Assembly (NCBI GenBank): GCA_019635485.1
Contig: JAHBZL010000015.1
Location: 1 to 64,000 of the forward strand
From: Piscinibacter sp.
GTDB taxonomy: Bacteria; Pseudomonadota; Gammaproteobacteria; Burkholderiales; Burkholderiaceae_C
DNA: 64,000 nt
Direction of reading: 5' to 3'
Below are positions 1 to 64,000 of the stretch, one piece after another; positions within the stretch are counted from its first letter, which is position 1; each line of letters opens with the position of its first letter. The notes under the pieces are model-generated. The model was not told the DNA's origin. It was given only the letters and a program-made list of their open reading frames with translations, and searched no databases. The translations under genes were made by a program, and so were the position numbers.

Positions 1-2483
<2,483 letters not shown>

Positions 2484-2543
2484 CTGCGGCGCGGCGCCGT
2501 TCGCCCGGCGCGGAGGCCGCCGCGCTCCGCGGGCCGCGCGAGG

Positions 2544-2942
2544 TCAGCGGCGTGGCGGCGGCGCGCGGTTCAGCGCCGCGGCGGCCTGCACGAGCGCCGT
2601 CAACGCGGCTTCGTCGATCGCCTCGCCCTCGCGGAAGTCGATCGCGCGCCGCACGTTGCCGTCCAGGCTGGAATTGAACAGCCCGGCCGGGTCGGGCAGC
2701 GCGGCGCCGCGGGCGAAGGTCATCTTGACCACCTGCCGGTAGGACTCGCCGGTGCAGAGGATGCCGTGGTGCGACCAGACCGGTGTGCGCCACTTCCACT
2801 CCTCGACGATGCCCGGCTCGGCGGCCCGCACCAGCGCGCGCAGCCGGGCGAGCAGCGCGCCGCGCCAGTCGGCGAGTTCGGCGATGCGCGCATCGATCAG
2901 CGCGGAGGCAGAGGGGGTCTGCTGGGTGGACTTCGACGGCAT
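2544..2942 (-). CDS. DUF1801 (YdhG-like) domain protein
   Basis: A 132-aa soluble protein matching the DUF1801 family by its pattern: AEPGIVEEWKWRTPVWSHHG, then a central VVKMTFARGA segment, then SSLDGNVRRAIDFREGE. Members have a small alpha/beta fold and no established biochemical role. It ends just after katG (convergent) and lies 8 bp upstream of the VOC gene stop, so it may be the last gene of the leftward AraC/VOC group. The ATG at 2942 is the only sensible start. Confidence 0.8.
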   Translation of the reverse strand: MPSKSTQQTPSASALIDARIAELADWRGALLARLRALVRAAEPGIVEEWKWRTPVWSHHGILCTGESYRQVVKMTFARGAALPDPAGLFNSSLDGNVRRAIDFREGEAIDEAALTALVQAAAALNRAPPPRR

Positions 2943-2950
2943 GGCGGGTC

Positions 2951-3361
2951 CTACGCGCGGCGCTGCTCGATCATCTTCCAGCCGTTGCCGGACGGGTCCC
3001 GGAAGCCCGCGTCGACGGTCCCGTAGCGCTCGACGGGCTCCTGCGTGAACTCCACGCCAAGCGCGCTCAGACGCTCGCAGGCCGCGCGGCAGTCGTCGAC
3101 GGTCAGCACCAGCGGCGGCATCGCGCCCTTGGCCACCATCGCACGCAGGGTCTGCGCCGTCGCCGGGTCGTGCACCGGCGGCCCGGGCGCGAACAGGCCG
3201 AGCTGGAACACCGGCTGGTCCGGGTGCTGCACCGTGAGCCAGCGGTAGTCGCCGTTGCGCACGTCGGTGTGGACACGGAAGCCGAGCTTCCCGACATAGA
3301 ACTCGAGGGCCTCGTCCTGATCGAGGACGTACAGACCGACCACCTGGATAGCTGGGCTCAT
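2951..3361 (-). CDS. VOC (glyoxalase/bleomycin-resistance superfamily) protein
   Basis: A 136-aa protein with two beta-alpha-beta-beta-beta modules: the first around VVGLYVLDQDEALEFYVGKL, the second around PLVLTVDDCRAACERL, ending in DAGFRDPSGNGWKMIEQ. The FRDPSGNGW signature is typical of the lyase/glyoxalase-like VOC branch. The start codon overlaps the stop of the AraC-type gene by 4 bp (ATGA), so the two are translationally coupled. An AraC regulator paired with a VOC protein is a common arrangement, but the substrate cannot be inferred. Confidence 0.85.
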   Translation of the reverse strand: MSPAIQVVGLYVLDQDEALEFYVGKLGFRVHTDVRNGDYRWLTVQHPDQPVFQLGLFAPGPPVHDPATAQTLRAMVAKGAMPPLVLTVDDCRAACERLSALGVEFTQEPVERYGTVDAGFRDPSGNGWKMIEQRRA

Positions 3362-3858
3362 CGGACCTCCGTGGTTGCGGAGCGGGTTATACCGGTCGCC
3401 TCGCGGCGGCGCTTCTCCGAAACTGCGGTCCGCAGATCGGGCCGGTGCGCCGCGCTGACGATGCAGGCGGGCACGCCGCCGAGCGACGGGGCCGCCTCGC
3501 GCAGGCGGGTCCGCAGCGCGGTCGGGCTCGCGCCGGTGACGTCGCGGAAGGTGCGCCCGAAAGTGCCCAGGCTCTCCCAGCCGGTGCGCAGCGCGATTTC
3601 GGTGACGGGCAGTTCGGTGTCGCGCAGCAGCGCGCAGGCCCGCTCGATGCGCCGCGTCAGCAGGTAGCGGTGCGGCGGCAGGCCGAACGCCTGCTTGAAC
3701 GAGCGCGCGAAGTGGGCTTCCGAGACGCCGCTCACCCGCGCCAGGCGCGGCACCGGCCAGGCCTCGTGCGAGGCGGCGTCCATGCGGTCCTTCGCACGCA
3801 GCAGGCGACGCAGCAGGCGCGGGTCCTGGCTGGCGTTGAGGATGGGCGGCGCAGCCAC
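3358..3858 (-). CDS. AraC-family transcriptional regulator, short form
   Basis: A 166-aa protein consisting mainly of the two-helix-turn-helix AraC DNA-binding domain (about residues 15-115). The first HTH is LARVSGVSEAHFARSF and the second is ITEIALRTGWESLGTF-like (VTEIALRTGWESLGTF), followed by FRDVTGASP. No cupin-type ligand-binding domain precedes it; instead a charged tail of about 50 residues follows. It overlaps the VOC gene by 4 bp and lies 24 bp after the cupin gene, so it probably controls this leftward group. Confidence 0.88.
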   Translation of the reverse strand: MAAPPILNASQDPRLLRRLLRAKDRMDAASHEAWPVPRLARVSGVSEAHFARSFKQAFGLPPHRYLLTRRIERACALLRDTELPVTEIALRTGWESLGTFGRTFRDVTGASPTALRTRLREAAPSLGGVPACIVSAAHRPDLRTAVSEKRRREATGITRSATTEVR

Positions 3859-3882
3859 GGGAGTGCGGGATGAGCCGGGGGA

Positions 3883-4422
3883 TCAGCGGATGAACTGGTC
3901 CACGTAACCGGCGCCGAGACCGATCGCGCTGTAGTGCGCGCGGCACTTGTCGATGCGCGTGAAGACGTCGTCGTAGCCGGTGCAGCGGCCGTCCGGGTCG
4001 ACGTAGATCATCGCGCCGTTGACCTGGAACAGCGTGATCATCTCCTCGACGTCGGGGTCGACGACCAGCGTGTGCGTCTCGCCGGGCGCCTCGTAGACGT
4101 AGCCCCCTTCGGTGGCGACCCAGGCATGTTCCAGGTAGCGCCAGCGCCCCTTGATCACGTAGCCGTGCACGGGCTGCGGATGGCGGTGGCGCGAGAGCAC
4201 CCCGGCGCGACGCACCCGCAGCAGGTTCATCCAGTAGCCGCGCGAGGCGGAGAGGCACAGCGGGCGGAACCAGACGTTGTCGTCCACCGGCACCCAGATC
4301 CGCTCGTCCTTCGGCACCACGTCCGGGACGACGAGTTCCGGCGGCGACTCCGGCGGCATCGGGTGGCGGTAGGGCTGCCACTTGTCGCCGAGGTCGGCAT
4401 CGTTCGGGGCGGGTGAGCTCAT
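3883..4422 (-). CDS. Cupin protein, 2,4'-dihydroxyacetophenone dioxygenase-like
   Basis: A 179-aa single-domain cupin. Metal-ligand candidates sit in SRHRHPQPVHGYVIKG (cupin motif 1) and APGETHTLVV (motif 2). The overall pattern, including WFRPLCLSASRGYW near the N terminus, resembles the family containing 2,4'-dihydroxyacetophenone dioxygenase, which cleaves a carbon-carbon bond of an aryl ketone with an Fe(II) cupin site. Many relatives are only anti-ECF ChrR-like cupins without known activity, so function is tentative. It is 25 bp downstream of the SDR gene and likely cotranscribed. Confidence 0.75.
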   Translation of the reverse strand: MSSPAPNDADLGDKWQPYRHPMPPESPPELVVPDVVPKDERIWVPVDDNVWFRPLCLSASRGYWMNLLRVRRAGVLSRHRHPQPVHGYVIKGRWRYLEHAWVATEGGYVYEAPGETHTLVVDPDVEEMITLFQVNGAMIYVDPDGRCTGYDDVFTRIDKCRAHYSAIGLGAGYVDQFIR

Positions 4423-4447
4423 GGTGGGTGGCGTGGTGCTGTGAAGG

Positions 4448-5152
4448 TCAGGCGATCAGGTAGCCGCCGTCCACCGGCAGCACGATGCCGGTGACGAAGC
4501 GGGCGGCCTCGCTGGCGAGGAACAGCACCGGTCCGGCGATGTCGTCGGGCGTGCCCCAGCGCTTGAGCGGCGTGCGCGCGAGGATCGGCCCGGCGCGCGC
4601 CGGGTCGTCCTGCAGCGCCTGCGTCAGCGGCGTCGCGATCCAGCCGGGCGCGACCGCGTTGACGCGGATCCCGTCCTCGGCATACGCGATCGCCAGGCTC
4701 TTGGTGAGCTGGGCGACGCCGCCCTTGCTGGCGCTGTAGCCCGGCACCAGGCCGCCGCCGAAGAAGCTGAGCATCGAGGCCGTGTTGACGATGCAGCCGC
4801 GGCGCGCGCGCAGCAGCGGCCGCGTCGCGGCGCAGACGCGCATCGTGCCGACCAGGTTGATGTCGACCGTGCGCGCGAACGCCTCGGGTTCGAGTTCGGC
4901 GCCGCGCTGGATGATGCCGGCGCAGTTGACGACCACGTCGAGCTCGCCGAGCCCGGCCGCCAGTTCGCTCACGGCCTGGCCGTCGCCGACGTCGAGCACG
5001 CGGTAGGCGATGCGCGGATGCGCCGGTGCGGCCTCGCTCTCGCGCGCCGTCACGCCGGTGGCGACGACCTCGTCGCCCGCCTGCGCGAAGGCCCGCGCGA
5101 TGCCCTGGCCGATGCCGCTGGTGCCGCCCGTGACCAGAACCTTGCGTGTCAT
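4448..5152 (-). CDS. Short-chain dehydrogenase/reductase
   Basis: A 234-aa classical SDR that would oxidise or reduce an alcohol/ketone with NAD(P). The cofactor motif TGGTSGIG is at residues 8-15, NCAG near 76-79, and the catalytic triad is Ser126 (NTAS), Tyr139 and Lys143 (YSASK). The C terminus ends in the usual PVDGGYLIA. No acidic or basic residue clearly sets NAD versus NADP preference. It sits in a leftward series between the CitF-like gene and the cupin gene, suggesting a shared catabolic route; the substrate is unknown. Confidence 0.9.
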   Translation of the reverse strand: MTRKVLVTGGTSGIGQGIARAFAQAGDEVVATGVTARESEAAPAHPRIAYRVLDVGDGQAVSELAAGLGELDVVVNCAGIIQRGAELEPEAFARTVDINLVGTMRVCAATRPLLRARRGCIVNTASMLSFFGGGLVPGYSASKGGVAQLTKSLAIAYAEDGIRVNAVAPGWIATPLTQALQDDPARAGPILARTPLKRWGTPDDIAGPVLFLASEAARFVTGIVLPVDGGYLIA

Positions 5153-5214
5153 TCGTCGGTCTCCTTCGCTGCCGGGTCGTTCGGGCATGGTAGCCGGCGG
5201 CGTGCACCGACCGC

Positions 5215-6735
5215 TCAGGCCGCGCGCAGCAGGTCGATCACGCTGCCATCGCGGTATTCGACGACCCCGACGATGCGGCCTTCGCGCGGCGCGGCTGGCG
5301 CGCAGGGATGCTGCCGCTCGGCCAGCCGCTGCAGTTCCTCGAGGGGCTTGAGCGGCAGGCCCGCCCGCGCGAGGCGCTCCGCCAGGTCGCGGCGGCGCGG
5401 CGGGACGGCGATGCCGGCCTCGGTGACGACGAGGTCGATGGTGGATCCGGGCGTCGTGACGCAGGCCACCTCGCGCACGAGCTTGGGCCCGGCCGCCGAG
5501 CCCAGCCGGGTGGTCACCAGGGCCAGCTCGGCACCGTCCGCGGTGTCCGCATGGCCGCCGGAGCCGCCGAGGATGCGGCCGTTCGCGCCCATGGTGACGT
5601 TGACGTTGAAGTCGAGGTCGATTTCGGCCGCCCCCAGCACCATGGTCTTGAGCTGGTCGACCAGCGCGCCGCGGCCGAACGGATTGGCGTACACCGAGGC
5701 CGACATCGACACGTGGCGCGGGTCGTCGCGGTACGAGCGCACGGCCTGCAGGTCGAAGCACTGCACGTCGAAGATCGATCGGAACAGGCCCGCCTCGAGC
5801 ATCTCGCACAGCGCGCCCGTGACGCCGCCGGCGGCGAAGCTGCCCTGGACCCGCTGCGCCGCCATCACCTGCGCGAGATCGCGCGCGACGGCCAGCGAGA
5901 TGCCGCCGGCCCCGGTCTGGAACGAGAAGTCCGGCCCGAGCAGGCCGGACGCCTCGATGGCCCGCGCCGCGAGCGACGCGATGTGCAGCCCGACCGGATC
6001 GTCGGTCGGGCGCGTGGTGCCGGACGGGATGCCCGCCGCGTCGCCGATCGAATTCACCCGGACCACGAAGTCGACCTCGCCCTGCGGGATGTCGATGGGC
6101 AGCGCCGGGAAGTCGACGAAGTGGTCCGTGACCGCGACCACATGGCGGGCATGGGCCGCGTCGACCATCGCGTAGCCGAGCGGGCCGCAGGCGGCGGGAC
6201 CCACGGCACCGGCCAGGTTGCCCTGCGCGTCGGCCGTGGGGGCCGCGACGAAGGCCGCGTCGATGAGGAGGCGGCCGGTCTCGATGGACATCGCGCGGCC
6301 GCCGTGTGTCTGCATCACGACCGGCGTCGGCAGCCGGCCGGCCGCGATGGCATCCGCCACCGGACCCGAGACGTAGGACGTGACGATCCGGGACACCACG
6401 CCGCGCTCGATGTGCCGCACCAGCGGCGCGTGGACCGGGAAGATCGAACTCGCCGCCACGGTGAGGCTCTGCAGGCCATGCTCCGCCGCGGCGTCGAGCA
6501 CACGGTTGAGCACCGCGTCGCCGTTGCGCAGGTGGTGGTGGAACGACAGCACCGCCCCGTCGCGCAGGCCACAGGCGTCGAAGGCTTCGGGCAGGCCGGC
6601 GAGCAGCTTTTGGCCACCGGGGCGCGCAACCCGGCGTTCGACCGCCGCGCGCGGCGCGGTCGGTGGCCGCTCGGTGCGGCCCGTGAACGGACGGACCTCG
6701 CCGTACCCTTCGATGAACGCGGGCAGGGCCTTCAC
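5215..6735 (-). CDS. citF: Citrate lyase alpha subunit (CitF) family CoA/ACP transferase
   Basis: A 506-aa protein spanning the whole CitF family (E. coli CitF is about 510 aa). CitF exchanges the acetyl group on the acyl-carrier subunit for citrate before cleavage by CitE. Recognisable segments are SSIFPVHAPLVRHIERGVV, QTHGGRAMSIETG, FSFQTGAGGISLAVARDL and YANPFGRGALVDQ. The GTG at 6735 is chosen because GAGG stands 6 nt upstream and the preceding gene stops 8 bp before it. A CitE-like gene lies nearby on the other strand, but the acyl-carrier subunit CitD and the prosthetic-group enzymes CitX/CitG are absent. The protein may therefore work on free CoA thioesters. Confidence 0.9.
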   Translation of the reverse strand: MKALPAFIEGYGEVRPFTGRTERPPTAPRAAVERRVARPGGQKLLAGLPEAFDACGLRDGAVLSFHHHLRNGDAVLNRVLDAAAEHGLQSLTVAASSIFPVHAPLVRHIERGVVSRIVTSYVSGPVADAIAAGRLPTPVVMQTHGGRAMSIETGRLLIDAAFVAAPTADAQGNLAGAVGPAACGPLGYAMVDAAHARHVVAVTDHFVDFPALPIDIPQGEVDFVVRVNSIGDAAGIPSGTTRPTDDPVGLHIASLAARAIEASGLLGPDFSFQTGAGGISLAVARDLAQVMAAQRVQGSFAAGGVTGALCEMLEAGLFRSIFDVQCFDLQAVRSYRDDPRHVSMSASVYANPFGRGALVDQLKTMVLGAAEIDLDFNVNVTMGANGRILGGSGGHADTADGAELALVTTRLGSAAGPKLVREVACVTTPGSTIDLVVTEAGIAVPPRRRDLAERLARAGLPLKPLEELQRLAERQHPCAPAAPREGRIVGVVEYRDGSVIDLLRAA

Positions 6736-6743
6736 GCCGCGCC

Positions 6744-7049
6744 TCAGGCCCTGGGTGGCGAACGCAGCAGCGCCCGCGCGATGTCCAGCCCCTCGGCCCG
6801 CAGCTCGCCGCGCTGCGCGGGCCGGTCGGCGCGCCGGTACCAGTAGTCGGCATTGCCGAGGTCGCCCTCGAGGCGGTGCAGCCAGGCATGCACCCAGGCG
6901 CCGTCGGCGTCGTCCTGGGCCTGCGCCAGCTCGTGGGCCGGCTGCCACTCCCCCCGCAGCCCATGCCACACCGCGCGCAGCGCAACGGGCACCGCGGGCG
7001 GGTCCGCGTGCTCGAGACTGAGCACGAAGTCATCCATCGGGATCGTCAT
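6744..7049 (-). CDS. Conserved 101-aa protein upstream of citF
   Basis: A small soluble protein with no family I can name with certainty. It is rich in Trp, His and Asp, with a conserved-looking core AVWHGLRGEWQPAHELAQ, then DAAW-like (ADGAWVHAWLHRLEGD) and NADYWYRRA. The pattern suggests a compact helical, TPR-like or four-helix protein. It stops 8 bp before the CitF-like start on the same strand and is probably the first gene of that operon. The ATG at 7049 gives MTIPMDDF; a start at the next Met would be only four codons shorter. Confidence 0.65.
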   Translation of the reverse strand: MTIPMDDFVLSLEHADPPAVPVALRAVWHGLRGEWQPAHELAQAQDDADGAWVHAWLHRLEGDLGNADYWYRRADRPAQRGELRAEGLDIARALLRSPPRA

Positions 7050-7140
7050 CTCGGGTCCTGGTGGCGCGCGGGGGCATTCTGCACCGCGCCGCCGTACGAT
7101 CCCGTGCGAGGCTTCGGGTGGAGCCGGGAGGCAGGCAACG

Positions 7141-8022
7141 ATGGTGATCGATCCCGATCTGCGGCGGACCTGGCTGTTCGGCGGCGGCGCCGACACGCGG
7201 GCGCACGAGTCGATGGCCGCCAGCGGCGCCGATGCGCTGATCGTCGACCTCGAGGACTTCACGCCGCCGGCGCGCCGCGACGAGGCCCGCCGTGGGCTGC
7301 CGGAACTGCTGCAGCGCTGGCGCGCCGCGGGCCGCATCACGGTCGTGCGGATCAACCAGCTCGACGCCGACGGGCCGCTCGACCTGGCGGCGGCGATGCC
7401 GGCGCACCCTGACATGATCGCCTTGCCGATGGCGTCGAGCGCCGCGCAGATGCACGTGCTGCACGCCGCGCTGACACACTGGGAGGCCGTGCTCGGCCTC
7501 GCGGCCGGCGTCACCGAGATCCTGCCGGTGTGCGAGACCGCCCTCGGCGTCGTCGACGTGCGCCTGATCGCGGCGGCCAGCCCGCGCATCCGCTGCGCGC
7601 TGCTCGGGGCCGAGGACCTGGCCGCCGATCTGTGCGCCGAGCGCCAACCCGAGGCGACCGAGCTGGAGCATGCGCGGCGGCGCTTCCTGCTCGAATGCCG
7701 CGCGGCACGCATCGAACCGATCGACGCGCCCTACACCTTTGCCGACGTCGAGGGCGCGGTGCGGGAGGCACGGCATGCGCGTCGGCTCGGCTACCGCTGC
7801 AAGTCGCTCGTGCGCCCCGAACACGCCCGGCCGCTGAACGATGCGCTGACGCCGGGTGCCGACGAGGTGGACCGGGCCCGCGCGCTCATCGCGGCGTTCG
7901 AGGCGGCACGCGCGCGCGGGGAAGACCGGGCACTGGTCGACGGCCTGTGGGTCGAGGTGCCGACCTACCGCAATGCGCAGCGGCTCGTCGCGCGGGCGCA
8001 GCGCCTGGCCGGCCGGGCCTGA
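7141..8022 (+). CDS. CitE-like HpcH/HpaI-family CoA ester lyase
   Basis: A 293-aa TIM-barrel protein of the citrate lyase beta / CoA-ester lyase family, which cleaves citryl-, malyl- or citramalyl-CoA-type thioesters. The N-terminal IVDLEDFTPPARRDEAR and the Mg-binding pair in LPVCETALGV (Glu) and LGAEDLAADL (Asp) are present. It is transcribed away from the CitF-like operon, with 91 bp between the two starts; GGGAGG stands about 10 nt before the ATG. Without a CitD gene nearby, a CoA-linked rather than ACP-linked substrate is more likely. Confidence 0.88.
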   Translation: MVIDPDLRRTWLFGGGADTRAHESMAASGADALIVDLEDFTPPARRDEARRGLPELLQRWRAAGRITVVRINQLDADGPLDLAAAMPAHPDMIALPMASSAAQMHVLHAALTHWEAVLGLAAGVTEILPVCETALGVVDVRLIAAASPRIRCALLGAEDLAADLCAERQPEATELEHARRRFLLECRAARIEPIDAPYTFADVEGAVREARHARRLGYRCKSLVRPEHARPLNDALTPGADEVDRARALIAAFEAARARGEDRALVDGLWVEVPTYRNAQRLVARAQRLAGRA

Positions 8023-8052
8023 CGGCGCTCCGTCCGCGCCGCACGAGCGGGT

Positions 8053-8850
8053 TCAGGCTGCCGCGGCCAGTGCCGCCTGCAGCGCCTGCTGGTCGGGGCC
8101 CACGAACGGCGGCATGTCGATCGCGCCGGCCAGCGCGGCGAGCAGCCGGCCGTCGAGGTCGCGCGACGGCGGCAGGTGGCTGGACAACACCCGGTCCGGC
8201 CGCAGTGCCTGCACGCGCGCCAGCGCCGCGTGCCAGAGCGAACGCCCGGCCAGGGCCAGCCACGGGGCGTCGACGCTGGCCCACAGCCGCATGCCGTCGC
8301 GCAGCGCCGCGTCCGTGATCGACGCCTCGTTCTCCGCCACCTCGGGCAGCACGGCGCCGAAGGCGTCGGCGCTGAACAGCGTGCGGGTCCTGCCGTCCAG
8401 CAGCGCCGTCGTTTCCGGGGCGTCGAAGATGGGCGGCACCAGCGCCGTCAGGCCGCGGTCGCCGACGTCCAGCGTCTGGCCGGGGTTGAGCAGCCAGGCG
8501 CGCTCCTGCGGCAGGCCCAGCAAGCCCATCTTGCCCAGACCGAGAAAGGTCGTGACGACCCGCGCCTGCGGCGCCCGTGCCAGCACGGCCTGCAGGTTGC
8601 CGACGTGGTCGGCGTCCATGTGGGTGATCCAGATCCAGCGCAGCGCGGCGGGATCGATGACGCGGGCGAGGGCGGCCAGGAAGTCGTCGCGCCAGGCGGC
8701 GGCGCCCGTGTCGATCAGGACCGGTTGCGGGGCCTTGATGAGGTAGGCGTTGACCGGCAGCACGCCGAGGCCCGGCACGGGCAGCCAGCCGCCCAGCTGC
8801 CAGGTGTCGGCGTCGAGGGGGCGGGGGGCGAAGAAGGTGGGAGTCTGCAT
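8053..8850 (-). CDS. Metallo-beta-lactamase-fold hydrolase
   Basis: A 265-aa member of the MBL superfamily. The metal-binding signature reads THMDADHVGN, in which the second His of the usual HxHxDH is replaced by Asp. A later Asp (FSADAFG) and a His (SSHLPPS) fill the remaining ligand positions. A His-to-acid change at that place is known from the flavodiiron branch, so an iron site is possible. The start at 8850 (MQTPTFF) is preferred over an upstream in-frame start that would run into the palindromic operator. It is divergent from the TetR gene, which probably represses it. Substrate unknown. Confidence 0.85.
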   Translation of the reverse strand: MQTPTFFAPRPLDADTWQLGGWLPVPGLGVLPVNAYLIKAPQPVLIDTGAAAWRDDFLAALARVIDPAALRWIWITHMDADHVGNLQAVLARAPQARVVTTFLGLGKMGLLGLPQERAWLLNPGQTLDVGDRGLTALVPPIFDAPETTALLDGRTRTLFSADAFGAVLPEVAENEASITDAALRDGMRLWASVDAPWLALAGRSLWHAALARVQALRPDRVLSSHLPPSRDLDGRLLAALAGAIDMPPFVGPDQQALQAALAAAA

Positions 8851-8897
8851 GGGTGGGATCTCGTCGGGAGGGAAGGGAAGCGGTGCCGAGGCACCAT

Positions 8898-8931
8898 CAA
8901 TTTGAAAGAACACATGTGTTCTTCTAAATTG
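8898..8931. promoter_or_regulatory. 34-bp interrupted palindrome, probable TetR operator
   Basis: The core 8906-8923 is a perfect 18-bp palindrome (AAGAACACATGTGTTCTT). It is flanked at equal distance by CAATTT (8898-8903) and AAATTG (8926-8931), which are also reverse complements. It lies midway in the gap between the hydrolase gene and the divergent TetR gene, the standard place for a site bound by a TetR dimer. Its A+T content stands out from its surroundings. Confidence 0.75.
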
Positions 8932-8978
8932 ACTCTAGACGATGCCTGCCGGGCGTGTCAAGATTTGAGTGAACGTTA

Positions 8979-9569
8979 ATGATTATCGAAATGGAGAAGC
9001 GCAAGTACACGCTGAGAAAGCGCGCCGAGCAGCAGCAGGACACGCGGCAGCGCATCGTCGAGGCGACGATGGCGCTGCACGAGGAACTCGGGCCGCGCGG
9101 CACCAGCATCAGCGCCGTGGCCGAGCGCGCCGGCGTGCAGCGGCTGACGGTCTACCGCTACTTCCCGGACGAGACGGCTCTGTTCCAGGCCTGCACGTCG
9201 GGCTGGCTCGAGCGTCATCCACTGCCCGGGTTGCCCGGGCCCGCCCCTACCGTGCGGGCCCTCGCACCGGCGTTGCGCGCGCTGTACGCCTACTACGAAG
9301 CCACCGCCGGCATGTGGGCGGCGTCGTACCGCGACGTCGACGCGGTGCCCGCGCTGCACGAGCCGATGCGCGCGGTGGACGATTACCTGCGCCGCTACGC
9401 CGACGCGCTGGCTTCCGCCTGGCCGGCCTGCGCGGGCGATGCGGCGCTCGCGGCCGCGGCACGCCTGGCCGTTCAGTTCTCCACCTGGCAGACGCTGGCG
9501 GCCGCCGGGCTCGACACATCCGCGATGGCCGCGCTGATGGCCAGGCTGCTCGCGGCGGCGCCGCGCTGA
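8979..9569 (+). CDS. TetR-family transcriptional regulator
   Basis: A 196-aa one-component regulator. The N-terminal HTH (about residues 20-65) reads RQRIVEATMALHEELG, then ISAVAERAGVQRLTVYRYFPDETALF, the typical TetR pattern. The all-helical C-terminal domain would bind an unknown ligand. The start is either ATG 8979 or ATG 8991; neither has a strong ribosome-binding site. It is divergent from the MBL-fold hydrolase and a large palindrome lies between them, so autoregulation and control of the hydrolase are likely. Confidence 0.9.
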   Translation: MIIEMEKRKYTLRKRAEQQQDTRQRIVEATMALHEELGPRGTSISAVAERAGVQRLTVYRYFPDETALFQACTSGWLERHPLPGLPGPAPTVRALAPALRALYAYYEATAGMWAASYRDVDAVPALHEPMRAVDDYLRRYADALASAWPACAGDAALAAAARLAVQFSTWQTLAAAGLDTSAMAALMARLLAAAPR

Positions 9570-9702
9570 CCCCCTCCGACCACCGCCGAGGGTTCCACGG
9601 GAACCGGGCATGGGAACCGGGTCGGAACGCAGTTGTAACGCTTCACCCTCCGGCCCGCCGCCGCGCGTGTCAACCGCGTCTCCACCCGCCACCGAGGTCC
9701 GC

Positions 9703-10542
9703 ATGACACGACGACTCTCCTCCTGGCTGCTGGCCGCCGCGGCCGCCGTCTGCATCCCGCCTGCCCACGCGATCGGCCGCCTGGTCGACGTCGACGTGAT
9801 CGACCGCGACAGCGGCGTGCCGCTGACCGTCTACACGCAGCGCGGCACGCGCTACATCGCCGGGCATCCCGGCGTGCGCTACGCGATCCGCGTCGCCAAC
9901 CGCACCGGCGGCCGCGTGCTCGCCGTGATGGCGGTGGACGGGGTCAACATCGTGACCGGCCAGACCGCGTCCTGGGGCCAGTCCGGCTATGTGCTGGAGC
10001 CCTGGCAGAGCGCGGAAATCACCGGCTGGCGCAAGAGCGACGCCGAGGTGGCGGCCTTCGAGTTCACCGCGCTGCCCGATTCTTACGCCGCGCGCACCGG
10101 CCGGCCGCTGGACGTCGGCGTGATCGGCGTGGCGGTGTTCGCCGAACGCCCCGCAGCGCCGCCGCCCCGGCCGTTCCCGTACGAGTCGCGCCGCGAGGGT
10201 GCGCTGTCGGGCCTGACCGGGAAGGCGGCGCCGGCGGCCGCGCCGCCGGGCAGCGCCGATGCGGCCGGGTCCGCGCGCGCGGAGGCGCCGGCCGAGGCCG
10301 AACGCCGGGCGCAGAACGAGTCGAGCAGCCGGCTCGGCACCGGTCACGGCGAGCGCGAGACCTCGTATTCGTCGCGCACGCAGTTCGTGCGCAGCAGCCG
10401 CGAACCGCTCGAACTGGTCAGCCTGCGATACGACAGCCGCGAGAACCTGGAGCGCGCCGGCGTGATCCCGCGCCGCGACCCGCGGCCGTGGCCGCGCCCG
10501 TTCCCGCAGTCCGGCTACGTGCCGGATCCGCCGGGGTGGTGA
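9703..10542 (+). CDS. Secreted protein of unknown function
   Basis: A 279-aa protein starting with a Sec signal peptide (MTRRLSSWLLAAAAAVCIPPAHA, cut near residue 23). The mature part has a beta-rich segment of about 120 residues (LVDVDVIDRDSG, YAIRVANRTGGRVLAVM, VDGVNIVTG) and then a low-complexity Ala/Pro/Glu tail. No catalytic motif is visible. I recognise it only as a conserved Burkholderiales hypothetical protein. CGAGG precedes the ATG at 9703; an upstream in-frame ATG would add a non-signal-like extension. Confidence 0.75.
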   Translation: MTRRLSSWLLAAAAAVCIPPAHAIGRLVDVDVIDRDSGVPLTVYTQRGTRYIAGHPGVRYAIRVANRTGGRVLAVMAVDGVNIVTGQTASWGQSGYVLEPWQSAEITGWRKSDAEVAAFEFTALPDSYAARTGRPLDVGVIGVAVFAERPAAPPPRPFPYESRREGALSGLTGKAAPAAAPPGSADAAGSARAEAPAEAERRAQNESSSRLGTGHGERETSYSSRTQFVRSSREPLELVSLRYDSRENLERAGVIPRRDPRPWPRPFPQSGYVPDPPGW

Positions 10543-10662
10543 GCGGTGAGCCGGCAGTGGCTCGCCTGCGCGCCGGGTGACCCTCCGGGCCGCGCGGGGA
10601 ACCCGCCGGGCGGGGGAAGGTCGACCCTGCCTCGGTCACAACTCGAGGCAAAGGAGCTCAGC

Positions 10663-11019
10663 ATGTACCAGATGAGCGAGCGCAGCACCGCCAAGGAGCG
10701 CGGATACACCATCACGAGCCGGCTCAGCCGGGACGAGGCACGCGGTCTCGCACAGGAACTCGAGCGGGCGATCCAGGCCGAAGGCCGCATCCGCGTGCTG
10801 TTCGAGGTGCAGACCGCGCCGTACGGCGACTTCGGGGCCCTGTGGGAGGACCTGAAGTTCGACCTGAAGCATGCCCGCGACATCGAACGCGCCGCCGTCG
10901 TCGGCGACGGCAAGCTCCAGAAGGTGGCCACGAAGTTCTTCGACGCGATCTCATCGGTCGATTGCCGCCATTTCCCGAGCGCGGAGCGTGAACAGGCCTG
11001 GGCCTGGATCGCGCACTGA
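10663..11019 (+). CDS. SpoIIAA-like (STAS-fold) protein
   Basis: A 118-aa soluble protein matching the SpoIIAA-like family (PF11964 type): an N-terminal strand, LSRDEARGLAQELERAI, the strand IRVLFEVQ, and a C-terminal FPSAEREQAWAWI motif. These proteins adopt a STAS-like fold and are often linked to stress responses or lipid binding, but no reaction is known. AAGGAG sits 8 nt before ATG 10663. The yihY gene follows 26 bp later on the same strand. Confidence 0.85.
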   Translation: MYQMSERSTAKERGYTITSRLSRDEARGLAQELERAIQAEGRIRVLFEVQTAPYGDFGALWEDLKFDLKHARDIERAAVVGDGKLQKVATKFFDAISSVDCRHFPSAEREQAWAWIAH

Positions 11020-11045
11020 CCGCAGGCGCTGACAAGCCTCCGTCG

Positions 11046-12440
11046 GTGAGCGGACCGGCGCGCGATCGACGTCTGGCCCGGCTGCACCGGCTGGTCTGGG
11101 GCGAGCACGACTGGGCGCGGGGCGGCTGGCAGTCCGGGTCCCTGCGCGTGGCGCGCACCCTGTCCAGCCTGGGCCGCGACCTGGCCGGCGGGCAGCTGAC
11201 GCTGCGTGCCATGGGCCTGGTCTACACCACGCTGCTGTCGATCGTTCCGCTGCTCGCACTGAGCTTCTCGGTGCTGAAGGCCTTCGGCGTGGCCAACCAG
11301 GTCCGGCCGATGCTGCAGAGCTTCCTCGCGCCGCTGGGCGAGAAGGGCGACGAGATCGTGCGGCGCGTCATCGACTTCATCCAGAACATGAACGTCGGCG
11401 TGCTCGGCGCGGTCGGGCTGGCGCTGCTGCTGTACACCGCGGTGTCGCTGGTGCAGAAGATCGAGGAATCGCTCAACTTCATCTGGCACGTGCCGCGGCC
11501 GCGATCGATCGGCGAACGGTTCAGCCGCTACCTCAGCGTGCTGCTGGTCGGCCCGATCCTCGTCTTCTCGGCGCTCGGCATCACGGCCACCGTGATGAGC
11601 ATCGAGACGGTGCGCGACCTGCTGGCCATCGATGCCTTCGGCCGCGTGGTGCAGGCGCTGAGCCGGCTCATGCCCTACCTGCTCGTGATCGCCGCATTCA
11701 CGTTCGTCTACCTGTTCATTCCGAACACGCGCGTCCGCCTCGGGCCGGCGTTGCTGGGCGGGGCGGCGGGCGGCATCGGCTGGCAGACCGCCGGCTGGGC
11801 CTTCGCGACCTTCATCGCCAGGTCGGGCAACTACGCCGCGATCTACTCGGGCTTCGCGATCCTCGTGCTGTTCATGATCTGGCTCTACGTGAGCTGGCTG
11901 GTGCTGCTGTTCGGCGCCAGCGTGGCCTTCTACGCGCAGCATCCGGAGTACCTGTACGCGCAGGGGGGCGAACCGCGGCTGAGCAACCGCATGCGCGAGC
12001 GCACGGCGCTGGCCGCCGCCGCGTTGGTTGCGCAGCGCTTCGCGCAGGGCAGCCCGCTGCCGTCACTGGTCGAGCTGACGCGTGAACTGGGCGTGCCGTC
12101 GCATGTGCTGACGACGGTGCTCGAGGCCCTCGAACGGGGCGGCTACCTGGTCCGTGACGGCGCCGATCCGCCACGCTACCTGCTGGCGCGCGATCCGGCG
12201 GCGATCCGGGTCGACGAACTGCTCGAGACCGTCCGCGCCGCGGGGGAGGGGGGTTTCCTGTCGCCCGGCCTGTCGATGCCGACCGGCGCCGTCGATCAGG
12301 TGCTGGCGCGTGTGCAGCAGGCGGCCCGCACGTCCATCGACGGCATGACCTTGCGCGACCTCGCCGCTGGCGACGTGCACGCGCCAGCCGACGGCTCGGC
12401 CGAGGGCCCGGCCGCGTCGTCCGCTACAGGTGCTGCTTGA
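11046..12440 (+). CDS. YihY/BrkB-family inner-membrane protein with winged-helix tail
   Basis: A 464-aa protein. Residues about 40-300 hold the six-helix YihY/virulence-factor BrkB domain, with signature YTTLLSIVPLLALSFS, SLNFIWHVPRPRSI and YAAIYSGFAILVLFMIWLY. Residues about 320-440 form a predicted cytoplasmic helix-turn-helix-like extension (LVELTRELGVPSHVLTTVLEALERGGYL) followed by an Ala-rich tail. The family's molecular role is unresolved; early names such as ribonuclease BN are wrong. The start is GTG 11046, without a clear ribosome-binding site. Confidence 0.88.
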   Translation: MSGPARDRRLARLHRLVWGEHDWARGGWQSGSLRVARTLSSLGRDLAGGQLTLRAMGLVYTTLLSIVPLLALSFSVLKAFGVANQVRPMLQSFLAPLGEKGDEIVRRVIDFIQNMNVGVLGAVGLALLLYTAVSLVQKIEESLNFIWHVPRPRSIGERFSRYLSVLLVGPILVFSALGITATVMSIETVRDLLAIDAFGRVVQALSRLMPYLLVIAAFTFVYLFIPNTRVRLGPALLGGAAGGIGWQTAGWAFATFIARSGNYAAIYSGFAILVLFMIWLYVSWLVLLFGASVAFYAQHPEYLYAQGGEPRLSNRMRERTALAAAALVAQRFAQGSPLPSLVELTRELGVPSHVLTTVLEALERGGYLVRDGADPPRYLLARDPAAIRVDELLETVRAAGEGGFLSPGLSMPTGAVDQVLARVQQAARTSIDGMTLRDLAAGDVHAPADGSAEGPAASSATGAA

Positions 12441-13650
12441 GCGGCACGGCCGGATCGCAGGCGAGTTCCGGGGCCGGGCTGCGGCCGGCCTCGAGAAGCT
12501 TGCGCGCCATCATGTGGTCGAGCGGCGCGTTCACGCTCTCCACGCAGGTCAGCCGGTCGCCCCGGTAGTGCAGCAGCGAGAAGCTTGCCGGCGTGGCGCC
12601 GGGCCGCCGCAGCCGGGTGCCGTCGGCCGGCATCAGCCCGGCCATCTGCAGGCGCATCGACCCCTGTTCCGACCAGAACCACGGCAGGGCGCGGTACGGT
12701 TCGGGCGTCCCCTGGATCGTGGCCAGGGCGGTGCGCGCCTGGTCGTTGGCGTTCTGCACCGACTCCAGCCGCAGCCGGCGGTCGCCACCCGGTTCCGGGA
12801 AGCTGGCCGCGTCGCCGATCGCGAGGATGGCGGGGTCCGAGCTGCGCAGGTTCGCGTCGACCACGACGCCGTTGCTGCAGACCAGGCCGGCGGCCTCGGC
12901 CAGCCCGGTCTCGGGCGCGGCACCGATGCCCATCACGAGCAGGTCCACCGACTCGCGCCGTCCGTCCACCTGCAGCGCGGCCAGCCGCTCGCCGGCGAGT
13001 TCGAAGCCGCCCGCCTGCACGCCGACGCGCACGTCGATGCCGGCCGCGCGATGGGTGGCCAGCACATGTTCGGCCAGCTCCGGCGACAGCGAACGCTGCA
13101 GAAGGCGCGGTGCGGCCTCGAGCACCGTCACGCGTTTGCCCAGGGCCTGCGCGGTGGCGGCGACCTCCAGCCCGATGAAGCCGCCGCCGAGCACGGTGAC
13201 GCTCGCGGCGTCGGCCAGTTGCTGCCGCAGCCGATGGGCATCCGCTGCACTGCGCAGCACCGCCACGTTGGCCAGCGTCGCCGGCAGCCCGGGCAGCGTG
13301 CGTGCCACCGCGCCGGTGGCCAGCACCAGCCAGGCGTACGGCAAGGCGGTGCCCGAACCCAGCCTGACGACCCGGCGTACCCGGTCGATTTCGAGCGCCG
13401 GGTCGCCGCGATGCAGCGTGATGCCCTGCTCGGCGTACCAGGCCTCGTTGCGATGCGCCTGCAGCGTGTCGCCCGCGTTCTTCAGGAAGGCCTTGGACAG
13501 CGGCGGCCGCTGGTAGGGCAGCTCGGCCTCGGCGCAGACCAGGTGCGTGCGCGCACCGAGGCCCGCGCCGGCCAGCAGCGCGCACAGCGCGGCGCCGGCG
13601 TGCCCGCCGCCGACGATCACGATCGCGTCGGACAGGTCACTCGTCGCCAT
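12424..13650 (-). CDS. FAD-dependent ferredoxin reductase of the P450 system
   Basis: A 408-aa NADH-dependent flavoprotein of the putidaredoxin-reductase type, passing electrons from NAD(P)H to a [2Fe-2S] ferredoxin. The FAD motif IVIVGGGHAGAALCALL is at residues 6-22, the NAD motif VTVLGGGFIGLEVA near 150, and the second FAD motif AILAIGDAASF near 280. ELPYQRPPLSK is the family mark near residue 45. ATG 13650 overlaps the marR stop by 14 bp. It is the last gene of the nine-gene operon and pairs with the ferredoxin and P450 genes upstream, matching the PuR-PuX-CYP199 arrangement of Rhodopseudomonas. Confidence 0.92.
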   Translation of the reverse strand: MATSDLSDAIVIVGGGHAGAALCALLAGAGLGARTHLVCAEAELPYQRPPLSKAFLKNAGDTLQAHRNEAWYAEQGITLHRGDPALEIDRVRRVVRLGSGTALPYAWLVLATGAVARTLPGLPATLANVAVLRSAADAHRLRQQLADAASVTVLGGGFIGLEVAATAQALGKRVTVLEAAPRLLQRSLSPELAEHVLATHRAAGIDVRVGVQAGGFELAGERLAALQVDGRRESVDLLVMGIGAAPETGLAEAAGLVCSNGVVVDANLRSSDPAILAIGDAASFPEPGGDRRLRLESVQNANDQARTALATIQGTPEPYRALPWFWSEQGSMRLQMAGLMPADGTRLRRPGATPASFSLLHYRGDRLTCVESVNAPLDHMMARKLLEAGRSPAPELACDPAVPLKQHL

Positions 13651-14221
13651 CGCCGGCCTCCGGACGGGTGCGGCGCCGGGCCGCATTCGGGAAGCGCTGC
13701 CCGACGTAGCGCGCAGTGGCGGTCTCCACCGCCGGCAGGTTCTCGTGCAGCCGCTTCAGCAGGCCGATCAGGGTCTCGACCTCACCGGCGTCCAGCACCG
13801 AGAGGAAGGCGCGCTCGCGTTCCAGCGCGATGCCGAGGATCTGGTCGTGCAGCGTGCGGCCCTTCTTCGTCAGCGTGGCGATGCGCAGGCGGCCGTCGTC
13901 GGCGTCCAGGCTCATCGCGATCAGGCCCTTGGCCTGCATGCTCTTGAAGCAGCGGCTCACCGAGGCCTTGTCCATGCCGATGATGCGCGAGACCTGCTGC
14001 GCCGAGATCGAGCCGTGGATCGCCAGCAGCACCAGGCAGCGCCAGGTCTCGATGCCGACGTCGAAGACGTTCAGGTAGTGCTGCGAGGCGCCGCGCGAGA
14101 GCTTGTTGGCGATCCAGGTCAGGAAGGCCGGAACGTAGCGTTCCAGGTCGACATTGGTCGGCGCCGCCTCGTCGGGCGGCGGCGCAGCCGGGCCGGCCTT
14201 GGCGCGCGCTCCGGTGGCCAT
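13637..14221 (-). CDS. MarR-family regulator inside the P450/transporter operon
   Basis: A 194-aa winged-helix regulator. The DNA-binding segment is ISAQQVSRIIGMDKASVSRCFKSMQAKGLI, followed by the wing DDGRLRIATLTKKGR. Dimerisation helices lie at both ends and the N-terminal 25 residues are low complexity. Its start immediately follows the ferredoxin stop, so it is cotranscribed with the genes it probably controls. The tandem repeats at 20336-20367, over the operon promoter, are its likely operator. Related MarR proteins respond to aromatic acids or their CoA thioesters. Confidence 0.9.
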   Translation of the reverse strand: MATGARAKAGPAAPPPDEAAPTNVDLERYVPAFLTWIANKLSRGASQHYLNVFDVGIETWRCLVLLAIHGSISAQQVSRIIGMDKASVSRCFKSMQAKGLIAMSLDADDGRLRIATLTKKGRTLHDQILGIALERERAFLSVLDAGEVETLIGLLKRLHENLPAVETATARYVGQRFPNAARRRTRPEAGDGDE

Positions 14222-14545
14222 CTACTGCTGCCGGTCCGGGATGCGCACCACCAGCCCCTGCAGCTCGGCGGTGAGCTTGATCTGGCACGACAGGCGGCTG
14301 GTCGGCGCCCGCTCGGCGGCGGTGCACTCGAGCATCTCGAGTTCGTTGGCCAGCGGCGCCGGCAACCGGTCCGCCCAGGCCTCGTCGACGTAGACGTGGC
14401 AAGTGGCGCACATCGCCGAGCCGCCGCATTCGGCGACGATGCCGGGCACGCCGGCGCCGGTGGCGGCGGCCATGACGCTGACGCCCTCCGGCGCCTCGAG
14501 CCCGTGCTCGCTGCCGTCGGCCAGGATGAAGGTGATGTCGGGCAT
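14222..14545 (-). CDS. [2Fe-2S] ferredoxin, P450 redox partner
   Basis: A 107-aa adrenodoxin/putidaredoxin-type ferredoxin that carries electrons from the FAD reductase to the P450. The cluster ligands are Cys40, Cys46, Cys49 and Cys87, the C-x5-C-x2-C-x37-C spacing of this class (AECGGSAMCATC ... RLSC). The C terminus ends RIPDRQQ. It is 20 bp downstream of the P450 stop and directly abuts the marR start. The gene order P450-ferredoxin-(marR)-reductase shows the three proteins form one electron chain. Confidence 0.95.
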   Translation of the reverse strand: MPDITFILADGSEHGLEAPEGVSVMAAATGAGVPGIVAECGGSAMCATCHVYVDEAWADRLPAPLANELEMLECTAAERAPTSRLSCQIKLTAELQGLVVRIPDRQQ

Positions 14546-14565
14546 GGTGATCGGATTGGCAGGAA

Positions 14566-15765
14566 TCAGGCCGGAATGAGTCGAAGGGGCAGTGTGTCGA
14601 GCGCGCGCAGCGTGTTGTTCAGCCGGCGGGTGTGCGGCCCGGCGACCTCGATGCGCCGCACCCGCTTCGCGAGCGCCGTCAGCACCACCTCGCCCTCCAG
14701 CCGCGCCACCGCCTGGCCCACGCAGCCGTGGATGCCGGCCCCGAACGCCACGTGGCCGCTCGGCCGCCGCCCGATATCGTAGCGGTCCGGGTTCGGCCAC
14801 TTTCGCGGGTCGCGGTTCGCCGCGGCCAGCATGCACAGCACCTTGATGTTGGCGGCCACCGGCACGCCGGCGATCTTGCAGTCGCGCACCGCGGTGCGGT
14901 AGAAGGTTTGCGCCGTCGATTCCCAGCGCAGCGCCTCCTCGAAGGCGGGCCGGGCGAGCGCCGGGTCGGCGTGCAGCTTGGCGTACTCGCCGGGGTGGTG
15001 CGCGAGCGCGAACAGCGCGTTGCCGATGCCGTTGATGGTGGTGTCCACGCCGGCCGACAGGAACGAGCGCACCAGCAGCGGCGCCTGCTCGTGCGTGATC
15101 TCGCCGGCATCGGCGGCCTGGTAGATCTGGTCGCCAAAGGCGCCCGGGCGCAGGTGCTCGCGCCGGCAGTGCGCCATGATCCATTCGGTCACCGGGACCA
15201 TGCGCTCGGCGGACCGGGCCAGCAGCGCGTTGCGCGGGCCCATCGAGTTGAAGACCATGTCGCCGTAGATCAGCAGGTTCTCGCGGCCGTGCTCCTCGAC
15301 GCCCACCGCATCGGGAAACACCTTCAGCGGGTAGACCTGCGCCAGGTCGTGGATGCCGTCGATGCTGCCCTTGGCGACGCAGCGCTCGACCAGCGCCTCG
15401 GCCACTTCGGTGAAGGTGGCGCGGATCGCCGTCACCGCCTTCGGGCTCAGGATGCGCGACAGCACCGCCCGCGTCTGCGTGTGCAGCGGCGGGTCGGCCT
15501 CGAGGATCAGGCTCTTCGGGCGGAACGGTGTCTCGAGATCGAAGTTGGTCAGCCCGACCCCCGCGCCCGAGATGAAGGTGGCGTGATCGTTGAACACCGC
15601 GTGCACCTGCTCGTGGCGGGCGCAGGCCACCACCCCCGGATAGGGCTTCAGCCTCACCACCGGCCCGGCCTCGCGCAGGCGCGCGTGCATCGGGTAGGGG
15701 TCGAGCAGGTGCTGCTCGGCGTAGGGGTCGAGGTCCAGCTCGGGGATGTCCAGCGTCTCGTTCAT
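14566..15765 (-). CDS. Cytochrome P450, CYP199-like (para-substituted benzoate oxidation)
   Basis: A 399-aa soluble bacterial P450. The haem thiolate is Cys348 in FGAGIHGCVGQ, the oxygen-activating I-helix is SAGVDTT (residues 237-243; acid-alcohol pair Asp241/Thr242), and ExxR is in EEALRWES. The sequence runs parallel to CYP199A2/A4 of Rhodopseudomonas, for example VFPDAVGVEEHGREN, EAPLLVRS-like QAPLLVRSFLSAG and RRLNNTLRALDTLPL. Arg82, Ser85, Arg233 and Ser234 align with the four residues that hold the substrate carboxylate in CYP199A4, as I recall them. Oxidative demethylation or hydroxylation of 4-methoxy- or 4-alkylbenzoates is therefore likely. ATG 15765 lies 25 bp after livF. Confidence 0.93.
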   Translation of the reverse strand: MNETLDIPELDLDPYAEQHLLDPYPMHARLREAGPVVRLKPYPGVVACARHEQVHAVFNDHATFISGAGVGLTNFDLETPFRPKSLILEADPPLHTQTRAVLSRILSPKAVTAIRATFTEVAEALVERCVAKGSIDGIHDLAQVYPLKVFPDAVGVEEHGRENLLIYGDMVFNSMGPRNALLARSAERMVPVTEWIMAHCRREHLRPGAFGDQIYQAADAGEITHEQAPLLVRSFLSAGVDTTINGIGNALFALAHHPGEYAKLHADPALARPAFEEALRWESTAQTFYRTAVRDCKIAGVPVAANIKVLCMLAAANRDPRKWPNPDRYDIGRRPSGHVAFGAGIHGCVGQAVARLEGEVVLTALAKRVRRIEVAGPHTRRLNNTLRALDTLPLRLIPA

Positions 15766-15790
15766 GGCTCGTCCTGCCTTTCTCGCGTGA

Positions 15791-16504
15791 TCAATGCACC
15801 GCCACGCCGACCAGGCGCTCCAGCGTGGCGGGGTCGTTTCGCAGCGCCTGCGCCGCGGCGTCGTGCACGACGGTGCCGTGGTCCAGCACCAGGGCCCGAT
15901 CGGCATAACCCAGCGCTTCCTGCACCTGCTGCTCGACGATCACGACAGTGATGCCGTGCTCGCGGCTCATGCGTGCGAAGGCGGCGAGCAGTTCCTGGCG
16001 GATCAGCGGTGCCAGGCCCTCGAGCGGCTCGTCGAGCAGCAGCAGCCGCGGCTGGCCGAGCAGCGCGCGCGCCACCGAGAGCATCTGCTGCTCGCCGCCG
16101 GAGAGCTGCGCGCCGCCGTTGCGACGCCGCTCCGCGAGGCGCGGGAACAGCGCGTAGGCCTCGTCGAGCGCGCGGCGCGGCCGGCGTTTCAGGCCGGCGA
16201 CGAGGTTCTCCTCGACGGTCAGCGAGGGGAAGATGTCGCGCGTCTGCGGCACCAGGCCGAGACCGCGCGCGGCGCGCCGGTGCGGCGCCAGGCCGGCCAG
16301 GTCCTCGCCGTCGAAGACGATGCGGCCGCTGCGCAGCTGCGCCAGGCCCATCACCGCGGCCAGCGTGGTGGTCTTGCCGACGCCGTTGCGGCCGATCACG
16401 GCCAGCTTCTCGCGCGGCGCCACGGCCAGGCTCAGCCCGTTCAGCACGGTCACCGGCCCGTAGCCCGCGACCACGGCCTGCAGTTCGAGCAGCGGGGCGG
16501 TCAT
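15791..16504 (-). CDS. livF: Branched-chain amino acid-type ABC transporter ATPase LivF
   Basis: A 237-aa ABC ATPase, one of two for the Liv-type importer. Walker A is GRNGVGKTT near residue 38, the signature LSGGEQQ and Walker B LLLLDEPLEGLAP follow, and the switch segment is VIVEQQV. The short LivF form, without the extra C-terminal segment of LivG, is seen. It starts 2 nt after the livG stop. Given the operon, the real cargo is probably an aromatic acid rather than leucine. Confidence 0.95.
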   Translation of the reverse strand: MTAPLLELQAVVAGYGPVTVLNGLSLAVAPREKLAVIGRNGVGKTTTLAAVMGLAQLRSGRIVFDGEDLAGLAPHRRAARGLGLVPQTRDIFPSLTVEENLVAGLKRRPRRALDEAYALFPRLAERRRNGGAQLSGGEQQMLSVARALLGQPRLLLLDEPLEGLAPLIRQELLAAFARMSREHGITVVIVEQQVQEALGYADRALVLDHGTVVHDAAAQALRNDPATLERLVGVAVH

Positions 16505-16506
16505 GC

Positions 16507-17250
16507 TCACTGTCCCAGGTAGGCGGCGCGCACGCGCGGGTCGCCGCGGATCTCGTCGGGCGTGCCGTCGGCGATCACCGCGCCCTCGGCGAGCACGACG
16601 ATGCGGCGCGCGAAGCGGAACACCAGGCCCATGTCGTGCTCGATGATCAGCACGGCCAGCGCCGGCGGCAGCGCATCGAGTGCGGCGAGCAGCCGAGCGC
16701 CCTCGCCCTGCGGCACGCCGGCCATCGGCTCGTCCAGCAGCAGCACCCGCGGGCGCAGTGCCAGTGCCAGCGCCAGCTCGACGAGGCGCTGCTCGCCGTA
16801 GGCCAGGCGCTCCGTGGGCCAGCCGGCATGCGCGCCGAGGCCGAGCTGGCCGAGCAGGCCGCGCGCCTCGGCGGCCAGCGCGGGGTAGGCGTCGATGCTG
16901 CGCCAGAAGGCGCCGGTGAGGCCTTCGCGCTCGAACAGCGCCAGCTCCACCTGACGCTGCACCGGCAGGTGCGGTGCCAGCGTGGTGATCTGGAAGGTGC
17001 GGGCGAGGCCGGCGCGCACCCGCTGGGCCTGCGTGCGGCGCGTGACGTCCTCGCCCGCCAGCCACACGCTGCCCGAGGTGGGCGTGACGGTGCCGCTGAT
17101 CTGGTTGACCAGCGTGGTCTTGCCGGCGCCGTTCGGGCCGATCAGCGCGAGCCGGTCGCCCGCCTGCATCTGCAGCGAGACCTGGCGGGTGACATGCAGC
17201 CCGCCGTAGCGCTTGTCGAGCGTGCGGGTCTCCAGCACCGGCCGGCTCAT
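16507..17250 (-). CDS. livG: Branched-chain amino acid-type ABC transporter ATPase LivG
   Basis: A 247-aa ABC ATPase with Walker A GPNGAGKTT, a Q-loop in ARTFQITTL and Walker B VLLLDEPMAGVP, then IIEHDMGLVF. The signature motif is degenerate: LAYGEQR instead of LSxGxQ, as often in LivG. The C-terminal region ends in the family-typical VRAAYLGQ. Its ATG overlaps the livM stop by 4 bp. It forms a heterodimer with LivF on the LivHM membrane core. Confidence 0.95.
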   Translation of the reverse strand: MSRPVLETRTLDKRYGGLHVTRQVSLQMQAGDRLALIGPNGAGKTTLVNQISGTVTPTSGSVWLAGEDVTRRTQAQRVRAGLARTFQITTLAPHLPVQRQVELALFEREGLTGAFWRSIDAYPALAAEARGLLGQLGLGAHAGWPTERLAYGEQRLVELALALALRPRVLLLDEPMAGVPQGEGARLLAALDALPPALAVLIIEHDMGLVFRFARRIVVLAEGAVIADGTPDEIRGDPRVRAAYLGQ

Positions 17251-18212
17251 GGCCGGGCTCCCAGGCGCGCCTGCAGTCGCCGCCAGAGCGTCGCCGGCGG
17301 CACCAGCACCACCGCCATCAGCGCGGCGCCGACCACGAACAGCCAGTGGTACGGGTTGATCGACGCGGCGGTGTGGTGCAGCAGCGTGAACAGCAGCGCG
17401 CCGACCAGCGCACCGTGCAGCCGGCCGGCACCGCCGAGGATCAGCATCACCAGCGCCTCCGCCGAGAGCGCGAACGAGAGACTGTCCAGCGCGACGATCG
17501 CATTCGTCTGCGCCGACAGGGCGCCGGCGGCACCGGCCAGTGCGCCCGCGAACACGTACATCGCGAGCAGGCGGGCCGTGACCGGCGTGCCGAGCGCGGC
17601 CATGCGGGCGCGGTTCTCGTGGATGCCGCGCACGGCCAGGCCGAAGGGCGAGTCGACGATGCGCCGCGCCACGTAGTAGCCGGCCGCCAGGACGACGAGC
17701 GCATACAGCGCCGCCGTCCGGCCCTCGAGGTCGAACGCGAAGCGGCCGAGCAGCGGGTTCATCGTGAAGCCGGACAACCCGTCGTCGCCGCCGGTCCAGT
17801 CGCGTGCCTTCTGCGCGAGGCCGGCGAGGATCTGCGCCACCGCGACAGTCAGCATCAGGAAGGTGAAGCCGCGGTAGCGCAGCAGGAAGGCTCCGCTGAC
17901 CAGCGCCAGCAGCGCGCCGGCCGCCGTGCCGGCCGCCAGCCCCGCCAGCGGGTCGCCGTGCGCGTGCAGCGCGAAGATCCCGGCCGCGTAGGCGCCGGCG
18001 CCGAACAGCGCGGCGTGGCCCAGCGTGGCGAGCCCGGCCACGCCGACGACGAGGTCGAGCGACAGCACGAACAGCGCCGCGATCGCGATGCGCGTCAGCA
18101 GGCCGAGCTGGTCCGGCAGCAGCCACGCCGCCCCGAGTCCGAGTGCGAGCACGACCAGCGGTGCGCGCCAGGGCGGCGCCGCGCGCGGCGCCAGGGAGTC
18201 GCCGGTGCTCAT
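17247..18212 (-). CDS. livM: Branched-chain amino acid-type ABC permease LivM
   Basis: A 321-aa inner-membrane protein with about ten hydrophobic segments. The family marks are GLATLGHAALFGAGAYAAG near residue 65, YRGFTFLMLTVAVAQ near 112 and the coupling-helix stretch AVRGIHENRARMAALG near 195. It pairs with LivH as the translocation pore. Both ends are coupled by 4-bp ATGA overlaps, to livH before it and livG after it, marking a tight operon. Confidence 0.95.
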   Translation of the reverse strand: MSTGDSLAPRAAPPWRAPLVVLALGLGAAWLLPDQLGLLTRIAIAALFVLSLDLVVGVAGLATLGHAALFGAGAYAAGIFALHAHGDPLAGLAAGTAAGALLALVSGAFLLRYRGFTFLMLTVAVAQILAGLAQKARDWTGGDDGLSGFTMNPLLGRFAFDLEGRTAALYALVVLAAGYYVARRIVDSPFGLAVRGIHENRARMAALGTPVTARLLAMYVFAGALAGAAGALSAQTNAIVALDSLSFALSAEALVMLILGGAGRLHGALVGALLFTLLHHTAASINPYHWLFVVGAALMAVVLVPPATLWRRLQARLGARP

Positions 18213-19066
18213 CGCCGCAGCAACCCGTCCGGCCGCCAGGCCAGCAGGGCGGCCATCGCGAGGAAGAAGAACAGGCTGCCCCAGTCGGAGGCGAGGTACT
18301 TGCTCGCCGTCTCCACCGTGCCGAGCACGACGGCCGCCAGCAGCGAGCCCGGCAGGCTGCCCATGCCGCCGACGGCCACCACCACCAGCACCAGTACCAG
18401 GTACTTCAGCGCGTAGTACGGCTCCAGCGGCATCAGTTCGGCGCCGAGCACGCCGCCCAGCGCGGCCAGCGCCGCGCCCGCGGCGAAGCTGGCGCATTGC
18501 ACGGTGCGGATCGGGATGCCGAGCGTCGCCGCGCTGTCCGGGTGGTCGACCGCCGCGCGCAGCCAGATCCCGAAGCGGGTGCGGGTCACCGTCCAGGCGG
18601 CACCGGCGGCCACCGCGAGCCCCGCGACGATCACCAGCAGGCGCTGCGCCGGCAGCGTGCGGAAGCCGAGGTCGACCGGCTGCGCCAGCAGCGGCGGCAG
18701 CACGATCAGCTGCACCTGCGGACCGGCCAGCGCATTCGTCAGCGCGATCAGGAAGAAGGTCAGCCCGATCGTGAACAGCACCTGCTCGAGCTCGCTGCGC
18801 CGGTAGAGGTGACGCAGCACCAGCGCCTCGAGCAGCGCACCGAGCGCGGCGGTGAGCACCAGTGCCAGCGGCACGGCCAGCCAGAAGCTCCACTGCGCCT
18901 CGCGCGTCAGCAGCGCCGCCGCGTAGCCGCCCACCATCGCGAAGGCGCCGTGGGCGAGGTTCACGAAGCGCATCAGGCCGAGCGTCACCGACAGCCCCAC
19001 GGCGATGATGAAGAGCACCATGCCGTAGGCGAGCCCGTCGATCAGCACATTGGCCAGCAGCTGCAT
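18209..19066 (-). CDS. livH: Branched-chain amino acid-type ABC permease LivH
   Basis: A 285-aa permease with about eight membrane segments. Typical LivH marks are NVLIDGLAYGMVLFIIAVG at the N terminus, MRFVNLAHGAFAMVGGY near residue 33 and the cytoplasmic coupling segment FGIWLRAAVDHPDSAATLGI near 170. The length matches the family. It begins 22 bp after the binding-protein stop and overlaps livM by 4 bp. Confidence 0.95.
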   Translation of the reverse strand: MQLLANVLIDGLAYGMVLFIIAVGLSVTLGLMRFVNLAHGAFAMVGGYAAALLTREAQWSFWLAVPLALVLTAALGALLEALVLRHLYRRSELEQVLFTIGLTFFLIALTNALAGPQVQLIVLPPLLAQPVDLGFRTLPAQRLLVIVAGLAVAAGAAWTVTRTRFGIWLRAAVDHPDSAATLGIPIRTVQCASFAAGAALAALGGVLGAELMPLEPYYALKYLVLVLVVVAVGGMGSLPGSLLAAVVLGTVETASKYLASDWGSLFFFLAMAALLAWRPDGLLRR

Positions 19067-19088
19067 TGCCGGATTCCGGAAGGGCGGG

Positions 19089-20261
19089 TCACTTCTCGAG
19101 GCCGTGATCGGCCTGCGGCCCGAAGTTCTGTTCTTCCTTGTTGATCAGCTGCGCGCCGGCCTTCTCGACCTTGCGCAGGTAGACGTTCTGCACGATGTGG
19201 CGCGTCTTCGGGTCGATGCGCACCGGTCCGCGCGGGCTCTCCCATTGCAGCGTGCGTGCCGCGGCGATCGCCTTCAGGCCGTCCTTCTGGCCGCCGGTCG
19301 CCTCGATCATCCGGTGGATGACGGCCATGCCGTCCCAGGCGCCGACCGACGCGTAGTTGGCGACGGCGTTCGGGTCGCGCCGGGTCAGGGCCTCGACGAA
19401 CTTGCGGTTCGCGGGCGAGTCGTGGGCGGCCGAGTAGTGGAACGCGGTGGTCAGGCCGAGCGCCGAGTCGCCGAACTTCTGCAGGTCGAACTCGTCCATC
19501 TCGGCCGTGCCGAGGAACTTGATGCCGGCCTTGGCGAGGCCGTTCTCGGTGTAGGCCTTCACGAAGCCGAGGTTGGGCGGCCCGCCGGGCAGGAAGGTGT
19601 AGACCGCCTGCGCGCCGCTCGCCTTGATGCGTTGCACGAAGGGCGCGAAGTCGGTCGTCGCGATCGGCATGCGGATCGACTCGACCACGGTGCCGCCCTG
19701 TTTGGCGAACTCGCTCTTCCAGGCGGCCTCCGCGTCGAGGCCCGGGCCGTAGTCGGTCACCGCGGTCACCACCTTGCGGAGGTTGTTCTTCGCCGCCCAC
19801 TGCGCCAGCGGAACGGTCACCTGCCAGAGCGTGTAGCTGGTGCGGACGAAGAACTCGCTCTTCTCGGTGATCGCCGAGGTCGCGGCGTTGAAGATCACCG
19901 TCGGCGTCTGCGACTGCTGGATCAGCGGCGCGACGGCGAAGGCGTTCGGCGTGAACACGAAGCCGCCGAGGTAGTCCACCTTGTCCTTGACGATCAGCTC
20001 CTGGGCGAGCGTCTTCGCCTGGCCCGGATTGGGGCCGCCGCTGTCGCGGTAGATCAGTTCGACCTCCTTGCCGGCCAGCTTGCCGCCCTGCGACGCGAGG
20101 TAGGCCTCCGCGCCGTTGCGGAACAGCGTGCCGTAGTGCGCGAAGGGACCCGAGAACGGGCCGACGATGCCGATCCGGACCGGCTGCGCGGTGGCACCGA
20201 AGGAGGCGAAGGCGAGGGCGGCGCTCAGCGCGGCGGCGCCGCCACGGGGGCAAGGCTTCAT
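19089..20261 (-). CDS. Periplasmic ligand-binding protein of the Liv-type importer
   Basis: A 390-aa type I periplasmic binding protein and first gene of the operon. A signal peptide of about 25 residues (ends GATAQP) precedes VRIGIVGPFSGPFAHYG. Two alpha/beta lobes follow, with hinge-region segments LGGFVFTPNAFAVAPL and AVYTFLPGGPPNLGFV. This sequence branch is common in aromatic-acid importers of Burkholderiales, whereas true LivK proteins usually have SGxxA-type pockets. Ligand inferred only from the neighbouring P450 genes. ATG 20261 lies about 55 nt after the predicted transcription start. Confidence 0.92.
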   Translation of the reverse strand: MKPCPRGGAAALSAALAFASFGATAQPVRIGIVGPFSGPFAHYGTLFRNGAEAYLASQGGKLAGKEVELIYRDSGGPNPGQAKTLAQELIVKDKVDYLGGFVFTPNAFAVAPLIQQSQTPTVIFNAATSAITEKSEFFVRTSYTLWQVTVPLAQWAAKNNLRKVVTAVTDYGPGLDAEAAWKSEFAKQGGTVVESIRMPIATTDFAPFVQRIKASGAQAVYTFLPGGPPNLGFVKAYTENGLAKAGIKFLGTAEMDEFDLQKFGDSALGLTTAFHYSAAHDSPANRKFVEALTRRDPNAVANYASVGAWDGMAVIHRMIEATGGQKDGLKAIAAARTLQWESPRGPVRIDPKTRHIVQNVYLRKVEKAGAQLINKEEQNFGPQADHGLEK

Positions 20262-20320
20262 GGGTTGTCTCCGGCGGTGGGCGCCTCCGCGGACGGCGGG
20301 GCGCGTGTTGATCTGCCGCC

Positions 20321-20349
20321 ATGATCGGCCGATAAAGTTGGTATGTCAA
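20321..20349 (-). promoter_or_regulatory. Promoter of the ABC importer / P450 operon
   Basis: Read on the minus strand, a perfect -35 TTGACA (20349-20344) and a -10 GATCAT (20326-20321, four of six) are separated by exactly 17 bases. The expected start of transcription is near 20314, about 50 nt ahead of the first ATG. The -35 element is buried in the tandem operator-like repeats. Confidence 0.7.
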
Positions 20350-20367
20350 CCAGTTGGTATAACAACC
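20336..20367. promoter_or_regulatory. Two tandem 16-bp operator-like repeats over the operon promoter
   Basis: Two directly abutting copies, 20336-20351 (AGTTGGTATGTCAACC) and 20352-20367 (AGTTGGTATAACAACC), differ at two central bases. Each is itself an imperfect palindrome, GTTG-6-CAAC, the size and symmetry of MarR sites. The first covers the -35 box of the leftward operon, so binding would block RNA polymerase. The MarR protein encoded in that operon is the obvious candidate binder. Confidence 0.75.
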
Positions 20368-20429
20368 AAACTGCGGGATTTCCCGAGATACGGCCCGGCG
20401 CGGCGCCACGCGCCGGGGTCGGTCCGCGC

Positions 20430-21698
20430 CTAACCGTGCAGGGCCGAGCGGGCTGTCGCGGCCAGGCGAAGGCACTGCGGCGGCCCGGCCAGCCAGCGAT
20501 TCAGCGGCGACACGACGTCGCGCGCCCATGCCGGGCTGCCCAGCAGTGCCTGCAGCGTGTCGGGGCCGGCGAACATCGCGAAGCCCACGAGCACCTGCTC
20601 GCCCTGCCGCACCGGCAGCCGCGGGAAGTTGTTGGGCGCGGTCTCGGTCACGTACCAGCCCAGCACCTCGGCCGCGCCGCGAACCAGCGCCGGTCCGACC
20701 GAGTCACGGCACCGGCGCAGAAGTTCCGGCTCCGCCGTTTCGCGCAGCGTGAACACGAACACCGCGAGAACGCCGGGCAGCGCCATGCGCACTGCGCCTG
20801 TCGGCCGCAGTCGTCCGTGCATGGCGATGCCGGCGCCCGGCCAGGCCGGTCGCAGCAGCCGCACGTCGTCCGAATCGACCATCGTCGCGTTGGCGGCGTC
20901 ACGATGCCGCTGCCACACCGGGCCGTCGTAGAACGCGGCGAGGCTGCCGGCGCGGTGTTCCATGTCGGGGAAGCCGCGCAGCCAGACGAAGCGCTCGGCC
21001 ACGTCCAGGTCGCGGAACTGGCCCATCACCGCCACGCCCTGCGCCTCCTGCGTCTCGACGAACTCGCGGTCGAACAGCTCGATCAGTTCATCGCGCCGCC
21101 CGGGGTGCAGCGTGTACTGGCGGAGTTCGACCACGCCGCTGTCGCCGTCGACAGCAAGCGGGGCCTCCATCGGCACGACGGCGACCGACTTCATGCGCTC
21201 GAACTCCATCACCCAGTTGACCTCCCAGGTCCGGCCCGCGTCGATCGAGAAGGCCTGCTCCCAACGTGCCGCGTCGGGGCCTCGCCGCGTCCAGCGATAG
21301 CGCACGCGGATCGGGCGCCCATCGATCTGGTCGTCGCCTTCGAAGAGGCCTTCGTCGCCGTCGAAGCGGCCGACGACGGGCGGATCCAGGCGGCCTGTTT
21401 CGGCATCGATGCCGCCGCCCTCGTTGGTCACCCAGTGGATGCTCCACAGATTGGTCGCCGGATTGAAGACCCGCCACGACATGCCCACCCAGCCCGGCCG
21501 CCAGGCCTCGGCGACCAGGGTGTCGAAGTTGGCGACGCCGCCGGGCAGCCGCTGCACGGTGCTGGTGGCGGAGAACTCCTCCCACTTGTCGCAGTCCTGC
21601 AGGCGCTTCCTGAGCCGCCGCTGGCGCGTGGACCAGGTGCCGACGAGGAAGTCGAAGTCGTGGACGGCACTGGGGGTTCGGGCGGGGCCGGCATGCAT
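20430..21698 (-). CDS. NIPSNAP-domain protein with N-terminal lipocalin-like domain
   Basis: A 422-aa soluble protein in two parts. Residues about 10-180 resemble the DUF1579-like beta-barrel fold (FDFLVGTWSTRQRRL, SMSWRVFNP-type GMSWRVFNPATNLW). Residues about 185-300 are a NIPSNAP domain (VVELRQYTLHPGRRDELIELF, WLRGFPDMEHR), a dimeric alpha/beta-barrel fold, with a second degenerate copy to the end. The cellular role is unknown. The ATG at 21698 is preferred over an in-frame TTG at 21743 that falls in the divergent promoter region. It is divergent from the WYL regulator. Confidence 0.82.
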   Translation of the reverse strand: MHAGPARTPSAVHDFDFLVGTWSTRQRRLRKRLQDCDKWEEFSATSTVQRLPGGVANFDTLVAEAWRPGWVGMSWRVFNPATNLWSIHWVTNEGGGIDAETGRLDPPVVGRFDGDEGLFEGDDQIDGRPIRVRYRWTRRGPDAARWEQAFSIDAGRTWEVNWVMEFERMKSVAVVPMEAPLAVDGDSGVVELRQYTLHPGRRDELIELFDREFVETQEAQGVAVMGQFRDLDVAERFVWLRGFPDMEHRAGSLAAFYDGPVWQRHRDAANATMVDSDDVRLLRPAWPGAGIAMHGRLRPTGAVRMALPGVLAVFVFTLRETAEPELLRRCRDSVGPALVRGAAEVLGWYVTETAPNNFPRLPVRQGEQVLVGFAMFAGPDTLQALLGSPAWARDVVSPLNRWLAGPPQCLRLAATARSALHG

Positions 21699-21786
21699 GG
21701 TCGGGGGGTCGAAGTGGGACAGGGCGGCATGCTGGCATTTCAAAGACGACAGTGTGTGTCATGATTTCGGGCCACCTCGCCATGTC

Positions 21787-22776
21787 ATGAAAGCCAGCCG
21801 CCTGCTGTCCATCCTGATGCTGCTGCAGTCGCACGAGCGGCTGACGGCGGCGGCGCTGGCGCAAGCCCTCGAGGTGTCGGAGCGGACCATCCTGCGCGAT
21901 GTCGACCAGTTGTCCGCCGCGGGCGTGCCGCTGTGGGCCGAGCGCGGCCGCCAGGGCGGCTTCCGGCTGCAGCCGGGCTGGAGCACCGAGCTCACCGGCA
22001 TGACCGAGCCCGAGGCCCACGCGCTGCTGCTGGCCGGCATTCCCGGCCCGGCCACCGAGCTGGGGCTCGGCGAGGCGGCCGTGTCGGCGCGCCTGAAGCT
22101 CGTGGCCAGCCTGCCGGCGCCCTTGCGCGAACAGGCGGCGCGGGTGGCGGACCGCCTGCACATCGACCCGGTGGACTGGTACCGGACGCCGGACGCGCCG
22201 GCGCTGCTGCGCGACGTGGCCGATGCCGTCTGGCGCGCCCGGCGCATCCGCGTGCGTTATGCGAGCTGGGAGCGCACCACGTGGCGCGAGCTGGAGCCGC
22301 TGGGCCTGGTCCTGAAGGCCGGTGCCTGGTACGTCACCGCACGGCCGGTCGGCCGCAGCGAAGCCCGCACCTATCGCCTGTCGAGCATGCAGGCGCTGGC
22401 GCCCGGCGGCGGCGCGTTCAGGCGCCCGCGCGACTTCGACCTGGCGCGCTACTGGCGCGAGTCGGCGGCCCGGTTCGAAGCGGAACTGTGCCCGCTGCAG
22501 GCCCGGGTACTCGTGTCGCCGCGCGCGCTGGGCTGGCTGGCGCACGGGCGCGATCGCTTCGTCGCGCTCCCGCAGGGGCAGGGCCCGGAACCCCGGTCAA
22601 CCGGATGGCAGGAGATCCTGCTGCCGCTGGAATCCGTCGACCAGGGCGCGCGCCGCATCCTGGGTTTCGGCGGCGAGGCCGAGGTGATCGAGCCGGCGGC
22701 GCTGCGGGCGCGGGTCGCGGCGCTGGCCGAAGGGCTGCATCGGCGCCACCGCACGGCGACGGCCGATGCCGGCTGA
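21787..22776 (+). CDS. YafY-type HTH/WYL-domain transcriptional regulator
   Basis: A 329-aa regulator. The N-terminal HTH_11 domain reads LLSILMLLQSHERLTAAALAQALEVSERTILRDV, followed by a wing. The WYL domain covers about residues 140-230 (RIRVRYASWERTTWRELEPLGLVLKAGAWYV) and binds a nucleotide or small ligand in characterised members. A WCX-type C-terminal domain follows. It is divergent from the NIPSNAP gene with about 90 bp between starts, so control of that gene is likely. Confidence 0.92.
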   Translation: MKASRLLSILMLLQSHERLTAAALAQALEVSERTILRDVDQLSAAGVPLWAERGRQGGFRLQPGWSTELTGMTEPEAHALLLAGIPGPATELGLGEAAVSARLKLVASLPAPLREQAARVADRLHIDPVDWYRTPDAPALLRDVADAVWRARRIRVRYASWERTTWRELEPLGLVLKAGAWYVTARPVGRSEARTYRLSSMQALAPGGGAFRRPRDFDLARYWRESAARFEAELCPLQARVLVSPRALGWLAHGRDRFVALPQGQGPEPRSTGWQEILLPLESVDQGARRILGFGGEAEVIEPAALRARVAALAEGLHRRHRTATADAG

Positions 22777-23045
22777 CGCGGCGCGGGCGCCTCTCCGACG
22801 CCGCGGGCGGCGGGCAGGCGCGGGAAACATCACCCGATGGAAGTGTCCCGCCGGCGCCTTGTCCATCCGCTCGCCCGACTGCTTGCCGAAAGCCGCGGGG
22901 CAGCCGTCGTGGTTGGACCCGCTGGTGGCGCGGGGAGCGGGGAGCGATCGGGCCTTCGCGCTCGAGCGCTCGAGGACGGTCAACCCGCGGAACGAATGTC
23001 GCACCGGTGTGGCGGCGCGACCCGCCGCAGCCGCCCCAGTTCCAC

Positions 23046-24767
23046 TCAGGCCGGCCAGCGCCCTGCAAGCAGCCTGGCTTTCGCCTCCGACGGCGCGACG
23101 ACTCTGTCCGGCAGGTCGAGCACCAAATCCTCGACACCCGCATAGCAGTGCACCCCTAGCACCCACGGATAGCGCTTGAAGTGCTCGAACATCCCGTACT
23201 CCGCCTGCGCCACCTGAAGGATGGGCTGCACCGGCACCGAGGGCAGGGCCGGAACGATCACTGCAAGCTCCTGCGGGATGCTCTTCGCGTCGGTGATGTC
23301 CGCGATCACGAACCTCGAAAGATGAGCCAGCGTCGACACGGTCTCCGTGATGTCCCGCGAACTCGGCTTGTCGAAGTCGAACACCACGGGCAGGTAGTCA
23401 CGCCGCCCCAGCTCCGCACGGATCGCATCCAGCACGGCCTTCCGTTCGGGCGTGAACCGCCCGAGTATCAAGACGACCTTCGAAGTGATGGTGTCGATCG
23501 CTGAACGGATCTTCTGGTTGTTCAGCAGCAGATGCAAGAACTGGGCGATCTCGAGGTTGCCAACGGTGACGACCGGATGTCCTTGCTCGGAGATGACGAG
23601 ATCCGCCTGAACGGCGCCATCCAGGTTGGCGTCCCAGGTGGACGCGCCGAACACCCGGCATCCACGCAGATTCGCGTCCGCCAGGTTTGTCTTCACGAGC
23701 GACGCGTGGCTCAGATCGGCGCCCACGAGGGTCGTGCCGCTCAGGTCCGCTCCGTCGAGGTTGCAGCCGTGCAGCTTGGCTTCTCTGAGATTGGCATCCG
23801 AGACCTTGGCGCCGGCGAGGTTCGCTCGCTCGAGGCACGTCCGTGCCAGGTTGGTTTCCCGTACATCCGCTGCGCCCAGATCGGCTCGGCCAAGATCGGC
23901 GTCCATCAAGTTCGAGTCACTGAGCTTGGCGCCGCTCAGGTTCGCGCCACGGAGGTGAGCTCCGCTCAGGTTCGAGTCGCTGAGATCTGCGCCGCTCAGG
24001 TTCGAACCACTGAAGTCAGTGCCGCTCAGGTTCGAGCCCCTGAGGTTCGCGCCGCTCAGATTCGTGCCGCTGAGATCGGCGCCGCTCAGATTCGAGTCAC
24101 TGAAGTCGGCGTCGACCATCTTCACGCCGCGCAGGTTGGCACCGGGCGCGGCAAGTCCGGGCAACTTCATGCCGCTGAGGCTGTTGCCTGTGATGATCGA
24201 CACGTCTTCCATGGTCGAATCGGTCAGCTGGATGACGCTGCCTGCCGTGGGACCCATCAAGGCGCGGCGGAATGTGCAACGCGCGATGCTGCCCCCGCCG
24301 AAGTAGGTGCCGACGAGGCTGGCACCGGAGAAGTCGGAGTCCGCGATGTCGGACCCGCGCAAATCGGCTCCCAGGAGGATGGCCGCCGTGAAGCTCACGG
24401 AGGACAAGTTCGCGTCGGTGAGGTCCGTCCACGACAAGTCGGCACGGACGAAATTGCACTGCAGCACGTTGGCGCCCTTGAGGACGGCTCCGGTCAGGTC
24501 AGCATCCTTGAAGCTGGTCCCCATCAGGTTGCTGCCGCGGAGGTTGGTCCGCAGGAGCCGCGCGCCGGCGAAGTCGGTGTCCTTGACGCCGGCACCTTCG
24601 AGATTCGCCCCGGTGAGAGTGGCGCGACTCAGGTTCATCCGGCCGAGGGCGAGCGAGCGCAGGTCCGCGTCTGCAAGATCCGGAACGACCGAAGGGTGCG
24701 CGGCGCGCCAGGCGTTCCAGGCTTCGGCGCCTCGCGCAAGAAGTTCGACGTGCTCCTGAACCGCCAT
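23046..24767 (-). CDS. Pentapeptide-repeat protein with C-terminal TIR-like domain
   Basis: A 573-aa protein. Residues about 30-385 are A(D/N)LxX pentapeptide repeats that would fold into a long four-sided beta helix (for example SGADLSGTNLSGANLRG). Residues about 395-560 form a separate alpha/beta domain: VVLILGRFTPERKAVLDAI, LPVVFDFDKPSSRDITETV, SRFVIADITDAKSIPQEL, VPVQPILQ. The strand-helix order and the small-x-EL motif after a buried strand are TIR/SEFIR-like. An NADase or signalling role, for instance in phage defence, is inference only. Base composition is visibly less G+C-rich than its neighbours. ATG 24767 is preferred over GTG 24788 because AGGA lies upstream of it. Confidence 0.82.
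   Translation of the reverse strand: MAVQEHVELLARGAEAWNAWRAAHPSVVPDLADADLRSLALGRMNLSRATLTGANLEGAGVKDTDFAGARLLRTNLRGSNLMGTSFKDADLTGAVLKGANVLQCNFVRADLSWTDLTDANLSSVSFTAAILLGADLRGSDIADSDFSGASLVGTYFGGGSIARCTFRRALMGPTAGSVIQLTDSTMEDVSIITGNSLSGMKLPGLAAPGANLRGVKMVDADFSDSNLSGADLSGTNLSGANLRGSNLSGTDFSGSNLSGADLSDSNLSGAHLRGANLSGAKLSDSNLMDADLGRADLGAADVRETNLARTCLERANLAGAKVSDANLREAKLHGCNLDGADLSGTTLVGADLSHASLVKTNLADANLRGCRVFGASTWDANLDGAVQADLVISEQGHPVVTVGNLEIAQFLHLLLNNQKIRSAIDTITSKVVLILGRFTPERKAVLDAIRAELGRRDYLPVVFDFDKPSSRDITETVSTLAHLSRFVIADITDAKSIPQELAVIVPALPSVPVQPILQVAQAEYGMFEHFKRYPWVLGVHCYAGVEDLVLDLPDRVVAPSEAKARLLAGRWPA
23931..24110. repeat. Six-unit 30-bp tandem repeat inside the pentapeptide gene
   Basis: The 10-mer GCCGCTCAGG or a one-base variant recurs at exactly 30-bp steps, at 23931, 23961, 23991, 24021, 24051 and 24081. 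Each unit encodes two pentapeptides. The nucleotide-level identity is much higher here than in the rest of the gene, suggesting recent expansion by slippage or unequal recombination. Confidence 0.85.
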
Positions 24768-24837
24768 TCGCCGTGGTCCTACGGTCACTTGGGAAAGGTC
24801 GCCTTCGCCGGAGCCGCCTGGGCGACACCGCCGAAGA

Positions 24838-25902
24838 TCATGCCTTGGGTGTGGCCCGATGAGTTTCGATGCGTGACATCACGGGTCGCATTGCCAGGGC
24901 GGCCCGGATGGTGAACGGACCCGATAGGAATGGGTCCGACAGCAGCGGCGATGCGGGCATCATCGTGAGCCGCGCTCCTGCCGCGCCAGGGTCAGGAGCG
25001 CATCCAGCGCCCCCTCGCTCAGCCCCTTCAAGGTCCCGAAGTTCGCTTTCGACACGGGGCTGCTCGAAGCTGCGCAGCAGCATGGCACGCTGGTGGCGAG
25101 CCTCGGCCTCGGCGGCCTGCTCGGGAGTCAGCGGCAGGGCCGGCGCGCTCGCGGGTTCTTGTTCGTGTGCACGGGCAAGGTTCCGCTCCGGCAGAGGCTT
25201 GTGCGGGCGCCGGGGCGCACCCGAACCCGTATCGCCGGGCCGGCCGGGGCCTCGTTGCACGCCAGGCGGGGGCGGTCGGGAGCGACGTGGCGCTTGGCCG
25301 GGGCGAGATGGCTGCGCAGAGCGCTCCGGGCGATCGGAGGTACCGGGCTGCACCGAGCGCGCGTCACGAGTGACAGGCCGCTCGCCGGTCGCTCGCGAAG
25401 CGGACCGCGACTCCCGGGTGTCATGACGCGCAGCCCGGGCCGCCTCGCGCCCCGCGAGTTTCTTTGCTTCGACGAAGGCGCGGGGCCGCTCGAGTTCCAG
25501 GCCTGCAGCTTCGCGGTGCTCGGTGGCAATTTCGCCGACCGGCTGGCCGTCGAGGTCGATGCGTGTCGCGCCCTCGGCCACCAGGGCCCGCAGGCAGGCG
25601 GTCGCGGTGGTGTGGCGCTGCAGGAAGACCGAGAGTGCCTTCCTGGTGAAGACTCCCGGCGCGCGTTGATGAATGTCGACCTGGATGCGAAGCTTGATCG
25701 GCTCGATCACACCCGCACCGAACAGTGCCGGGAAGTGCTCGGCCAGCAGGCGCGCAGTGTCGGCCACGCAGGGTTCCGGCCGCGGCGCCGGTGCGACAAC
25801 AGCTGCAGCCGGGGCAGCTGGCGCCGCCTCGGTCGCCGTGCTGGGCGTCGCATGGTGCGCCGGTCCTGGAGCCGTCTCGGGATTCTCAGGGGTGTCGGGC
25901 AT
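24838..25902 (-). CDS. ProQ/FinO-domain RNA-binding protein with long disordered tails
   Basis: A 354-aa protein. The ProQ/FinO RNA chaperone domain is at about residues 46-145 (LLAEHFPALFGAGVIEPIKLRI, FTRKALSVFLQRHTTATACLRAL). An Ala/Pro-rich head precedes it and a long Arg/Ser/Pro/Gly-rich linker (about 150-250) follows. Residues about 275-315 (TPEQAAEAEARHQRAMLLRSFE) are a helical segment seen in betaproteobacterial ProQ relatives. Such proteins bind structured sRNAs and mRNA 3' ends. ATG 25902 (MPDTPENPE) is preferred over an upstream in-frame start. The pentapeptide gene follows 70 bp downstream on the same strand. Confidence 0.88.
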   Translation of the reverse strand: MPDTPENPETAPGPAHHATPSTATEAAPAAPAAAVVAPAPRPEPCVADTARLLAEHFPALFGAGVIEPIKLRIQVDIHQRAPGVFTRKALSVFLQRHTTATACLRALVAEGATRIDLDGQPVGEIATEHREAAGLELERPRAFVEAKKLAGREAARAARHDTRESRSASRATGERPVTRDARSVQPGTSDRPERSAQPSRPGQAPRRSRPPPPGVQRGPGRPGDTGSGAPRRPHKPLPERNLARAHEQEPASAPALPLTPEQAAEAEARHQRAMLLRSFEQPRVESELRDLEGAERGGAGCAPDPGAAGARLTMMPASPLLSDPFLSGPFTIRAALAMRPVMSRIETHRATPKA

Positions 25903-26060
25903 CGGAACGAAGCAGGTCGGTCGCCGGGGCAGTGTTGCCGGCCACGTATTCTCGGCCCTTGGCCCTGATCCTTGCACGCACTGCCGAATCCGCCTGCCGG
26001 CCGTCAGTTCGCACAGCGTTTCGAAGGATTGTCGTGGAGCGATTGGCGGCCACCAAAGCG

Positions 26061-26086
26061 CAGGGCCCGCTCGGTGGCGGGCCCTG
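26061..26086 (-). terminator. Probable terminator of tRNA-Thr
   Basis: Perfect 10-bp inverted arms (26061-26070 and 26077-26086) enclose a 6-base loop. On the minus strand the hairpin is followed by CGCTTTGG, a weak T-tract. It lies 10 bp past the tRNA 3' end. Confidence 0.6.
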
Positions 26087-26095
26087 GCCTTCGAT

Positions 26096-26171
26096 TGGTG
26101 CCGGTGAAGAGAGTCGAACTCCCGACCTTCGCATTACGAATGCGCTGCTCTACCAACTGAGCTACACCGGC
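26096..26171 (-). tRNA. tRNA-Thr (anticodon CGT), CCA encoded
   Basis: Folds as a standard 76-nt cloverleaf. Acceptor arm GCCGGTG pairs with CACCGGC; the D arm is GCTC-AGTTGGTA-GAGC; the anticodon stem GCGCA/TGCGA-type arm encloses TTCGTAA with anticodon CGT at 26138-26136; the T arm contains GTTCGACTC. The discriminator A and a genomically encoded CCA end at 26096. It reads the ACG codon. No integrase or duplicated 3' end was found beside it. Confidence 0.95.
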
Positions 26172-26288
26172 GGAACCTGCGGATTATAGCGGGCCAGGAT
26201 GCGGTCAGCCGGCACCACTCACCGGGCCGGCTCGGTCCGTTGCACGCCATCGCGCGGCAGCGTCCGCCAGGGGCGCCCCGGGTGCCGT

Positions 26289-27293
26289 TCAGCGCCACCA
26301 GAGGATCGCCCCCAGCACCAGCGCCGCCATCCACACGGTCTCGACCAGGATCAGCACGATGGGCCGCCAGCCCGCCTGGGTCAGCTGCATGAAGCTCGTC
26401 TTCATGCCGAGCGCGGCGATCGCCAGCACCAGGCAGGCGCGCGAGGTCCAGCCCATCGCCTGCTGCAGCGCGGCGGGCAGGGCGCCCGCCGAGTTGACGG
26501 CCACCAGCACCGCGAACAGCCACAGGAACCAGGGCACCAGCGGCTGGCGCGCGGCGTGTACCGGCTCGCCGCGCTCGCGCTCGGCGCGGAAGGCCAGGCT
26601 GACGCCGAGCACCACCGCGGCCAGCAGCGCGACGCGGAACAGCTTCACGATGGTGGCGATGTCGCCGGTCTGCGTGCCCAGCGTGTAGCCGGCGCCGACG
26701 ACCTGGGCCACGTCGTGGATCGTGCCGCCGATGAACAGGCCGGCCAGTTCGGGCGGCAGGGACAGCGCGCGCGCCAGCAGCGGGTACAGCACCATCGCCG
26801 CGGTGGACATCACGGTCACGCTGATCACGACCATCAGCGTGAAGCGGTCGCCGTGTCTCTCGCGCGGCAGCACGGCGGCGATGGCCAGCGCGGCCGACGC
26901 GCCGCAGATCGCCACCGCGCCGCCTGACAGCACGCCCTGTGCACGCGTCATGCCGAAGCGGCGGGCGAGCAGCGTGCCGCAGGCCAGCGTGCCGAGCACC
27001 GCCGCGATCACCACCGCGGCGGTGAAGCCGCCGAGCGCGACGATCTGCGCCGCCGTGATGCGCGCGCCGAGCAGGCCGACACCGAGGCGCAGCACCTGGC
27101 GTGCGCAGAACTCCACGCCGGCCTTGGTGCGCGCCTCCTGGCTGAGGTAGTGGAAGGCGATGCCGAAGAACAGCGCGTACAGCAGCTGCGGCCCGCCATG
27201 CAGCTGCGCGACGAAGGTCGCGGCCAGCGCGACGACCCCGGCAAGCGCGCTGCCCGGCAACAGCCCGGCGGCGTGGCGCAGCGCGCCGGTCAT
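26289..27293 (-). CDS. suyZ: YeiH/SuyZ-family exporter (probable sulfite exporter)
   Basis: A 334-aa integral membrane protein with about ten hydrophobic segments, of the YeiH/COG2855 family. Marks include LYALFFGIAFHYLS near residue 38, LGVGLLGARITAAQI near 70, SGGAVAICGASAALAIAAV near 123 and GGTIHDVAQVVGAG near 189. Members next to sulfo-lyase genes are named SuyZ or CuyZ and are thought to export sulfite. Its ATG overlaps the GntR stop by 4 bp, and suyAB lie divergently 0.9 kb away, so sulfite export fits. Direction and substrate are not shown by sequence alone. Confidence 0.82.
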   Translation of the reverse strand: MTGALRHAAGLLPGSALAGVVALAATFVAQLHGGPQLLYALFFGIAFHYLSQEARTKAGVEFCARQVLRLGVGLLGARITAAQIVALGGFTAAVVIAAVLGTLACGTLLARRFGMTRAQGVLSGGAVAICGASAALAIAAVLPRERHGDRFTLMVVISVTVMSTAAMVLYPLLARALSLPPELAGLFIGGTIHDVAQVVGAGYTLGTQTGDIATIVKLFRVALLAAVVLGVSLAFRAERERGEPVHAARQPLVPWFLWLFAVLVAVNSAGALPAALQQAMGWTSRACLVLAIAALGMKTSFMQLTQAGWRPIVLILVETVWMAALVLGAILWWR

Positions 27294-28057
27294 GCCGGCC
27301 GCGACAGCGTCTGCACGTACTCGTGCACCGCGGTGTGGATGGTCGAGACGCGGTACTCGACCGGCTTGTCGCCGAAGGTCAGCGCACTGCGCCGCACCTG
27401 CATCACCGGGGCGCCGGGCGCCATGCCGAGCACACGCGCCACGTGGCGCTCGGCCGCGACGGCGCGGGCCCGCTCCAGCGCGCGCACGACGGTGATGCCG
27501 AAGTCGGTCTGCCAGAGCCGGTAGATCGTGCCGGGCCGTTCGCGCAGGCGCTTCTCCGTCAGGCCCTTGAACAGCAGGGCCGGCAGCGTGATCTGGTCGT
27601 GCACGACCGGCCGGCCCTGCAGGTGCAGCCGGTTCTCGAAGCGGAACACCGGCTCGCCCGCCTTCAGCGCGAGCGCCGTGGCGGCCGCCTCGTCGTCGAG
27701 CCGCTCGCGCGCGAAGGACAGCAGCTCGACCAGCGGCACCTCGCGCAGGCCGTCGCTGCGCTCGACGTGGAAGAACTGGAACAGGAAGCGGTCCGCGTCG
27801 TGCGTCGCGACGAAGGTGCCGCGCCCCTGGCGGCGCACCAGGATGTGTTCGGCCACCAGCTCGTCGACCGCGTGCCGCAGCGTGCCGATCGCCACGCCGA
27901 ACGCGCCGGCTAGCGCCGGCTCGGCCGGCAGCGCCTCGCCGGGCGGCAGCTCGCCGCCCTCGATCGCCCGCAGCAGCGCACGCTTGACGACGCGGTACAG
28001 CGGCATGCCGGCGGCCTCGGGGGCGATGGGTCGGAACGGCGCGGCGCTGTCGGGCAT
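27290..28057 (-). CDS. GntR-family (HutC/UTRA type) regulator of the sulfolactate locus
   Basis: A 255-aa regulator with an N-terminal GntR winged helix (residues about 18-90: LYRVVKRALLRAIEGGELPPGEALPAE, FGVAIGTLRHAVDELVAEHILVRRQGRGTFV). A UTRA ligand-binding domain follows (about 100-245). It is divergent from suyA and cotranscribed with the exporter gene. A 16-bp inverted repeat in the shared promoter region is its probable site; sulfolactate or sulfopyruvate is a plausible effector. Confidence 0.9.
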   Translation of the reverse strand: MPDSAAPFRPIAPEAAGMPLYRVVKRALLRAIEGGELPPGEALPAEPALAGAFGVAIGTLRHAVDELVAEHILVRRQGRGTFVATHDADRFLFQFFHVERSDGLREVPLVELLSFARERLDDEAAATALALKAGEPVFRFENRLHLQGRPVVHDQITLPALLFKGLTEKRLRERPGTIYRLWQTDFGITVVRALERARAVAAERHVARVLGMAPGAPVMQVRRSALTFGDKPVEYRVSTIHTAVHEYVQTLSRPA

Positions 28058-28092
28058 GGCGGCGCATTCTGCCGTCCCGCGTCATTCATGCA

Positions 28093-28108
28093 AGTCATCT
28101 ATATGACT
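28093..28108. promoter_or_regulatory. Inverted repeat, probable GntR operator
   Basis: AGTCAT (28093-28098) and ATGACT (28103-28108) are perfect inverted arms around CTAT. The site lies in the 133-bp gap between the divergent GntR and suyA starts, directly upstream of the predicted suyA -35 box. Confidence 0.6.
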
Positions 28109-28111
28109 CGT

Positions 28112-28140
28112 TTGACAAGTGCCGGCGCGGCATCGAGCAT
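28112..28140 (+). promoter_or_regulatory. Putative suyA promoter
   Basis: A perfect TTGACA (28112-28117) is followed after 17 bases by GAGCAT (28135-28140), a weak -10 with three of six matches. Transcription would start near 28147, about 45 nt before the suyA ATG. The operator-like repeat abuts the -35 side. Confidence 0.45.
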
Positions 28141-28190
28141 CCCGTCCCACGCCGCCCGCCGGGGCCGGCGGAACAAGGAGCAGGACGAGC

Positions 28191-28472
28191 ATGAATCACT
28201 TCGTGTTGCACGACGCGCAGGACACCGTGGCGGTGGTCGTCGTCGAGGGCGTCAAGGCCGGCATGTCGCTGAACGGCTGGATCATGGACGAGGATCGGAT
28301 GATCACGATCGACGCGCGCCAGGACATCCCGATCGGCCACAAGGTCGCGCTGAAGGACATGGCCCCGGGCGACACCGTCATCAAGTACGGCATCGACATG
28401 GGCAAGGTCGTCGCGCCGATCAAGGTCGGCGAGCACGCGCACGTGCACAACATCAAGACCAAGCGGTGGTGA
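28191..28472 (+). CDS. suyA: (R)-sulfolactate sulfo-lyase, alpha subunit SuyA
   Basis: A 93-aa SAF-domain protein, the small subunit of the two-part UxaA-like lyase. It matches SuyA in size and features: [17 protein letters not shown] at the N terminus, then [16 protein letters not shown] and [23 protein letters not shown]. With SuyB it cleaves (R)-3-sulfolactate to pyruvate and sulfite using an iron site. AAGGAG is placed 10 nt before the ATG. The suyB gene follows after 31 bp. A sugar-acid dehydratase small subunit is the alternative, but the neighbouring genes argue for sulfolactate. Confidence 0.87.
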
Positions 28473-28503
28473 CACCCCCGGGCACCGGGATCAAAGGACT
28501 CGC

Positions 28504-29679
28504 ATGAGCATCATCTCGAAAGACACCACCTTCCTCGGCTACCGGCGCGAGAACGGCCGCGTCGGGGTACGCAATCACGTCGTCATCCTGCCGCTGGACG
28601 ACCTGTCGAACGCCGCCGCCGAAGCCGTGGCGCACAACATCAAGGGCGCGCTGGCGATCCCGCATCCGTACGGCCGCCTGCAGTTCGGCGCCGACCTGGA
28701 CCTGCACTTCCGCACGCTGATCGGCACCGGCTGCAATCCGAACGTGGCGGCGGTCGTCGTGATCGGCATCGAGGACGGCTGGACCCAGAAGGTGGTCGAC
28801 GGCATCGCGGCGACCGGCAAGCCGGTCACGGGCTTCGGCATCGAGGGCCATGGTGACCATGCCACGATCATGAAGGCCAGCAAGGCGGCGCGCGAGTACG
28901 TGCAGTGGGCCAGCGAGAAGCAGCGCGAGGCCTGCCCGATCTCCGAGCTCTGGGTCTCCACCAAGTGCGGCGAGAGCGACACCACCAGCGGCTGCGGCGC
29001 GAACCCGACGGTCGGCAACGCCTTCGACAAGCTGCATCCGCTGGGCAACTATCTGTGCTTCGGCGAGACCAGCGAGATCACCGGCGGCGAGCAGATCGTC
29101 GCGGCGCGCTGCGCGAGCGACGCGGTGCGCGAGCGCTTCATGTTCATGTTCAACCGCTACCAGGACATGATCAACCGCCACAAGACGACCGACCTCAGCG
29201 AGAGCCAGCCGACCAAGGGCAACATCGCCGGCGGCCTGACCACGATCGAGGAGAAGGCGCTCGGCAACATCCAGAAGATCGGCAAGAAGTGCACGGTCGA
29301 CGGCGTGATCGACAAGGCCGAGATGCCGACGCACCCGGGCCTGTGGTTCATGGACTCGTCGTCGGCGGCGGCGGAGATGGTCACGCTGTGCGCGGCCTCC
29401 GGCTACGCGGTGCACTTCTTCCCGACCGGGCAGGGCAACGTGATCGGCAACCCGATCCTGCCGGTCATCAAGATCTGCGCCAACCCGCGCACCGTGCGGC
29501 TGATGAGCGAGCACATCGACGTCGACAGCTCGGGCCTGCTGCAGCGCGAGATCACGCTCGACCAGGCCGGCGACCGGCTGCTCGAGTGCATGCTGCGCAC
29601 GGCCAACGGCCGCCTGACGGCCGCCGAGGCGCTGGGCCACCGCGAGTTCGTGCTGACGCGCCTGTACGAGAGCGCCTGA
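28504..29679 (+). CDS. suyB: (R)-sulfolactate sulfo-lyase, beta subunit SuyB
   Basis: A 391-aa large subunit of the UxaA/altronate-dehydratase superfamily. The sequence closely follows SuyB as I remember it from Paracoccus: [19 protein letters not shown] at the N terminus, [28 protein letters not shown] and [20 protein letters not shown]. The Cys residues in [12 protein letters not shown] are candidate metal ligands. It forms the catalytic sulfo-lyase with SuyA, releasing sulfite. It precedes slcC by 3 bp, showing a single transcript. Confidence 0.88.
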
Positions 29680-29682
29680 GCG

Positions 29683-30609
29683 ATGGCCCGCATCGTCGTC
29701 ACCGAGTTCATGGACGAGCCGGCGGTGGCCGCGCTGCGGGCCCGCCACGACGTGCTGTACGACGCGGCACTGGTGGACGACGCGCCGCGCCTGCTCGCCG
29801 AAGCGGCAGGCTGCGAGGCGCTGATCGTGCGCAACCGCACGCAGGTGCGCGGTGCGCTGCTGGAGGCGCTCGTGCGCTGCCGCGTGGTGGGCCGCCTCGG
29901 CGTGGGGCTGGACAACATCGACGTCGCCGGCTGCGCGGCGCACGGCCTGACGGTCATCCCGGCGACGGGCGCGAATGCGCGCTCGGTGGCCGAGTACGTG
30001 GTCGCCACCGCGCTGCTGCTGCTGCGCGGCGCCTACGCGTCGACGGCGGAGGTGGCCGCGGGCCGCTGGCCGCGTGCGGCGCTGTCCGATGGGCGGGAGA
30101 TCGGCGGCCGCACGCTCGGGCTGATCGGCTTCGGCGGCATCGGCCAGCTGACCGCGTCGCTGGCGCGCGGCCTGGGCATGCAGGTGGCCGCGTTCGACGC
30201 GATGATGGACGACGACCACCCCGCGTTCGCCGCGGCCGGCGTGCGCTGTGCCGGGCTGGAGGAGGTGATCACCACCAGCGACGTGGTCAGCCTGCATGTG
30301 CCGCTCGTCGAGTCGACGCGCGGCCTGTTCGACGCCGCGCGCATCGCGGCGATGAAGCCTGGGGCGATCCTGATCAACACGGCGCGCGGCGGCATCGTCG
30401 ACGAGCCGGCGCTCGCGGCCGCGCTGCGGGCCGGGCGGCTGGGCGGCGCGGCGATCGACGTGTTCGATGCCGAACCGCTGCCGCAGGCGGCGCACTTCGC
30501 GGGTTGCCCGAACCTGGTGCTGACGCCGCACATCGCGGGCCTGACCGCGGAGTCGAACCAGCGCGTCAGCGAGCTGATCGCAACCCGTGTGCTGGAGGCG
30601 CTGGCATGA
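29683..30609 (+). CDS. slcC: 2-hydroxyacid dehydrogenase, probable (S)-sulfolactate dehydrogenase SlcC
   Basis: A 308-aa NAD-dependent D-isomer-type 2-hydroxyacid dehydrogenase. The Rossmann motif is GFGGIGQLTASLARGLG near residue 148. The catalytic set is Arg (NTARGGIVDE), Glu (DAEPLP) and His (TPHIAGLT). In Chromohalobacter, SlcC of this family oxidises (S)-sulfolactate to sulfopyruvate so that ComC can make the (R)-form for SuyAB. Gene order suyAB-slcC-comC here supports the same role. Substrate specificity cannot be read from the sequence alone. Confidence 0.85.
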   Translation: MARIVVTEFMDEPAVAALRARHDVLYDAALVDDAPRLLAEAAGCEALIVRNRTQVRGALLEALVRCRVVGRLGVGLDNIDVAGCAAHGLTVIPATGANARSVAEYVVATALLLLRGAYASTAEVAAGRWPRAALSDGREIGGRTLGLIGFGGIGQLTASLARGLGMQVAAFDAMMDDDHPAFAAAGVRCAGLEEVITTSDVVSLHVPLVESTRGLFDAARIAAMKPGAILINTARGGIVDEPALAAALRAGRLGGAAIDVFDAEPLPQAAHFAGCPNLVLTPHIAGLTAESNQRVSELIATRVLEALA

Positions 30610-31628
30610 GGCTCTCGCTCGCGGACCTGCGGGCGGAGGTGGCCGCCGCGCTGGAGCGCGCCGGGGCCGGCACGGCGATGGCCGAGAGCACTGCGCGGGC
30701 GCTGGTGCTGGCCGAGGCGCAGGGCCTGGGCTCGCATGGCCTGAGCCGCGTCGCGCAATACACCACGCACCTGCGCAACGGCCGCGCGGACGGCCGGGCG
30801 CAGCCCGAGGTCGTGCGCCGCCGCGGCGGCGCGCTGCTGGTCGACGCGCACGCGGGCCTGGCCTTCCCGGCCTGCGAACTGGCGGTGCGCGAGGCGATCG
30901 CGCTGGCGCCGGCGCAGGGCATCGCGTTCGCCGGCGTCGCCGGCAGCCACCACGCGGGCGTGATCGTCGATCACCTGCGGCCGGCCGCGGCCGCGGGCCT
31001 CGTCGGGCTGGGTTTCGCGAACTCGCCGGCCGCGATGCCGGCCGCCGGCGGCCGGCATGCGATCTTCGGCACCGACCCCGTGGCCGCCGTGTTCCCGCGC
31101 CGCGTGAAGCCGGGCGCGCCCGAGGGCGCCGGCGATCCTTTGCTGATCGACCTGAGCCTGAGCGAGGTCGCGCGCGGCAAGCTGATGGTCGCGGCGAAGG
31201 AGGGCCGCGCCATCCCGGCCGGCTGGGCGCTGGACCGCGAGGGCCGGCCGACCACCGATCCGCAGGCCGGGCTGGAGGGCTCGATGCTGCCGGTCGGCGC
31301 GGCCACCTCGAGCAAGGGCGCGATGCTGGCGCTGGTGGTCGAGCTGCTGGTCAGCGCGCTGATCGGCGCGAACTTCGGCTTCGAGGCCTCCAGCTTCTTC
31401 GTCGACGCGGGCAACCGCCCGGGCATCGGGCAGGCCTTCGTGCTGATCGATCCGGACGCGCTGGCCGGCCGCGAGCGCTACCTCGACCGCATCGAGGTGC
31501 TGTTGGCCGAGATGCTGAGCGACGAGGGGGTGCGCCTGCCCGGCGCGCGGCGCGAGGCGTTGCGCCGCCGTGCCGAGGCCGAGGGCCTGGAGGTGCCCGA
31601 CGCGCTGCTGGCCGCATGGCGCGCCTGA
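30606..31628 (+). CDS. comC: Malate/L-lactate dehydrogenase family, probable (R)-sulfolactate dehydrogenase ComC
   Basis: A 340-aa NAD(P)-dependent oxidoreductase of the type-2 malate/L-lactate (Ldh2) family. Recognisable marks are GLGSHGLSRVAQY near residue 41, GVAGSHHAGVIVDHL near 105 (catalytic His), FANSPAAMPAAGG, and LSLSEVARGKLMVAAKEG. Family members include sulfolactate dehydrogenases (ComC/SlcD type) that reduce sulfopyruvate to (R)-sulfolactate. The ATG overlaps the slcC stop by 4 bp. Together with SlcC it would give a two-step inversion of the sulfolactate stereocentre. Confidence 0.85.
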   Translation: MRLSLADLRAEVAAALERAGAGTAMAESTARALVLAEAQGLGSHGLSRVAQYTTHLRNGRADGRAQPEVVRRRGGALLVDAHAGLAFPACELAVREAIALAPAQGIAFAGVAGSHHAGVIVDHLRPAAAAGLVGLGFANSPAAMPAAGGRHAIFGTDPVAAVFPRRVKPGAPEGAGDPLLIDLSLSEVARGKLMVAAKEGRAIPAGWALDREGRPTTDPQAGLEGSMLPVGAATSSKGAMLALVVELLVSALIGANFGFEASSFFVDAGNRPGIGQAFVLIDPDALAGRERYLDRIEVLLAEMLSDEGVRLPGARREALRRRAEAEGLEVPDALLAAWRA

Positions 31629-31717
31629 AGGAGAACCGCGCGGGGACCGCATAACGATATCGGTTGCGCGGCGCCGCCCCCGCCGGCAGCATGCGCAGCC
31701 TCTTGGAGACGAGACCC

Positions 31718-32683
31718 ATGCAACGACGCGAGCTGCTGCAGGCGCTGGCCCTGCTGTTCCCCACCGCCGCCTGGGCCCAGGCCGATTACCCGAAGCCGGG
31801 CACGCCGCTGCGCTACATCGTGCCGTTCGCGCCGGGCGGGCTGACCGACGTGATGGCGCGCCTGGTCGGCGAACGGCTGGGCACGCGCTGGAACGCCAAC
31901 GTGGTGATCGAGAACAAGCCGGGCGGCGGGGCGCAGATCGGCGCCGACCTGGTGGCCAAGGCGGCGGGGGACGGCTACACGCTGCTCGCGATCACGCTGA
32001 CCCACGCCGCTAACGTGACGCTCTACAAGGGCAAGGCGAGCTTCGACTTCCGGCGCGACCTGCGGCCGGTCGCGCTGCTGGCCGGCTCGCCGATGCTGAT
32101 CGTCGTGCCCGCGGCCAGCCCGATCAGGGACGTCAAGGATCTGGTCGCGCAGTCCCACGCACGGGTGCTGAACGTCGGCTCGTCGGGCAACGGCACGCCG
32201 CCGCACCTGACGCAGGCACTGTTCGCCGACACGCAGAAGGTGCAGATGCAGCACGTGCCCTACAAGGGCGGCGCGCCGAGCATGACCGACCTGATCGGCG
32301 GCCAGCTCGACGTGGTCTTCTCCAACTTCCCGGAGAGCATCGCGCACGTGAAGTCCGGCAAGCTGCGTGCGCTGGCCGTGACCGGGCCGGCGCGCCACCC
32401 GCAGCTGCCGGACGTGCCGACCGCCGCCGAGGCGGGCCTGCCGCAACTGCAGGTGGAGAACTGGACGGCCATCATGGCGCCGGCCTCGACGCCCGATCCG
32501 ATCGTCGCCAAGCTCGGCGCCGAGGCGGTGGCGATCATGAACCTGCCGGACGTGGCCGAGCGGGTGCGCGGCATGGGCTTCCGGGTCGACGCGCGCGGCC
32601 CGGCCGAGTTCGCGGGCTTCCTGAGCGGCGAGATCGAGCGCTGGGCCGGCATCATCGCGGCCGCGCGCATCCAGCTCGAGTAG
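31718..32683 (+). CDS. Tripartite tricarboxylate transporter binding protein (TctC/Bug family)
   Basis: A 321-aa periplasmic binding protein with a signal peptide (MQRRELLQALALLFPTAAWAQA). The Bug fold is shown by LRYIVPFAPGGLTDVMARLV, VVIENKPGGGAQIGADLVA and VPYKGGAPSMTDLIGGQLD. Such proteins deliver carboxylates to TctAB permeases; in Chromohalobacter a TTT system (slcHFG) is the sulfolactate transporter. Here tctA and tctB are not adjacent, so it must borrow a permease encoded elsewhere. GGAG precedes ATG 31718; an earlier in-frame ATG at 31691 is possible. It ends 5 bp from the convergent fbp stop. Confidence 0.9.
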   Translation: MQRRELLQALALLFPTAAWAQADYPKPGTPLRYIVPFAPGGLTDVMARLVGERLGTRWNANVVIENKPGGGAQIGADLVAKAAGDGYTLLAITLTHAANVTLYKGKASFDFRRDLRPVALLAGSPMLIVVPAASPIRDVKDLVAQSHARVLNVGSSGNGTPPHLTQALFADTQKVQMQHVPYKGGAPSMTDLIGGQLDVVFSNFPESIAHVKSGKLRALAVTGPARHPQLPDVPTAAEAGLPQLQVENWTAIMAPASTPDPIVAKLGAEAVAIMNLPDVAERVRGMGFRVDARGPAEFAGFLSGEIERWAGIIAAARIQLE

Positions 32684-32688
32684 CCCCC

Positions 32689-33699
32689 TCAGCCGGCCTC
32701 GCGGTGGTACGCGGTGACGCGTTCCACCTCGTTCCGCGAGCCCAGCATCACGCTGACGCGCTGGTGCAGCGTGGTCGGCACGATGTCGAGGATGCGCTGC
32801 CGGCCGTCGGTGGCCATGCCGCCGGCCTGCTCGACGATGAAGCTCATCGGGTTGGCCTCGTACAGCAGGCGCAGCTTGCCGGGCTTGTCGGGCTCGCGCT
32901 TGTCCCAGGGGTACATGAAGATACCGCCGCGCGTCAGGATGCGGTGCACGTCGGCCACCATGCTGGCGACCCAGCGCATGTTGAAGTCCTTGCCGCGCGG
33001 GCCTTCCTGGCCGGCCAGGCACTCGTCGACGTAGCGGCGCATCGGCGCGGCCCAGTGGCGCATGTTCGACATGTTGATCGCGAACTCGCGCGTGTCCGCC
33101 GGGACCTGCACGCGGTCGGCGGTGAGCACCCAGGAACCCATCTCGCGGTCCAGCGTGAACACCGCGACGCCTTCGCCGACCGTCAGCACCAGCATGCTCT
33201 GCGGGCCGAAGATGCAGTAGCCGGCGGCCGCCTGCGCGCGCCCGGCCTGCAGGAAGTCCTGCTCGCTGATGCCGCGGTGGTGGCCCACCTTGCGCAGCAC
33301 CGAGAAGATCGTCCCGATGCTGACGTTCACGTCGATGTTGGACGAGCCGTCCAGCGGATCGAACAGCAGCAGGTACTCGCCCTGCGGATAGCGGTTCGGC
33401 ACCAGGTGGATCGAGTCCATCTCCTCGCTGGCCATCGCCGCGAGGTGGCCGCCCCATTCGTTGGCCTCGATCAGCACCTCGTTGGCGATGATGTCGAGCT
33501 TCTTCTGCACCTCGCCCTGGATGTTCTCGGTGCCGGCGCTGCCCAGCACCTCGCCGAGCGCGCCCTTGTTGACGGAGATCGCGATGGTCTTGCAGGCCCG
33601 CGCGACGACCTCGATCAGCAGGCGCAGCTCGGCCGGGATGTGGCCGTGCTCGCGCTGCTGCTCGACGAGGTACTGGGTGAGGCTGATGCGTCTGGCCAT
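32689..33699 (-). CDS. fbp: Fructose-1,6-bisphosphatase class I
   Basis: A 336-aa cytosolic enzyme hydrolysing fructose 1,6-bisphosphate in gluconeogenesis or the Calvin cycle. The metal- and substrate-site motif [15 protein letters not shown] is near residue 115, and [17 protein letters not shown] with [17 protein letters not shown] form the C-terminal signature. Length is normal for the class I family. It lies 11 bp after pepN on the same strand; the pair is a frequent neighbour set in betaproteobacteria. Confidence 0.97.
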
Positions 33700-33710
33700 G
33701 GTGTGAGGGT

Positions 33711-36401
33711 TCAGCTGTGCTCGAGCGCGCGGCCGACCACCTCGCGCACGTCGTCGGAGAGTTCGTCGCGCGCGGCGACGCGGCTGATCGCCTCGCGCGC
33801 CGCGCTGCGGTACGGTTCGGCGAGGTGGCTCCAGCGGTCCATCGCGCGCGCCACGCGCGAGGCCAGCTGCGGGTTGATCGCGTCCAGCTCGAGCACGCGG
33901 TCGGCCCAGAACACGTAGCCCGCCGCGTCGGCGCGGTGGAACGCGGCCGGGTTCTCGGCGCACAGCGCGCGCACCAGGCTGCGCGCGCGGTTCGGGTTGG
34001 CGAGCGTGAAGTCCCGGTGCTTCATCAGCGCCTTCGCGCGCGCGAACACGCGGCCGTCGCGCTCCGGCGCGGTGGCCTGCAGCTGGAACCACTTGTCGAT
34101 CACCAGCGGCTCGTCGCGGAACAGGTCGTGGAAACGCTTCAGCGCCAGGTCGGCCATCTCCGAATGCGCGGCCATCAGCGCCCACAGCGCGCCTTCGCGG
34201 TCGGTCATGTTGCCGGCGTCCTTGAAGCGCTGGTAGGCCTTGCCCTGCCAGAGCACGTCGCCGCGCGCCGTCGCGTCCAGGCACAGCATCGCCAGCGCCA
34301 GGTTGGCCAGCGCGCGCTGCCCCGACGAGTGCGGATCGGCCCGGTAGCCGCCGTGCACCTGGTGCGCCTCCCAGGCCCAGGCCCAGTCGTCGGCCAGTGC
34401 GCGCGCCAGCTGCAGCTGCATCGAATCGCGTGCGGCGTGGATCTTCTGCGGGTCCACCACCTGCAGCTGCTCGGCGATGAAGTTCTCGCTCGGCGGCGTC
34501 AGCACGAGGGCCTTGAAGGCGGGGTCCAGCGTCGGGTGGCGCAGCACGGCGCGCATCGCCTCGACGAAGGCCTCGTCCAGCGGCGCCGGGGCGTCGGCCT
34601 GCGCGGCGGCGAGCAGGCGGTTCAGCGCCAGGCGCTGGCCGGCCTCCCAGCGGTTGAAGGCGTCGCTGTCGTGGCCGAGCAGCACCAGCAGGTCGGCGTC
34701 CGCGACGCCGTCGTCGAGCGCGACCGGCGCCGAGAAGTGGCGCAGCAGCGAGGGCACCGGCTCGGTGTCGACGTCGACGAAGGTGAAGAAGGACTTCGCC
34801 TCGTCGAGCACCAGCACGCGCTCGGTCGGGGCGTCGCCGCCGGTCTCGCCTTCCAGCCGCAGCGGCAGCGCACGCCCGTCGCGCGCCAGCAGCCCCATCG
34901 CGAGCGGCACGACGAAGGGCTGCGCCGCGGCCTGGCCCGGCAGGGCCGCGCCGTGCTGCTCGAGCGCGAGCGTGTAGCTGCGGCCCTCGGCGTCGTAGCG
35001 GCCGCGCGCGGTGACGCGCGGCGTGCCGGCCTGGCTGTACCAGCGCTTGAACTGCGGCAGCAGACGGGCCAGCGCGCTGTCGGGGTTCGCGTCGGCGATC
35101 GCCTGCGCGAAGTCCTCGCAGGTGACGGCCTGGCCGTCGTGGCGCTCGAAGTACAGCGCCATGCCCTTCGCGAAGCCCTCGCGGCCGACCAGCGTCTGCA
35201 TCATGCGCACCACCTCCGCGCCCTTCTCGTAGACGGTGGAGGTGTAGAAGTTGTCGATCGCGAGGTACTGGTCGGGCCGCACCGGGTGCGCCATCGGACC
35301 GGCGTCCTCCGGGTACTGGCGTTCGCGCAGCAGGCGCACGTCCTCGATGCGCTTGACGGCGCGCGCCGTCGGCGTGCCCGCCATGTCCTGGCTGAATTCC
35401 TGGTCGCGGAAGACCGTCAGGCCCTCCTTCAGGCTGAGCTGGAACCAGTCGCGGCAGGTGATGCGGTTGCCGGTCCAGTTGTGGAAGTACTCGTGGCCGA
35501 CCACGCTCTCGATCGCCGCGTAGTCGCCGTCGGTGGCGGTGGCGGGATTGGCCAGCACGTACTTCGTGTTGAAGATGTTCAGGCCCTTGTTCTCCATCGC
35601 GCCCATGTTGAAGTCGCCGACCGCGACGATCATGAAGCGCTCGAGGTCGAGCTTCAGGCCGAAGCGCGCCTCGTCCCAGATCACCGAAGCGATCAGCGAG
35701 TTCATCGCGTGCTCGGTCTTCTCGAGGTCGCCGCGGCGCACCCAGACCTGCAGCAGGTGGTCCCGGCCGGAGCGCGTGCGCACGTGCTGCTCGCGTGCGA
35801 CCAGGTCCGCCGCCACCAGCGCGAACAGGTAGCTCGGCTTCGGGTACGGATCGTGCCAGCGGGCGAAGTGGCGGCCGTTGTCGAGGTCGCCCTGTTCGAC
35901 GAGGTTGCCGTTGGACAGCAGCACCGGGTACTGCGCCTTGTTGGCGCGCAGCGTGACGGTATACACCGCCATCACGTCGGGCCGGTCGAGGAAGTAGGTG
36001 ATGCGGCGAAAGCCCTCCGCCTCGCACTGCGTGAAGAAACCACCGCCCGACGTGTACAGGCCCGACAGCTCGCTGTTCTCCGCCGGCGCGCAGGTGTTGC
36101 GCATCTCCAGCGTGAAGCAGCCCTCCGCGTCGCCCGCTGGCGGGTTGTCGATCACCAGCAGCGGGCCTTCGTGGCGGAACGAGACGCTCTGCCCGTCGGC
36201 CAGCACACGCAGCAGCGTGATGCCCTCGCCGTGCAGCACCAGCGGCTCGCCGCTGCGCTCGGCATTGCGCTGCAGCTTCAGGCGGCTGGCGACGATGGTG
36301 CGCGCCGGGTCCAGGTCGAAGGTCAGGTCGACGGCGCGGATCCAGAAGGCCGGTGCGCGGTAGTCCTCGCGGCGCACGACCTGGGCGATGCCTTCACGCA
36401 T
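33711..36401 (-). CDS. pepN: Aminopeptidase N (M1 zinc metallopeptidase)
   Basis: An 896-aa cytosolic aminopeptidase that removes N-terminal residues from peptides. The exopeptidase motif GAMEN is near residue 265 and the zinc site [10 protein letters not shown] near 304, with the third ligand Glu in [11 protein letters not shown]. All four M1 domains of the E. coli PepN type are present, including the long C-terminal helical DUF3458-type domain. The start overlaps the HAD gene stop by 8 bp. Confidence 0.97.
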
Positions 36402-37137
36402 GGTGTTGTTCTCTCGTGTGGATCAGGGAAGGGAGTTCGAGACCGGCGAAGTCCGGCACCGTCAGCAGGCGGTTCGGGAAGGCGGCGAACGCGCCGGCGC
36501 CGAGCGTGGTCGTCAGCGCGACCGCGTCCATCCCGGCGCGGCGCGCCGCCTCCACGCCCAGCGGCGCATCCTCGAACACGATGCAGCGCGCCGGCGCGAC
36601 GCCGAGCCGCGCGGCCGCCTCGAGAAAGATGTCCGGGTGCGGCTTGCCGCGCAGCGGCTCGCCGGGGTGCCGTTCCGGCTGCGGTGCGGAGGCCCGGTCC
36701 GCCGGGCTGACCACCGTCTCGACCCACTCACGGATCGGGAAGCGGCCGAACGCGAGCGCCATGTTCTCGGGCGTCGAGGCGGTGCAGACCGCCAAACGCA
36801 GCCCGGCCGCCTGGGCCTGCGCGACGAAACGCTGCGTGCCGGCGATCAGCGCCAGCCGGCGCGCCGCGATCTCGCGGTAGATGGCCTCCTTCTCGTCGGC
36901 CAGCGCGTCGATCTCGCCAGGGCTCGCGGCCGGGTACATCTCGGCCAGGATCTCGGCGTTGCTGCGCCCGGCGGTGCGCTCGAAGAAGGCGTCGGCGTCG
37001 ATCGTCAGCCCGCGCCGGGCGTGCCACTCGACCCAGGCGTCGTGGTGGTGCGGCATGCTGTCGATCAGCGTGCCGTCCAGGTCGAACAGCAGCGCCTGGA
37101 CCGAGGTCCCTCCGGGCGGACGCCGCGGATCCGGCAC
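36394..37137 (-). CDS. HAD-superfamily phosphatase (beta-phosphoglucomutase-like)
   Basis: A HAD subfamily IA hydrolase of 247 aa from the start chosen here. Motif I is LLFDLDGTLIDSM, motif II Thr/Ser in VCTAST, motif III Lys in LRGKPHPDIF and motif IV FEDAPLGVEAA. A C1-type cap with MPHHHDAWVEWHARRG suggests a sugar-phosphate phosphatase or phosphoglucomutase. The start is uncertain: the frame stays open to GTG 37209, inside the prfB end, but residues before about 37137 are translated from a palindromic REP-like element. GTG 37137 is preferred; a GGAGGG lies just downstream, at 37113-37108, without an obvious start codon. Confidence 0.85.
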   Translation of the reverse strand: MPDPRRPPGGTSVQALLFDLDGTLIDSMPHHHDAWVEWHARRGLTIDADAFFERTAGRSNAEILAEMYPAASPGEIDALADEKEAIYREIAARRLALIAGTQRFVAQAQAAGLRLAVCTASTPENMALAFGRFPIREWVETVVSPADRASAPQPERHPGEPLRGKPHPDIFLEAAARLGVAPARCIVFEDAPLGVEAARRAGMDAVALTTTLGAGAFAAFPNRLLTVPDFAGLELPSLIHTREQHHA

Positions 37138-37201
37138 CGCCGGCCCACCGGCGTCGCCCCCCCGGGGGGGCGGCGCCGCAGGCGCTTCGGGGGGAGGAGA
37201 G
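37126..37201. repeat. REP-like palindromic element between prfB and the HAD gene
   Basis: About 75 bp with three nested hairpins. A C7G7 core (37157-37170), extendable to a 9-bp perfect stem, is flanked by GCCGG/CCGGC arms on one side and GCGCC-GCA-GGCGC on the other, ending in CTTCGGGGGG. The layout recalls the intergenic palindromes scattered through Comamonadaceae/Rubrivivax-type genomes. Only one full copy was seen in the window. Confidence 0.6.
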
Positions 37202-38306
37202 TCAGACACCTTGCTTGAGGCTCGCTTCGATGAAGGCGTCCAGATCGCCGTCCAGCACCTTCTGCGTGTTGCTGATCTCGACGTTGGTGCGCAGGTCCTT
37301 GATGCGGCTCTGGTCGAGCACGTAACTGCGGATCTGGTGGCCCCAGCCGACGTCGGTCTTGCTGTCCTCGAGCTTCTGCTGCGCCTCCATCTGCTTGCGC
37401 ATCTCGTGCTCGTACAGGCGCGAGCGCAGCATCTGCCAGGCCTCGTCGCGGTTGCGGTGCTGGCTGCGGTCGTTCTGGCACTGCACGACGATGCCGGTCG
37501 GGATGTGCGTCAGCCGCACCGCCGAGTCGGTCTTGTTGATGTGCTGGCCGCCGGCGCCGCTGGCGCGGAAGGTGTCGGTGCGCACGTCGGCCGGGTTGAT
37601 CTCGATCTCGATCGAGTCGTCCACCTCCGGGTAGACGAACAGGCTCGCGAACGAGGTGTGGCGGCCGCCCGAGCTGTCGAACGGGCTCTTGCGCACCAGC
37701 CGGTGCACGCCGGTCTCGGTGCGCAGCAGGCCGAACGCGTACTCGCCCTCGACCTTGATCGTCGCGCTGCGGATGCCGGCCACGTCGCCCTCGGTCTCTT
37801 CCATCACCTCGGTCTTGAAGCCCTTGCGCTCGCAGTACTTGAGGTACTGGCGCAGCAGCATCGCCGCCCAGTCGCAGGCCTCGGTGCCGCCGGCACCGGC
37901 CTGGATGTCGATGAAGCAGTTGGACGGGTCCGCCGGGTTGTTGAACATGCGGCGGAACTCGAGCTGTTCGACCACCTCCTCCAGCTTCCCGGTCTCCGAC
38001 TCGATGGCGGCCAGGCTGTCGGTGTCGCCCTCCGCCTTGACCATCTCGTACAGCTCGGAGTTGTCCGCGAGGTTGGTGTCGAGGTGGCGGATCGTGTCGA
38101 CCACCGTCTCGAGCGACTTCTTCTCGCGCCCCAGCTCCTGCGCCCGCTTGGGCTCGTTCCAGACGTTCGGGTTCTCCAGCGCGGCGTTGACCTCGTTCAG
38201 GCGGAGCGCCTTGCGGTCGTAGTCAAAGATACCTCCGCAGCGCGTCGGTGCGCGAGGTCAGGTCGGCCAGGGTGTTGCCGATCTGGTTGATGCGTTCGAT
38301 GTCCAT
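37202..38306 (-). CDS. prfB: Peptide chain release factor 2, with programmed +1 frameshift
   Basis: A 367-aa factor that ends translation at UGA and UAA codons. Translation starts at ATG 38306, reads 27 codons to CTT-TGA-C, slips +1 at 38225 and continues in the frame ending at 37202. The stop-codon anticodon-like motif SPF is in [14 protein letters not shown], and the peptidyl-hydrolysis GGQ is in [15 protein letters not shown]. Length after the shift equals the family norm. It heads the leftward prfB-HAD-pepN-fbp series. Confidence 0.96.
38222..38237 (-). promoter_or_regulatory. prfB programmed +1 frameshift site
   Basis: On the minus strand the sequence CGGAGGTATCTTTGAC contains a Shine-Dalgarno-like GGAGG, then the slippery CTT and an in-frame TGA (38225-38223) followed by C. 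When RF2 is scarce, ribosomes pause at the TGA and shift forward, giving full-length RF2: classic autoregulation. Confidence 0.95.
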
Positions 38307-38462
38307 GGTGCGTCGCCGGTTCGAAAGGCGCGCATTTTCGCATGGGGGGTGCCGGGGCGATCCTGGCAGACCTTGCAGGGCCCGGGTTCGGGTTTGCCCG
38401 GAGGGGGGAAGCGAGCGGGGGCGTCAGGATTGTCAGAAACGTGTAAGCCGCCGGAAGCGAAA

Positions 38463-38795
38463 GTGACGGCCGAGACTCCGGTCGCTGCGGCGCCCTCGAT
38501 GCTGACCTTCCTGACCCTGCTGCAACTGCTCCTCTTCATCCCGCTCCTGGCCCTGCTCGGCCAGGGGCTGCTGTACGTGCTGGCCGGGCCGCGGCGCGAG
38601 ACGAATGTCTTCTACCAGCTGCTGCGCCTGCTCTCGAAGCCGTTCACGCTGGTGATGCGCAAGCTGACGCCGCGCCAGGTGGCGGACCGGCACGTTCCCT
38701 TCGCCACCTTCTTCATGCTGCTGGTGGTCTACGCGGTGGTCACCTTCGAGCGCATCGACCTGTGCGTGCGCATCGGGATCGAACAATGCCGCTGA
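38463..38795 (+). CDS. Small inner-membrane protein of unknown function
   Basis: A 110-aa protein with two hydrophobic segments, FLTLLQLLLFIPLLALLGQGLLYVL (about residues 15-40) and FATFFMLLVVYAVVTF (about 80-97). Between them is a basic loop containing RLLSKPFTLVMRKLTPRQV. I recognise it only as conserved in Burkholderiales. GTG 38463 has GGAAG upstream; ATG 38499 is an alternative start. Its end overlaps the TPR gene start by 10 bp. Confidence 0.7.
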   Translation: MTAETPVAAAPSMLTFLTLLQLLLFIPLLALLGQGLLYVLAGPRRETNVFYQLLRLLSKPFTLVMRKLTPRQVADRHVPFATFFMLLVVYAVVTFERIDLCVRIGIEQCR

Positions 38796-39373
38796 CGACC
38801 CGCTCGGGCGCCGCCTATGCGGTGCAGAAGCTGCGCGCGCTCGCGCTGCTGGTGTTCGGCCGGCACGCGGCCGCCGAGGCGGTGTTCGACGCCCTGCTGG
38901 CGCAGTTCCCCGGCGACGCGTACGCGCTGGCCAGCCGCGCCCACCTGCGCGCGCAGCGCGGGGCGCGCGCCGCGGCGGTGGCCGACTACGAGGCGCTGGT
39001 CGCGGCGCACCCGCAGCGCAGCGCGGCCGACTGGTTCAACCTCGCCTTCCTGCTCGAGCAGGACGACCGGCTCGATGCCGCGGAGACGGCGTTCCGCCGC
39101 GCCGTCGCGCTGGACGACCGGCTCGACCGCGCCTGGTACGGCCTCGGGCTGACGCTGATCCGCCTGCACCGCTTCGACGACGCCGTCGCCGCGCTGAAGC
39201 GCAACACCGAACTGCAACCCATGAGTCCCTACGGCTGGTACCAGCTGGCCCGCGTGCACGTGGACCGGCAGGACCCGGACGCGGCACGCAAGATCATCCG
39301 CCACCTGAAGGGCTTCGAGCCCAAGGTCGCCGCGCAGCTCGAGCGCGAGACCGGGCTGGCGGCGCAGGAGTAG
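38786..39373 (+). CDS. Tetratricopeptide-repeat protein
   Basis: A 195-aa protein with about four TPR units between residues 20 and 165 (AEAVFDALLAQFPGDAYALASRA, DWFNLAFLLEQDDRLDAAETAFRRAVALD, AWYGLGLTLIRLHRFDDAVAAL, SPYGWYQLARVHVD). No signal peptide or membrane segment is present, so it is a cytoplasmic scaffold. It overlaps the small membrane protein gene and may act with it; the symporter operon follows 58 bp later. Confidence 0.82.
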   Translation: MPLTTRSGAAYAVQKLRALALLVFGRHAAAEAVFDALLAQFPGDAYALASRAHLRAQRGARAAAVADYEALVAAHPQRSAADWFNLAFLLEQDDRLDAAETAFRRAVALDDRLDRAWYGLGLTLIRLHRFDDAVAALKRNTELQPMSPYGWYQLARVHVDRQDPDAARKIIRHLKGFEPKVAAQLERETGLAAQE

Positions 39374-39431
39374 TTTGGTTGGTAGAGGGCCGGGCCGAAC
39401 CCGGAAGAGAACGACGTTGGAGGCTTTTCAG

Positions 39432-39692
39432 ATGCAGCAACTCAGCGAGAGGCACCACCAGTACTGGCGGAAGAACCTGCGGATCACCTCGATCCTGCTG
39501 GCGATCTGGTTCGTGGTGACCTATGTGGTCGGGTACTTCGCCCGCGACCTGAATTTCAACTTCTTCGGCTGGCCGTTCAGCTTCTGGGTGGCATCCCAGG
39601 GCTCGCTGGTCGTCTATGTCCTGATCATCTGGTTCTACGCTCGTTACATGAACAAGCTGGACCAGGAACACGGCGTCGCCGAGGGGGAATGA
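39432..39692 (+). CDS. DUF4212 small subunit of sodium:solute symporter
   Basis: An 86-aa protein with two transmembrane helices (ITSILLAIWFVVTYVVGYFA and FSFWVASQGSLVVYVLIIWF) and a short tail YMNKLDQEHG. It matches the putative small subunit that always precedes the VC_2705-type acetate/solute symporter. GGAGG lies 9 nt before the ATG, and the large subunit starts 1 bp after its stop. It is probably needed for assembly or activity of the large subunit. Confidence 0.9.
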   Translation: MQQLSERHHQYWRKNLRITSILLAIWFVVTYVVGYFARDLNFNFFGWPFSFWVASQGSLVVYVLIIWFYARYMNKLDQEHGVAEGE

Positions 39693-39693
39693 C

Positions 39694-41817
39694 ATGGCTG
39701 GCATGAGTTTCGAGCACGCCACCGGCAGCAGTGCCGATGCGAACCGCGCGTTCAGGAAACAGCTGAACAAGGTGTACGGCTGGTACACCGGCGGCTTCCT
39801 GACCTTCATCATCGTGCTGGCGATCCTCGAGCAGATGGGATTGCCGCGCAACTGGATCGGCTTCATCTTCCTGCTCGCCACCGTCGCGCTGTATGCCGGC
39901 ATCGGCATCATGAGCCGCACGACGGACGCGGCCGAGTACTACGTCGCCGGGCGGCGTGTGCCGGCGATCTACAACGGCATGGCCACCGGCGCCGACTGGA
40001 TGAGCGCGGCCTCGTTCATCGGCATGGCCGGCACGCTGTACCTGACGGGCTACGGCGGCCTGGCCTTCATCATGGGCTGGACCGGCGGCTACTGCCTGGT
40101 GGCGCTGTTCCTCGCGCCGTACCTGCGCAAGTTCGGGCAGTTCACGATTCCCGACTTCCTGGGCGCGCGCTACGAGGGCAACCTGCCGCGCTTCATCGGC
40201 ATCTGCGCGGCGATCCTGTGCTCGTTCACCTACGTGGTGGCGCAGATCTACGGCGTGGGCCTGATCACGACCCGGCTCTCCGGCCTGGCGTTCGAGATCG
40301 GGATCTTCGTCGGCCTGGGCGGCATCCTGGTGTGTTCGTTCCTGGGCGGCATGCGCGCGGTGACCTGGACGCAGGTGGCGCAGTACATCATCCTGATCAT
40401 CGCCTACATGGTGCCGGTGGTCTGGCTGTCGGTGAAGCAGACCGGCGTGCCGATCCCGCAGGTGGTCTACGGCTACCAGCTGGAGAAGGTCACGGCCAAG
40501 GAAAAGGAGCTGCGCGAGGACGCCAAGGAGAAGGAGGTCATCGCCGCCTTCAAGGCCGAGGCCGACAGGTTCGCCGCCAAGCTGCAGGACATTCCCGCCG
40601 CGCTGGCCGCCGACAAGGAGGCCGCCTCCAAGAAGCTCGCCGACCTGAAGGAGGCCAACGCGCCTCTGGCTGAAGTGCAGGCGGCCGAGAAGGCGCTCGC
40701 CGCGGTGCCCGCCAGCGAGGCCGACGCGAAGAAGGCCTGGACCGCCTCGAAGAACGCCAACGAAGCCCGCGCGAAGCCGCTCGCCGGCATGGTGCCGCAC
40801 GCGCAGCAGTTCGCGGGCGACCCGAACGGCGACGCGAAGGCGCAGAAGACCTACGACGAGTCGCGGCGCAACTTCCTCGCGCTGGTGTTCTGCCTGATGG
40901 TGGGCACCGCCGCGCTGCCGCACATCCTGATGCGCTACTACACGACACCGTCGGTGAAGGAGGCGCGCGAATCGGTCACCTGGAGCCTGTTCTTCATCTT
41001 CCTGCTGTACTTCACCGCGCCGGCGCTGGCGGTGCTGGTCAAGTACGAGATGTTCACCAGCGTGGTCGGCGTGCAGTTCAGCCAGTTGCCGGAGTGGATC
41101 TCGGCCTGGAACCGCGTCGACCCGGGCCTGCTCTCGGTGGTGGACATCAACAAGGACGGCATCCTGCAGCTCGGCGAGATCAAGATCGGCGGCGACATCA
41201 TCGTGCTGGCGACGCCGGCCATCGGTGGCCTGCCGTACGTGATCTCCGGCATGGTTGCCGCCGGCGGCCTGGCGGCGGCGCTGTCCACCGCCGACGGCCT
41301 GCTGCTGACGATCGCCAACGCGCTGTCGCACGACCTGTATTACAAGATGATCGACCCGAACGCGCCGACCGCGCGCCGCGTGACGATCTCCAAGGTGTTG
41401 CTGCTGGTGGTGGCCCTCGCGGCCGCGGCCGTGGCCGCACAGAAGCCGGCGGACATCCTGTTCCTGGTCTCGGCGGCCTTCTCGTTCGCGGCGGCGGCGT
41501 TCTTCCCGGCGCTGACGCTGGGCATCTTCTGGAAGCGCGCCAACCGCTGGGGCGCCTCGCTCGGCATGATCTCCGGGCTGGGCGTGACCTTCTACTACAT
41601 GGCCACCACACAGGCCTGGCTGCGGGGCATCTTCGGCGTCACCTCGCCGATCGAGCTGTGGTTCGGCATCCAGCCGATCTCCGCCGGCCTGTTCGGCGTG
41701 CCGGTGGGCTTCGCGGTGATCATCATCGTCAGCCTGCTGACGCCGGCGCCGCGCAAGGACACGCAGGAGCTCGTCGAGCACGTGCGTTATCCCGACCTGA
41801 AGCTGGCCAAGGCCTGA
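39694..41817 (+). CDS. Sodium:solute symporter, VC_2705/ActP-like large subunit
   Basis: A 707-aa inner-membrane transporter of the SSS family with about 13 helices; relatives take up acetate and short carboxylates. Family marks include YYVAGRRVPAIYNGMATGADWMSAASF-type sequence (AEYYVAGRRVPAIYNGMA) near residue 85 and GAFSFAAAA-like region FLVSAAFSFAAAAFFPALTLG near 590. Two unusual soluble insertions occur: a charged Ala/Lys/Glu-rich coiled coil (about residues 265-390) and an EF-hand-type loop DINKDGILQLGE (residues 484-495). A strong terminator follows the stop. Confidence 0.92.
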   Translation: MAGMSFEHATGSSADANRAFRKQLNKVYGWYTGGFLTFIIVLAILEQMGLPRNWIGFIFLLATVALYAGIGIMSRTTDAAEYYVAGRRVPAIYNGMATGADWMSAASFIGMAGTLYLTGYGGLAFIMGWTGGYCLVALFLAPYLRKFGQFTIPDFLGARYEGNLPRFIGICAAILCSFTYVVAQIYGVGLITTRLSGLAFEIGIFVGLGGILVCSFLGGMRAVTWTQVAQYIILIIAYMVPVVWLSVKQTGVPIPQVVYGYQLEKVTAKEKELREDAKEKEVIAAFKAEADRFAAKLQDIPAALAADKEAASKKLADLKEANAPLAEVQAAEKALAAVPASEADAKKAWTASKNANEARAKPLAGMVPHAQQFAGDPNGDAKAQKTYDESRRNFLALVFCLMVGTAALPHILMRYYTTPSVKEARESVTWSLFFIFLLYFTAPALAVLVKYEMFTSVVGVQFSQLPEWISAWNRVDPGLLSVVDINKDGILQLGEIKIGGDIIVLATPAIGGLPYVISGMVAAGGLAAALSTADGLLLTIANALSHDLYYKMIDPNAPTARRVTISKVLLLVVALAAAAVAAQKPADILFLVSAAFSFAAAAFFPALTLGIFWKRANRWGASLGMISGLGVTFYYMATTQAWLRGIFGVTSPIELWFGIQPISAGLFGVPVGFAVIIIVSLLTPAPRKDTQELVEHVRYPDLKLAKA

Positions 41818-41834
41818 GCGCCTTCCGCCGCACC

Positions 41835-41863
41835 AGCCCCGCTCGCCCGAGCGGGGCTTTTTT
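41835..41863 (+). terminator. Rho-independent terminator after the symporter operon
   Basis: Perfect 11-bp inverted arms (41835-41845, 41848-41858) around a 2-base loop are followed by six T residues (41858-41863). It begins 17 bp after the symporter stop and separates it from the cNMP/CBS gene. Confidence 0.95.
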
Positions 41864-41922
41864 CTGGGCGGCTTGATCCGGCCCGTTGCCGGCCGGTGGG
41901 GCCGCCCCCTACGATCGCCGCG

Positions 41923-43830
41923 ATGCCGGACTCCGCCGCCACCCCGTCGCCGTCGCTGGTCGTCGCCCTGCGCGACGAACTGATGCGCCACGTGCCGTTC
42001 GCGCAGATGCAGCCGGCCCATGTCGAGCGGCTGGCCGCGGCGGCGCGCGAGGCCTACTACGCACCCGACGAGACCGTGCTCGAGCCGGGTGACGGCCCGG
42101 TGCGCGAACTGCATGTCGTGCGCCGCGGCGGCGTGACCGGGCGGCGCGGCCTCGCGGAGGCGCCGGGCGGCATCCACTACGAGGCGGGCGAGATCTTTCC
42201 GGTCGGCGCGCTGCTCGGCGAGCGCGCCGTGACGGCCACCTACACGGCCGACGGCGACGTCTTCTGCCTGCTGCTGCCGGCCGCCGCTGTGCACGAGGCG
42301 GCGCAGGAGAGCGCGCCGTTCGCCGACTTCCTGAATCGCCGCGTGGCGCAGTTCCTCGACCTGTCGCGCCAGGCGCTGCAGGCGGGTTACGCCGCGCAGG
42401 CGATGGCCGAGCAGTCGCTGGAGGCGCCGCTGCGCGGCCTGGTGCGGCAGGCGCCGTTCGCCGTCGCGCCCGACACCCCGCTCGCGCAGGCGCTGCAGGC
42501 CATGCACGAGCGGCACATCGGCTCCGTGCTGGTGGCCGACGCGGACGGCACGCCGCGCGGCATCCTGACGCGGCACGACATCCTCGGCCGCGTGACGCTG
42601 CCTCAGCTGCCGCTGACGACGCCGGTCGCCGCCGTGATGAGCGCGCCGGTGCAGACGCTGGACCTCTCGGACCGCGCGCAGGACGCAGCGCTGCTGATGG
42701 CGCGCCACGGCATCCGCCACGTGCCGGTCACCGACGGTGGGCGCCTGGCCGGCATCGTCTCCGAGCGCGACCTGTTCGCGCTGCAGCGGCTGTCGTTGAA
42801 GCAGGTCGGCACGACGATCCGCGCCGCGCCGGATCTCGACGCGCTGCGCTGCGCGGCGGCCGACATCCGGCGCTTCGCGGCGCACCTGCTTGGGCAGGGC
42901 GTGCAGGCGCGTGCGCTGACCGAGATGATCAGCCATCTGAACGACCTGCTGACGGTGCGGCTGCTCGAACAGGTTACGCAGCGGCGCGCGCTGGACCTGC
43001 AGCGCGTCTGCTGGCTCGCGTTCGGCTCCGAAGGGCGCGGCGAGCAGACCATCGCCACCGACCAGGACAACGGCCTGATCTTCGCGAGCGACGCGCCCGA
43101 GCGCGACCGCATCGGCTGGATCGAGTTCGCCCGCGAGGTCAACGAGGGCCTGGACGCCTGCGGCTACCCGCTGTGCAAGGGCAACGTGATGGCCTCCAAC
43201 CCGGAGTGCTGCCTGACGCCGGACGAATGGGTCGCGCGCTTCCGGCACTGGCAGGAACACGGCGCGCCGGAGGACCTGCTGGCCGCCAGCATCTACTTCG
43301 ACCTGCGCCCGCTGGCCGGGCGCGAGAGCCTGTGCGCGCCGCTGTTCGAGGCCCTGCGTGCGCCGCCGCCACGTTTCCTGAAGCAGCTGGCGCTGAACGC
43401 GCTGTCGCACCGTGCCCCGCTGAACTGGCGCGGCGCGATCGACACGCACGAGGTCGCCGGCCGCGAGGTGATCGACCTGAAGCTGCAGGGCACGGCGATC
43501 TTCGTCGACGCCGCGCGCCTGTACGCGCTGGCGCACGACGTGCGCGCGGCCGGCACGCGCGCGCGGCTCGAGGGCGCGGCCCGCGCGATCGGCCTCGCGG
43601 CGGGCGAGGGCGAGGCCTGGGTCGGCGGCTTCGAGTACCTGCAGCTGCTGCGCCTGCGGGTGCAGCTCGGCGGCGGCGACGGCCCGGCCGTGGGTCCGAC
43701 GATCGATCCGGCGCAGCCGAACCTGGTGGATGTCGCCACCCTCAACGCGATCGACCGGCGTGTCCTGAAGGAATGCCTGCGGGTCGCGCGCGAGCTGCAG
43801 CAGCGCCTGGCGCTGGACTACGAACGATGA
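41923..43830 (+). CDS. cNMP-binding / CBS / DUF294 nucleotidyltransferase-like protein
   Basis: A 635-aa cytosolic regulator-like protein. In order: a cyclic-nucleotide-binding-type domain (about 15-130, LRDELMRHVPFAQM), a CBS pair (about 155-275), a DUF294 nucleotidyltransferase-like domain (about 300-440) with LAFGSEGRGEQTIATDQDNG, and a DUF294 C-terminal helical domain. The GSxGRxEQ...TDQDN motif is that of GlnD-type nucleotidyltransferases. Such proteins regularly accompany VC_2705-type symporters and are thought to control acetate uptake or turnover; the target is unknown. Confidence 0.9.
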   Translation: MPDSAATPSPSLVVALRDELMRHVPFAQMQPAHVERLAAAAREAYYAPDETVLEPGDGPVRELHVVRRGGVTGRRGLAEAPGGIHYEAGEIFPVGALLGERAVTATYTADGDVFCLLLPAAAVHEAAQESAPFADFLNRRVAQFLDLSRQALQAGYAAQAMAEQSLEAPLRGLVRQAPFAVAPDTPLAQALQAMHERHIGSVLVADADGTPRGILTRHDILGRVTLPQLPLTTPVAAVMSAPVQTLDLSDRAQDAALLMARHGIRHVPVTDGGRLAGIVSERDLFALQRLSLKQVGTTIRAAPDLDALRCAAADIRRFAAHLLGQGVQARALTEMISHLNDLLTVRLLEQVTQRRALDLQRVCWLAFGSEGRGEQTIATDQDNGLIFASDAPERDRIGWIEFAREVNEGLDACGYPLCKGNVMASNPECCLTPDEWVARFRHWQEHGAPEDLLAASIYFDLRPLAGRESLCAPLFEALRAPPPRFLKQLALNALSHRAPLNWRGAIDTHEVAGREVIDLKLQGTAIFVDAARLYALAHDVRAAGTRARLEGAARAIGLAAGEGEAWVGGFEYLQLLRLRVQLGGGDGPAVGPTIDPAQPNLVDVATLNAIDRRVLKECLRVARELQQRLALDYER

Positions 43831-44465
43831 GCTGGTGGCAGCGCCTGCGCGGCGCGCCGGCGGCCGACCCGTCGCGCTGGCTGGTGGTCGACGTCGAGGC
43901 GAGCGGCCTGGACGCCGAGCGCGACCGGTTGCTGGCGATCGCCGGCGTCGCGGTACGGGTCGACGGGCCGCGTCCGTGGATCGTGCTGGACGACAGCTTC
44001 GAGGTCGTGCTGCGCCAGCCCGAGGCGGCGGTCGACAAGCCGAACATCCTGCTGCATGGCATCGGGGTCGCCGCACAGCGTGCCGGCTGCGCGCCGGATG
44101 AAGCCCTGCGCGCGTTCCTGGCTTGGCGCGGCCGCTCGCCGCTGCTGGCCTTCCATGCCGCCTTCGACGCGACGCTGATCCGCCGTGCGCTGCGCGACGA
44201 GCTCGGCGAGCACCTGCCGCAGCCCTGGGCGGACCTGGCCGACCTGGCGCGCGTGCTGCACCCGGAGGCGCCGCAGCGCTCGCTGGACGACTGGCTGGCC
44301 CGGTTCGAGATCGTCTGCCTGCAGCGCCACCAGGCGGCGGCCGATGCCCTGGCCACGGCCGAACTGCTGCTGCGGCTGTGGCCGGCGCTGCGCGCGCAGG
44401 GCGCCGGCCGCGGGTTCGACGCCCTGCGCCGGCTGGCCGCGCACCGCCGCTGGATGCCGGTCTGA
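43827..44465 (+). CDS. DnaQ-like 3'-5' exonuclease
   Basis: A 212-aa exonuclease of the DEDDh group. Acidic metal ligands lie in VVDVEASGLD (Exo I), the Exo II Asp in LAFHAAFDATLI, and Exo III His/Asp in LQRHQAAADALATAEL. It lacks the polymerase-binding tail of true DnaQ and is typical of the stand-alone epsilon-like proteins coded next to DUF294/CBS genes. The ATG overlaps the upstream stop by 4 bp (ATGA), so the two are coupled. Confidence 0.9.
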   Translation: MSWWQRLRGAPAADPSRWLVVDVEASGLDAERDRLLAIAGVAVRVDGPRPWIVLDDSFEVVLRQPEAAVDKPNILLHGIGVAAQRAGCAPDEALRAFLAWRGRSPLLAFHAAFDATLIRRALRDELGEHLPQPWADLADLARVLHPEAPQRSLDDWLARFEIVCLQRHQAAADALATAELLLRLWPALRAQGAGRGFDALRRLAAHRRWMPV

Positions 44466-44512
44466 CCTGCATCGAAGCGGTGCATGGTCGATTCGGTCAC
44501 GCCAAACGCCCC

Positions 44513-44524
44513 GCAAGCGCTTGC
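44513..44524. promoter_or_regulatory. Perfect 12-bp palindrome GCAAGCGCTTGC
   Basis: It lies in the 186-bp gap ahead of the hypothetical gene at 44652. The form, with a central CG and GCAA/TTGC ends, resembles LacI-family half sites. No LacI gene is present in the window, so binding is speculative. Confidence 0.3.
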
Positions 44525-44651
44525 TAGCGCGTTACCATGCGCATCAGGATTGTCGCCGGGAGCGGACGGGCGACGCCAATTATTCCCGGGGACGGCCTTT
44601 GGCCGATTCGCGGAGACGCCCCCGTCAGGGGAATGTCAGCGTTGGGATGTG

Positions 44652-45158
44652 ATGAGCACCGTCTACCGAAAGACCGACAAGGGTCAGCACGAGATCGACA
44701 CGCGGGAGCTGCGGATTCCGCCGCGCCTGCGCACGGCGCTGATCCTCGTCGACGGCAAGCGCGACGACGACCAGCTCGCCGGCCTGATCGCCGGCGACTC
44801 GGCGGAGACGCTGCGCACGCTGGCGGAGATGGGCCTGATCGAGGCGATCGCCGTCTCGGCGCCGCGGCCGGCCCGGCTGGCTGCGGTTGCCGAAGGCGGC
44901 CCGGACAGCGAACCGGCACCCTCCGTCCCGCCGCGCGACCGGCGCGCGTTCGAGCAGCGCCGGCGCGACGCCGTGCGTCACCTGAACGACCAGATCGGCC
45001 CGGTCGGCGAAGCGATCGCGATGAAGATGGAGAAGGCGCAGGACTGGGAGCATCTGCTGCCGGCGCTGCAGCTCGCGCAGCAGGTGCTCGGCAACACCCG
45101 CGGCGCCGCCGTGGCGGCCGAGTTCGGGCGCATCTTCATCGACGTGCCGCCGCCCTGA
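44652..45158 (+). CDS. Conserved hypothetical protein, 168 aa
   Basis: A soluble protein without a motif I can assign to a function. Its N terminus MSTVYRKTDKGQHEIDTRELRIPPRLRTAL is typical of a small Burkholderiales family in which residues 1-70 form a compact domain with a VDGKRDDDQLAGL turn. A Pro-rich linker and a C-terminal helical domain (QRRRDAVRHLNDQIGPVGEAIAMKME) follow. It stands alone between the exonuclease and a convergent hydrolase gene. Confidence 0.7.
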   Translation: MSTVYRKTDKGQHEIDTRELRIPPRLRTALILVDGKRDDDQLAGLIAGDSAETLRTLAEMGLIEAIAVSAPRPARLAAVAEGGPDSEPAPSVPPRDRRAFEQRRRDAVRHLNDQIGPVGEAIAMKMEKAQDWEHLLPALQLAQQVLGNTRGAAVAAEFGRIFIDVPPP

Positions 45159-45171
45159 GCGGCGCGGCGCC

Positions 45172-46083
45172 TCAGCCCAGGAACGTTTCCAGGCGCGCCG
45201 CCAGCGCCTCCGGCTGGTCATGGTGCAGCATGTGCCCGGCCGGCGAGAGCGTGCAGCGCTCGACGTTCGGCACCACCGCGAGCCGCTCGTCGAACTCCGC
45301 GCGCGGGTAGCGGTGGCCCCACCACTTGGCGACGTCGGTGCGGTCGCCCTCCACCCACAGCAGCGGCGCCTCGATGCGCTTCCAGCAGGCGAGCACCTCG
45401 TCGACGCGGTACAGCACCGGGTTGGCGCGCTTGTGCGCCGGGTCCGCACGCAGCGCCCAGCGGCCGTCGGGCGTCTCTGACGCCCACTGGCCGGCGAGCC
45501 ACGCGGCCTTGTCGGGCGCCAGCAGCGGGTTGGTCTCGCGCAGCCGCGCGGCCACCGCGTCCAGGCTGACGTAGGGCTTCAGCCGGGCCGGCGCGCGCAG
45601 CTCGTCGAGCCACTGCGCGTAGCGCCGCGGCGCCAGCTCCGGCGGCGCCTTGGGCATGCCGAAGCCTTCCAGGTTGACCAGCCGGCGCACGCGGGCCGGC
45701 CGCACGCCGGCGTACAGCATCACCACGTTGCCGCCCATGCTGTGGCCGAGCAGGTCGACCGGCGCGCCGGCCAGCCCCAGTTCCGGGGCGTCCAGCAGCG
45801 CGTCCAGGTCGGCGAGGTAGTCCGGGAACCAGTAGGCGCCGCCGGGACCGGCGTCGCTCGCGCCGAAGCCGCGCCAGTCGAGCGCGACCACGTGCCGCTC
45901 CTGCGCGAACGCGTCGACGACGAACTGGAACGACGCGGCCACGTCCATCCAGCCGTGCGCCATCACCAGCGGCGCGCGGCCGGCCACCGGCGCACCCCAT
46001 TCGAGCAGGTGGTAGCGCAGGCCGCGCACGGTGACGAAGCGGGAGCGCGGCGCACGCCGCGGCAGGTAGGGGGGTGGGTTCAT
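45172..46083 (-). CDS. Alpha/beta-hydrolase
   Basis: A 303-aa alpha/beta-hydrolase. The oxyanion region is MAHGWMDVAASFQF, the nucleophile Ser lies in LLGHSMGGNVVML near residue 122, the acid is probably Asp in VEGDRTDVAKW, and the His is in SPAGHMLHHDQPEAL. It resembles epoxide-hydrolase/esterase-like proteins; the substrate is not evident. Start ATG 46083. It is convergent with the 168-aa gene and divergent from the GNAT gene. Confidence 0.88.
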   Translation of the reverse strand: MNPPPYLPRRAPRSRFVTVRGLRYHLLEWGAPVAGRAPLVMAHGWMDVAASFQFVVDAFAQERHVVALDWRGFGASDAGPGGAYWFPDYLADLDALLDAPELGLAGAPVDLLGHSMGGNVVMLYAGVRPARVRRLVNLEGFGMPKAPPELAPRRYAQWLDELRAPARLKPYVSLDAVAARLRETNPLLAPDKAAWLAGQWASETPDGRWALRADPAHKRANPVLYRVDEVLACWKRIEAPLLWVEGDRTDVAKWWGHRYPRAEFDERLAVVPNVERCTLSPAGHMLHHDQPEALAARLETFLG

Positions 46084-46130
46084 GCCGGAACTGTAGGCTG
46101 TCGGGCCGCGGCGCTGACAGAATGCGCGCC

Positions 46131-46643
46131 ATGACATCCCCGAGTGCCTTCACGATCCGCGCCGCCGAGCTGCGCGACGTCACGCCCATCGTCGGCCTGA
46201 TCCGCGAGCTGGCGGAGTTCGAACAGCTGACGCACCTGCTGCAGGTCACGCCCGAGAAGCTGCGCCCGCACCTGTTCGGCGAGCGCCCGGTCGCCGAGGC
46301 GCTGGTGGCCGAGCTGCCCGATGGCGCGGTGCCCGCCGGCGAGAGCCGCGTGGTGGCCTTCGCGCTCTTCTTCACCAACTTCTCGACCTTCCTCGCGCAG
46401 CCCGGGCTGTACCTGGAAGACCTGTACGTGCGCCCGGCGCACCGCGGCAGCGGCATCGGCCAGGCCCTGCTGAGCCGGCTCGGCAAGCTGGCGGCCGAAC
46501 GCGGCTGCGGCCGCTTCGAGTGGAGCGTGCTGGACTGGAACGAATCGGCGATCCGCTTCTACGAGAAGATGGGCGCGAGCGTTCTGCCCGACTGGCGCAT
46601 CTGCCGCGTCGCCGGCGACTCGCTGCAGCGCTTCCGCGCCTGA
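46131..46643 (+). CDS. GNAT-family N-acetyltransferase
   Basis: A 170-aa acetyltransferase using acetyl-CoA. Motif A is LEDLYVRPAHRGSGIGQALLSRL (Q/RxxGxG/A loop RGSGIG), with WSVLDWNESAIRFYEKMGA as motif B, close to the diamine/spermidine acetyltransferase branch. The N-terminal part IRAAELRDVTPIVGLIRELAEFE is also typical of that branch, so a polyamine or small amine is a reasonable guess. Start either ATG 46122 or 46131. Confidence 0.88.
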   Translation: MTSPSAFTIRAAELRDVTPIVGLIRELAEFEQLTHLLQVTPEKLRPHLFGERPVAEALVAELPDGAVPAGESRVVAFALFFTNFSTFLAQPGLYLEDLYVRPAHRGSGIGQALLSRLGKLAAERGCGRFEWSVLDWNESAIRFYEKMGASVLPDWRICRVAGDSLQRFRA

Positions 46644-46656
46644 GCCGACGCCACCC

Positions 46657-48345
46657 ATGAGCTACGACACGCTGCACGCGGGGCTGCGCTGGCAGGTGCC
46701 GGCGGACTTCAACATCGCGCAGGCCTGCTGCGGCCGCTGGGCGCGCGACAAGCCGCAGGCCGTCGCGATCCGCTGGGAGCACGAGGACGGCCGCGCCGCG
46801 CTGTTCACGTACGCCGACCTGCAGGCCGGCGCGAACCGGCTGGCACACGTGCTGCGCGGGCTCGGCGTGCAGCGCGGCGACCGTGTCGCGGTGGTGATGC
46901 CGCAGCGCTTCGAGACCGCGGTGGCCGATCTTGCCGTCTGGCAGCTCGGCGCGGTGGCGATGCCGCTGTCGATGCTGTTCGGGCCGGACGCGCTCGAGTA
47001 CCGCCTCCACCACGCCGGGGCCGAGGTCGCGATCGTCGACGAGAGCGCGATCGCGAACCTGCGCGCCGCGCGGGCGCAGTGCCCCGGGCTGCGTTGCGTG
47101 ATCGCGGTGGGCGAGGCGGCGGGGCAGGGCGACCTCGATTGGGACACCGCGCTCGCGCGCGAGAGCGCGGTCTTCGAGTCCGAGCGGACGAAGGCCGACG
47201 AGGCCGCGGTGCTGATCTACACCAGCGGCACCACCGGCCCGCCCAAGGGTGCGCTGATCCCGCACCGCGCGTTGATCGGCAACCTGAGCGGCTTCGTCTG
47301 CAGCCAGAACTGGTTCCCGCAACCGGGCGACGTCTTCTGGAGCCCGGCCGACTGGGCCTGGACCGGCGGGCTGATGGACGCGCTGCTGCCGACGCTGTAC
47401 TTCGGGCGCGAGATCGTCGCGTACCAGGGCCGCTTCCAGCCCGAGCGCGCGTTCGAGCTGATGCAGCGGCATCGCGTCACCAACACCTTCCTGTTCCCGA
47501 CCGCGCTGAAGGCGATGATGAAGGCCGTGCCGCGGCCGCGCGAGCGCTACGACTTGGCGCTTCGGGCGATCATGAGCGCCGGCGAGGCGGTCGGCGACGC
47601 GGTGTTCGCCTGGTGCCGCGACGCGCTCGGCGTCACGGCCAACGAGATGTTCGGCCAGACCGAGATCAACTACGTGGTCGGCAACTGCGGCGCGTACCGC
47701 GATGCGCGGGGGCGTGAACACCCGGGCTGGCCGGCGCGCCCCGGCAGCATGGGCCGCGGCTACCCGGGCCACCGCGTCGCGGTGGTCGACGACGACGGCC
47801 ACGAATGCCCGCGCGGCACGCCGGGCGACGTGGCCGTGCACCGGCGCGACGTGCACGGCCACCCGGACCCGGTGTTCTTCCTCGGCTACTGGAAGAACGA
47901 CGAGGCCACGCGCGCCAAGTTCAGCGGCGATCCCGGCGACTCCTGGTGCCGCACCGGCGATACCGCGGTGATGGACGAGGACGGCTACCTCTGGTACCAG
48001 GGCCGCAGCGACGACGTCTTCAAGGCCGCCGGCTACCGCATCGGGCCGAGCGAGGTGGAGAACTGCCTCGTCAAGCACCCGGCGGTGGCGAACGCGGCCG
48101 TGGTGCCGAAGCCGGACAAGGAGCGCGGCGCGGTGGTGAAGGCATTCGTGGTGCTCGCGGCCGGGTTCGCGGCCAGCGAGGCGCTGGTCGAGGAACTGCA
48201 GCGCCACGTGCGCGGCAAGCTCGCGCCCTACGAGTACCCGAAGGAGATCGAGTTCATCGACGCGCTGCCGATGACGACGACGGGCAAGGTGCAGCGCAAG
48301 GTGCTGCGGGAGCGCGAGGCGCAGCGCGCGCCGTCACCGGCCTGA
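46657..48345 (+). CDS. AMP-dependent acyl-CoA synthetase
   Basis: A 562-aa adenylate-forming enzyme that activates a carboxylic acid to its CoA thioester. The P-loop-like motif is YTSGTTGPPKGAL near residue 188; A5 is FGQTEIN; A7/A8 read GDTAVMDEDGYLWYQGRSDD and FKAAGYRIGPSEVE; the catalytic Lys is in TTTGKVQRK at the C terminus. The sequence is of the acetyl/medium-chain synthetase (ACSM-like) branch. It starts 13 bp after the GNAT stop. Substrate length is not determined. Confidence 0.92.
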   Translation: MSYDTLHAGLRWQVPADFNIAQACCGRWARDKPQAVAIRWEHEDGRAALFTYADLQAGANRLAHVLRGLGVQRGDRVAVVMPQRFETAVADLAVWQLGAVAMPLSMLFGPDALEYRLHHAGAEVAIVDESAIANLRAARAQCPGLRCVIAVGEAAGQGDLDWDTALARESAVFESERTKADEAAVLIYTSGTTGPPKGALIPHRALIGNLSGFVCSQNWFPQPGDVFWSPADWAWTGGLMDALLPTLYFGREIVAYQGRFQPERAFELMQRHRVTNTFLFPTALKAMMKAVPRPRERYDLALRAIMSAGEAVGDAVFAWCRDALGVTANEMFGQTEINYVVGNCGAYRDARGREHPGWPARPGSMGRGYPGHRVAVVDDDGHECPRGTPGDVAVHRRDVHGHPDPVFFLGYWKNDEATRAKFSGDPGDSWCRTGDTAVMDEDGYLWYQGRSDDVFKAAGYRIGPSEVENCLVKHPAVANAAVVPKPDKERGAVVKAFVVLAAGFAASEALVEELQRHVRGKLAPYEYPKEIEFIDALPMTTTGKVQRKVLREREAQRAPSPA

Positions 48346-48801
48346 GACCGCCGGTTCCCGCTCCACGTCCGGCACCGCGAAGTACAGCACCATCTGGTGC
48401 CGGTCGCCCGCGTGGATCTGTGTGACGCCGCGCTGGATCTCCAGCCGCGCGCGCCCGGCGGGCTGGTGGATGGCCTCGATCTCGTAGCGGCCGGCGGGCA
48501 GATCGGCGAACAGCCAGGGCCCGTCGAGCACCTGCTCGAGCACGACGCGCTGACTCTGCGCCTCCAGGATGCGCACGCGCACGTCGGCCAGGAACGCGCC
48601 GCTCTTCAGCGCCGCCGTGGTCAGCCAGAAGCTGTAGAACTCGCGGTCGGTGCGCAGGCGCTCGACCTCGTCGAGCCCGACCCCGCCGCTGACCCAGGCG
48701 ATGCCCTCGTCCGTTTTGCCGCGCTTGAGCGCGAGGGCTTCGTCGGCGGCGAGGCCCTGGCCGAGCAACAGGGCGATGGCGACAATGGCAGAGGACTTCA
48801 T
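48334..48801 (-). CDS. Exported carboxypeptidase-regulatory-like protein
   Basis: A 155-aa exported protein with a signal peptide (MKSSAIVAIALLLGQGLAADEALA). The mature part includes YSFWLTTAALKSGAFLADVRVRI and VLDGPWLFADLPAGRYEIEAI, the latter typical of a small Ig-like beta sandwich of the carboxypeptidase-regulatory kind. Similar proteins are common in betaproteobacteria and have no assigned role. Its end overlaps the synthetase end by 12 bp in convergent orientation. Confidence 0.75.
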   Translation of the reverse strand: MKSSAIVAIALLLGQGLAADEALALKRGKTDEGIAWVSGGVGLDEVERLRTDREFYSFWLTTAALKSGAFLADVRVRILEAQSQRVVLEQVLDGPWLFADLPAGRYEIEAIHQPAGRARLEIQRGVTQIHAGDRHQMVLYFAVPDVEREPAVSGR

Positions 48802-48876
48802 GGGCGTATTGGACCGGGCGCGTGGGCACGCGCCCATGATGGTGCGCAAGCGGGCCAGCTGCCAAGGAGAAACGTG

Positions 48877-49863
48877 ATGGGCGACGCGGTGCTTCACGAA
48901 CTGCTCGACACCGGGCTGCGTTACGCCCCGGAGTACCGCGGCGGCCTCAGCAACCACCTCCCGATGGCGCTGTGCGCGCTGCACGCCCTCGGCGCCGGCA
49001 GCGACCGGCTGCGCGAGTTCTTCGACCGCTACACGCTGCGCCTCTCGCTGGGGCCGGCGCCGGGCCGCGTGCAGGACGACTGGCAGGCGCGCCTGGGCCA
49101 GGCCGACGCCTACGCGGACCTGTTCGCCAGCTTCTCGGCTCGGATCGACGCCGAGGGCCGCGACGCGACCCTGCGCGCCGTGTTGCCGGTGCTGATGGAA
49201 GGTGTTGGCGCCGCCGCCTTCCACGGCTTGATCCGCACCGCCTACGCCGTCGAGGCCGGGCACGACGGCGAGCTCGCGGCCGGCCTCGCGTACTGGGGCA
49301 GCCGCCATCTGCCGCTGGAGGCGCCGTCGGCCGCCGGCGTGCCGGTCGCCGACGTCTCGGCCTGGCTCGCGGCGCTCGCCGCCGATCTGGTGGACGTGCG
49401 CATCGAGGGCGGGCTCATCTTCGAGCAGATGCGGGCCGTGGCGCGGCTGCCGGCGTTCGCGCGCCATGCCGGCGCGCTGACGATCGATGCGGGCACGCTG
49501 CCGGCGCTGGCCGACCTGGCCGCGCAGCGTTATGCCGCGACGCGCCACTTCACCGTGCTGCACCTCGTGACGAGCTGCCACGCGCTGCGCCTGCTGCTGC
49601 CCTGCCTGGCCACGCCGGCGGCGCGCGACGGGGCGTTGCGTTCGTATGCGCGCGCCTACGCGGCCGGGGTGGTGGCCAGCGGCATCCAACTGCAGGGAGC
49701 GCCGCTGCCGGCGCCGCCGCTGGGCTGGCCGGAGATCGCCGCGCGCGCGTGCCGCTCGAACGATGACCACGTGATCAAGCTCGTCCACAGCGCCCGCGCC
49801 GAGGCGGAGGTGTACGGCGACGGCGCGCGCCGGCACGCCGCGGCGCTCGCCGTGGCGGCCTGA
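48877..49863 (+). CDS. Questin oxidase-family protein
   Basis: A 328-aa protein of the questin oxidase family (DUF4243/PF14027 type). Marks are YAPEYRGGLSNHLPMALCALHALGA near residue 15, FHGLIRTAYAVEAGHDGELAAGLAYW near 110 and FTVLHLVTSCHALRLLLP near 225. Fungal members open an anthraquinone ring by Baeyer-Villiger-like oxidation without a known cofactor; bacterial members are uncharacterised. AAGGAG is 7 nt before ATG 48877. It ends directly against the convergent response regulator. Confidence 0.85.
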   Translation: MGDAVLHELLDTGLRYAPEYRGGLSNHLPMALCALHALGAGSDRLREFFDRYTLRLSLGPAPGRVQDDWQARLGQADAYADLFASFSARIDAEGRDATLRAVLPVLMEGVGAAAFHGLIRTAYAVEAGHDGELAAGLAYWGSRHLPLEAPSAAGVPVADVSAWLAALAADLVDVRIEGGLIFEQMRAVARLPAFARHAGALTIDAGTLPALADLAAQRYAATRHFTVLHLVTSCHALRLLLPCLATPAARDGALRSYARAYAAGVVASGIQLQGAPLPAPPLGWPEIAARACRSNDDHVIKLVHSARAEAEVYGDGARRHAAALAVAA

Positions 49864-50607
49864 TCAGCAGGGACCGGGCACGTACATGTAGCCGCCGTTG
49901 CGCACGGTGCGGATGCAGCGCGGCTCGCCGCCCGGCTCGGGCTCGACCTTGCGGCGCAGCCGGCCGATGCGGATGTCGATCGAGCGGTCGAACGGTTCCC
50001 ACTCGCGGTTGCGGGTGTGCATCAGCAATTGGTCGCGCGAGAGCACGCGGTTCGGATTGGCGAGGAAGACGCGGATCAGGTCGTACTCCATCGCCGTCAT
50101 CGGCACCTCGTCGCCGCCCGCCGCGAGGTCGAACAGGCGGCGCGACTCGAGCTCGATCTCGCAGCGGCCGAACGGCTGGCGCGCCAGCGCGGCGGCGGCA
50201 GGGGCGGCGGACGCGGGCGCGGGCTCCTGCACCCGCGCCTGCATGCGCCGCAGCACGCTCTTCACACGGGCCAGCAGTTCGCGCGGGTCGAAGGGCTTGG
50301 CGACGTAGTCGTCCGCACCCACCTCGAGGCCGACGACGCGGTCCACCACGTCGGCCGAGCCGGTGACCATCACGATGCCGACGTCGTAGCGCTCGCGCAG
50401 GAAGCGTGCGAGCGACAGGCCGTCTTCGCCCGGCAGGCGCAGGTCGAGCAGCACGAGATCGGGCAGCTCGCGCTCGAGCTCGGCGCGCATCGCCGTGCCG
50501 TCGCCTGCACAGCGCACGGCATAGCCGTGGCCACCCAGGTACTCGATCAGCATCGTGCGCACCGAGGCGTCGTCGTCGACCACCAGCAGGTTCGTGCGGG
50601 GAGGCAT
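49864..50607 (-). CDS. OmpR-family response regulator
   Basis: A 247-aa two-component regulator. The receiver domain (1-120) has the acidic pair in VVDDDAS, the phospho-acceptor Asp in LVLLDLRLPGEDG near residue 53 and Lys in VAKPFDP. An Ala-rich linker leads to the OmpR winged helix (about 150-245: YDLIRVFLANPNRVLSRDQLLMHTRNREWEPFDRSIDIRIGRLRRK). No sensor kinase gene is adjacent; the hybrid kinase at 53013 is separated by two genes on the other strand. Confidence 0.93.
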   Translation of the reverse strand: MPPRTNLLVVDDDASVRTMLIEYLGGHGYAVRCAGDGTAMRAELERELPDLVLLDLRLPGEDGLSLARFLRERYDVGIVMVTGSADVVDRVVGLEVGADDYVAKPFDPRELLARVKSVLRRMQARVQEPAPASAAPAAAALARQPFGRCEIELESRRLFDLAAGGDEVPMTAMEYDLIRVFLANPNRVLSRDQLLMHTRNREWEPFDRSIDIRIGRLRRKVEPEPGGEPRCIRTVRNGGYMYVPGPC

Positions 50608-50784
50608 GGCGCCGATTGTGCCGAAGCACCCGGTGCGGCGATACACGCGAATACAAAGCGGCAACAAAGGCGGCGGCCCATGCAACGGCGCGGCCGCGCG
50701 GCGGTTACCCCCGCCTCGCACAGTGCGCGGCATGCCGGGCGGCGAGGGGCTGCCCGGTCCGGCCCACCCCACGAGGACAACGCC

Positions 50785-51756
50785 ATGCAAGCCATTTCCG
50801 CCGCCGACCCGCGCCACGCCAAGGTCATCGAAGTCTCCAAGCGCGTGCGCTGGGAGATCGACCGCGACGTGATCCGCGGCCGCCGCTTCGACCTGAAGAA
50901 GACCTTCCTGCCCAGCGGGCTCTCGCTGGTCAACGAACTGGACTTCCTCTCCGCGGCGGAGCGCCGCCTGCTCGGCCAGGTGCAGGGCCGCACCTACGCC
51001 TACATCTTCGGCCTGGTCGAGCGCTTCATCGCCGCCAAGACGATGGAACTCGGCCGCGCGCAGGCCTTCGGCGACCAGCTCGCGCTCGAGGCGCTGGTGC
51101 GCATGACCGACGAGGAGCTGAAGCACCAGGAACTGTTCCGCCGTCTCGAGGCCATGATGGCCGCCGACATGCCGGCCAGCTACTCGCAGACGGCCGACCC
51201 GAACGCGGTGGCCGCCGCGGTGCTCGGCTGCAGCGACTGGGCGGTGATGGCGCTGACGCTGGACATCGAGCTGTTCACGCAGGCGCACTACCGCGCCAGC
51301 ATCGAGCCGCAGGCCGATCTCTGCCCGCTGTGGAAGGACGTGTTCCTGTTCCACTGGAAGGAGGAGTCGCAGCATGCCATCCTCGACGAGATCGAACTGC
51401 AGCGCATCGACGCGGCGCTCACGCCGGCGCAGCGCGACCAGGCGGTCGACGAACTGATCGCGCTGGTCGGGGCGGTGGACGGCATCCTGCAGGGCCAGGC
51501 CGCGGCCGACGCGCGTTACTTCGCCGCCATCGCCGGCCGTCGCTTCGATGCGGGCGAGGCGGAGCAGATCCAGGCGCTGATCCTGAAGGCCTACCGCTGG
51601 CAGTACATCGTCTCCGGCGTGATGGAACCGCGCTTCCAGAAGACGCTGTTCGCGTTGGTGAACGAGGCCCAGGCCGGCCGCATCCACCAGGCCCTGGCGC
51701 CGCTGACCTATGCCGTGCCGCAGCGCTCCGAGGTGCCGCTGCCGCTGGCGGCCTGA
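50785..51756 (+). CDS. Ferritin-like diiron protein of unknown function
   Basis: A 323-aa all-helical protein. Iron-ligand-like motifs are RMTDEELKHQELF (ExxH near residue 110) and WKEESQHAILDEIEL (ExxH near 195), with further Glu residues in AAKTMEL and LDIELFTQAHY, fitting a four-helix ferritin-like diiron site. Distantly resembles AurF-type N-oxygenases, but I cannot place it in a named family. It is followed 20 bp later by an MFS transporter gene. Start ATG 50785. Confidence 0.7.
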   Translation: MQAISAADPRHAKVIEVSKRVRWEIDRDVIRGRRFDLKKTFLPSGLSLVNELDFLSAAERRLLGQVQGRTYAYIFGLVERFIAAKTMELGRAQAFGDQLALEALVRMTDEELKHQELFRRLEAMMAADMPASYSQTADPNAVAAAVLGCSDWAVMALTLDIELFTQAHYRASIEPQADLCPLWKDVFLFHWKEESQHAILDEIELQRIDAALTPAQRDQAVDELIALVGAVDGILQGQAAADARYFAAIAGRRFDAGEAEQIQALILKAYRWQYIVSGVMEPRFQKTLFALVNEAQAGRIHQALAPLTYAVPQRSEVPLPLAA

Positions 51757-51776
51757 CCGGCGGGAGGGAGAGGACC

Positions 51777-52997
51777 ATGAACGCCGCCGCCTGGCGGCTG
51801 GTGCTGGCCGCCGCCGCGCTGACGGCGCTGGCGCGCGGCGGCAACGCCACGCTCGGCCTGTTCGTCGCGCCGCTGAACAGCGCCTCGGGTCTCGGGCTGG
51901 CCGCGCTGAGCGGCGTGATCGCGCTGGGCCAGCTCGCCGTCGGGCTGGCCCAGCCGCTGATCGGCCACTGGAGCGACCGCCATGGCGCGGCCCGCGTGAT
52001 CGTCGTCGGCGCCGCGCTGCTGGCCGCGAGCACGGCGCTGCCGGCGTGGTCGGCCGCACCGGGGCTGGTCGTGCTCGCGCTGCTGGCCGGGGCCGTCGCG
52101 AACGGGGCGGTCGGCAGCAACGGCCTGCTGCTCGGCGAGGTCGGCCGCCGCCTCGATGCGGGACGTGCCGCCTGGGCCGTCGGGCTGATCGGTGCCGGCG
52201 GTTCGGTGGGCCAGATGCTGCTCGCCCCGGCCGTGCAATGGGCCATCGCCCGCCACGGCTGGGCCGCCGCACTGCTCGGCGTGGCGGCGCTCGCGCTGCT
52301 CGCCTGGCCGCTCGCGCTGCCGCTGCGGCGCAGCCCGGGCGCGCCGCCACCGCGCGCGCCGGCCCAGCCGGTGGCCGAGGTGCTGCGCGACAGACGCTTC
52401 TGGCGCGTCGCCGCCAGCTTCGGCGTGTGCGGGTTCCACGTCGCGTTCCTCGGCGTGCACATGCCCGGGGTGATCGAACGCTGCGGCCTGCCCGCGGCGC
52501 TCGCCGGGACCTGGATCGCGCTGGCCGGCGCGGCCAACATCGCCGGCAGCCTGGCCGTCGGCCTGGCGCTGCGCCGGTACGACCCGGCCCGGCTGCTCGT
52601 CGGCCTCTATGGCGTGCGCGCGCTGGGCATCGCCGCGCTGCTGTTGTTGCCTCCGAGCGCCCCGGTGCTGCTCGGCTTCGCGCTGGTGATGGGCGCGAGC
52701 CACATGGCGACGCTGCCGCCGACCACGCAGCTGGTCGCGCGTGCCCATGGCGTGGAGCGGCTGGGCACGCTGTTCGGCATCGTGATGCTGGTGCATCAGG
52801 CGGGTGGGTTCGCGGGCATCTGGCTCGGCGGCCTGCTGGCCGAGTGGACCGGCAGCGACCGGCTGCTGTGGGGCATCGACATCGCACTGGCGCTGCTCGC
52901 GGCCGTGCTCGTGCTGCCGTGGAACCCGGCGCGGACCGCGCCGATGCGGCCGCTGCGCTGGTTCTGGCGTGGGACTTGGCGCGGGGCCTGGCGCTGA
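51777..52997 (+). CDS. Major facilitator superfamily transporter
   Basis: A 406-aa MFS protein with twelve predicted helices. The cytoplasmic loop 2-3 motif is LIGHWSDRHGAARV near residue 64 and the loop 8-9 equivalent is ALRRYDPARLLVGLYGVRA near 265. GGLLAEWTGSDRLLWG near helix 11 is typical of OxlT/monocarboxylate-like members. The stop of the diiron gene is 20 bp upstream and AGAGGA precedes the start, so both are probably cotranscribed. Substrate unknown. Confidence 0.88.
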   Translation: MNAAAWRLVLAAAALTALARGGNATLGLFVAPLNSASGLGLAALSGVIALGQLAVGLAQPLIGHWSDRHGAARVIVVGAALLAASTALPAWSAAPGLVVLALLAGAVANGAVGSNGLLLGEVGRRLDAGRAAWAVGLIGAGGSVGQMLLAPAVQWAIARHGWAAALLGVAALALLAWPLALPLRRSPGAPPPRAPAQPVAEVLRDRRFWRVAASFGVCGFHVAFLGVHMPGVIERCGLPAALAGTWIALAGAANIAGSLAVGLALRRYDPARLLVGLYGVRALGIAALLLLPPSAPVLLGFALVMGASHMATLPPTTQLVARAHGVERLGTLFGIVMLVHQAGGFAGIWLGGLLAEWTGSDRLLWGIDIALALLAAVLVLPWNPARTAPMRPLRWFWRGTWRGAWR

Positions 52998-53012
52998 GCG
53001 GCGCCGGTCGCG

Positions 53013-55880
53013 TCAGCCGCGGCCGGCCAGCAGTTCGCGCAGCAGGGTGCGCAGCCGCTCGGGGTCGATCGGCTTGGCCAGCGCCGCCTGCACCCCGCTC
53101 GCGGCCAGGGCCTGTTCGTCGAAACCGTCCGCGTTGCCGCTGACCAGCAGCACCGGCAGGCCGGGGCGCAGGCGGCGCGCCTCGTGCGCGAGCTGCAGCC
53201 CGGTCAGCTGCGGCATCGTGTGGTCGGTGAGCAGCAGGTCGACGGCCTGTGCGCCGTCGGCCAGGCGGTCGAGCGCGGCCCGCGGGTCGCGCAGCAGCGT
53301 CACCTGCAGGCCCCACGAGCCGAGCAGTTCGGCGAGGTAGTTGCCCACCATCGGCTCGTCCTCGACCAGCAGCACGCGGCCGGCCAGCGTGCCGGCCGGC
53401 GCGGCCGGCGGTGCGGCGAGCTCCGCGGTGTCGAGTGGCGCCGGCGCGGCGGGCAGCATGACGCGGAAGGTCGCGCCCTGCCCGGGTGCGCTGTCGACGA
53501 CGACATGGCCGCCGTGGTCGTGCACGATGCCGTGCACCATCGCCAGCCCCATGCCCGACCCGTGCCCGACCTCCTTGGTCGTGTAGAACGGATCGAACAT
53601 GCGCTGCATCACGTCGGGGGCGATGCCGCTGCCGTCGTCGGCCACCCGGAGTTCGACCCAGGTGCCGGCGTCGACCCGCTCGCCGCACGAGCGGCACTGC
53701 CAGCCGCCGCGGGCGCACTGCAGCCCCACGCGCAGCCGGCCGGCGCCGGGCAGCGCGTCGCGCGCGTTGATGCACAGGTTGAACAGCACCTGCTCGAGCT
53801 GCACCGCGTCGGCCTCGACCGGCGGCAGCGCGGCGTCGTCCTGCAGGCCCTGCGTGTCGAGCAGGATCGAGGAGGGCAGCGTCGCGCGCAGCAGCTGCAC
53901 GGCCTGGCGCGCCAGCGGTGCCGGCGCGAGCGTGCGCCGCGCCACCGGGCGGCGCCGCGCGAAGGCGAGCATCTGCGCGATCAGCTCGCGCGCGCGCTGC
54001 GCGGCCAGGTGCGCCTGGCCGAGCTGGCGCACCAGCGTCGCGTCGCCCAGCGTCTCGGCGCGCTCCTGGCCCATCACCAGGTAGCCGATGACGCTGGTCA
54101 GGATGTTGTTGAAGTCGTGCGCGATGCCGCCCGTCAGCTGGCCGATCGCCTCCATCTTCTGCGCCTGGCGCAGCTGCGCCTCGAGCCGGCCGCGCTCGAG
54201 CTCGGCGGCGCGGCGTGCGCTGATGTCGCGCAGGTGGCCGACGAAGATGCTGCCCTCGGGCACCGCCGCGACGCTGATCGCGAGCTCGACCGGGATCTCG
54301 CGCCCGTCGGCGGTCAACGCGGTGGTCTCGACCAGCCGGCCGAGCATCGGGCCGCGGCCGCTGGCGCGGAAGTGCTTCAGGCCGCGCGTGTGGGCCTCGC
54401 GGTGCCGCTCGGGCAGGATCAGTTCGGCCAGCAGGCGGCCGAGCGCGTCGGCGCGGCGGTGGCCGAAGATGCGCTCGGCGGCGGCGTTGAACTCGACGAT
54501 GCGGCCCTCGCCGTCCATGCCGATCACGGCGTCGAACGCGGCCTCGACGGTGGCGCGCAGGCGCGCCTCGCTGCGCTGCAGCGCCCGTTCGCGCTCGCGG
54601 CGTTCGCTGATGTCGCGTGCGATGGCCAGCGCATGTGGCTGGCCGCGGTGGCGGAACGGCATCACGCGCAGGTCGATGTCGAAGCTCGAGTGCCGTGCGT
54701 CGGCGCGCAGCGCCGTCGTCTCCACCTGCACCGTCTCGCCGGCCAGCGCGCGGCGCACGAACGAGAGGCGCTCGCGCACGTAGTCGGCCGGCAGCTCGGG
54801 CGAATAGTCGCGGCCGATCACCTCGTCGCGGCTGTAGCCGTACATGCGCAGCATGGCCGGGTTGGCGTCGACCACGCGCAGGTTCGAGTCCCACAGCACG
54901 AAGCCGTCCGAGGCGGCCTCGAAGATCGCGCGGTACTGCTCCTCGCGCATCTGCAGCGCCTCGATGGCGGCCTTGCGCTCGGTGATGTCGCGCGTGAAGG
55001 CCAGCAGGTGCGGGCGGCCGTCGATCACGGCCGGCTTCAGGCGCACCTCGTCCCAGTGCAGGCTGCCGTCCTTGTTGCGGCGCCGCCATTCGAAGGGCGG
55101 GCAGTCGCCCGCCCGCGCCCGCGCCATCCACTGCGCGGCGTGCTCGGCGGTGTAGGGCGGCTCGCCGGCGCTGATGTCGGCCACCGTCAGGCGCGGCCAT
55201 TCGTCGCGCGGCCAGCCGTAGGTCTCGCAGGCCTTCGGGTTGACGTCGAGGATCGCGCCGGTGTCCCAGTCGTGGATGAGGACGGCGTCCTCGGCGGCGT
55301 CGAAGATCGCCCGGTAGCTGGCCTCGGAGCGGCGCAGCGCCGCGCCGGCGGCGCGGCGCTCGATCTCGGCGGCGGCACGCACGGCGACGATCTTCAGCAT
55401 CGCCTCGGCGTGTTCGGCGTCGCCGTCGGCGATCGGCGTGCGGTCCATCGCCACCAGCAGCCCGAGCGGCTCGCCGTGGCCATCGTGCAGCGGGTAGGCG
55501 GCATACGAGTCCATGCCCTTGGCGCGGAAGATCGTGCCGGGGCGGAACTCGGCGGCGACGCCGGCCGCGACGTAGCGGTAGTCGCGCCCCACCACCTGCG
55601 CGCAGGGCGAGCCCTCGACCGCGTAGTCGAAGCTGGCCAGCGCGCGGCCGTCCATCCAGGCCGCTAGCGTGCGCAGCGTGCAGCGCTGCGGGTCCGCGAA
55701 CACGGCCACGAAGGCCGTGCTGACCTGCAGCGACTCGGCCAGCTCGGCCACCAGCATGGCGAAGGGTTCGGGCCCGCCGGGCTGCGCGACCGCCAGCGCG
55801 ATGCGGCGCAGCGCCGCCAGGCGCGAGGGCAGGAGCGAAGCGTCCGCGGCGGCGCGGGCCGGGTTCTCCAGGGGCGACAT
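53013..55880 (-). CDS. Hybrid sensor histidine kinase (GAF-PAS-PAS-PAS-HisKA-HATPase-REC)
   Basis: A 955-aa soluble hybrid kinase without membrane segments. GAF is at about 30-180, followed by three PAS domains (about 185-305, 305-430, 430-555) each ending in an RDITERK- or RDISERR-type PAC motif. The phospho-accepting His is in GGIAHDFNNILTSV near residue 590; N/G boxes of the ATPase include LFNLCINARDAL and GSGMGLAMVHGIVHDHGG. The C-terminal receiver (about 835-950) has Asp in LLLTDHTMPQL. The zinc-ribbon-like CRSCGE insertion in the ATPase domain is unusual. It would sense a cytosolic signal; its output partner is unknown. Confidence 0.93.
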   Translation of the reverse strand: MSPLENPARAAADASLLPSRLAALRRIALAVAQPGGPEPFAMLVAELAESLQVSTAFVAVFADPQRCTLRTLAAWMDGRALASFDYAVEGSPCAQVVGRDYRYVAAGVAAEFRPGTIFRAKGMDSYAAYPLHDGHGEPLGLLVAMDRTPIADGDAEHAEAMLKIVAVRAAAEIERRAAGAALRRSEASYRAIFDAAEDAVLIHDWDTGAILDVNPKACETYGWPRDEWPRLTVADISAGEPPYTAEHAAQWMARARAGDCPPFEWRRRNKDGSLHWDEVRLKPAVIDGRPHLLAFTRDITERKAAIEALQMREEQYRAIFEAASDGFVLWDSNLRVVDANPAMLRMYGYSRDEVIGRDYSPELPADYVRERLSFVRRALAGETVQVETTALRADARHSSFDIDLRVMPFRHRGQPHALAIARDISERRERERALQRSEARLRATVEAAFDAVIGMDGEGRIVEFNAAAERIFGHRRADALGRLLAELILPERHREAHTRGLKHFRASGRGPMLGRLVETTALTADGREIPVELAISVAAVPEGSIFVGHLRDISARRAAELERGRLEAQLRQAQKMEAIGQLTGGIAHDFNNILTSVIGYLVMGQERAETLGDATLVRQLGQAHLAAQRARELIAQMLAFARRRPVARRTLAPAPLARQAVQLLRATLPSSILLDTQGLQDDAALPPVEADAVQLEQVLFNLCINARDALPGAGRLRVGLQCARGGWQCRSCGERVDAGTWVELRVADDGSGIAPDVMQRMFDPFYTTKEVGHGSGMGLAMVHGIVHDHGGHVVVDSAPGQGATFRVMLPAAPAPLDTAELAAPPAAPAGTLAGRVLLVEDEPMVGNYLAELLGSWGLQVTLLRDPRAALDRLADGAQAVDLLLTDHTMPQLTGLQLAHEARRLRPGLPVLLVSGNADGFDEQALAASGVQAALAKPIDPERLRTLLRELLAGRG

Positions 55881-56075
55881 GGCGCCAGTCTAGGCCGCCG
55901 ACCGCCGGCCGGGGCCGCGATTGCCCGCGCGATACCGGCCGGATACATGGCCGATGCAAACGCAACCAAACGACGCACGCGGACTGCCCCGTCCGGGCCG
56001 CACGACACGCCGCTGATACCGGCGCCGGCGATGCTGGCGTCCTCGCGGCCGAGCGCCGCCGTCCGGGAACACACC

Positions 56076-56873
56076 ATGCCTTTCACCGCCGAACCGTCCT
56101 TCGACGACGACCTGCCGCGTGTCGTCGCGCTGCACAGCAGCGGGGCCGGCGGCCGCCAGTGGGACGCCTGGCGTCGCCTGCCGCTGCGCGCCCGCTGGAG
56201 CACGCCCGACCTGCTCGGCTACGGCGGCGACGTGGCCTGGCCCGTCGACGCCGGCACGACGCTCGATGCGGAGGCACAGCGTCTCGCGGACCTGCTGAGC
56301 GCCGCGCCGCGCGGCGTGCACCTGGTGGGCCATTCGTACGGCGGGACCGTCGCGCTGCAGCTGGCGCTGCGCTGGCCGCAGCACGTGCGCAGCCTGACGC
56401 TGTACGAGCCGGTCCGCTTCGCCCTGCTGCGCGACGGCGATGCCGGGCTGTGGCGCGACATCGTCGGCGTCGGCCGCGAGATCGGCGCACAGACGCTGGC
56501 GGGCCACGCCGCGACGGCCGCGCACCGGTTCGTCGACTACTGGTCGGGCCCGGGCGCCTGGGCCGGGCTGCCGCGCGCGCGGCAGGACGCCGTGGCCGCC
56601 CGCATGGGCAAGGTGCGCGCCGAGTTCGAGGCGCTGTTCGACGACGCGGTGCCGGCCTCGGCCTACCGCCAGCTCGGCATGCCGGTGCGCGTGCTGTGCG
56701 GCACGCGTTCGCCGCTGCCGGCGCTGCGCGTCTGCGTGCGGCTCGTGCAGGCCTGCCCCGCGGCACGGCTGGTGCGGCTGGACGGCCTCGGCCACCTCGG
56801 CCCGATCGAGGCCCCGGCGCGCGTCGCCGCGCAGCTCGCGCTGCCGCTGACGCACTGGGCGCAGGCCGCCTAG
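56076..56873 (+). CDS. Alpha/beta-hydrolase
   Basis: A 265-aa alpha/beta-hydrolase with oxyanion segment VVALHSSGAGGRQWD, nucleophile Ser in LVGHSYGGTVALQLA near residue 92, and His in LDGLGHLGPIEAP near the C terminus. The LHSSGAGGRQW start resembles small esterase/lactonase-like proteins. The ATG at 56076 has GGGAA upstream; earlier in-frame ATGs would add a low-complexity head. An MFS gene follows after 12 bp, so the two are probably cotranscribed. Confidence 0.85.
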   Translation: MPFTAEPSFDDDLPRVVALHSSGAGGRQWDAWRRLPLRARWSTPDLLGYGGDVAWPVDAGTTLDAEAQRLADLLSAAPRGVHLVGHSYGGTVALQLALRWPQHVRSLTLYEPVRFALLRDGDAGLWRDIVGVGREIGAQTLAGHAATAAHRFVDYWSGPGAWAGLPRARQDAVAARMGKVRAEFEALFDDAVPASAYRQLGMPVRVLCGTRSPLPALRVCVRLVQACPAARLVRLDGLGHLGPIEAPARVAAQLALPLTHWAQAA

Positions 56874-56885
56874 AATCGCGGCCCC

Positions 56886-58121
56886 GTGCCCGCTCCCTTG
56901 CCCGACTCCCGCCAGGCGTGGATCCGCCTGGCCTTCACGCTCGCGCTGATGACGATCGGCTCGGCGGGCATGTACGTGGTCGCGGTGGTGCTGCCGGCGG
57001 TGCAGGCCGAGTTCGGCGTCGCGCGCGCCGACGCCTCGCTGCCGTACACGGCGATGATGATCGGCTTCGGCCTGGGCGGCGTGCTGATGGGCCGCCTGGC
57101 GGACCGCTTTGGCGTGCTGGTTCCGCTGCTGATCGGCGCGGCCGGGCTCGGCGGGGGCTTCGCGCTCGCCGCCGCGAGCGGCGGGATCGGCAGCTTCGCG
57201 CTCGCGCACGGCGTGCTGCTCGGGCTGTTCGGCTGCTCGGCGACCTTCGCGCCGCTGGTGGCCGACACCTCGCTGTGGTTCGTGCGCCGGCGCGGCATCG
57301 CCGTCGCGATCTGCGCCAGCGGCAACTACCTGGCCGGCGCGCTGTGGCCGCCGATCGTGCAGCACTTCGTCGAGCTGGTCGGCTGGCGCAGCACCTACCT
57401 CGGGCTCGCCGGGCTGAGCGTGGTCGCGCTGCCGCTGCTGGCGCTCGCGCTGCGGGCCCGGCCGCCGGCGCCGGTGGCCGGCGCGGCGCCGGCGGCCCAG
57501 GCCGCCGCGTCATCGGCGGTGCGGCCGTTCGGCTTCTCGCTGAACCAGGCCCAGGCGCTGCTGTGCGTCGCCGGCGTGGCCTGCTGCGTCGCGATGGCGA
57601 TGCCGCAGGTGCACATCGTCGCCTACTGCACCGACCTCGGCTACGGCGCGGCGCGCGGCGCGCAGATGCTCTCGCTGATGCTCGCGGCCGGCATCGTGAG
57701 CCGGCTGGTCTCCGGGGCGATCTGCGACCGCATCGGCGGGCTGCGCACGCTGCTGCTCGGTTCGGTGCTGCAGGGCACGGCACTGCTGATGTTCCTGCCG
57801 TTCGACGGCCTGGTGCCGCTGTACGTGGTGTCGGCGCTGTTCGGCCTGTTCCAGGGCGGCATCGTGCCGAGCTACGCGATCATCGTGCGCGAGCATTTCC
57901 CGAGCGCCGAGGCCGGTGCGCGCGTCGGCACCGTGCTGATGTGCACGCTGCTGGGCATGGCGCTGGGCGGCTGGATGTCCGGCAAGGTGTTCGACCTGAC
58001 CGGCTCCTACCAGGCCGCGTTCGTCAACGGCATCGCGTGGAACCTGGTCAACCTGGGCATCGCGCTGCTGCTGCTGCACGGCTGGCGGCGCCAGCGCCTC
58101 GTCGCGGCGCCGGCGCACTGA
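56886..58121 (+). CDS. MFS transporter, OxlT/monocarboxylate-like
   Basis: A 411-aa MFS protein with twelve helices. Loop 2-3 motif GVLMGRLADRFG near residue 60 and loop 8-9 motif LVSGAICDRIGGLR near 275 are clear. The N-terminal pattern GSAGMYVVAVVLPAVQAEFGVARADASL is typical of OxlT/monocarboxylate-type carriers. The start is a GTG 12 bp after the hydrolase stop, suggesting that the carrier imports or exports the substrate or product of that hydrolase. Confidence 0.9.
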   Translation: MPAPLPDSRQAWIRLAFTLALMTIGSAGMYVVAVVLPAVQAEFGVARADASLPYTAMMIGFGLGGVLMGRLADRFGVLVPLLIGAAGLGGGFALAAASGGIGSFALAHGVLLGLFGCSATFAPLVADTSLWFVRRRGIAVAICASGNYLAGALWPPIVQHFVELVGWRSTYLGLAGLSVVALPLLALALRARPPAPVAGAAPAAQAAASSAVRPFGFSLNQAQALLCVAGVACCVAMAMPQVHIVAYCTDLGYGAARGAQMLSLMLAAGIVSRLVSGAICDRIGGLRTLLLGSVLQGTALLMFLPFDGLVPLYVVSALFGLFQGGIVPSYAIIVREHFPSAEAGARVGTVLMCTLLGMALGGWMSGKVFDLTGSYQAAFVNGIAWNLVNLGIALLLLHGWRRQRLVAAPAH

Positions 58122-58133
58122 GGCCGGCCGGCG

Positions 58134-58616
58134 TCAGGCCGTGACCGCCTTGCCGGCCTGCCAGCGCGCCAGCTCGGCGCGCGCGGCGCGGCTGTCCAGC
58201 GCCGCGTCGGCGCCGGCGCTCGGCGCGCACAGCTCGATCACGTAGCCGTTCGGGTCGCGCAGGTAGATCGAGCGGATGAAGCCGTGGTCGGAGATGCCGC
58301 GCACCTCGATGCCGGCCTGCTGCGCCAGCTGCTTCATCGGCAGCAGCGCGGCCTCGTCGACGGCCAGCGCGATGTGCAGGTCGAAGTCGTGCTGGGCGCG
58401 GAACTCGAACGGCATGTCCGGCGCCTCGAAGAAGGCCAGGAAGCTGCCGTCGCCGAGGCGGAAGAAGGTGTGCAGCACGGACGTCGGCCGGCCGGTCTTG
58501 GTCTCGTGGAGGGTCAGCGCGCCGGCCAGCGGCAGGCCGAGGAAATCCTCGTAGAAGCGGCGCGTCTCCTCGGAGTCGCGGCAGCGGTAGGCGTTGTGGT
58601 GCAGGCCGTGGATCAT
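58134..58616 (-). CDS. VOC-family glyoxalase/dioxygenase-like protein
   Basis: A 160-aa VOC protein. The N-terminal GLHHNAYRCRDSEETRRFYEDFLGLPL and C-terminal IRSIYLRDPNGYVIELCAP are those of extradiol-dioxygenase/glyoxalase I-like proteins, with metal-ligand candidates His6 or His7, His near residue 82 and the Glu in YVIELC. The substrate is unknown. It is 13 bp downstream of the GST gene, and VOC-GST pairs are common in detoxification operons. Confidence 0.87.
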   Translation of the reverse strand: MIHGLHHNAYRCRDSEETRRFYEDFLGLPLAGALTLHETKTGRPTSVLHTFFRLGDGSFLAFFEAPDMPFEFRAQHDFDLHIALAVDEAALLPMKQLAQQAGIEVRGISDHGFIRSIYLRDPNGYVIELCAPSAGADAALDSRAARAELARWQAGKAVTA

Positions 58617-58629
58617 GGTGGGTTCCGGT

Positions 58630-59307
58630 TCAGAAGTTGGCGAACGCCTGCGTGCGCCGCGGAGCGACGATCAGCGCGTCGAAGGCGCGGTTCACGTCGT
58701 TCCAGCACGGCAGCGCGTGCATGCGGGCCAGCCAGCGGGAGATGTTGCGCCAATGCGCGTAGTCGATGCGCACCGCGGCGCCGAGCGTCAGCAGCGCGGC
58801 ACCGAAGTAGTCGGCCAGCGTGATGGCATCGCCGCAGACGAAATCGTTGTGCGGGCCGATCAGCGCCTCGTCGAGGATGCCGAGCCAGCGCCGGGCGCGT
58901 TCGCGGGCCCAGTCCAGCGTGTGCTGCTGGGCCGCCGCATCGCCGCGGTGGTGGTGCGGGAACAGCTGCGGGTAGACGAAGCCGTAGCCGAAGTCGCGCA
59001 CGAAGCCGGTGTTGAACCAGTCGAGCCGCTCGTTGACGCGCGCGCGCAGCCGCAGGTCGACCGGGTAGGCCGCGTTGCCGTGGCGTTCGGCCAGGTACTT
59101 CAGGATCGCGCTGGTCTCGGTCAGACGGAAGCTGCCGTCCTCCAGCACCGGCACCTGGCAGCTCGGGTTCAGTTCGGCGAAGGGCAGCTGCAGGTGCTCG
59201 CCGGCGAACAGGTCGACGTGCAGCAGGTCCAGCGCGATGCGCTGGTCGGCCGCGTACAGCAGGATCGCGCGGCTGGTGGTGGAGACCGGGTGGTGGTGGA
59301 GCTTCAT
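58630..59307 (-). CDS. Glutathione S-transferase
   Basis: A 225-aa GST. The thioredoxin-like domain (1-78) has the glutathione-site segments HHPVSTTSRAILLYAAD, NPSCQVPVLED and the ETSAILKYLAERHG loop with its Glu-Thr/Ser pair. The helical C-terminal domain contains the N-capping-box region FVCGDAITLADYFGA. The Ser/Thr near residue 9-11 is the candidate catalytic residue. The VOC gene downstream suggests conjugation or isomerisation of an electrophile. Confidence 0.92.
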   Translation of the reverse strand: MKLHHHPVSTTSRAILLYAADQRIALDLLHVDLFAGEHLQLPFAELNPSCQVPVLEDGSFRLTETSAILKYLAERHGNAAYPVDLRLRARVNERLDWFNTGFVRDFGYGFVYPQLFPHHHRGDAAAQQHTLDWARERARRWLGILDEALIGPHNDFVCGDAITLADYFGAALLTLGAAVRIDYAHWRNISRWLARMHALPCWNDVNRAFDALIVAPRRTQAFANF

Positions 59308-59435
59308 CGGGGTTCTCACGTTGTTCGGAACGTGCCCGGACTCTAGGCAGCGGCCGCCCGCTGCACATGCCCCGAAGGAGCCACGGCGGCCGCGCATGGC
59401 GGGCCATGGTGCGGACATGGCGCGGACATGGACCC

Positions 59436-60038
59436 TCAGCGCCGGCACTGCTCGCGCAGTGCCGCGGCGGCGAGAAAAGGCAGCGACAGCACGCCCATGC
59501 CGGCGCCGAGGTACTCGCCCTTCAGGCAGTCGCCCTGCGCGCCCCGGGCGATGCCGGCGCCGAGCCGATCCGCCGGCGATGCGTCGGCCGGCCCGACACG
59601 CCCGGCCTGGGCGGCGAGGCCCGGCCGCCGTGCGCTGTCGCGGATGGCGCGGGCGGTGAGCTCGGAGTCGAGGCGCGGCGGAAGGGCGGGCGCGGCGGAG
59701 GCGGGGAGGGCGGCCGCCTCCGCGACCCGGGGTGTTGGCGTCGGCTCCGTCGCCTGCGGCGTGGACAAGGGGGGGCGGCTAGGCGCGGCGTTCACCCGGG
59801 TGGGACGCGGCGCGGCGACGCGTGTGTCGGGCGGGGCCGGTCGCGTCGCCGCAGAAACCGGAGGAGTCGTCGGCGCCGCCCGCACCCACGGCAGCAGCCG
59901 AACGGCGACCGCCGGGGCGGCCGGGCCGGTGCGCGGCGGCGGCCCCGCCGCGAGCCACAGCCACAGCGCCGCCGCGTGCAGCAGCAGCACGGCAGCCAGC
60001 ACGGCCGCGCGCCCTCGCTTGCCGCGCCAGGGCTTCAT
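59436..60038 (-). CDS. Membrane-anchored Pro/Ala-rich protein, TonB-like architecture
   Basis: A 200-aa protein with a single N-terminal transmembrane anchor (AAVLAAVLLLHAAALWLWLAAG) preceded by a basic head, then about 80 residues rich in Pro, Ala, Thr and Arg, then a short C-terminal domain (GDCLKGEYLGAGMGVLSLPFLAAAAL). The layout is like TonB or cell-envelope linker proteins, but no TonB C-terminal fold is present. No function is assigned. The 12-bp gap to the HTH gene upstream suggests cotranscription. Confidence 0.6.
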   Translation of the reverse strand: MKPWRGKRGRAAVLAAVLLLHAAALWLWLAAGPPPRTGPAAPAVAVRLLPWVRAAPTTPPVSAATRPAPPDTRVAAPRPTRVNAAPSRPPLSTPQATEPTPTPRVAEAAALPASAAPALPPRLDSELTARAIRDSARRPGLAAQAGRVGPADASPADRLGAGIARGAQGDCLKGEYLGAGMGVLSLPFLAAAALREQCRR

Positions 60039-60050
60039 CGTGTCGGACGT

Positions 60051-60272
60051 TCAGCCGGGGGCTTCGCCGGGCCGGAACTCGAGCAGGTCGCCGGGCTGGC
60101 ATTCGAGCGCCGCGCAGATGCGCGCCAGCGTGTCGAAGCGCACGCCGCGCACCTTGCCGGACTTCAGCAGCGAGATGTTCTGCTCGGTGATGCCGACCTG
60201 CTCGGCGAGTTCGCGCGAGCGCATCTTGCGGCGCGCCAGCATCACGTCCAGGTTGACGACGATGTGGCCCAT
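60051..60272 (-). CDS. Small XRE/Cro-type regulator (YozG-like)
   Basis: A 73-aa single-domain helix-turn-helix protein: MIVVNLD-like start GHIVVNLDVMLARRKM, then SRELAEQVGITEQNISLLKSGKVRGVRFDTLARICAALECQPGDLLEF. This is the YozG/Cro-CI class that is nearly always encoded with a DUF2975 membrane protein. Its start overlaps the DUF2975 stop by one base. It probably represses its own operon via the inverted repeat upstream of DUF2975. Confidence 0.92.
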   Translation of the reverse strand: MGHIVVNLDVMLARRKMRSRELAEQVGITEQNISLLKSGKVRGVRFDTLARICAALECQPGDLLEFRPGEAPG

Positions 60273-60850
60273 CAGACGAAGCCCTGGTGGTCCTCGGCCA
60301 CGCGCACGGCCTCGGCCATCACGGTGGCGATCGCGATCAGCACCGCGGCCAGCAGCACCGCCATGTAGTCGTTCCACGACAGGCTGAGGGCCAGCATGCG
60401 TCGGCCCGGCGGGTTGCCCATTGTCAGCAGCACCGAGGCCGCGGCCCGCACCAGCGGCGCCAGCAGCGCCGAGCCGAGCAGCGCCCACGCGAAGCGCCGC
60501 AGCCGGGCCAGCGCCGGCCGGCCGAACACCCGGCCGCGCGCGTACTCGCCGAACAGCCGCCACAGCTGCCAGAGCGCATAGAGGCCGAGCGCCACCGGCG
60601 CCACGCTGAGCAGGGCGCCGAGCAGCTGCACCTGTGTGTCGACGGTGGTCTCGCGCACGCCGGCCAGCTGCGGCGCGAGTTCGCGCACCGCCTCCGGCGA
60701 GGTCCAGAACCAGACCGGCACGGCCAGCAGCACGGCGGCGCCGAACAGGCACAGCGCGCGCACGAGCCGCACGGTGCGGCGCAGCGCCGGGGGCAGTTCG
60801 AGCGGGGTCACGGCATCGTCCACGGGTGGCTCCGGTTGTCTGTCATGCAT
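60272..60850 (-). CDS. DUF2975 membrane protein
   Basis: A 192-aa protein with four predicted transmembrane helices: LVRALCLFGAAVLLAVPVWF, LLSVAPVALGLYALWQLWRLF, LLGSALLAPLVRAAASVLL and MAVLLAAVLIAIATVMAEA. The GRVFGRPALARLRRFAWALL segment and final AEAVRVAEDHQGFV are the DUF2975 signature. It always partners a YozG-type regulator and may act as a membrane-bound modulator of it. The start at 60850 is followed upstream by an A+T-rich divergent promoter region. Confidence 0.88.
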   Translation of the reverse strand: MHDRQPEPPVDDAVTPLELPPALRRTVRLVRALCLFGAAVLLAVPVWFWTSPEAVRELAPQLAGVRETTVDTQVQLLGALLSVAPVALGLYALWQLWRLFGEYARGRVFGRPALARLRRFAWALLGSALLAPLVRAAASVLLTMGNPPGRRMLALSLSWNDYMAVLLAAVLIAIATVMAEAVRVAEDHQGFV

Positions 60851-60858
60851 TGAAAGTT

Positions 60859-60873
60859 TATCGTAAAACAATA
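60859..60873. promoter_or_regulatory. Inverted repeat TATCGT-AAA-ACAATA upstream of DUF2975
   Basis: Imperfect 6-bp arms (five of six pair) lie in the A+T-rich 70-bp gap between DUF2975 and the divergent aldo/keto reductase, 9 bp from the DUF2975 start. The site has the size expected for a YozG-type dimer. Regulation is inferred from position only. Confidence 0.4.
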
Positions 60874-60920
60874 AGAAACTGGAGGCGAGATCGCGGAAAC
60901 CTTGTCCGTACACTCGCGGC

Positions 60921-61988
60921 ATGACCACCTTCACTCCCGTTCCCCTGGGCCGCAGCGAGCTGCGTGTCACCCCGATCTGCCTCGGCACCATGACCTTCGG
61001 CGAGCAGGTCGGCGAGGCGCAGGCGCATGCGATCCTGGACCACGCCGTCGCGCGCGGCGTCACCTTCATCGACACCGCCGAGATGTACTCGGTGCCGGCG
61101 CGCCGCGAGACCTACGGTGCCACCGAGCGCATCCTGGGCAACTGGTTCGCCGCCCGGCCCGGGATGCGCCAGAAGGTCGTGCTGGCCAGCAAGGTGGCCG
61201 GGCCGTCGCGTGCCATGGACTGGGTGCGCAACGGCAGCGCGGACCTGACGCGCGCCGAGATCGTGGCCTCCTGCGACGCGAGCCTGCAGCGGCTGCGCAC
61301 CGACGTGATCGACCTCTACCAGATCCACTGGCCGGCGCGCAACGTGCCGACCTTCGGCGCGATCTACTTCGACCCGGCCAAGGAGCGCGCCTATGCGTCG
61401 ATCCACGAGCAGCTCGAGGGCCTGGCGGACCTCGTCAAGGCCGGCAAGGTGCGTGCGATCGGGCTCTCCAACGAATCCGCCTGGGGCGTGGCCGAGTTCG
61501 TGCGCGTGGCCGAGCAGCACGGCCTGCCGCGCATCGCGAGCGTGCAGAACCCGTACGCGCTGACCAGCCGCGCGCTCGACAACGGCCTGGACGAGGTGAT
61601 GTACCGCCTCGGCGTCGGGCTGCTCGCGTACTCGCCGCTGGCCTTCGGCGCGCTGACCGGCAAGTACGACGAGATCGGCCTGGACGGCGACCGGCAGCCT
61701 GGCCGGCTGGCGCTGTTCGATTCGATGAAGAAACAGCGCTGGGGCCGCCCCGAGGCGATCGCCGCGGCGCGGCTGTACAACGCGCTCGCGCGCCGCCACG
61801 GCCTGCAGCCCGCGCAGCTCGCGCTGGCGTTCTGCTACCGCAGCTGGCGTGTCGCGAGCACGATCATCGGCGTGACCTCGCGCGAGCAGCTCGACCAGGA
61901 CCTCGACGCCTGGGGCACGACGCTGTCGCCCGAGCTGCTGGTAGAGATCGACGCGATCCGCTGGACGCACCGCGACCCGGCGCAGTAG
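60921..61988 (+). CDS. Aldo/keto reductase (Tas-like)
   Basis: A 355-aa TIM-barrel NADP(H)-dependent oxidoreductase. The catalytic tetrad is Asp in FIDTAEMYS, Tyr in the same segment, Lys in VLASKVAG and His in LYQIHWPAR. The NADP-binding tail includes VASTIIGVTSREQLDQDLDA. Size and GRSELRVTPICLGTMTFGEQ match the Tas subgroup of E. coli. The physiological carbonyl substrate is unknown. It is divergent from DUF2975. Confidence 0.93.
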   Translation: MTTFTPVPLGRSELRVTPICLGTMTFGEQVGEAQAHAILDHAVARGVTFIDTAEMYSVPARRETYGATERILGNWFAARPGMRQKVVLASKVAGPSRAMDWVRNGSADLTRAEIVASCDASLQRLRTDVIDLYQIHWPARNVPTFGAIYFDPAKERAYASIHEQLEGLADLVKAGKVRAIGLSNESAWGVAEFVRVAEQHGLPRIASVQNPYALTSRALDNGLDEVMYRLGVGLLAYSPLAFGALTGKYDEIGLDGDRQPGRLALFDSMKKQRWGRPEAIAAARLYNALARRHGLQPAQLALAFCYRSWRVASTIIGVTSREQLDQDLDAWGTTLSPELLVEIDAIRWTHRDPAQ

Positions 61989-62007
61989 CGGCCCGCGCGG
62001 ACGCCGC

Positions 62008-63048
62008 TCACACGAACTCGAGCCACTCGCCGTGCGGGTGCGCCCGCGCGAGCGTGCGGGTCGCGCCGCCCGGCCAGAGGGTCAGGCGCAGTTCGGCCGG
62101 CTCTCCGCTGGCATGGAACTCCATGCTCAGCCAGGCGAGCGGCGCCGACGTGGAGGCCTGGGCGCCGGCCGCGGCGAGCGCGGCCTCGATGCGTGCGCGC
62201 GTCGCGGCGGGCAGGTACTGCCAAACGACCGAGTGCACCAGCACCGTCGCGACACCTGTGCGCGGCTGGCACTCGCGCTCGACCCAGTCGGCCGCGTCGC
62301 CGGCATCGAGCGTGAAGGGGTGGCGGCGCGCCAGTTCGAGCGCGCCGTCCAGCCGTGCGGCGCGGGCGGCCTGGTCGGGCCACACGTAGGCGCGCAGCCG
62401 CAGCGCCGCCTGCGGGTCGTGCAGGTCGATCGGCGCGAGGTCGTTGCCGCGCCGGTCGGCGACCGCGATGGCGGCGGGCAGCGCCGGCGCCGGGCCGCGC
62501 CAGTCCGACACCAGCTGCACCGGGCTGGCCGGGTCGCCCCAGCGGGCCGCGCCGAGCCGGTAACCGAAGTGGTCCCACAGCAGGTTCAGCCCTGCACTGG
62601 CGCCGATCTCGCGCAGCGCGAGCGGCAGGCCGGTCTGCTGCGCGACCGCCGCGTAGCCGGCCAGCAGCACGGCGCTGCGCAGCACCTCGTTGGTCTGCGG
62701 AGCGCGCGCCAGGTAGTCTCGCAGGTGGGCGCCTTCATCGCCGAGCACCCGGCCGAGCAGCGGGCCCAGCTGGGCCGCGTCGAACGCCGGCGCCGCGGGC
62801 GGGTAGAGCGCTGCCAGCGCCGGCGGACGCCCGGCCAGCGCAAGCGCGTGCAGCGCGCCGGCCAGGCGCAGCGGGACGAGATCGGCCCGCGCATCGCCGG
62901 GCCAGGCCGGCAGCAGCGTGCGCGTCGGGCCGCTGGCACGCCAGTCGTCCAGCAGCCAGCGCAGCAGCGCCGCCATGAACGGCGAGCCGAGGCGCTCGCA
63001 CCAGCCGATCTGTTCCTCGAAGGCGAGCACCAGCGGATCCGGATCCAT
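62008..63048 (-). CDS. DUF2332 family protein
   Basis: A 346-aa soluble protein matching DUF2332: FEEQIGWCERLGSPFMAALLRWL at the N terminus, TNEVLRSAVLLAGY, LREIGASAGLNLLWDHFGYRLG and a C-terminal SMEFHASGEPAELRLTLWPGG. The ASAGLN segment looks like the nucleotide-binding turn of a Rossmann-type methyltransferase, but no activity is known for the family. It is convergent with the aldo/keto reductase gene. Confidence 0.85.
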   Translation of the reverse strand: MDPDPLVLAFEEQIGWCERLGSPFMAALLRWLLDDWRASGPTRTLLPAWPGDARADLVPLRLAGALHALALAGRPPALAALYPPAAPAFDAAQLGPLLGRVLGDEGAHLRDYLARAPQTNEVLRSAVLLAGYAAVAQQTGLPLALREIGASAGLNLLWDHFGYRLGAARWGDPASPVQLVSDWRGPAPALPAAIAVADRRGNDLAPIDLHDPQAALRLRAYVWPDQAARAARLDGALELARRHPFTLDAGDAADWVERECQPRTGVATVLVHSVVWQYLPAATRARIEAALAAAGAQASTSAPLAWLSMEFHASGEPAELRLTLWPGGATRTLARAHPHGEWLEFV

Positions 63049-63080
63049 CCCGGCATTGGAGCATGGCTACCATGCGCGCC

Positions 63081-63575
63081 ATGGCGAAGAAGGACAAGCA
63101 CGTCAGCGAGACCCCGGCCACCGCCTGGCTGCGCGAGCACCGCGTGGAATTCACCGAGCATGTATACGACTACGTCGAGCACGGCGGCACCGAGGAATCG
63201 GCGCGCCAGCTGGGGATCGACGAGCACGCGGTGGTCAAGACGCTGGTGATGCAGGACGCCCGCGCCGAGCCGCTGATCGTGCTGATGCACGGCGACCGGC
63301 AGGTCAGCACGAAGAACCTGGCGCGCGCGATCGGCGCGAAGTCGGTCGAGCCCTGCAAACCCGAGGTCGCGCAGCGCCACAGCGGCTACCAGGTCGGCGG
63401 GACCTCGCCGTTCGGCACGCGCAAGGCGATGCCGGTGTACGTCGAGGCGTCGGTGCTGGCGCTGCCGAAGATCCACATCAACGGCGGCCGGCGCGGCTAC
63501 CTGATCGGCCTCGAACCGCGCGTGCTGACCGAGCTGCTCGGGGCGCGGCCGGTCGAGTGCGCGCTGGACGCGTGA
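63081..63575 (+). CDS. ybaK: Cys-tRNA(Pro) deacylase YbaK
   Basis: A 164-aa trans-editing enzyme that removes cysteine mischarged on tRNA(Pro). The invariant Lys is in AVVKTLVMQD near residue 50, and GDRQVSTKNLARAIG, GYQVGGTSPFGTRKAMPVYVE and INGGRRGYLIGLEP are the family signature. Length is normal. The ATG at 63081 (MAKKDKHVS) is preferred over two closely placed upstream ATGs at 63063 and 63072. Confidence 0.94.
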   Translation: MAKKDKHVSETPATAWLREHRVEFTEHVYDYVEHGGTEESARQLGIDEHAVVKTLVMQDARAEPLIVLMHGDRQVSTKNLARAIGAKSVEPCKPEVAQRHSGYQVGGTSPFGTRKAMPVYVEASVLALPKIHINGGRRGYLIGLEPRVLTELLGARPVECALDA

Positions 63576-63615
63576 TCAGGCCCTAGACTGTCGGCGCCGG
63601 CCCGCGGGCCGGCAG

Positions 63616-63770
63616 CGTTCTCAGGGCGGGGTGGAAGTCCCCACCGGCGGTATCCGTGGCGCGACCACGGGAGCCCGCGAGCGCTCGCCGCGGCCTCTGC
63701 TCGCGGCGAGGTCAGCAGACCTGGTGAGAGGCCAGGGCCGACGGTCACAGTCCGGATGAAAGAGAGCGCG
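63616..63770 (+). ncRNA. FMN riboswitch (RFN element)
   Basis: The conserved blocks of the RFN element appear in order: TCAGGGCGGGGTGGAAGTCC near 63621, CCACCGGCGGT, a variable hairpin, GTCAGCAGACCTGGTGAGA, and CGACGGTCACAGTCCGGATG with GAAAGAGAG near 63757. FMN binding would fold the aptamer and lower expression of ribH, whose ATG lies about 88 nt downstream. A GCCGCG/CGCGGC hairpin in the linker may be the expression platform; no U-run is seen, so control is probably translational. Confidence 0.95.
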
Positions 63771-63857
63771 TTGCCCGTGCGCCGTGTCGGTCCGTCCGCC
63801 GCGGCGCGCGGCTGCGTGCGCCCTGATTCTGGTCTTCACCTGTCCAAGAGGTTCACC

Positions 63858-64000
63858 ATGAATCAGATCCTTGCCAACGACCCCCACGGTGCCGCCATCG
63901 CGATCATCTCGTCGATGTGGCACGCCGACCTCGTGGCCCGCGCCCGCGCGGCCTGCGTCGACGAACTGCAGCGCCGCGGCTGGCCGCCCGACCGGCTGCA
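63858..64000 (+). CDS. ribH: 6,7-dimethyl-8-ribityllumazine synthase (RibH2-like), truncated by window edge
   Basis: Only the first 47 residues are visible. MNQILANDPHGAAIAIISSMWHADLV-type sequence (AIISSMWHADLVARARAACV) matches the N terminus of RibH2-type lumazine synthase of Brucella and Burkholderiales, in which the aromatic substrate-stacking Trp and His come after the first strand. The enzyme makes the penultimate riboflavin precursor. GAGG is 7 nt before the ATG. It lies directly under the FMN riboswitch. Confidence 0.88.
   Translation, partial: MNQILANDPHGAAIAIISSMWHADLVARARAACVDELQRRGWPPDRL

Follow-up and report, generated by a model that had tools for sequence, protein, structure and literature searches.

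A putative 3-sulfolactate degradation cluster in Piscinibacter sp. and the predicted operator of its GntR/UTRA regulator

Our analysis of a 64,000-nucleotide stretch of Piscinibacter DNA (the window; contig C7 of a 5.0-Mb draft genome that is 84% complete) identifies the locus at 26289-32683 as very likely a cluster for the catabolism of 3-sulfolactate, of the known SuyAB/SlcC/ComC type, and as very probably functional. Seven genes were confirmed, in which a YeiH-type exporter and a GntR/UTRA regulator are divergent from suyA-suyB-slcC-comC-tctC, and this arrangement recurs in related genomes and is therefore not a matter of chance. The cluster is ordinary for its relatives; what is new here is the predicted operator together with a survey of related loci. 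The locus comprises:

26289..27293, minus strand: putative YeiH/COG2855-type exporter (SuyZ-like), PF03601
27290..28057, minus strand: GntR/UTRA regulator, PF00392 and PF07702
28091..28110, unstranded: predicted operator CAAGTCATCTATATGACTCG, a conserved palindrome between gntR and suyA
28191..28472, plus strand: suyA, predicted small subunit of (R)-sulfolactate sulfo-lyase, 93 aa, adjoining suyB and 74% identical to the Cupriavidus pinatubonensis gene before suyB
28504..29679, plus strand: suyB, predicted catalytic subunit of (R)-sulfolactate sulfo-lyase, 391 aa, 85% identical to C. pinatubonensis, Pfam GD_AH_second and GD_AH_C
29683..30609, plus strand: slcC-like gene, SerA-type D-2-hydroxyacid dehydrogenase, Pfam 2-Hacid_dh and 2-Hacid_dh_C
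30606..31628, plus strand: comC-like gene, Ldh_2 family, PF02615 at 296.5 bits
31718..32683, plus strand: TctC-type substrate-binding protein, PF03401 at 200.7 bits, 55% identical to its counterpart downstream of suyAB in C. pinatubonensis

The exporter and regulator genes overlap by 4 bp, suyB and slcC are 3 bp apart, and slcC and comC overlap by 4 bp; the divergent units and the spacing inside suyB-slcC-comC given in a preliminary description of this DNA agree with these coordinates. For the TctC-type gene the best start is 31718, with in-frame alternatives upstream at 31664 (TTG) and 31691. A tRNA-Thr (CGT) at 26096-26171 directly adjoins the cluster. Such a tRNA-Thr also lies beside the cluster in P. 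defluvii SH-1 and in G005, and was not found near suyB in the available stretches of G001, G002 and G006, so that the place of the cluster seems to differ within the genus; a reading of the cluster as an island at this tRNA was set aside. At the other end, a gene read as fructose-bisphosphatase (32689-33699, minus strand) adjoins the cluster; its best match in P. defluvii and in G005 shares the contig with suyB, at a distance of over 20 kb. Before the tRNA, 23046-24788 encodes a long pentapeptide-repeat protein with 12 matched PF00805 stretches, and 24838-25977 a protein that combines a ProQ/FinO domain with a long tail rich in Arg, Pro and Ala.

The lyase is most likely of the SuyAB type, which would convert (R)-sulfolactate to pyruvate and sulfite, and identity, synteny and tree agree with this earlier assignment. 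As expected of SuyAB, a separate small subunit adjoins a UxaA-family large subunit; the Pfam search gave no match for SuyA, and its PDB match is an altronate hydrolase (3k3s, E 6.9e-13). The best named plasmid relative of SuyB is the copy near hpsN/hpsO in C. pinatubonensis HN-2, with 85% identity. In the plasmid collection, 13 records hold SuyB at ≥60%, the weakest at 62% and the next at 41% (among the matches listed, best 40 of 316). Likewise, 24 of 100 related genomes (our own included) carry a SuyB-type gene at ≥79%, and the next full-length match stands at 39%; this gap disregards a fragment of 54 residues from a genome that had been counted already. In a tree of 18 rows, 14 SuyB-type proteins, chosen by likeness to that of the window, are split with 100/100 support from E. 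coli UxaA, E. coli GarD and two paralogues of our own genome. To our knowledge, none of the SuyB rows is a protein assayed in print. Recombinant SuyAB of Desulfovibrio DF1 is reported as active in the available part of PMC6278857.

The sole NCBIfam match of SuyB is galactarate dehydratase, at 146.8 bits far under the cut-off of 730.85, and could be taken to mean that the UxaA-family pair is an altronate/galactarate dehydratase and that sugar acids or further hydroxyacids are the substrates of both dehydrogenases. We regard this as highly improbable, as the lyase stands apart from UxaA, GarD and the own-genome paralogues instead of clustering with the galactarate/altronate dehydratases, the SuyB-type matches in the related genomes go down to 79% identity and the next ones stand at 39%, and HpsN homologues occur in 10 of the best 80 of 590 loci. 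For the lyase itself, tree and identity gap led us to reject a sugar-acid dehydratase.

The survey behind this last count considered as named loci the best 80 of 590 confirmed ones and therefore leans towards close relatives. Gene order was judged among 17 probed proteins, between which further genes may intervene, and 15 of the 80 stretches (best 80 of 590) stop no more than 2.5 kb from suyB, which makes the counts of downstream genes lower bounds. Within these best 80 of 590 loci, SlcC (≥50%) is present in at least 38, ComC (≥45%) in at least 50 and both in at least 35, with the order suyB-slcC-comC in at least 25; SuyZ (≥35%) was found in 9 and HpsN (≥50%) in 10. A GntR match above 38% lies anywhere in the stretch in 65 of the best 80 of 590. 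The GntR regulator and the separated binding protein had been thought to make this a distinct layout, a view that has to be given up, since GntR and suyA diverge in 57 and a TctC-type gene (≥45%) is present in at least 16 of the best 80 of 590 loci. The full seven-gene order is found in at least three of them (best 80 of 590), namely P. defluvii and two Polaromonas, one of which is Polaromonas sp. JS666. Within the genus, six of eight genomes carry SuyB, and five of these six hold all seven genes in order, our own and P. defluvii SH-1 (G003 and L032, which are one locus) included; in the remaining genome, G006, SuyZ had no match.

For the inversion of (S)-sulfolactate, the SlcC-like protein is probably an (S)-sulfolactate dehydrogenase and the ComC-like protein probably an (R)-sulfolactate dehydrogenase. 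In the SlcC-like protein the catalytic Arg, Glu and His lie in the motifs TARGG, DAEP and TPH, and the protein has the SerA-like substrate R of VRNRT; all 15 of 15 SlcC-like rows read VRN(R/L)T, versus LRSRT in E. coli SerA. According to the accessible text of PMC6303947, after which the 2HADH catalytic residues were also partly assigned, the Arg-Ser motif of SERA binds phosphate. This position reads Arg-Asn in 15 of 15 SlcC-like rows, which may be a sulfonate-reading change. Among 18 other loci with a match, 17 have an SlcC-like gene 53-82% identical to that of the window, and Rhodococcus koreensis has one at 41%; nine other matches in our own genome reach 29-41%. The ComC-like protein scored 165.8 bits against the L-sulfolactate dehydrogenase equivalog NF040650, and because this is below the cut-off of 500 we named the gene ComC-like. 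In trees made without sequences of Chromohalobacter salexigens, the SlcC rows group together in 1% of bootstrap trees, with long branches, and the ComC rows form one group in 8%. The phylogenetic comparison proposed beforehand thus resolved SuyB (100/100) and did not resolve the SlcC and ComC groups; since both trees are weak at depth, the function of the two enzymes rests on context and printed work. The claim that SlcC and ComC together invert (S)- to (R)-sulfolactate accordingly stands in part: it is backed by context, with both genes in at least 35 of the best 80 of 590 loci, and by the available part of PMC12421959, and not by a resolved phylogeny.

We consider it quite unlikely that the two enzymes form no racemase, with one of them supplying sulfopyruvate for another purpose or ComC using some other 2-oxoacid. 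The solved relatives of ComC would fit such a role, as 1wtj and 3uoe outscore the methanogen L-sulfolactate dehydrogenase 2x06 (third-best, 123.5 bits) and the best-scoring one is listed as ureidoglycolate dehydrogenase / delta1-piperideine-2-carboxylate reductase; suyB-slcC-comC are nevertheless tightly coupled here and keep this order in at least 25 of the best 80 of 590 loci. Likewise, 45 of the best 80 of 590 stretches, 15 of the 80 ending within 2.5 kb of suyB, do not hold both genes (15 ComC only, 3 SlcC only, 27 neither), against which stands the pair of C. salexigens, a two-enzyme racemase credited to Denger and Cook 2010 in the available parts of PMC12421959 and PMC6018796. We therefore keep the racemase as the preferred role of SlcC and ComC.

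In this context, the cluster can be set beside several named systems. Like that of C. salexigens, it has SlcC, ComC and SuyAB together with an uptake component of the TTT type, as described by citing papers; a complete tripartite system, SlcHFG, is reported there (PMC5812351, as far as available), whereas here the binding protein stands alone, a comparison made by description and not by sequence. In the accessible portion of PMC12421959, cluster 2 of Paracoccus wurundjeri Merri unites SlcC, ComC and SuyAB homologues as the gene set does here, and these proteins are detected by proteomics and produced on sulfofucose; it differs in being tied to sulfofucose genes and an ABC transporter. The run hpsN-hpsO-MFS-dehydrogenase-suyA-suyB-tctC of C. 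pinatubonensis HN-2 resembles the window in suyA (74%), suyB (85%) and the TctC-type gene that follows (55%), and has the core palindrome 78 bp before suyA, but carries hpsN and hpsO, with slcC, comC and GntR unmatched within the 15-kb stretch. The locus of P. defluvii SH-1 shows the seven genes in identical order with SuyB at 97%, and differs, as far as compared, in sequence divergence.

C. pinatubonensis JMP134 degrades DHPS through SuyAB, according to the part of PMC6278857 at hand. The main job of the present cluster could similarly be to finish DHPS, cysteate or sulfosugar breakdown, with sulfolactate only as an internal intermediate. We consider this unlikely: the P. wurundjeri gene set indeed serves sulfofucose breakdown (PMC12421959, available part) and HpsN (≥50%) lies within the stretch in 10 of the best 80 of 590 loci, but HpsN was not found in our own genome (84% complete assembly), where the single match reaches 37%. 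Because this match lies between frames read by eye as hisG and hisC, it was taken for hisD, and a DHPS route in this genome was rejected.

The YeiH/COG2855-type protein is probably a sulfite or sulfate exporter. It matches PF03601 at 213 bits and reaches 132.2 bits against TIGR00698, below the curated cut-off of 232.6; Paracoccus, Sinorhizobium and Polaromonas have homologues in their suyAB loci. For uptake, the seven genes include the binding protein and no permease gene, and of five TctA genes elsewhere in the genome none could be linked to this binding protein. Uptake genes differ between loci, with TctC, TctC with TctA, a dicarboxylate-type symporter or MFS. When a single molybdopterin query was used to look for a dedicated sulfite dehydrogenase, it returned a SoxC-like protein and one weak match. 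The SoxC-like molybdopterin oxidoreductase, a name given by reading only, is encoded on contig C2 of our own genome beside a cytochrome-type frame with two CxxCH motifs, and the two might together oxidise sulfite or thiosulfate.

Besides the enzymes, our data allow a prediction for the regulation of the cluster. The GntR/UTRA regulator missed all NCBIfam equivalog cut-offs. A regulator gene suyR is named for the C. salexigens system, without its family, in the available part of PMC6018796, and a binding site of a sulfolactate regulator was not met in print in our limited literature search, which is weak evidence of absence. The gntR-suyA gap contains, at 28091-28110 of the window, a palindrome with the consensus CAAGTCAT-N4-ATGACTTG, lengthened by flanking positions to CAWNCAAGTCATMTAKATGACTTGNWTG. 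We surveyed 90 such gaps, reduced to 72 by removal of 13 exact and 5 near duplicates; as the loci are related, the counts are not independent. GTCAT-N4-ATGAC is present in 22 of the 72 gaps versus none in each of 50 dinucleotide shuffles, and its 22 copies across 867 kb of loci are all these gap copies. TCAT-N4-ATGA occurs in 37 of 72 gaps, where shuffles gave a mean of 0.32 and at most 2, and has 48 copies over the entire 867 kb; TCAW-N4-WTGA is found in 51 of 72, with 117 copies in the whole loci, a figure without shuffle control. Sorted by identity of GntR to that of the window, TCAT-N4-ATGA is found in 16 of 20 gaps (≥65%), 9 of 10 (55-65%), 9 of 21 (48-55%), 2 of 16 (40-48%) and 1 of 5 (<40%). 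The palindrome fades as GntR diverges, a behaviour fitting a cognate site.

Of 29 suyA loci lacking a divergent adjacent GntR, a set that leaves out E. coli and a fragment of our own genome (two rows), 13 have a core-form site 51-133 bp before suyA. These are 9 of the 10 loci with GntR elsewhere in the stretch, Methylobacterium oryzae being the exception, and 4 of the 19 without a GntR match, including C. pinatubonensis; three of the 19 start inside suyA and therefore leave no room for such a site. Among the eight genomes of the genus, the 20-bp palindrome (≤2 mismatches) is present in the six with suyB and absent from the two without, one of which is only 77% complete. Each suyB-bearing genome has one palindrome in the divergent promoter; in P. 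defluvii SH-1 an additional, weaker match (2 mismatches) lies on a different contig. With 3 mismatches allowed, our own genome contains the operator site and three others versus two for a reversed control pattern, so that only a close match to the palindrome is informative. A sigma-70 promoter scan of 27950-28300 around the palindrome found none, a point against our reading of the cluster. The palindrome is a probable operator, and the GntR/UTRA protein probably the repressor of both divergent units.

From gene identities by homology, synteny and the conserved palindrome, we infer substrates, stereochemistry, transport direction, repression and inducer as follows. The TctC-type protein would capture sulfolactate, which a permease encoded elsewhere would probably import. 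SuyAB would cleave (R)-sulfolactate directly to pyruvate and sulfite, while SlcC would oxidise (S)-sulfolactate to sulfopyruvate and ComC would reduce this to (R)-sulfolactate, to be cleaved next. The sulfite would leave via the YeiH-type exporter or be oxidised, and the cell would grow on racemic sulfolactate. GntR/UTRA would probably repress both divergent units from the palindrome, and a pathway metabolite would relieve this repression.

Taking the parts together, it appears likely that many Burkholderiales share a sulfolactate regulon defined by the GntR/UTRA regulator next to suyAB, with a dedicated operator, CAWNCAAGTCAT-N4-ATGACTTGNWTG, so that one repressor at one site switches both degradation and sulfite export. 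The SlcC-like proteins may, in addition, differ from SerA by the Arg-Asn change. With the predicted operator, further sulfolactate users can be searched for and the regulator can be put directly to the test. Sulfoquinovose breakdown yields sulfolactate as one of its products (PMC13372026, as far as available), and organisms that complete the degradation bring its carbon and sulfur back into the cycle. The locus points to an ability of Piscinibacter-type bacteria to use both sulfolactate enantiomers.
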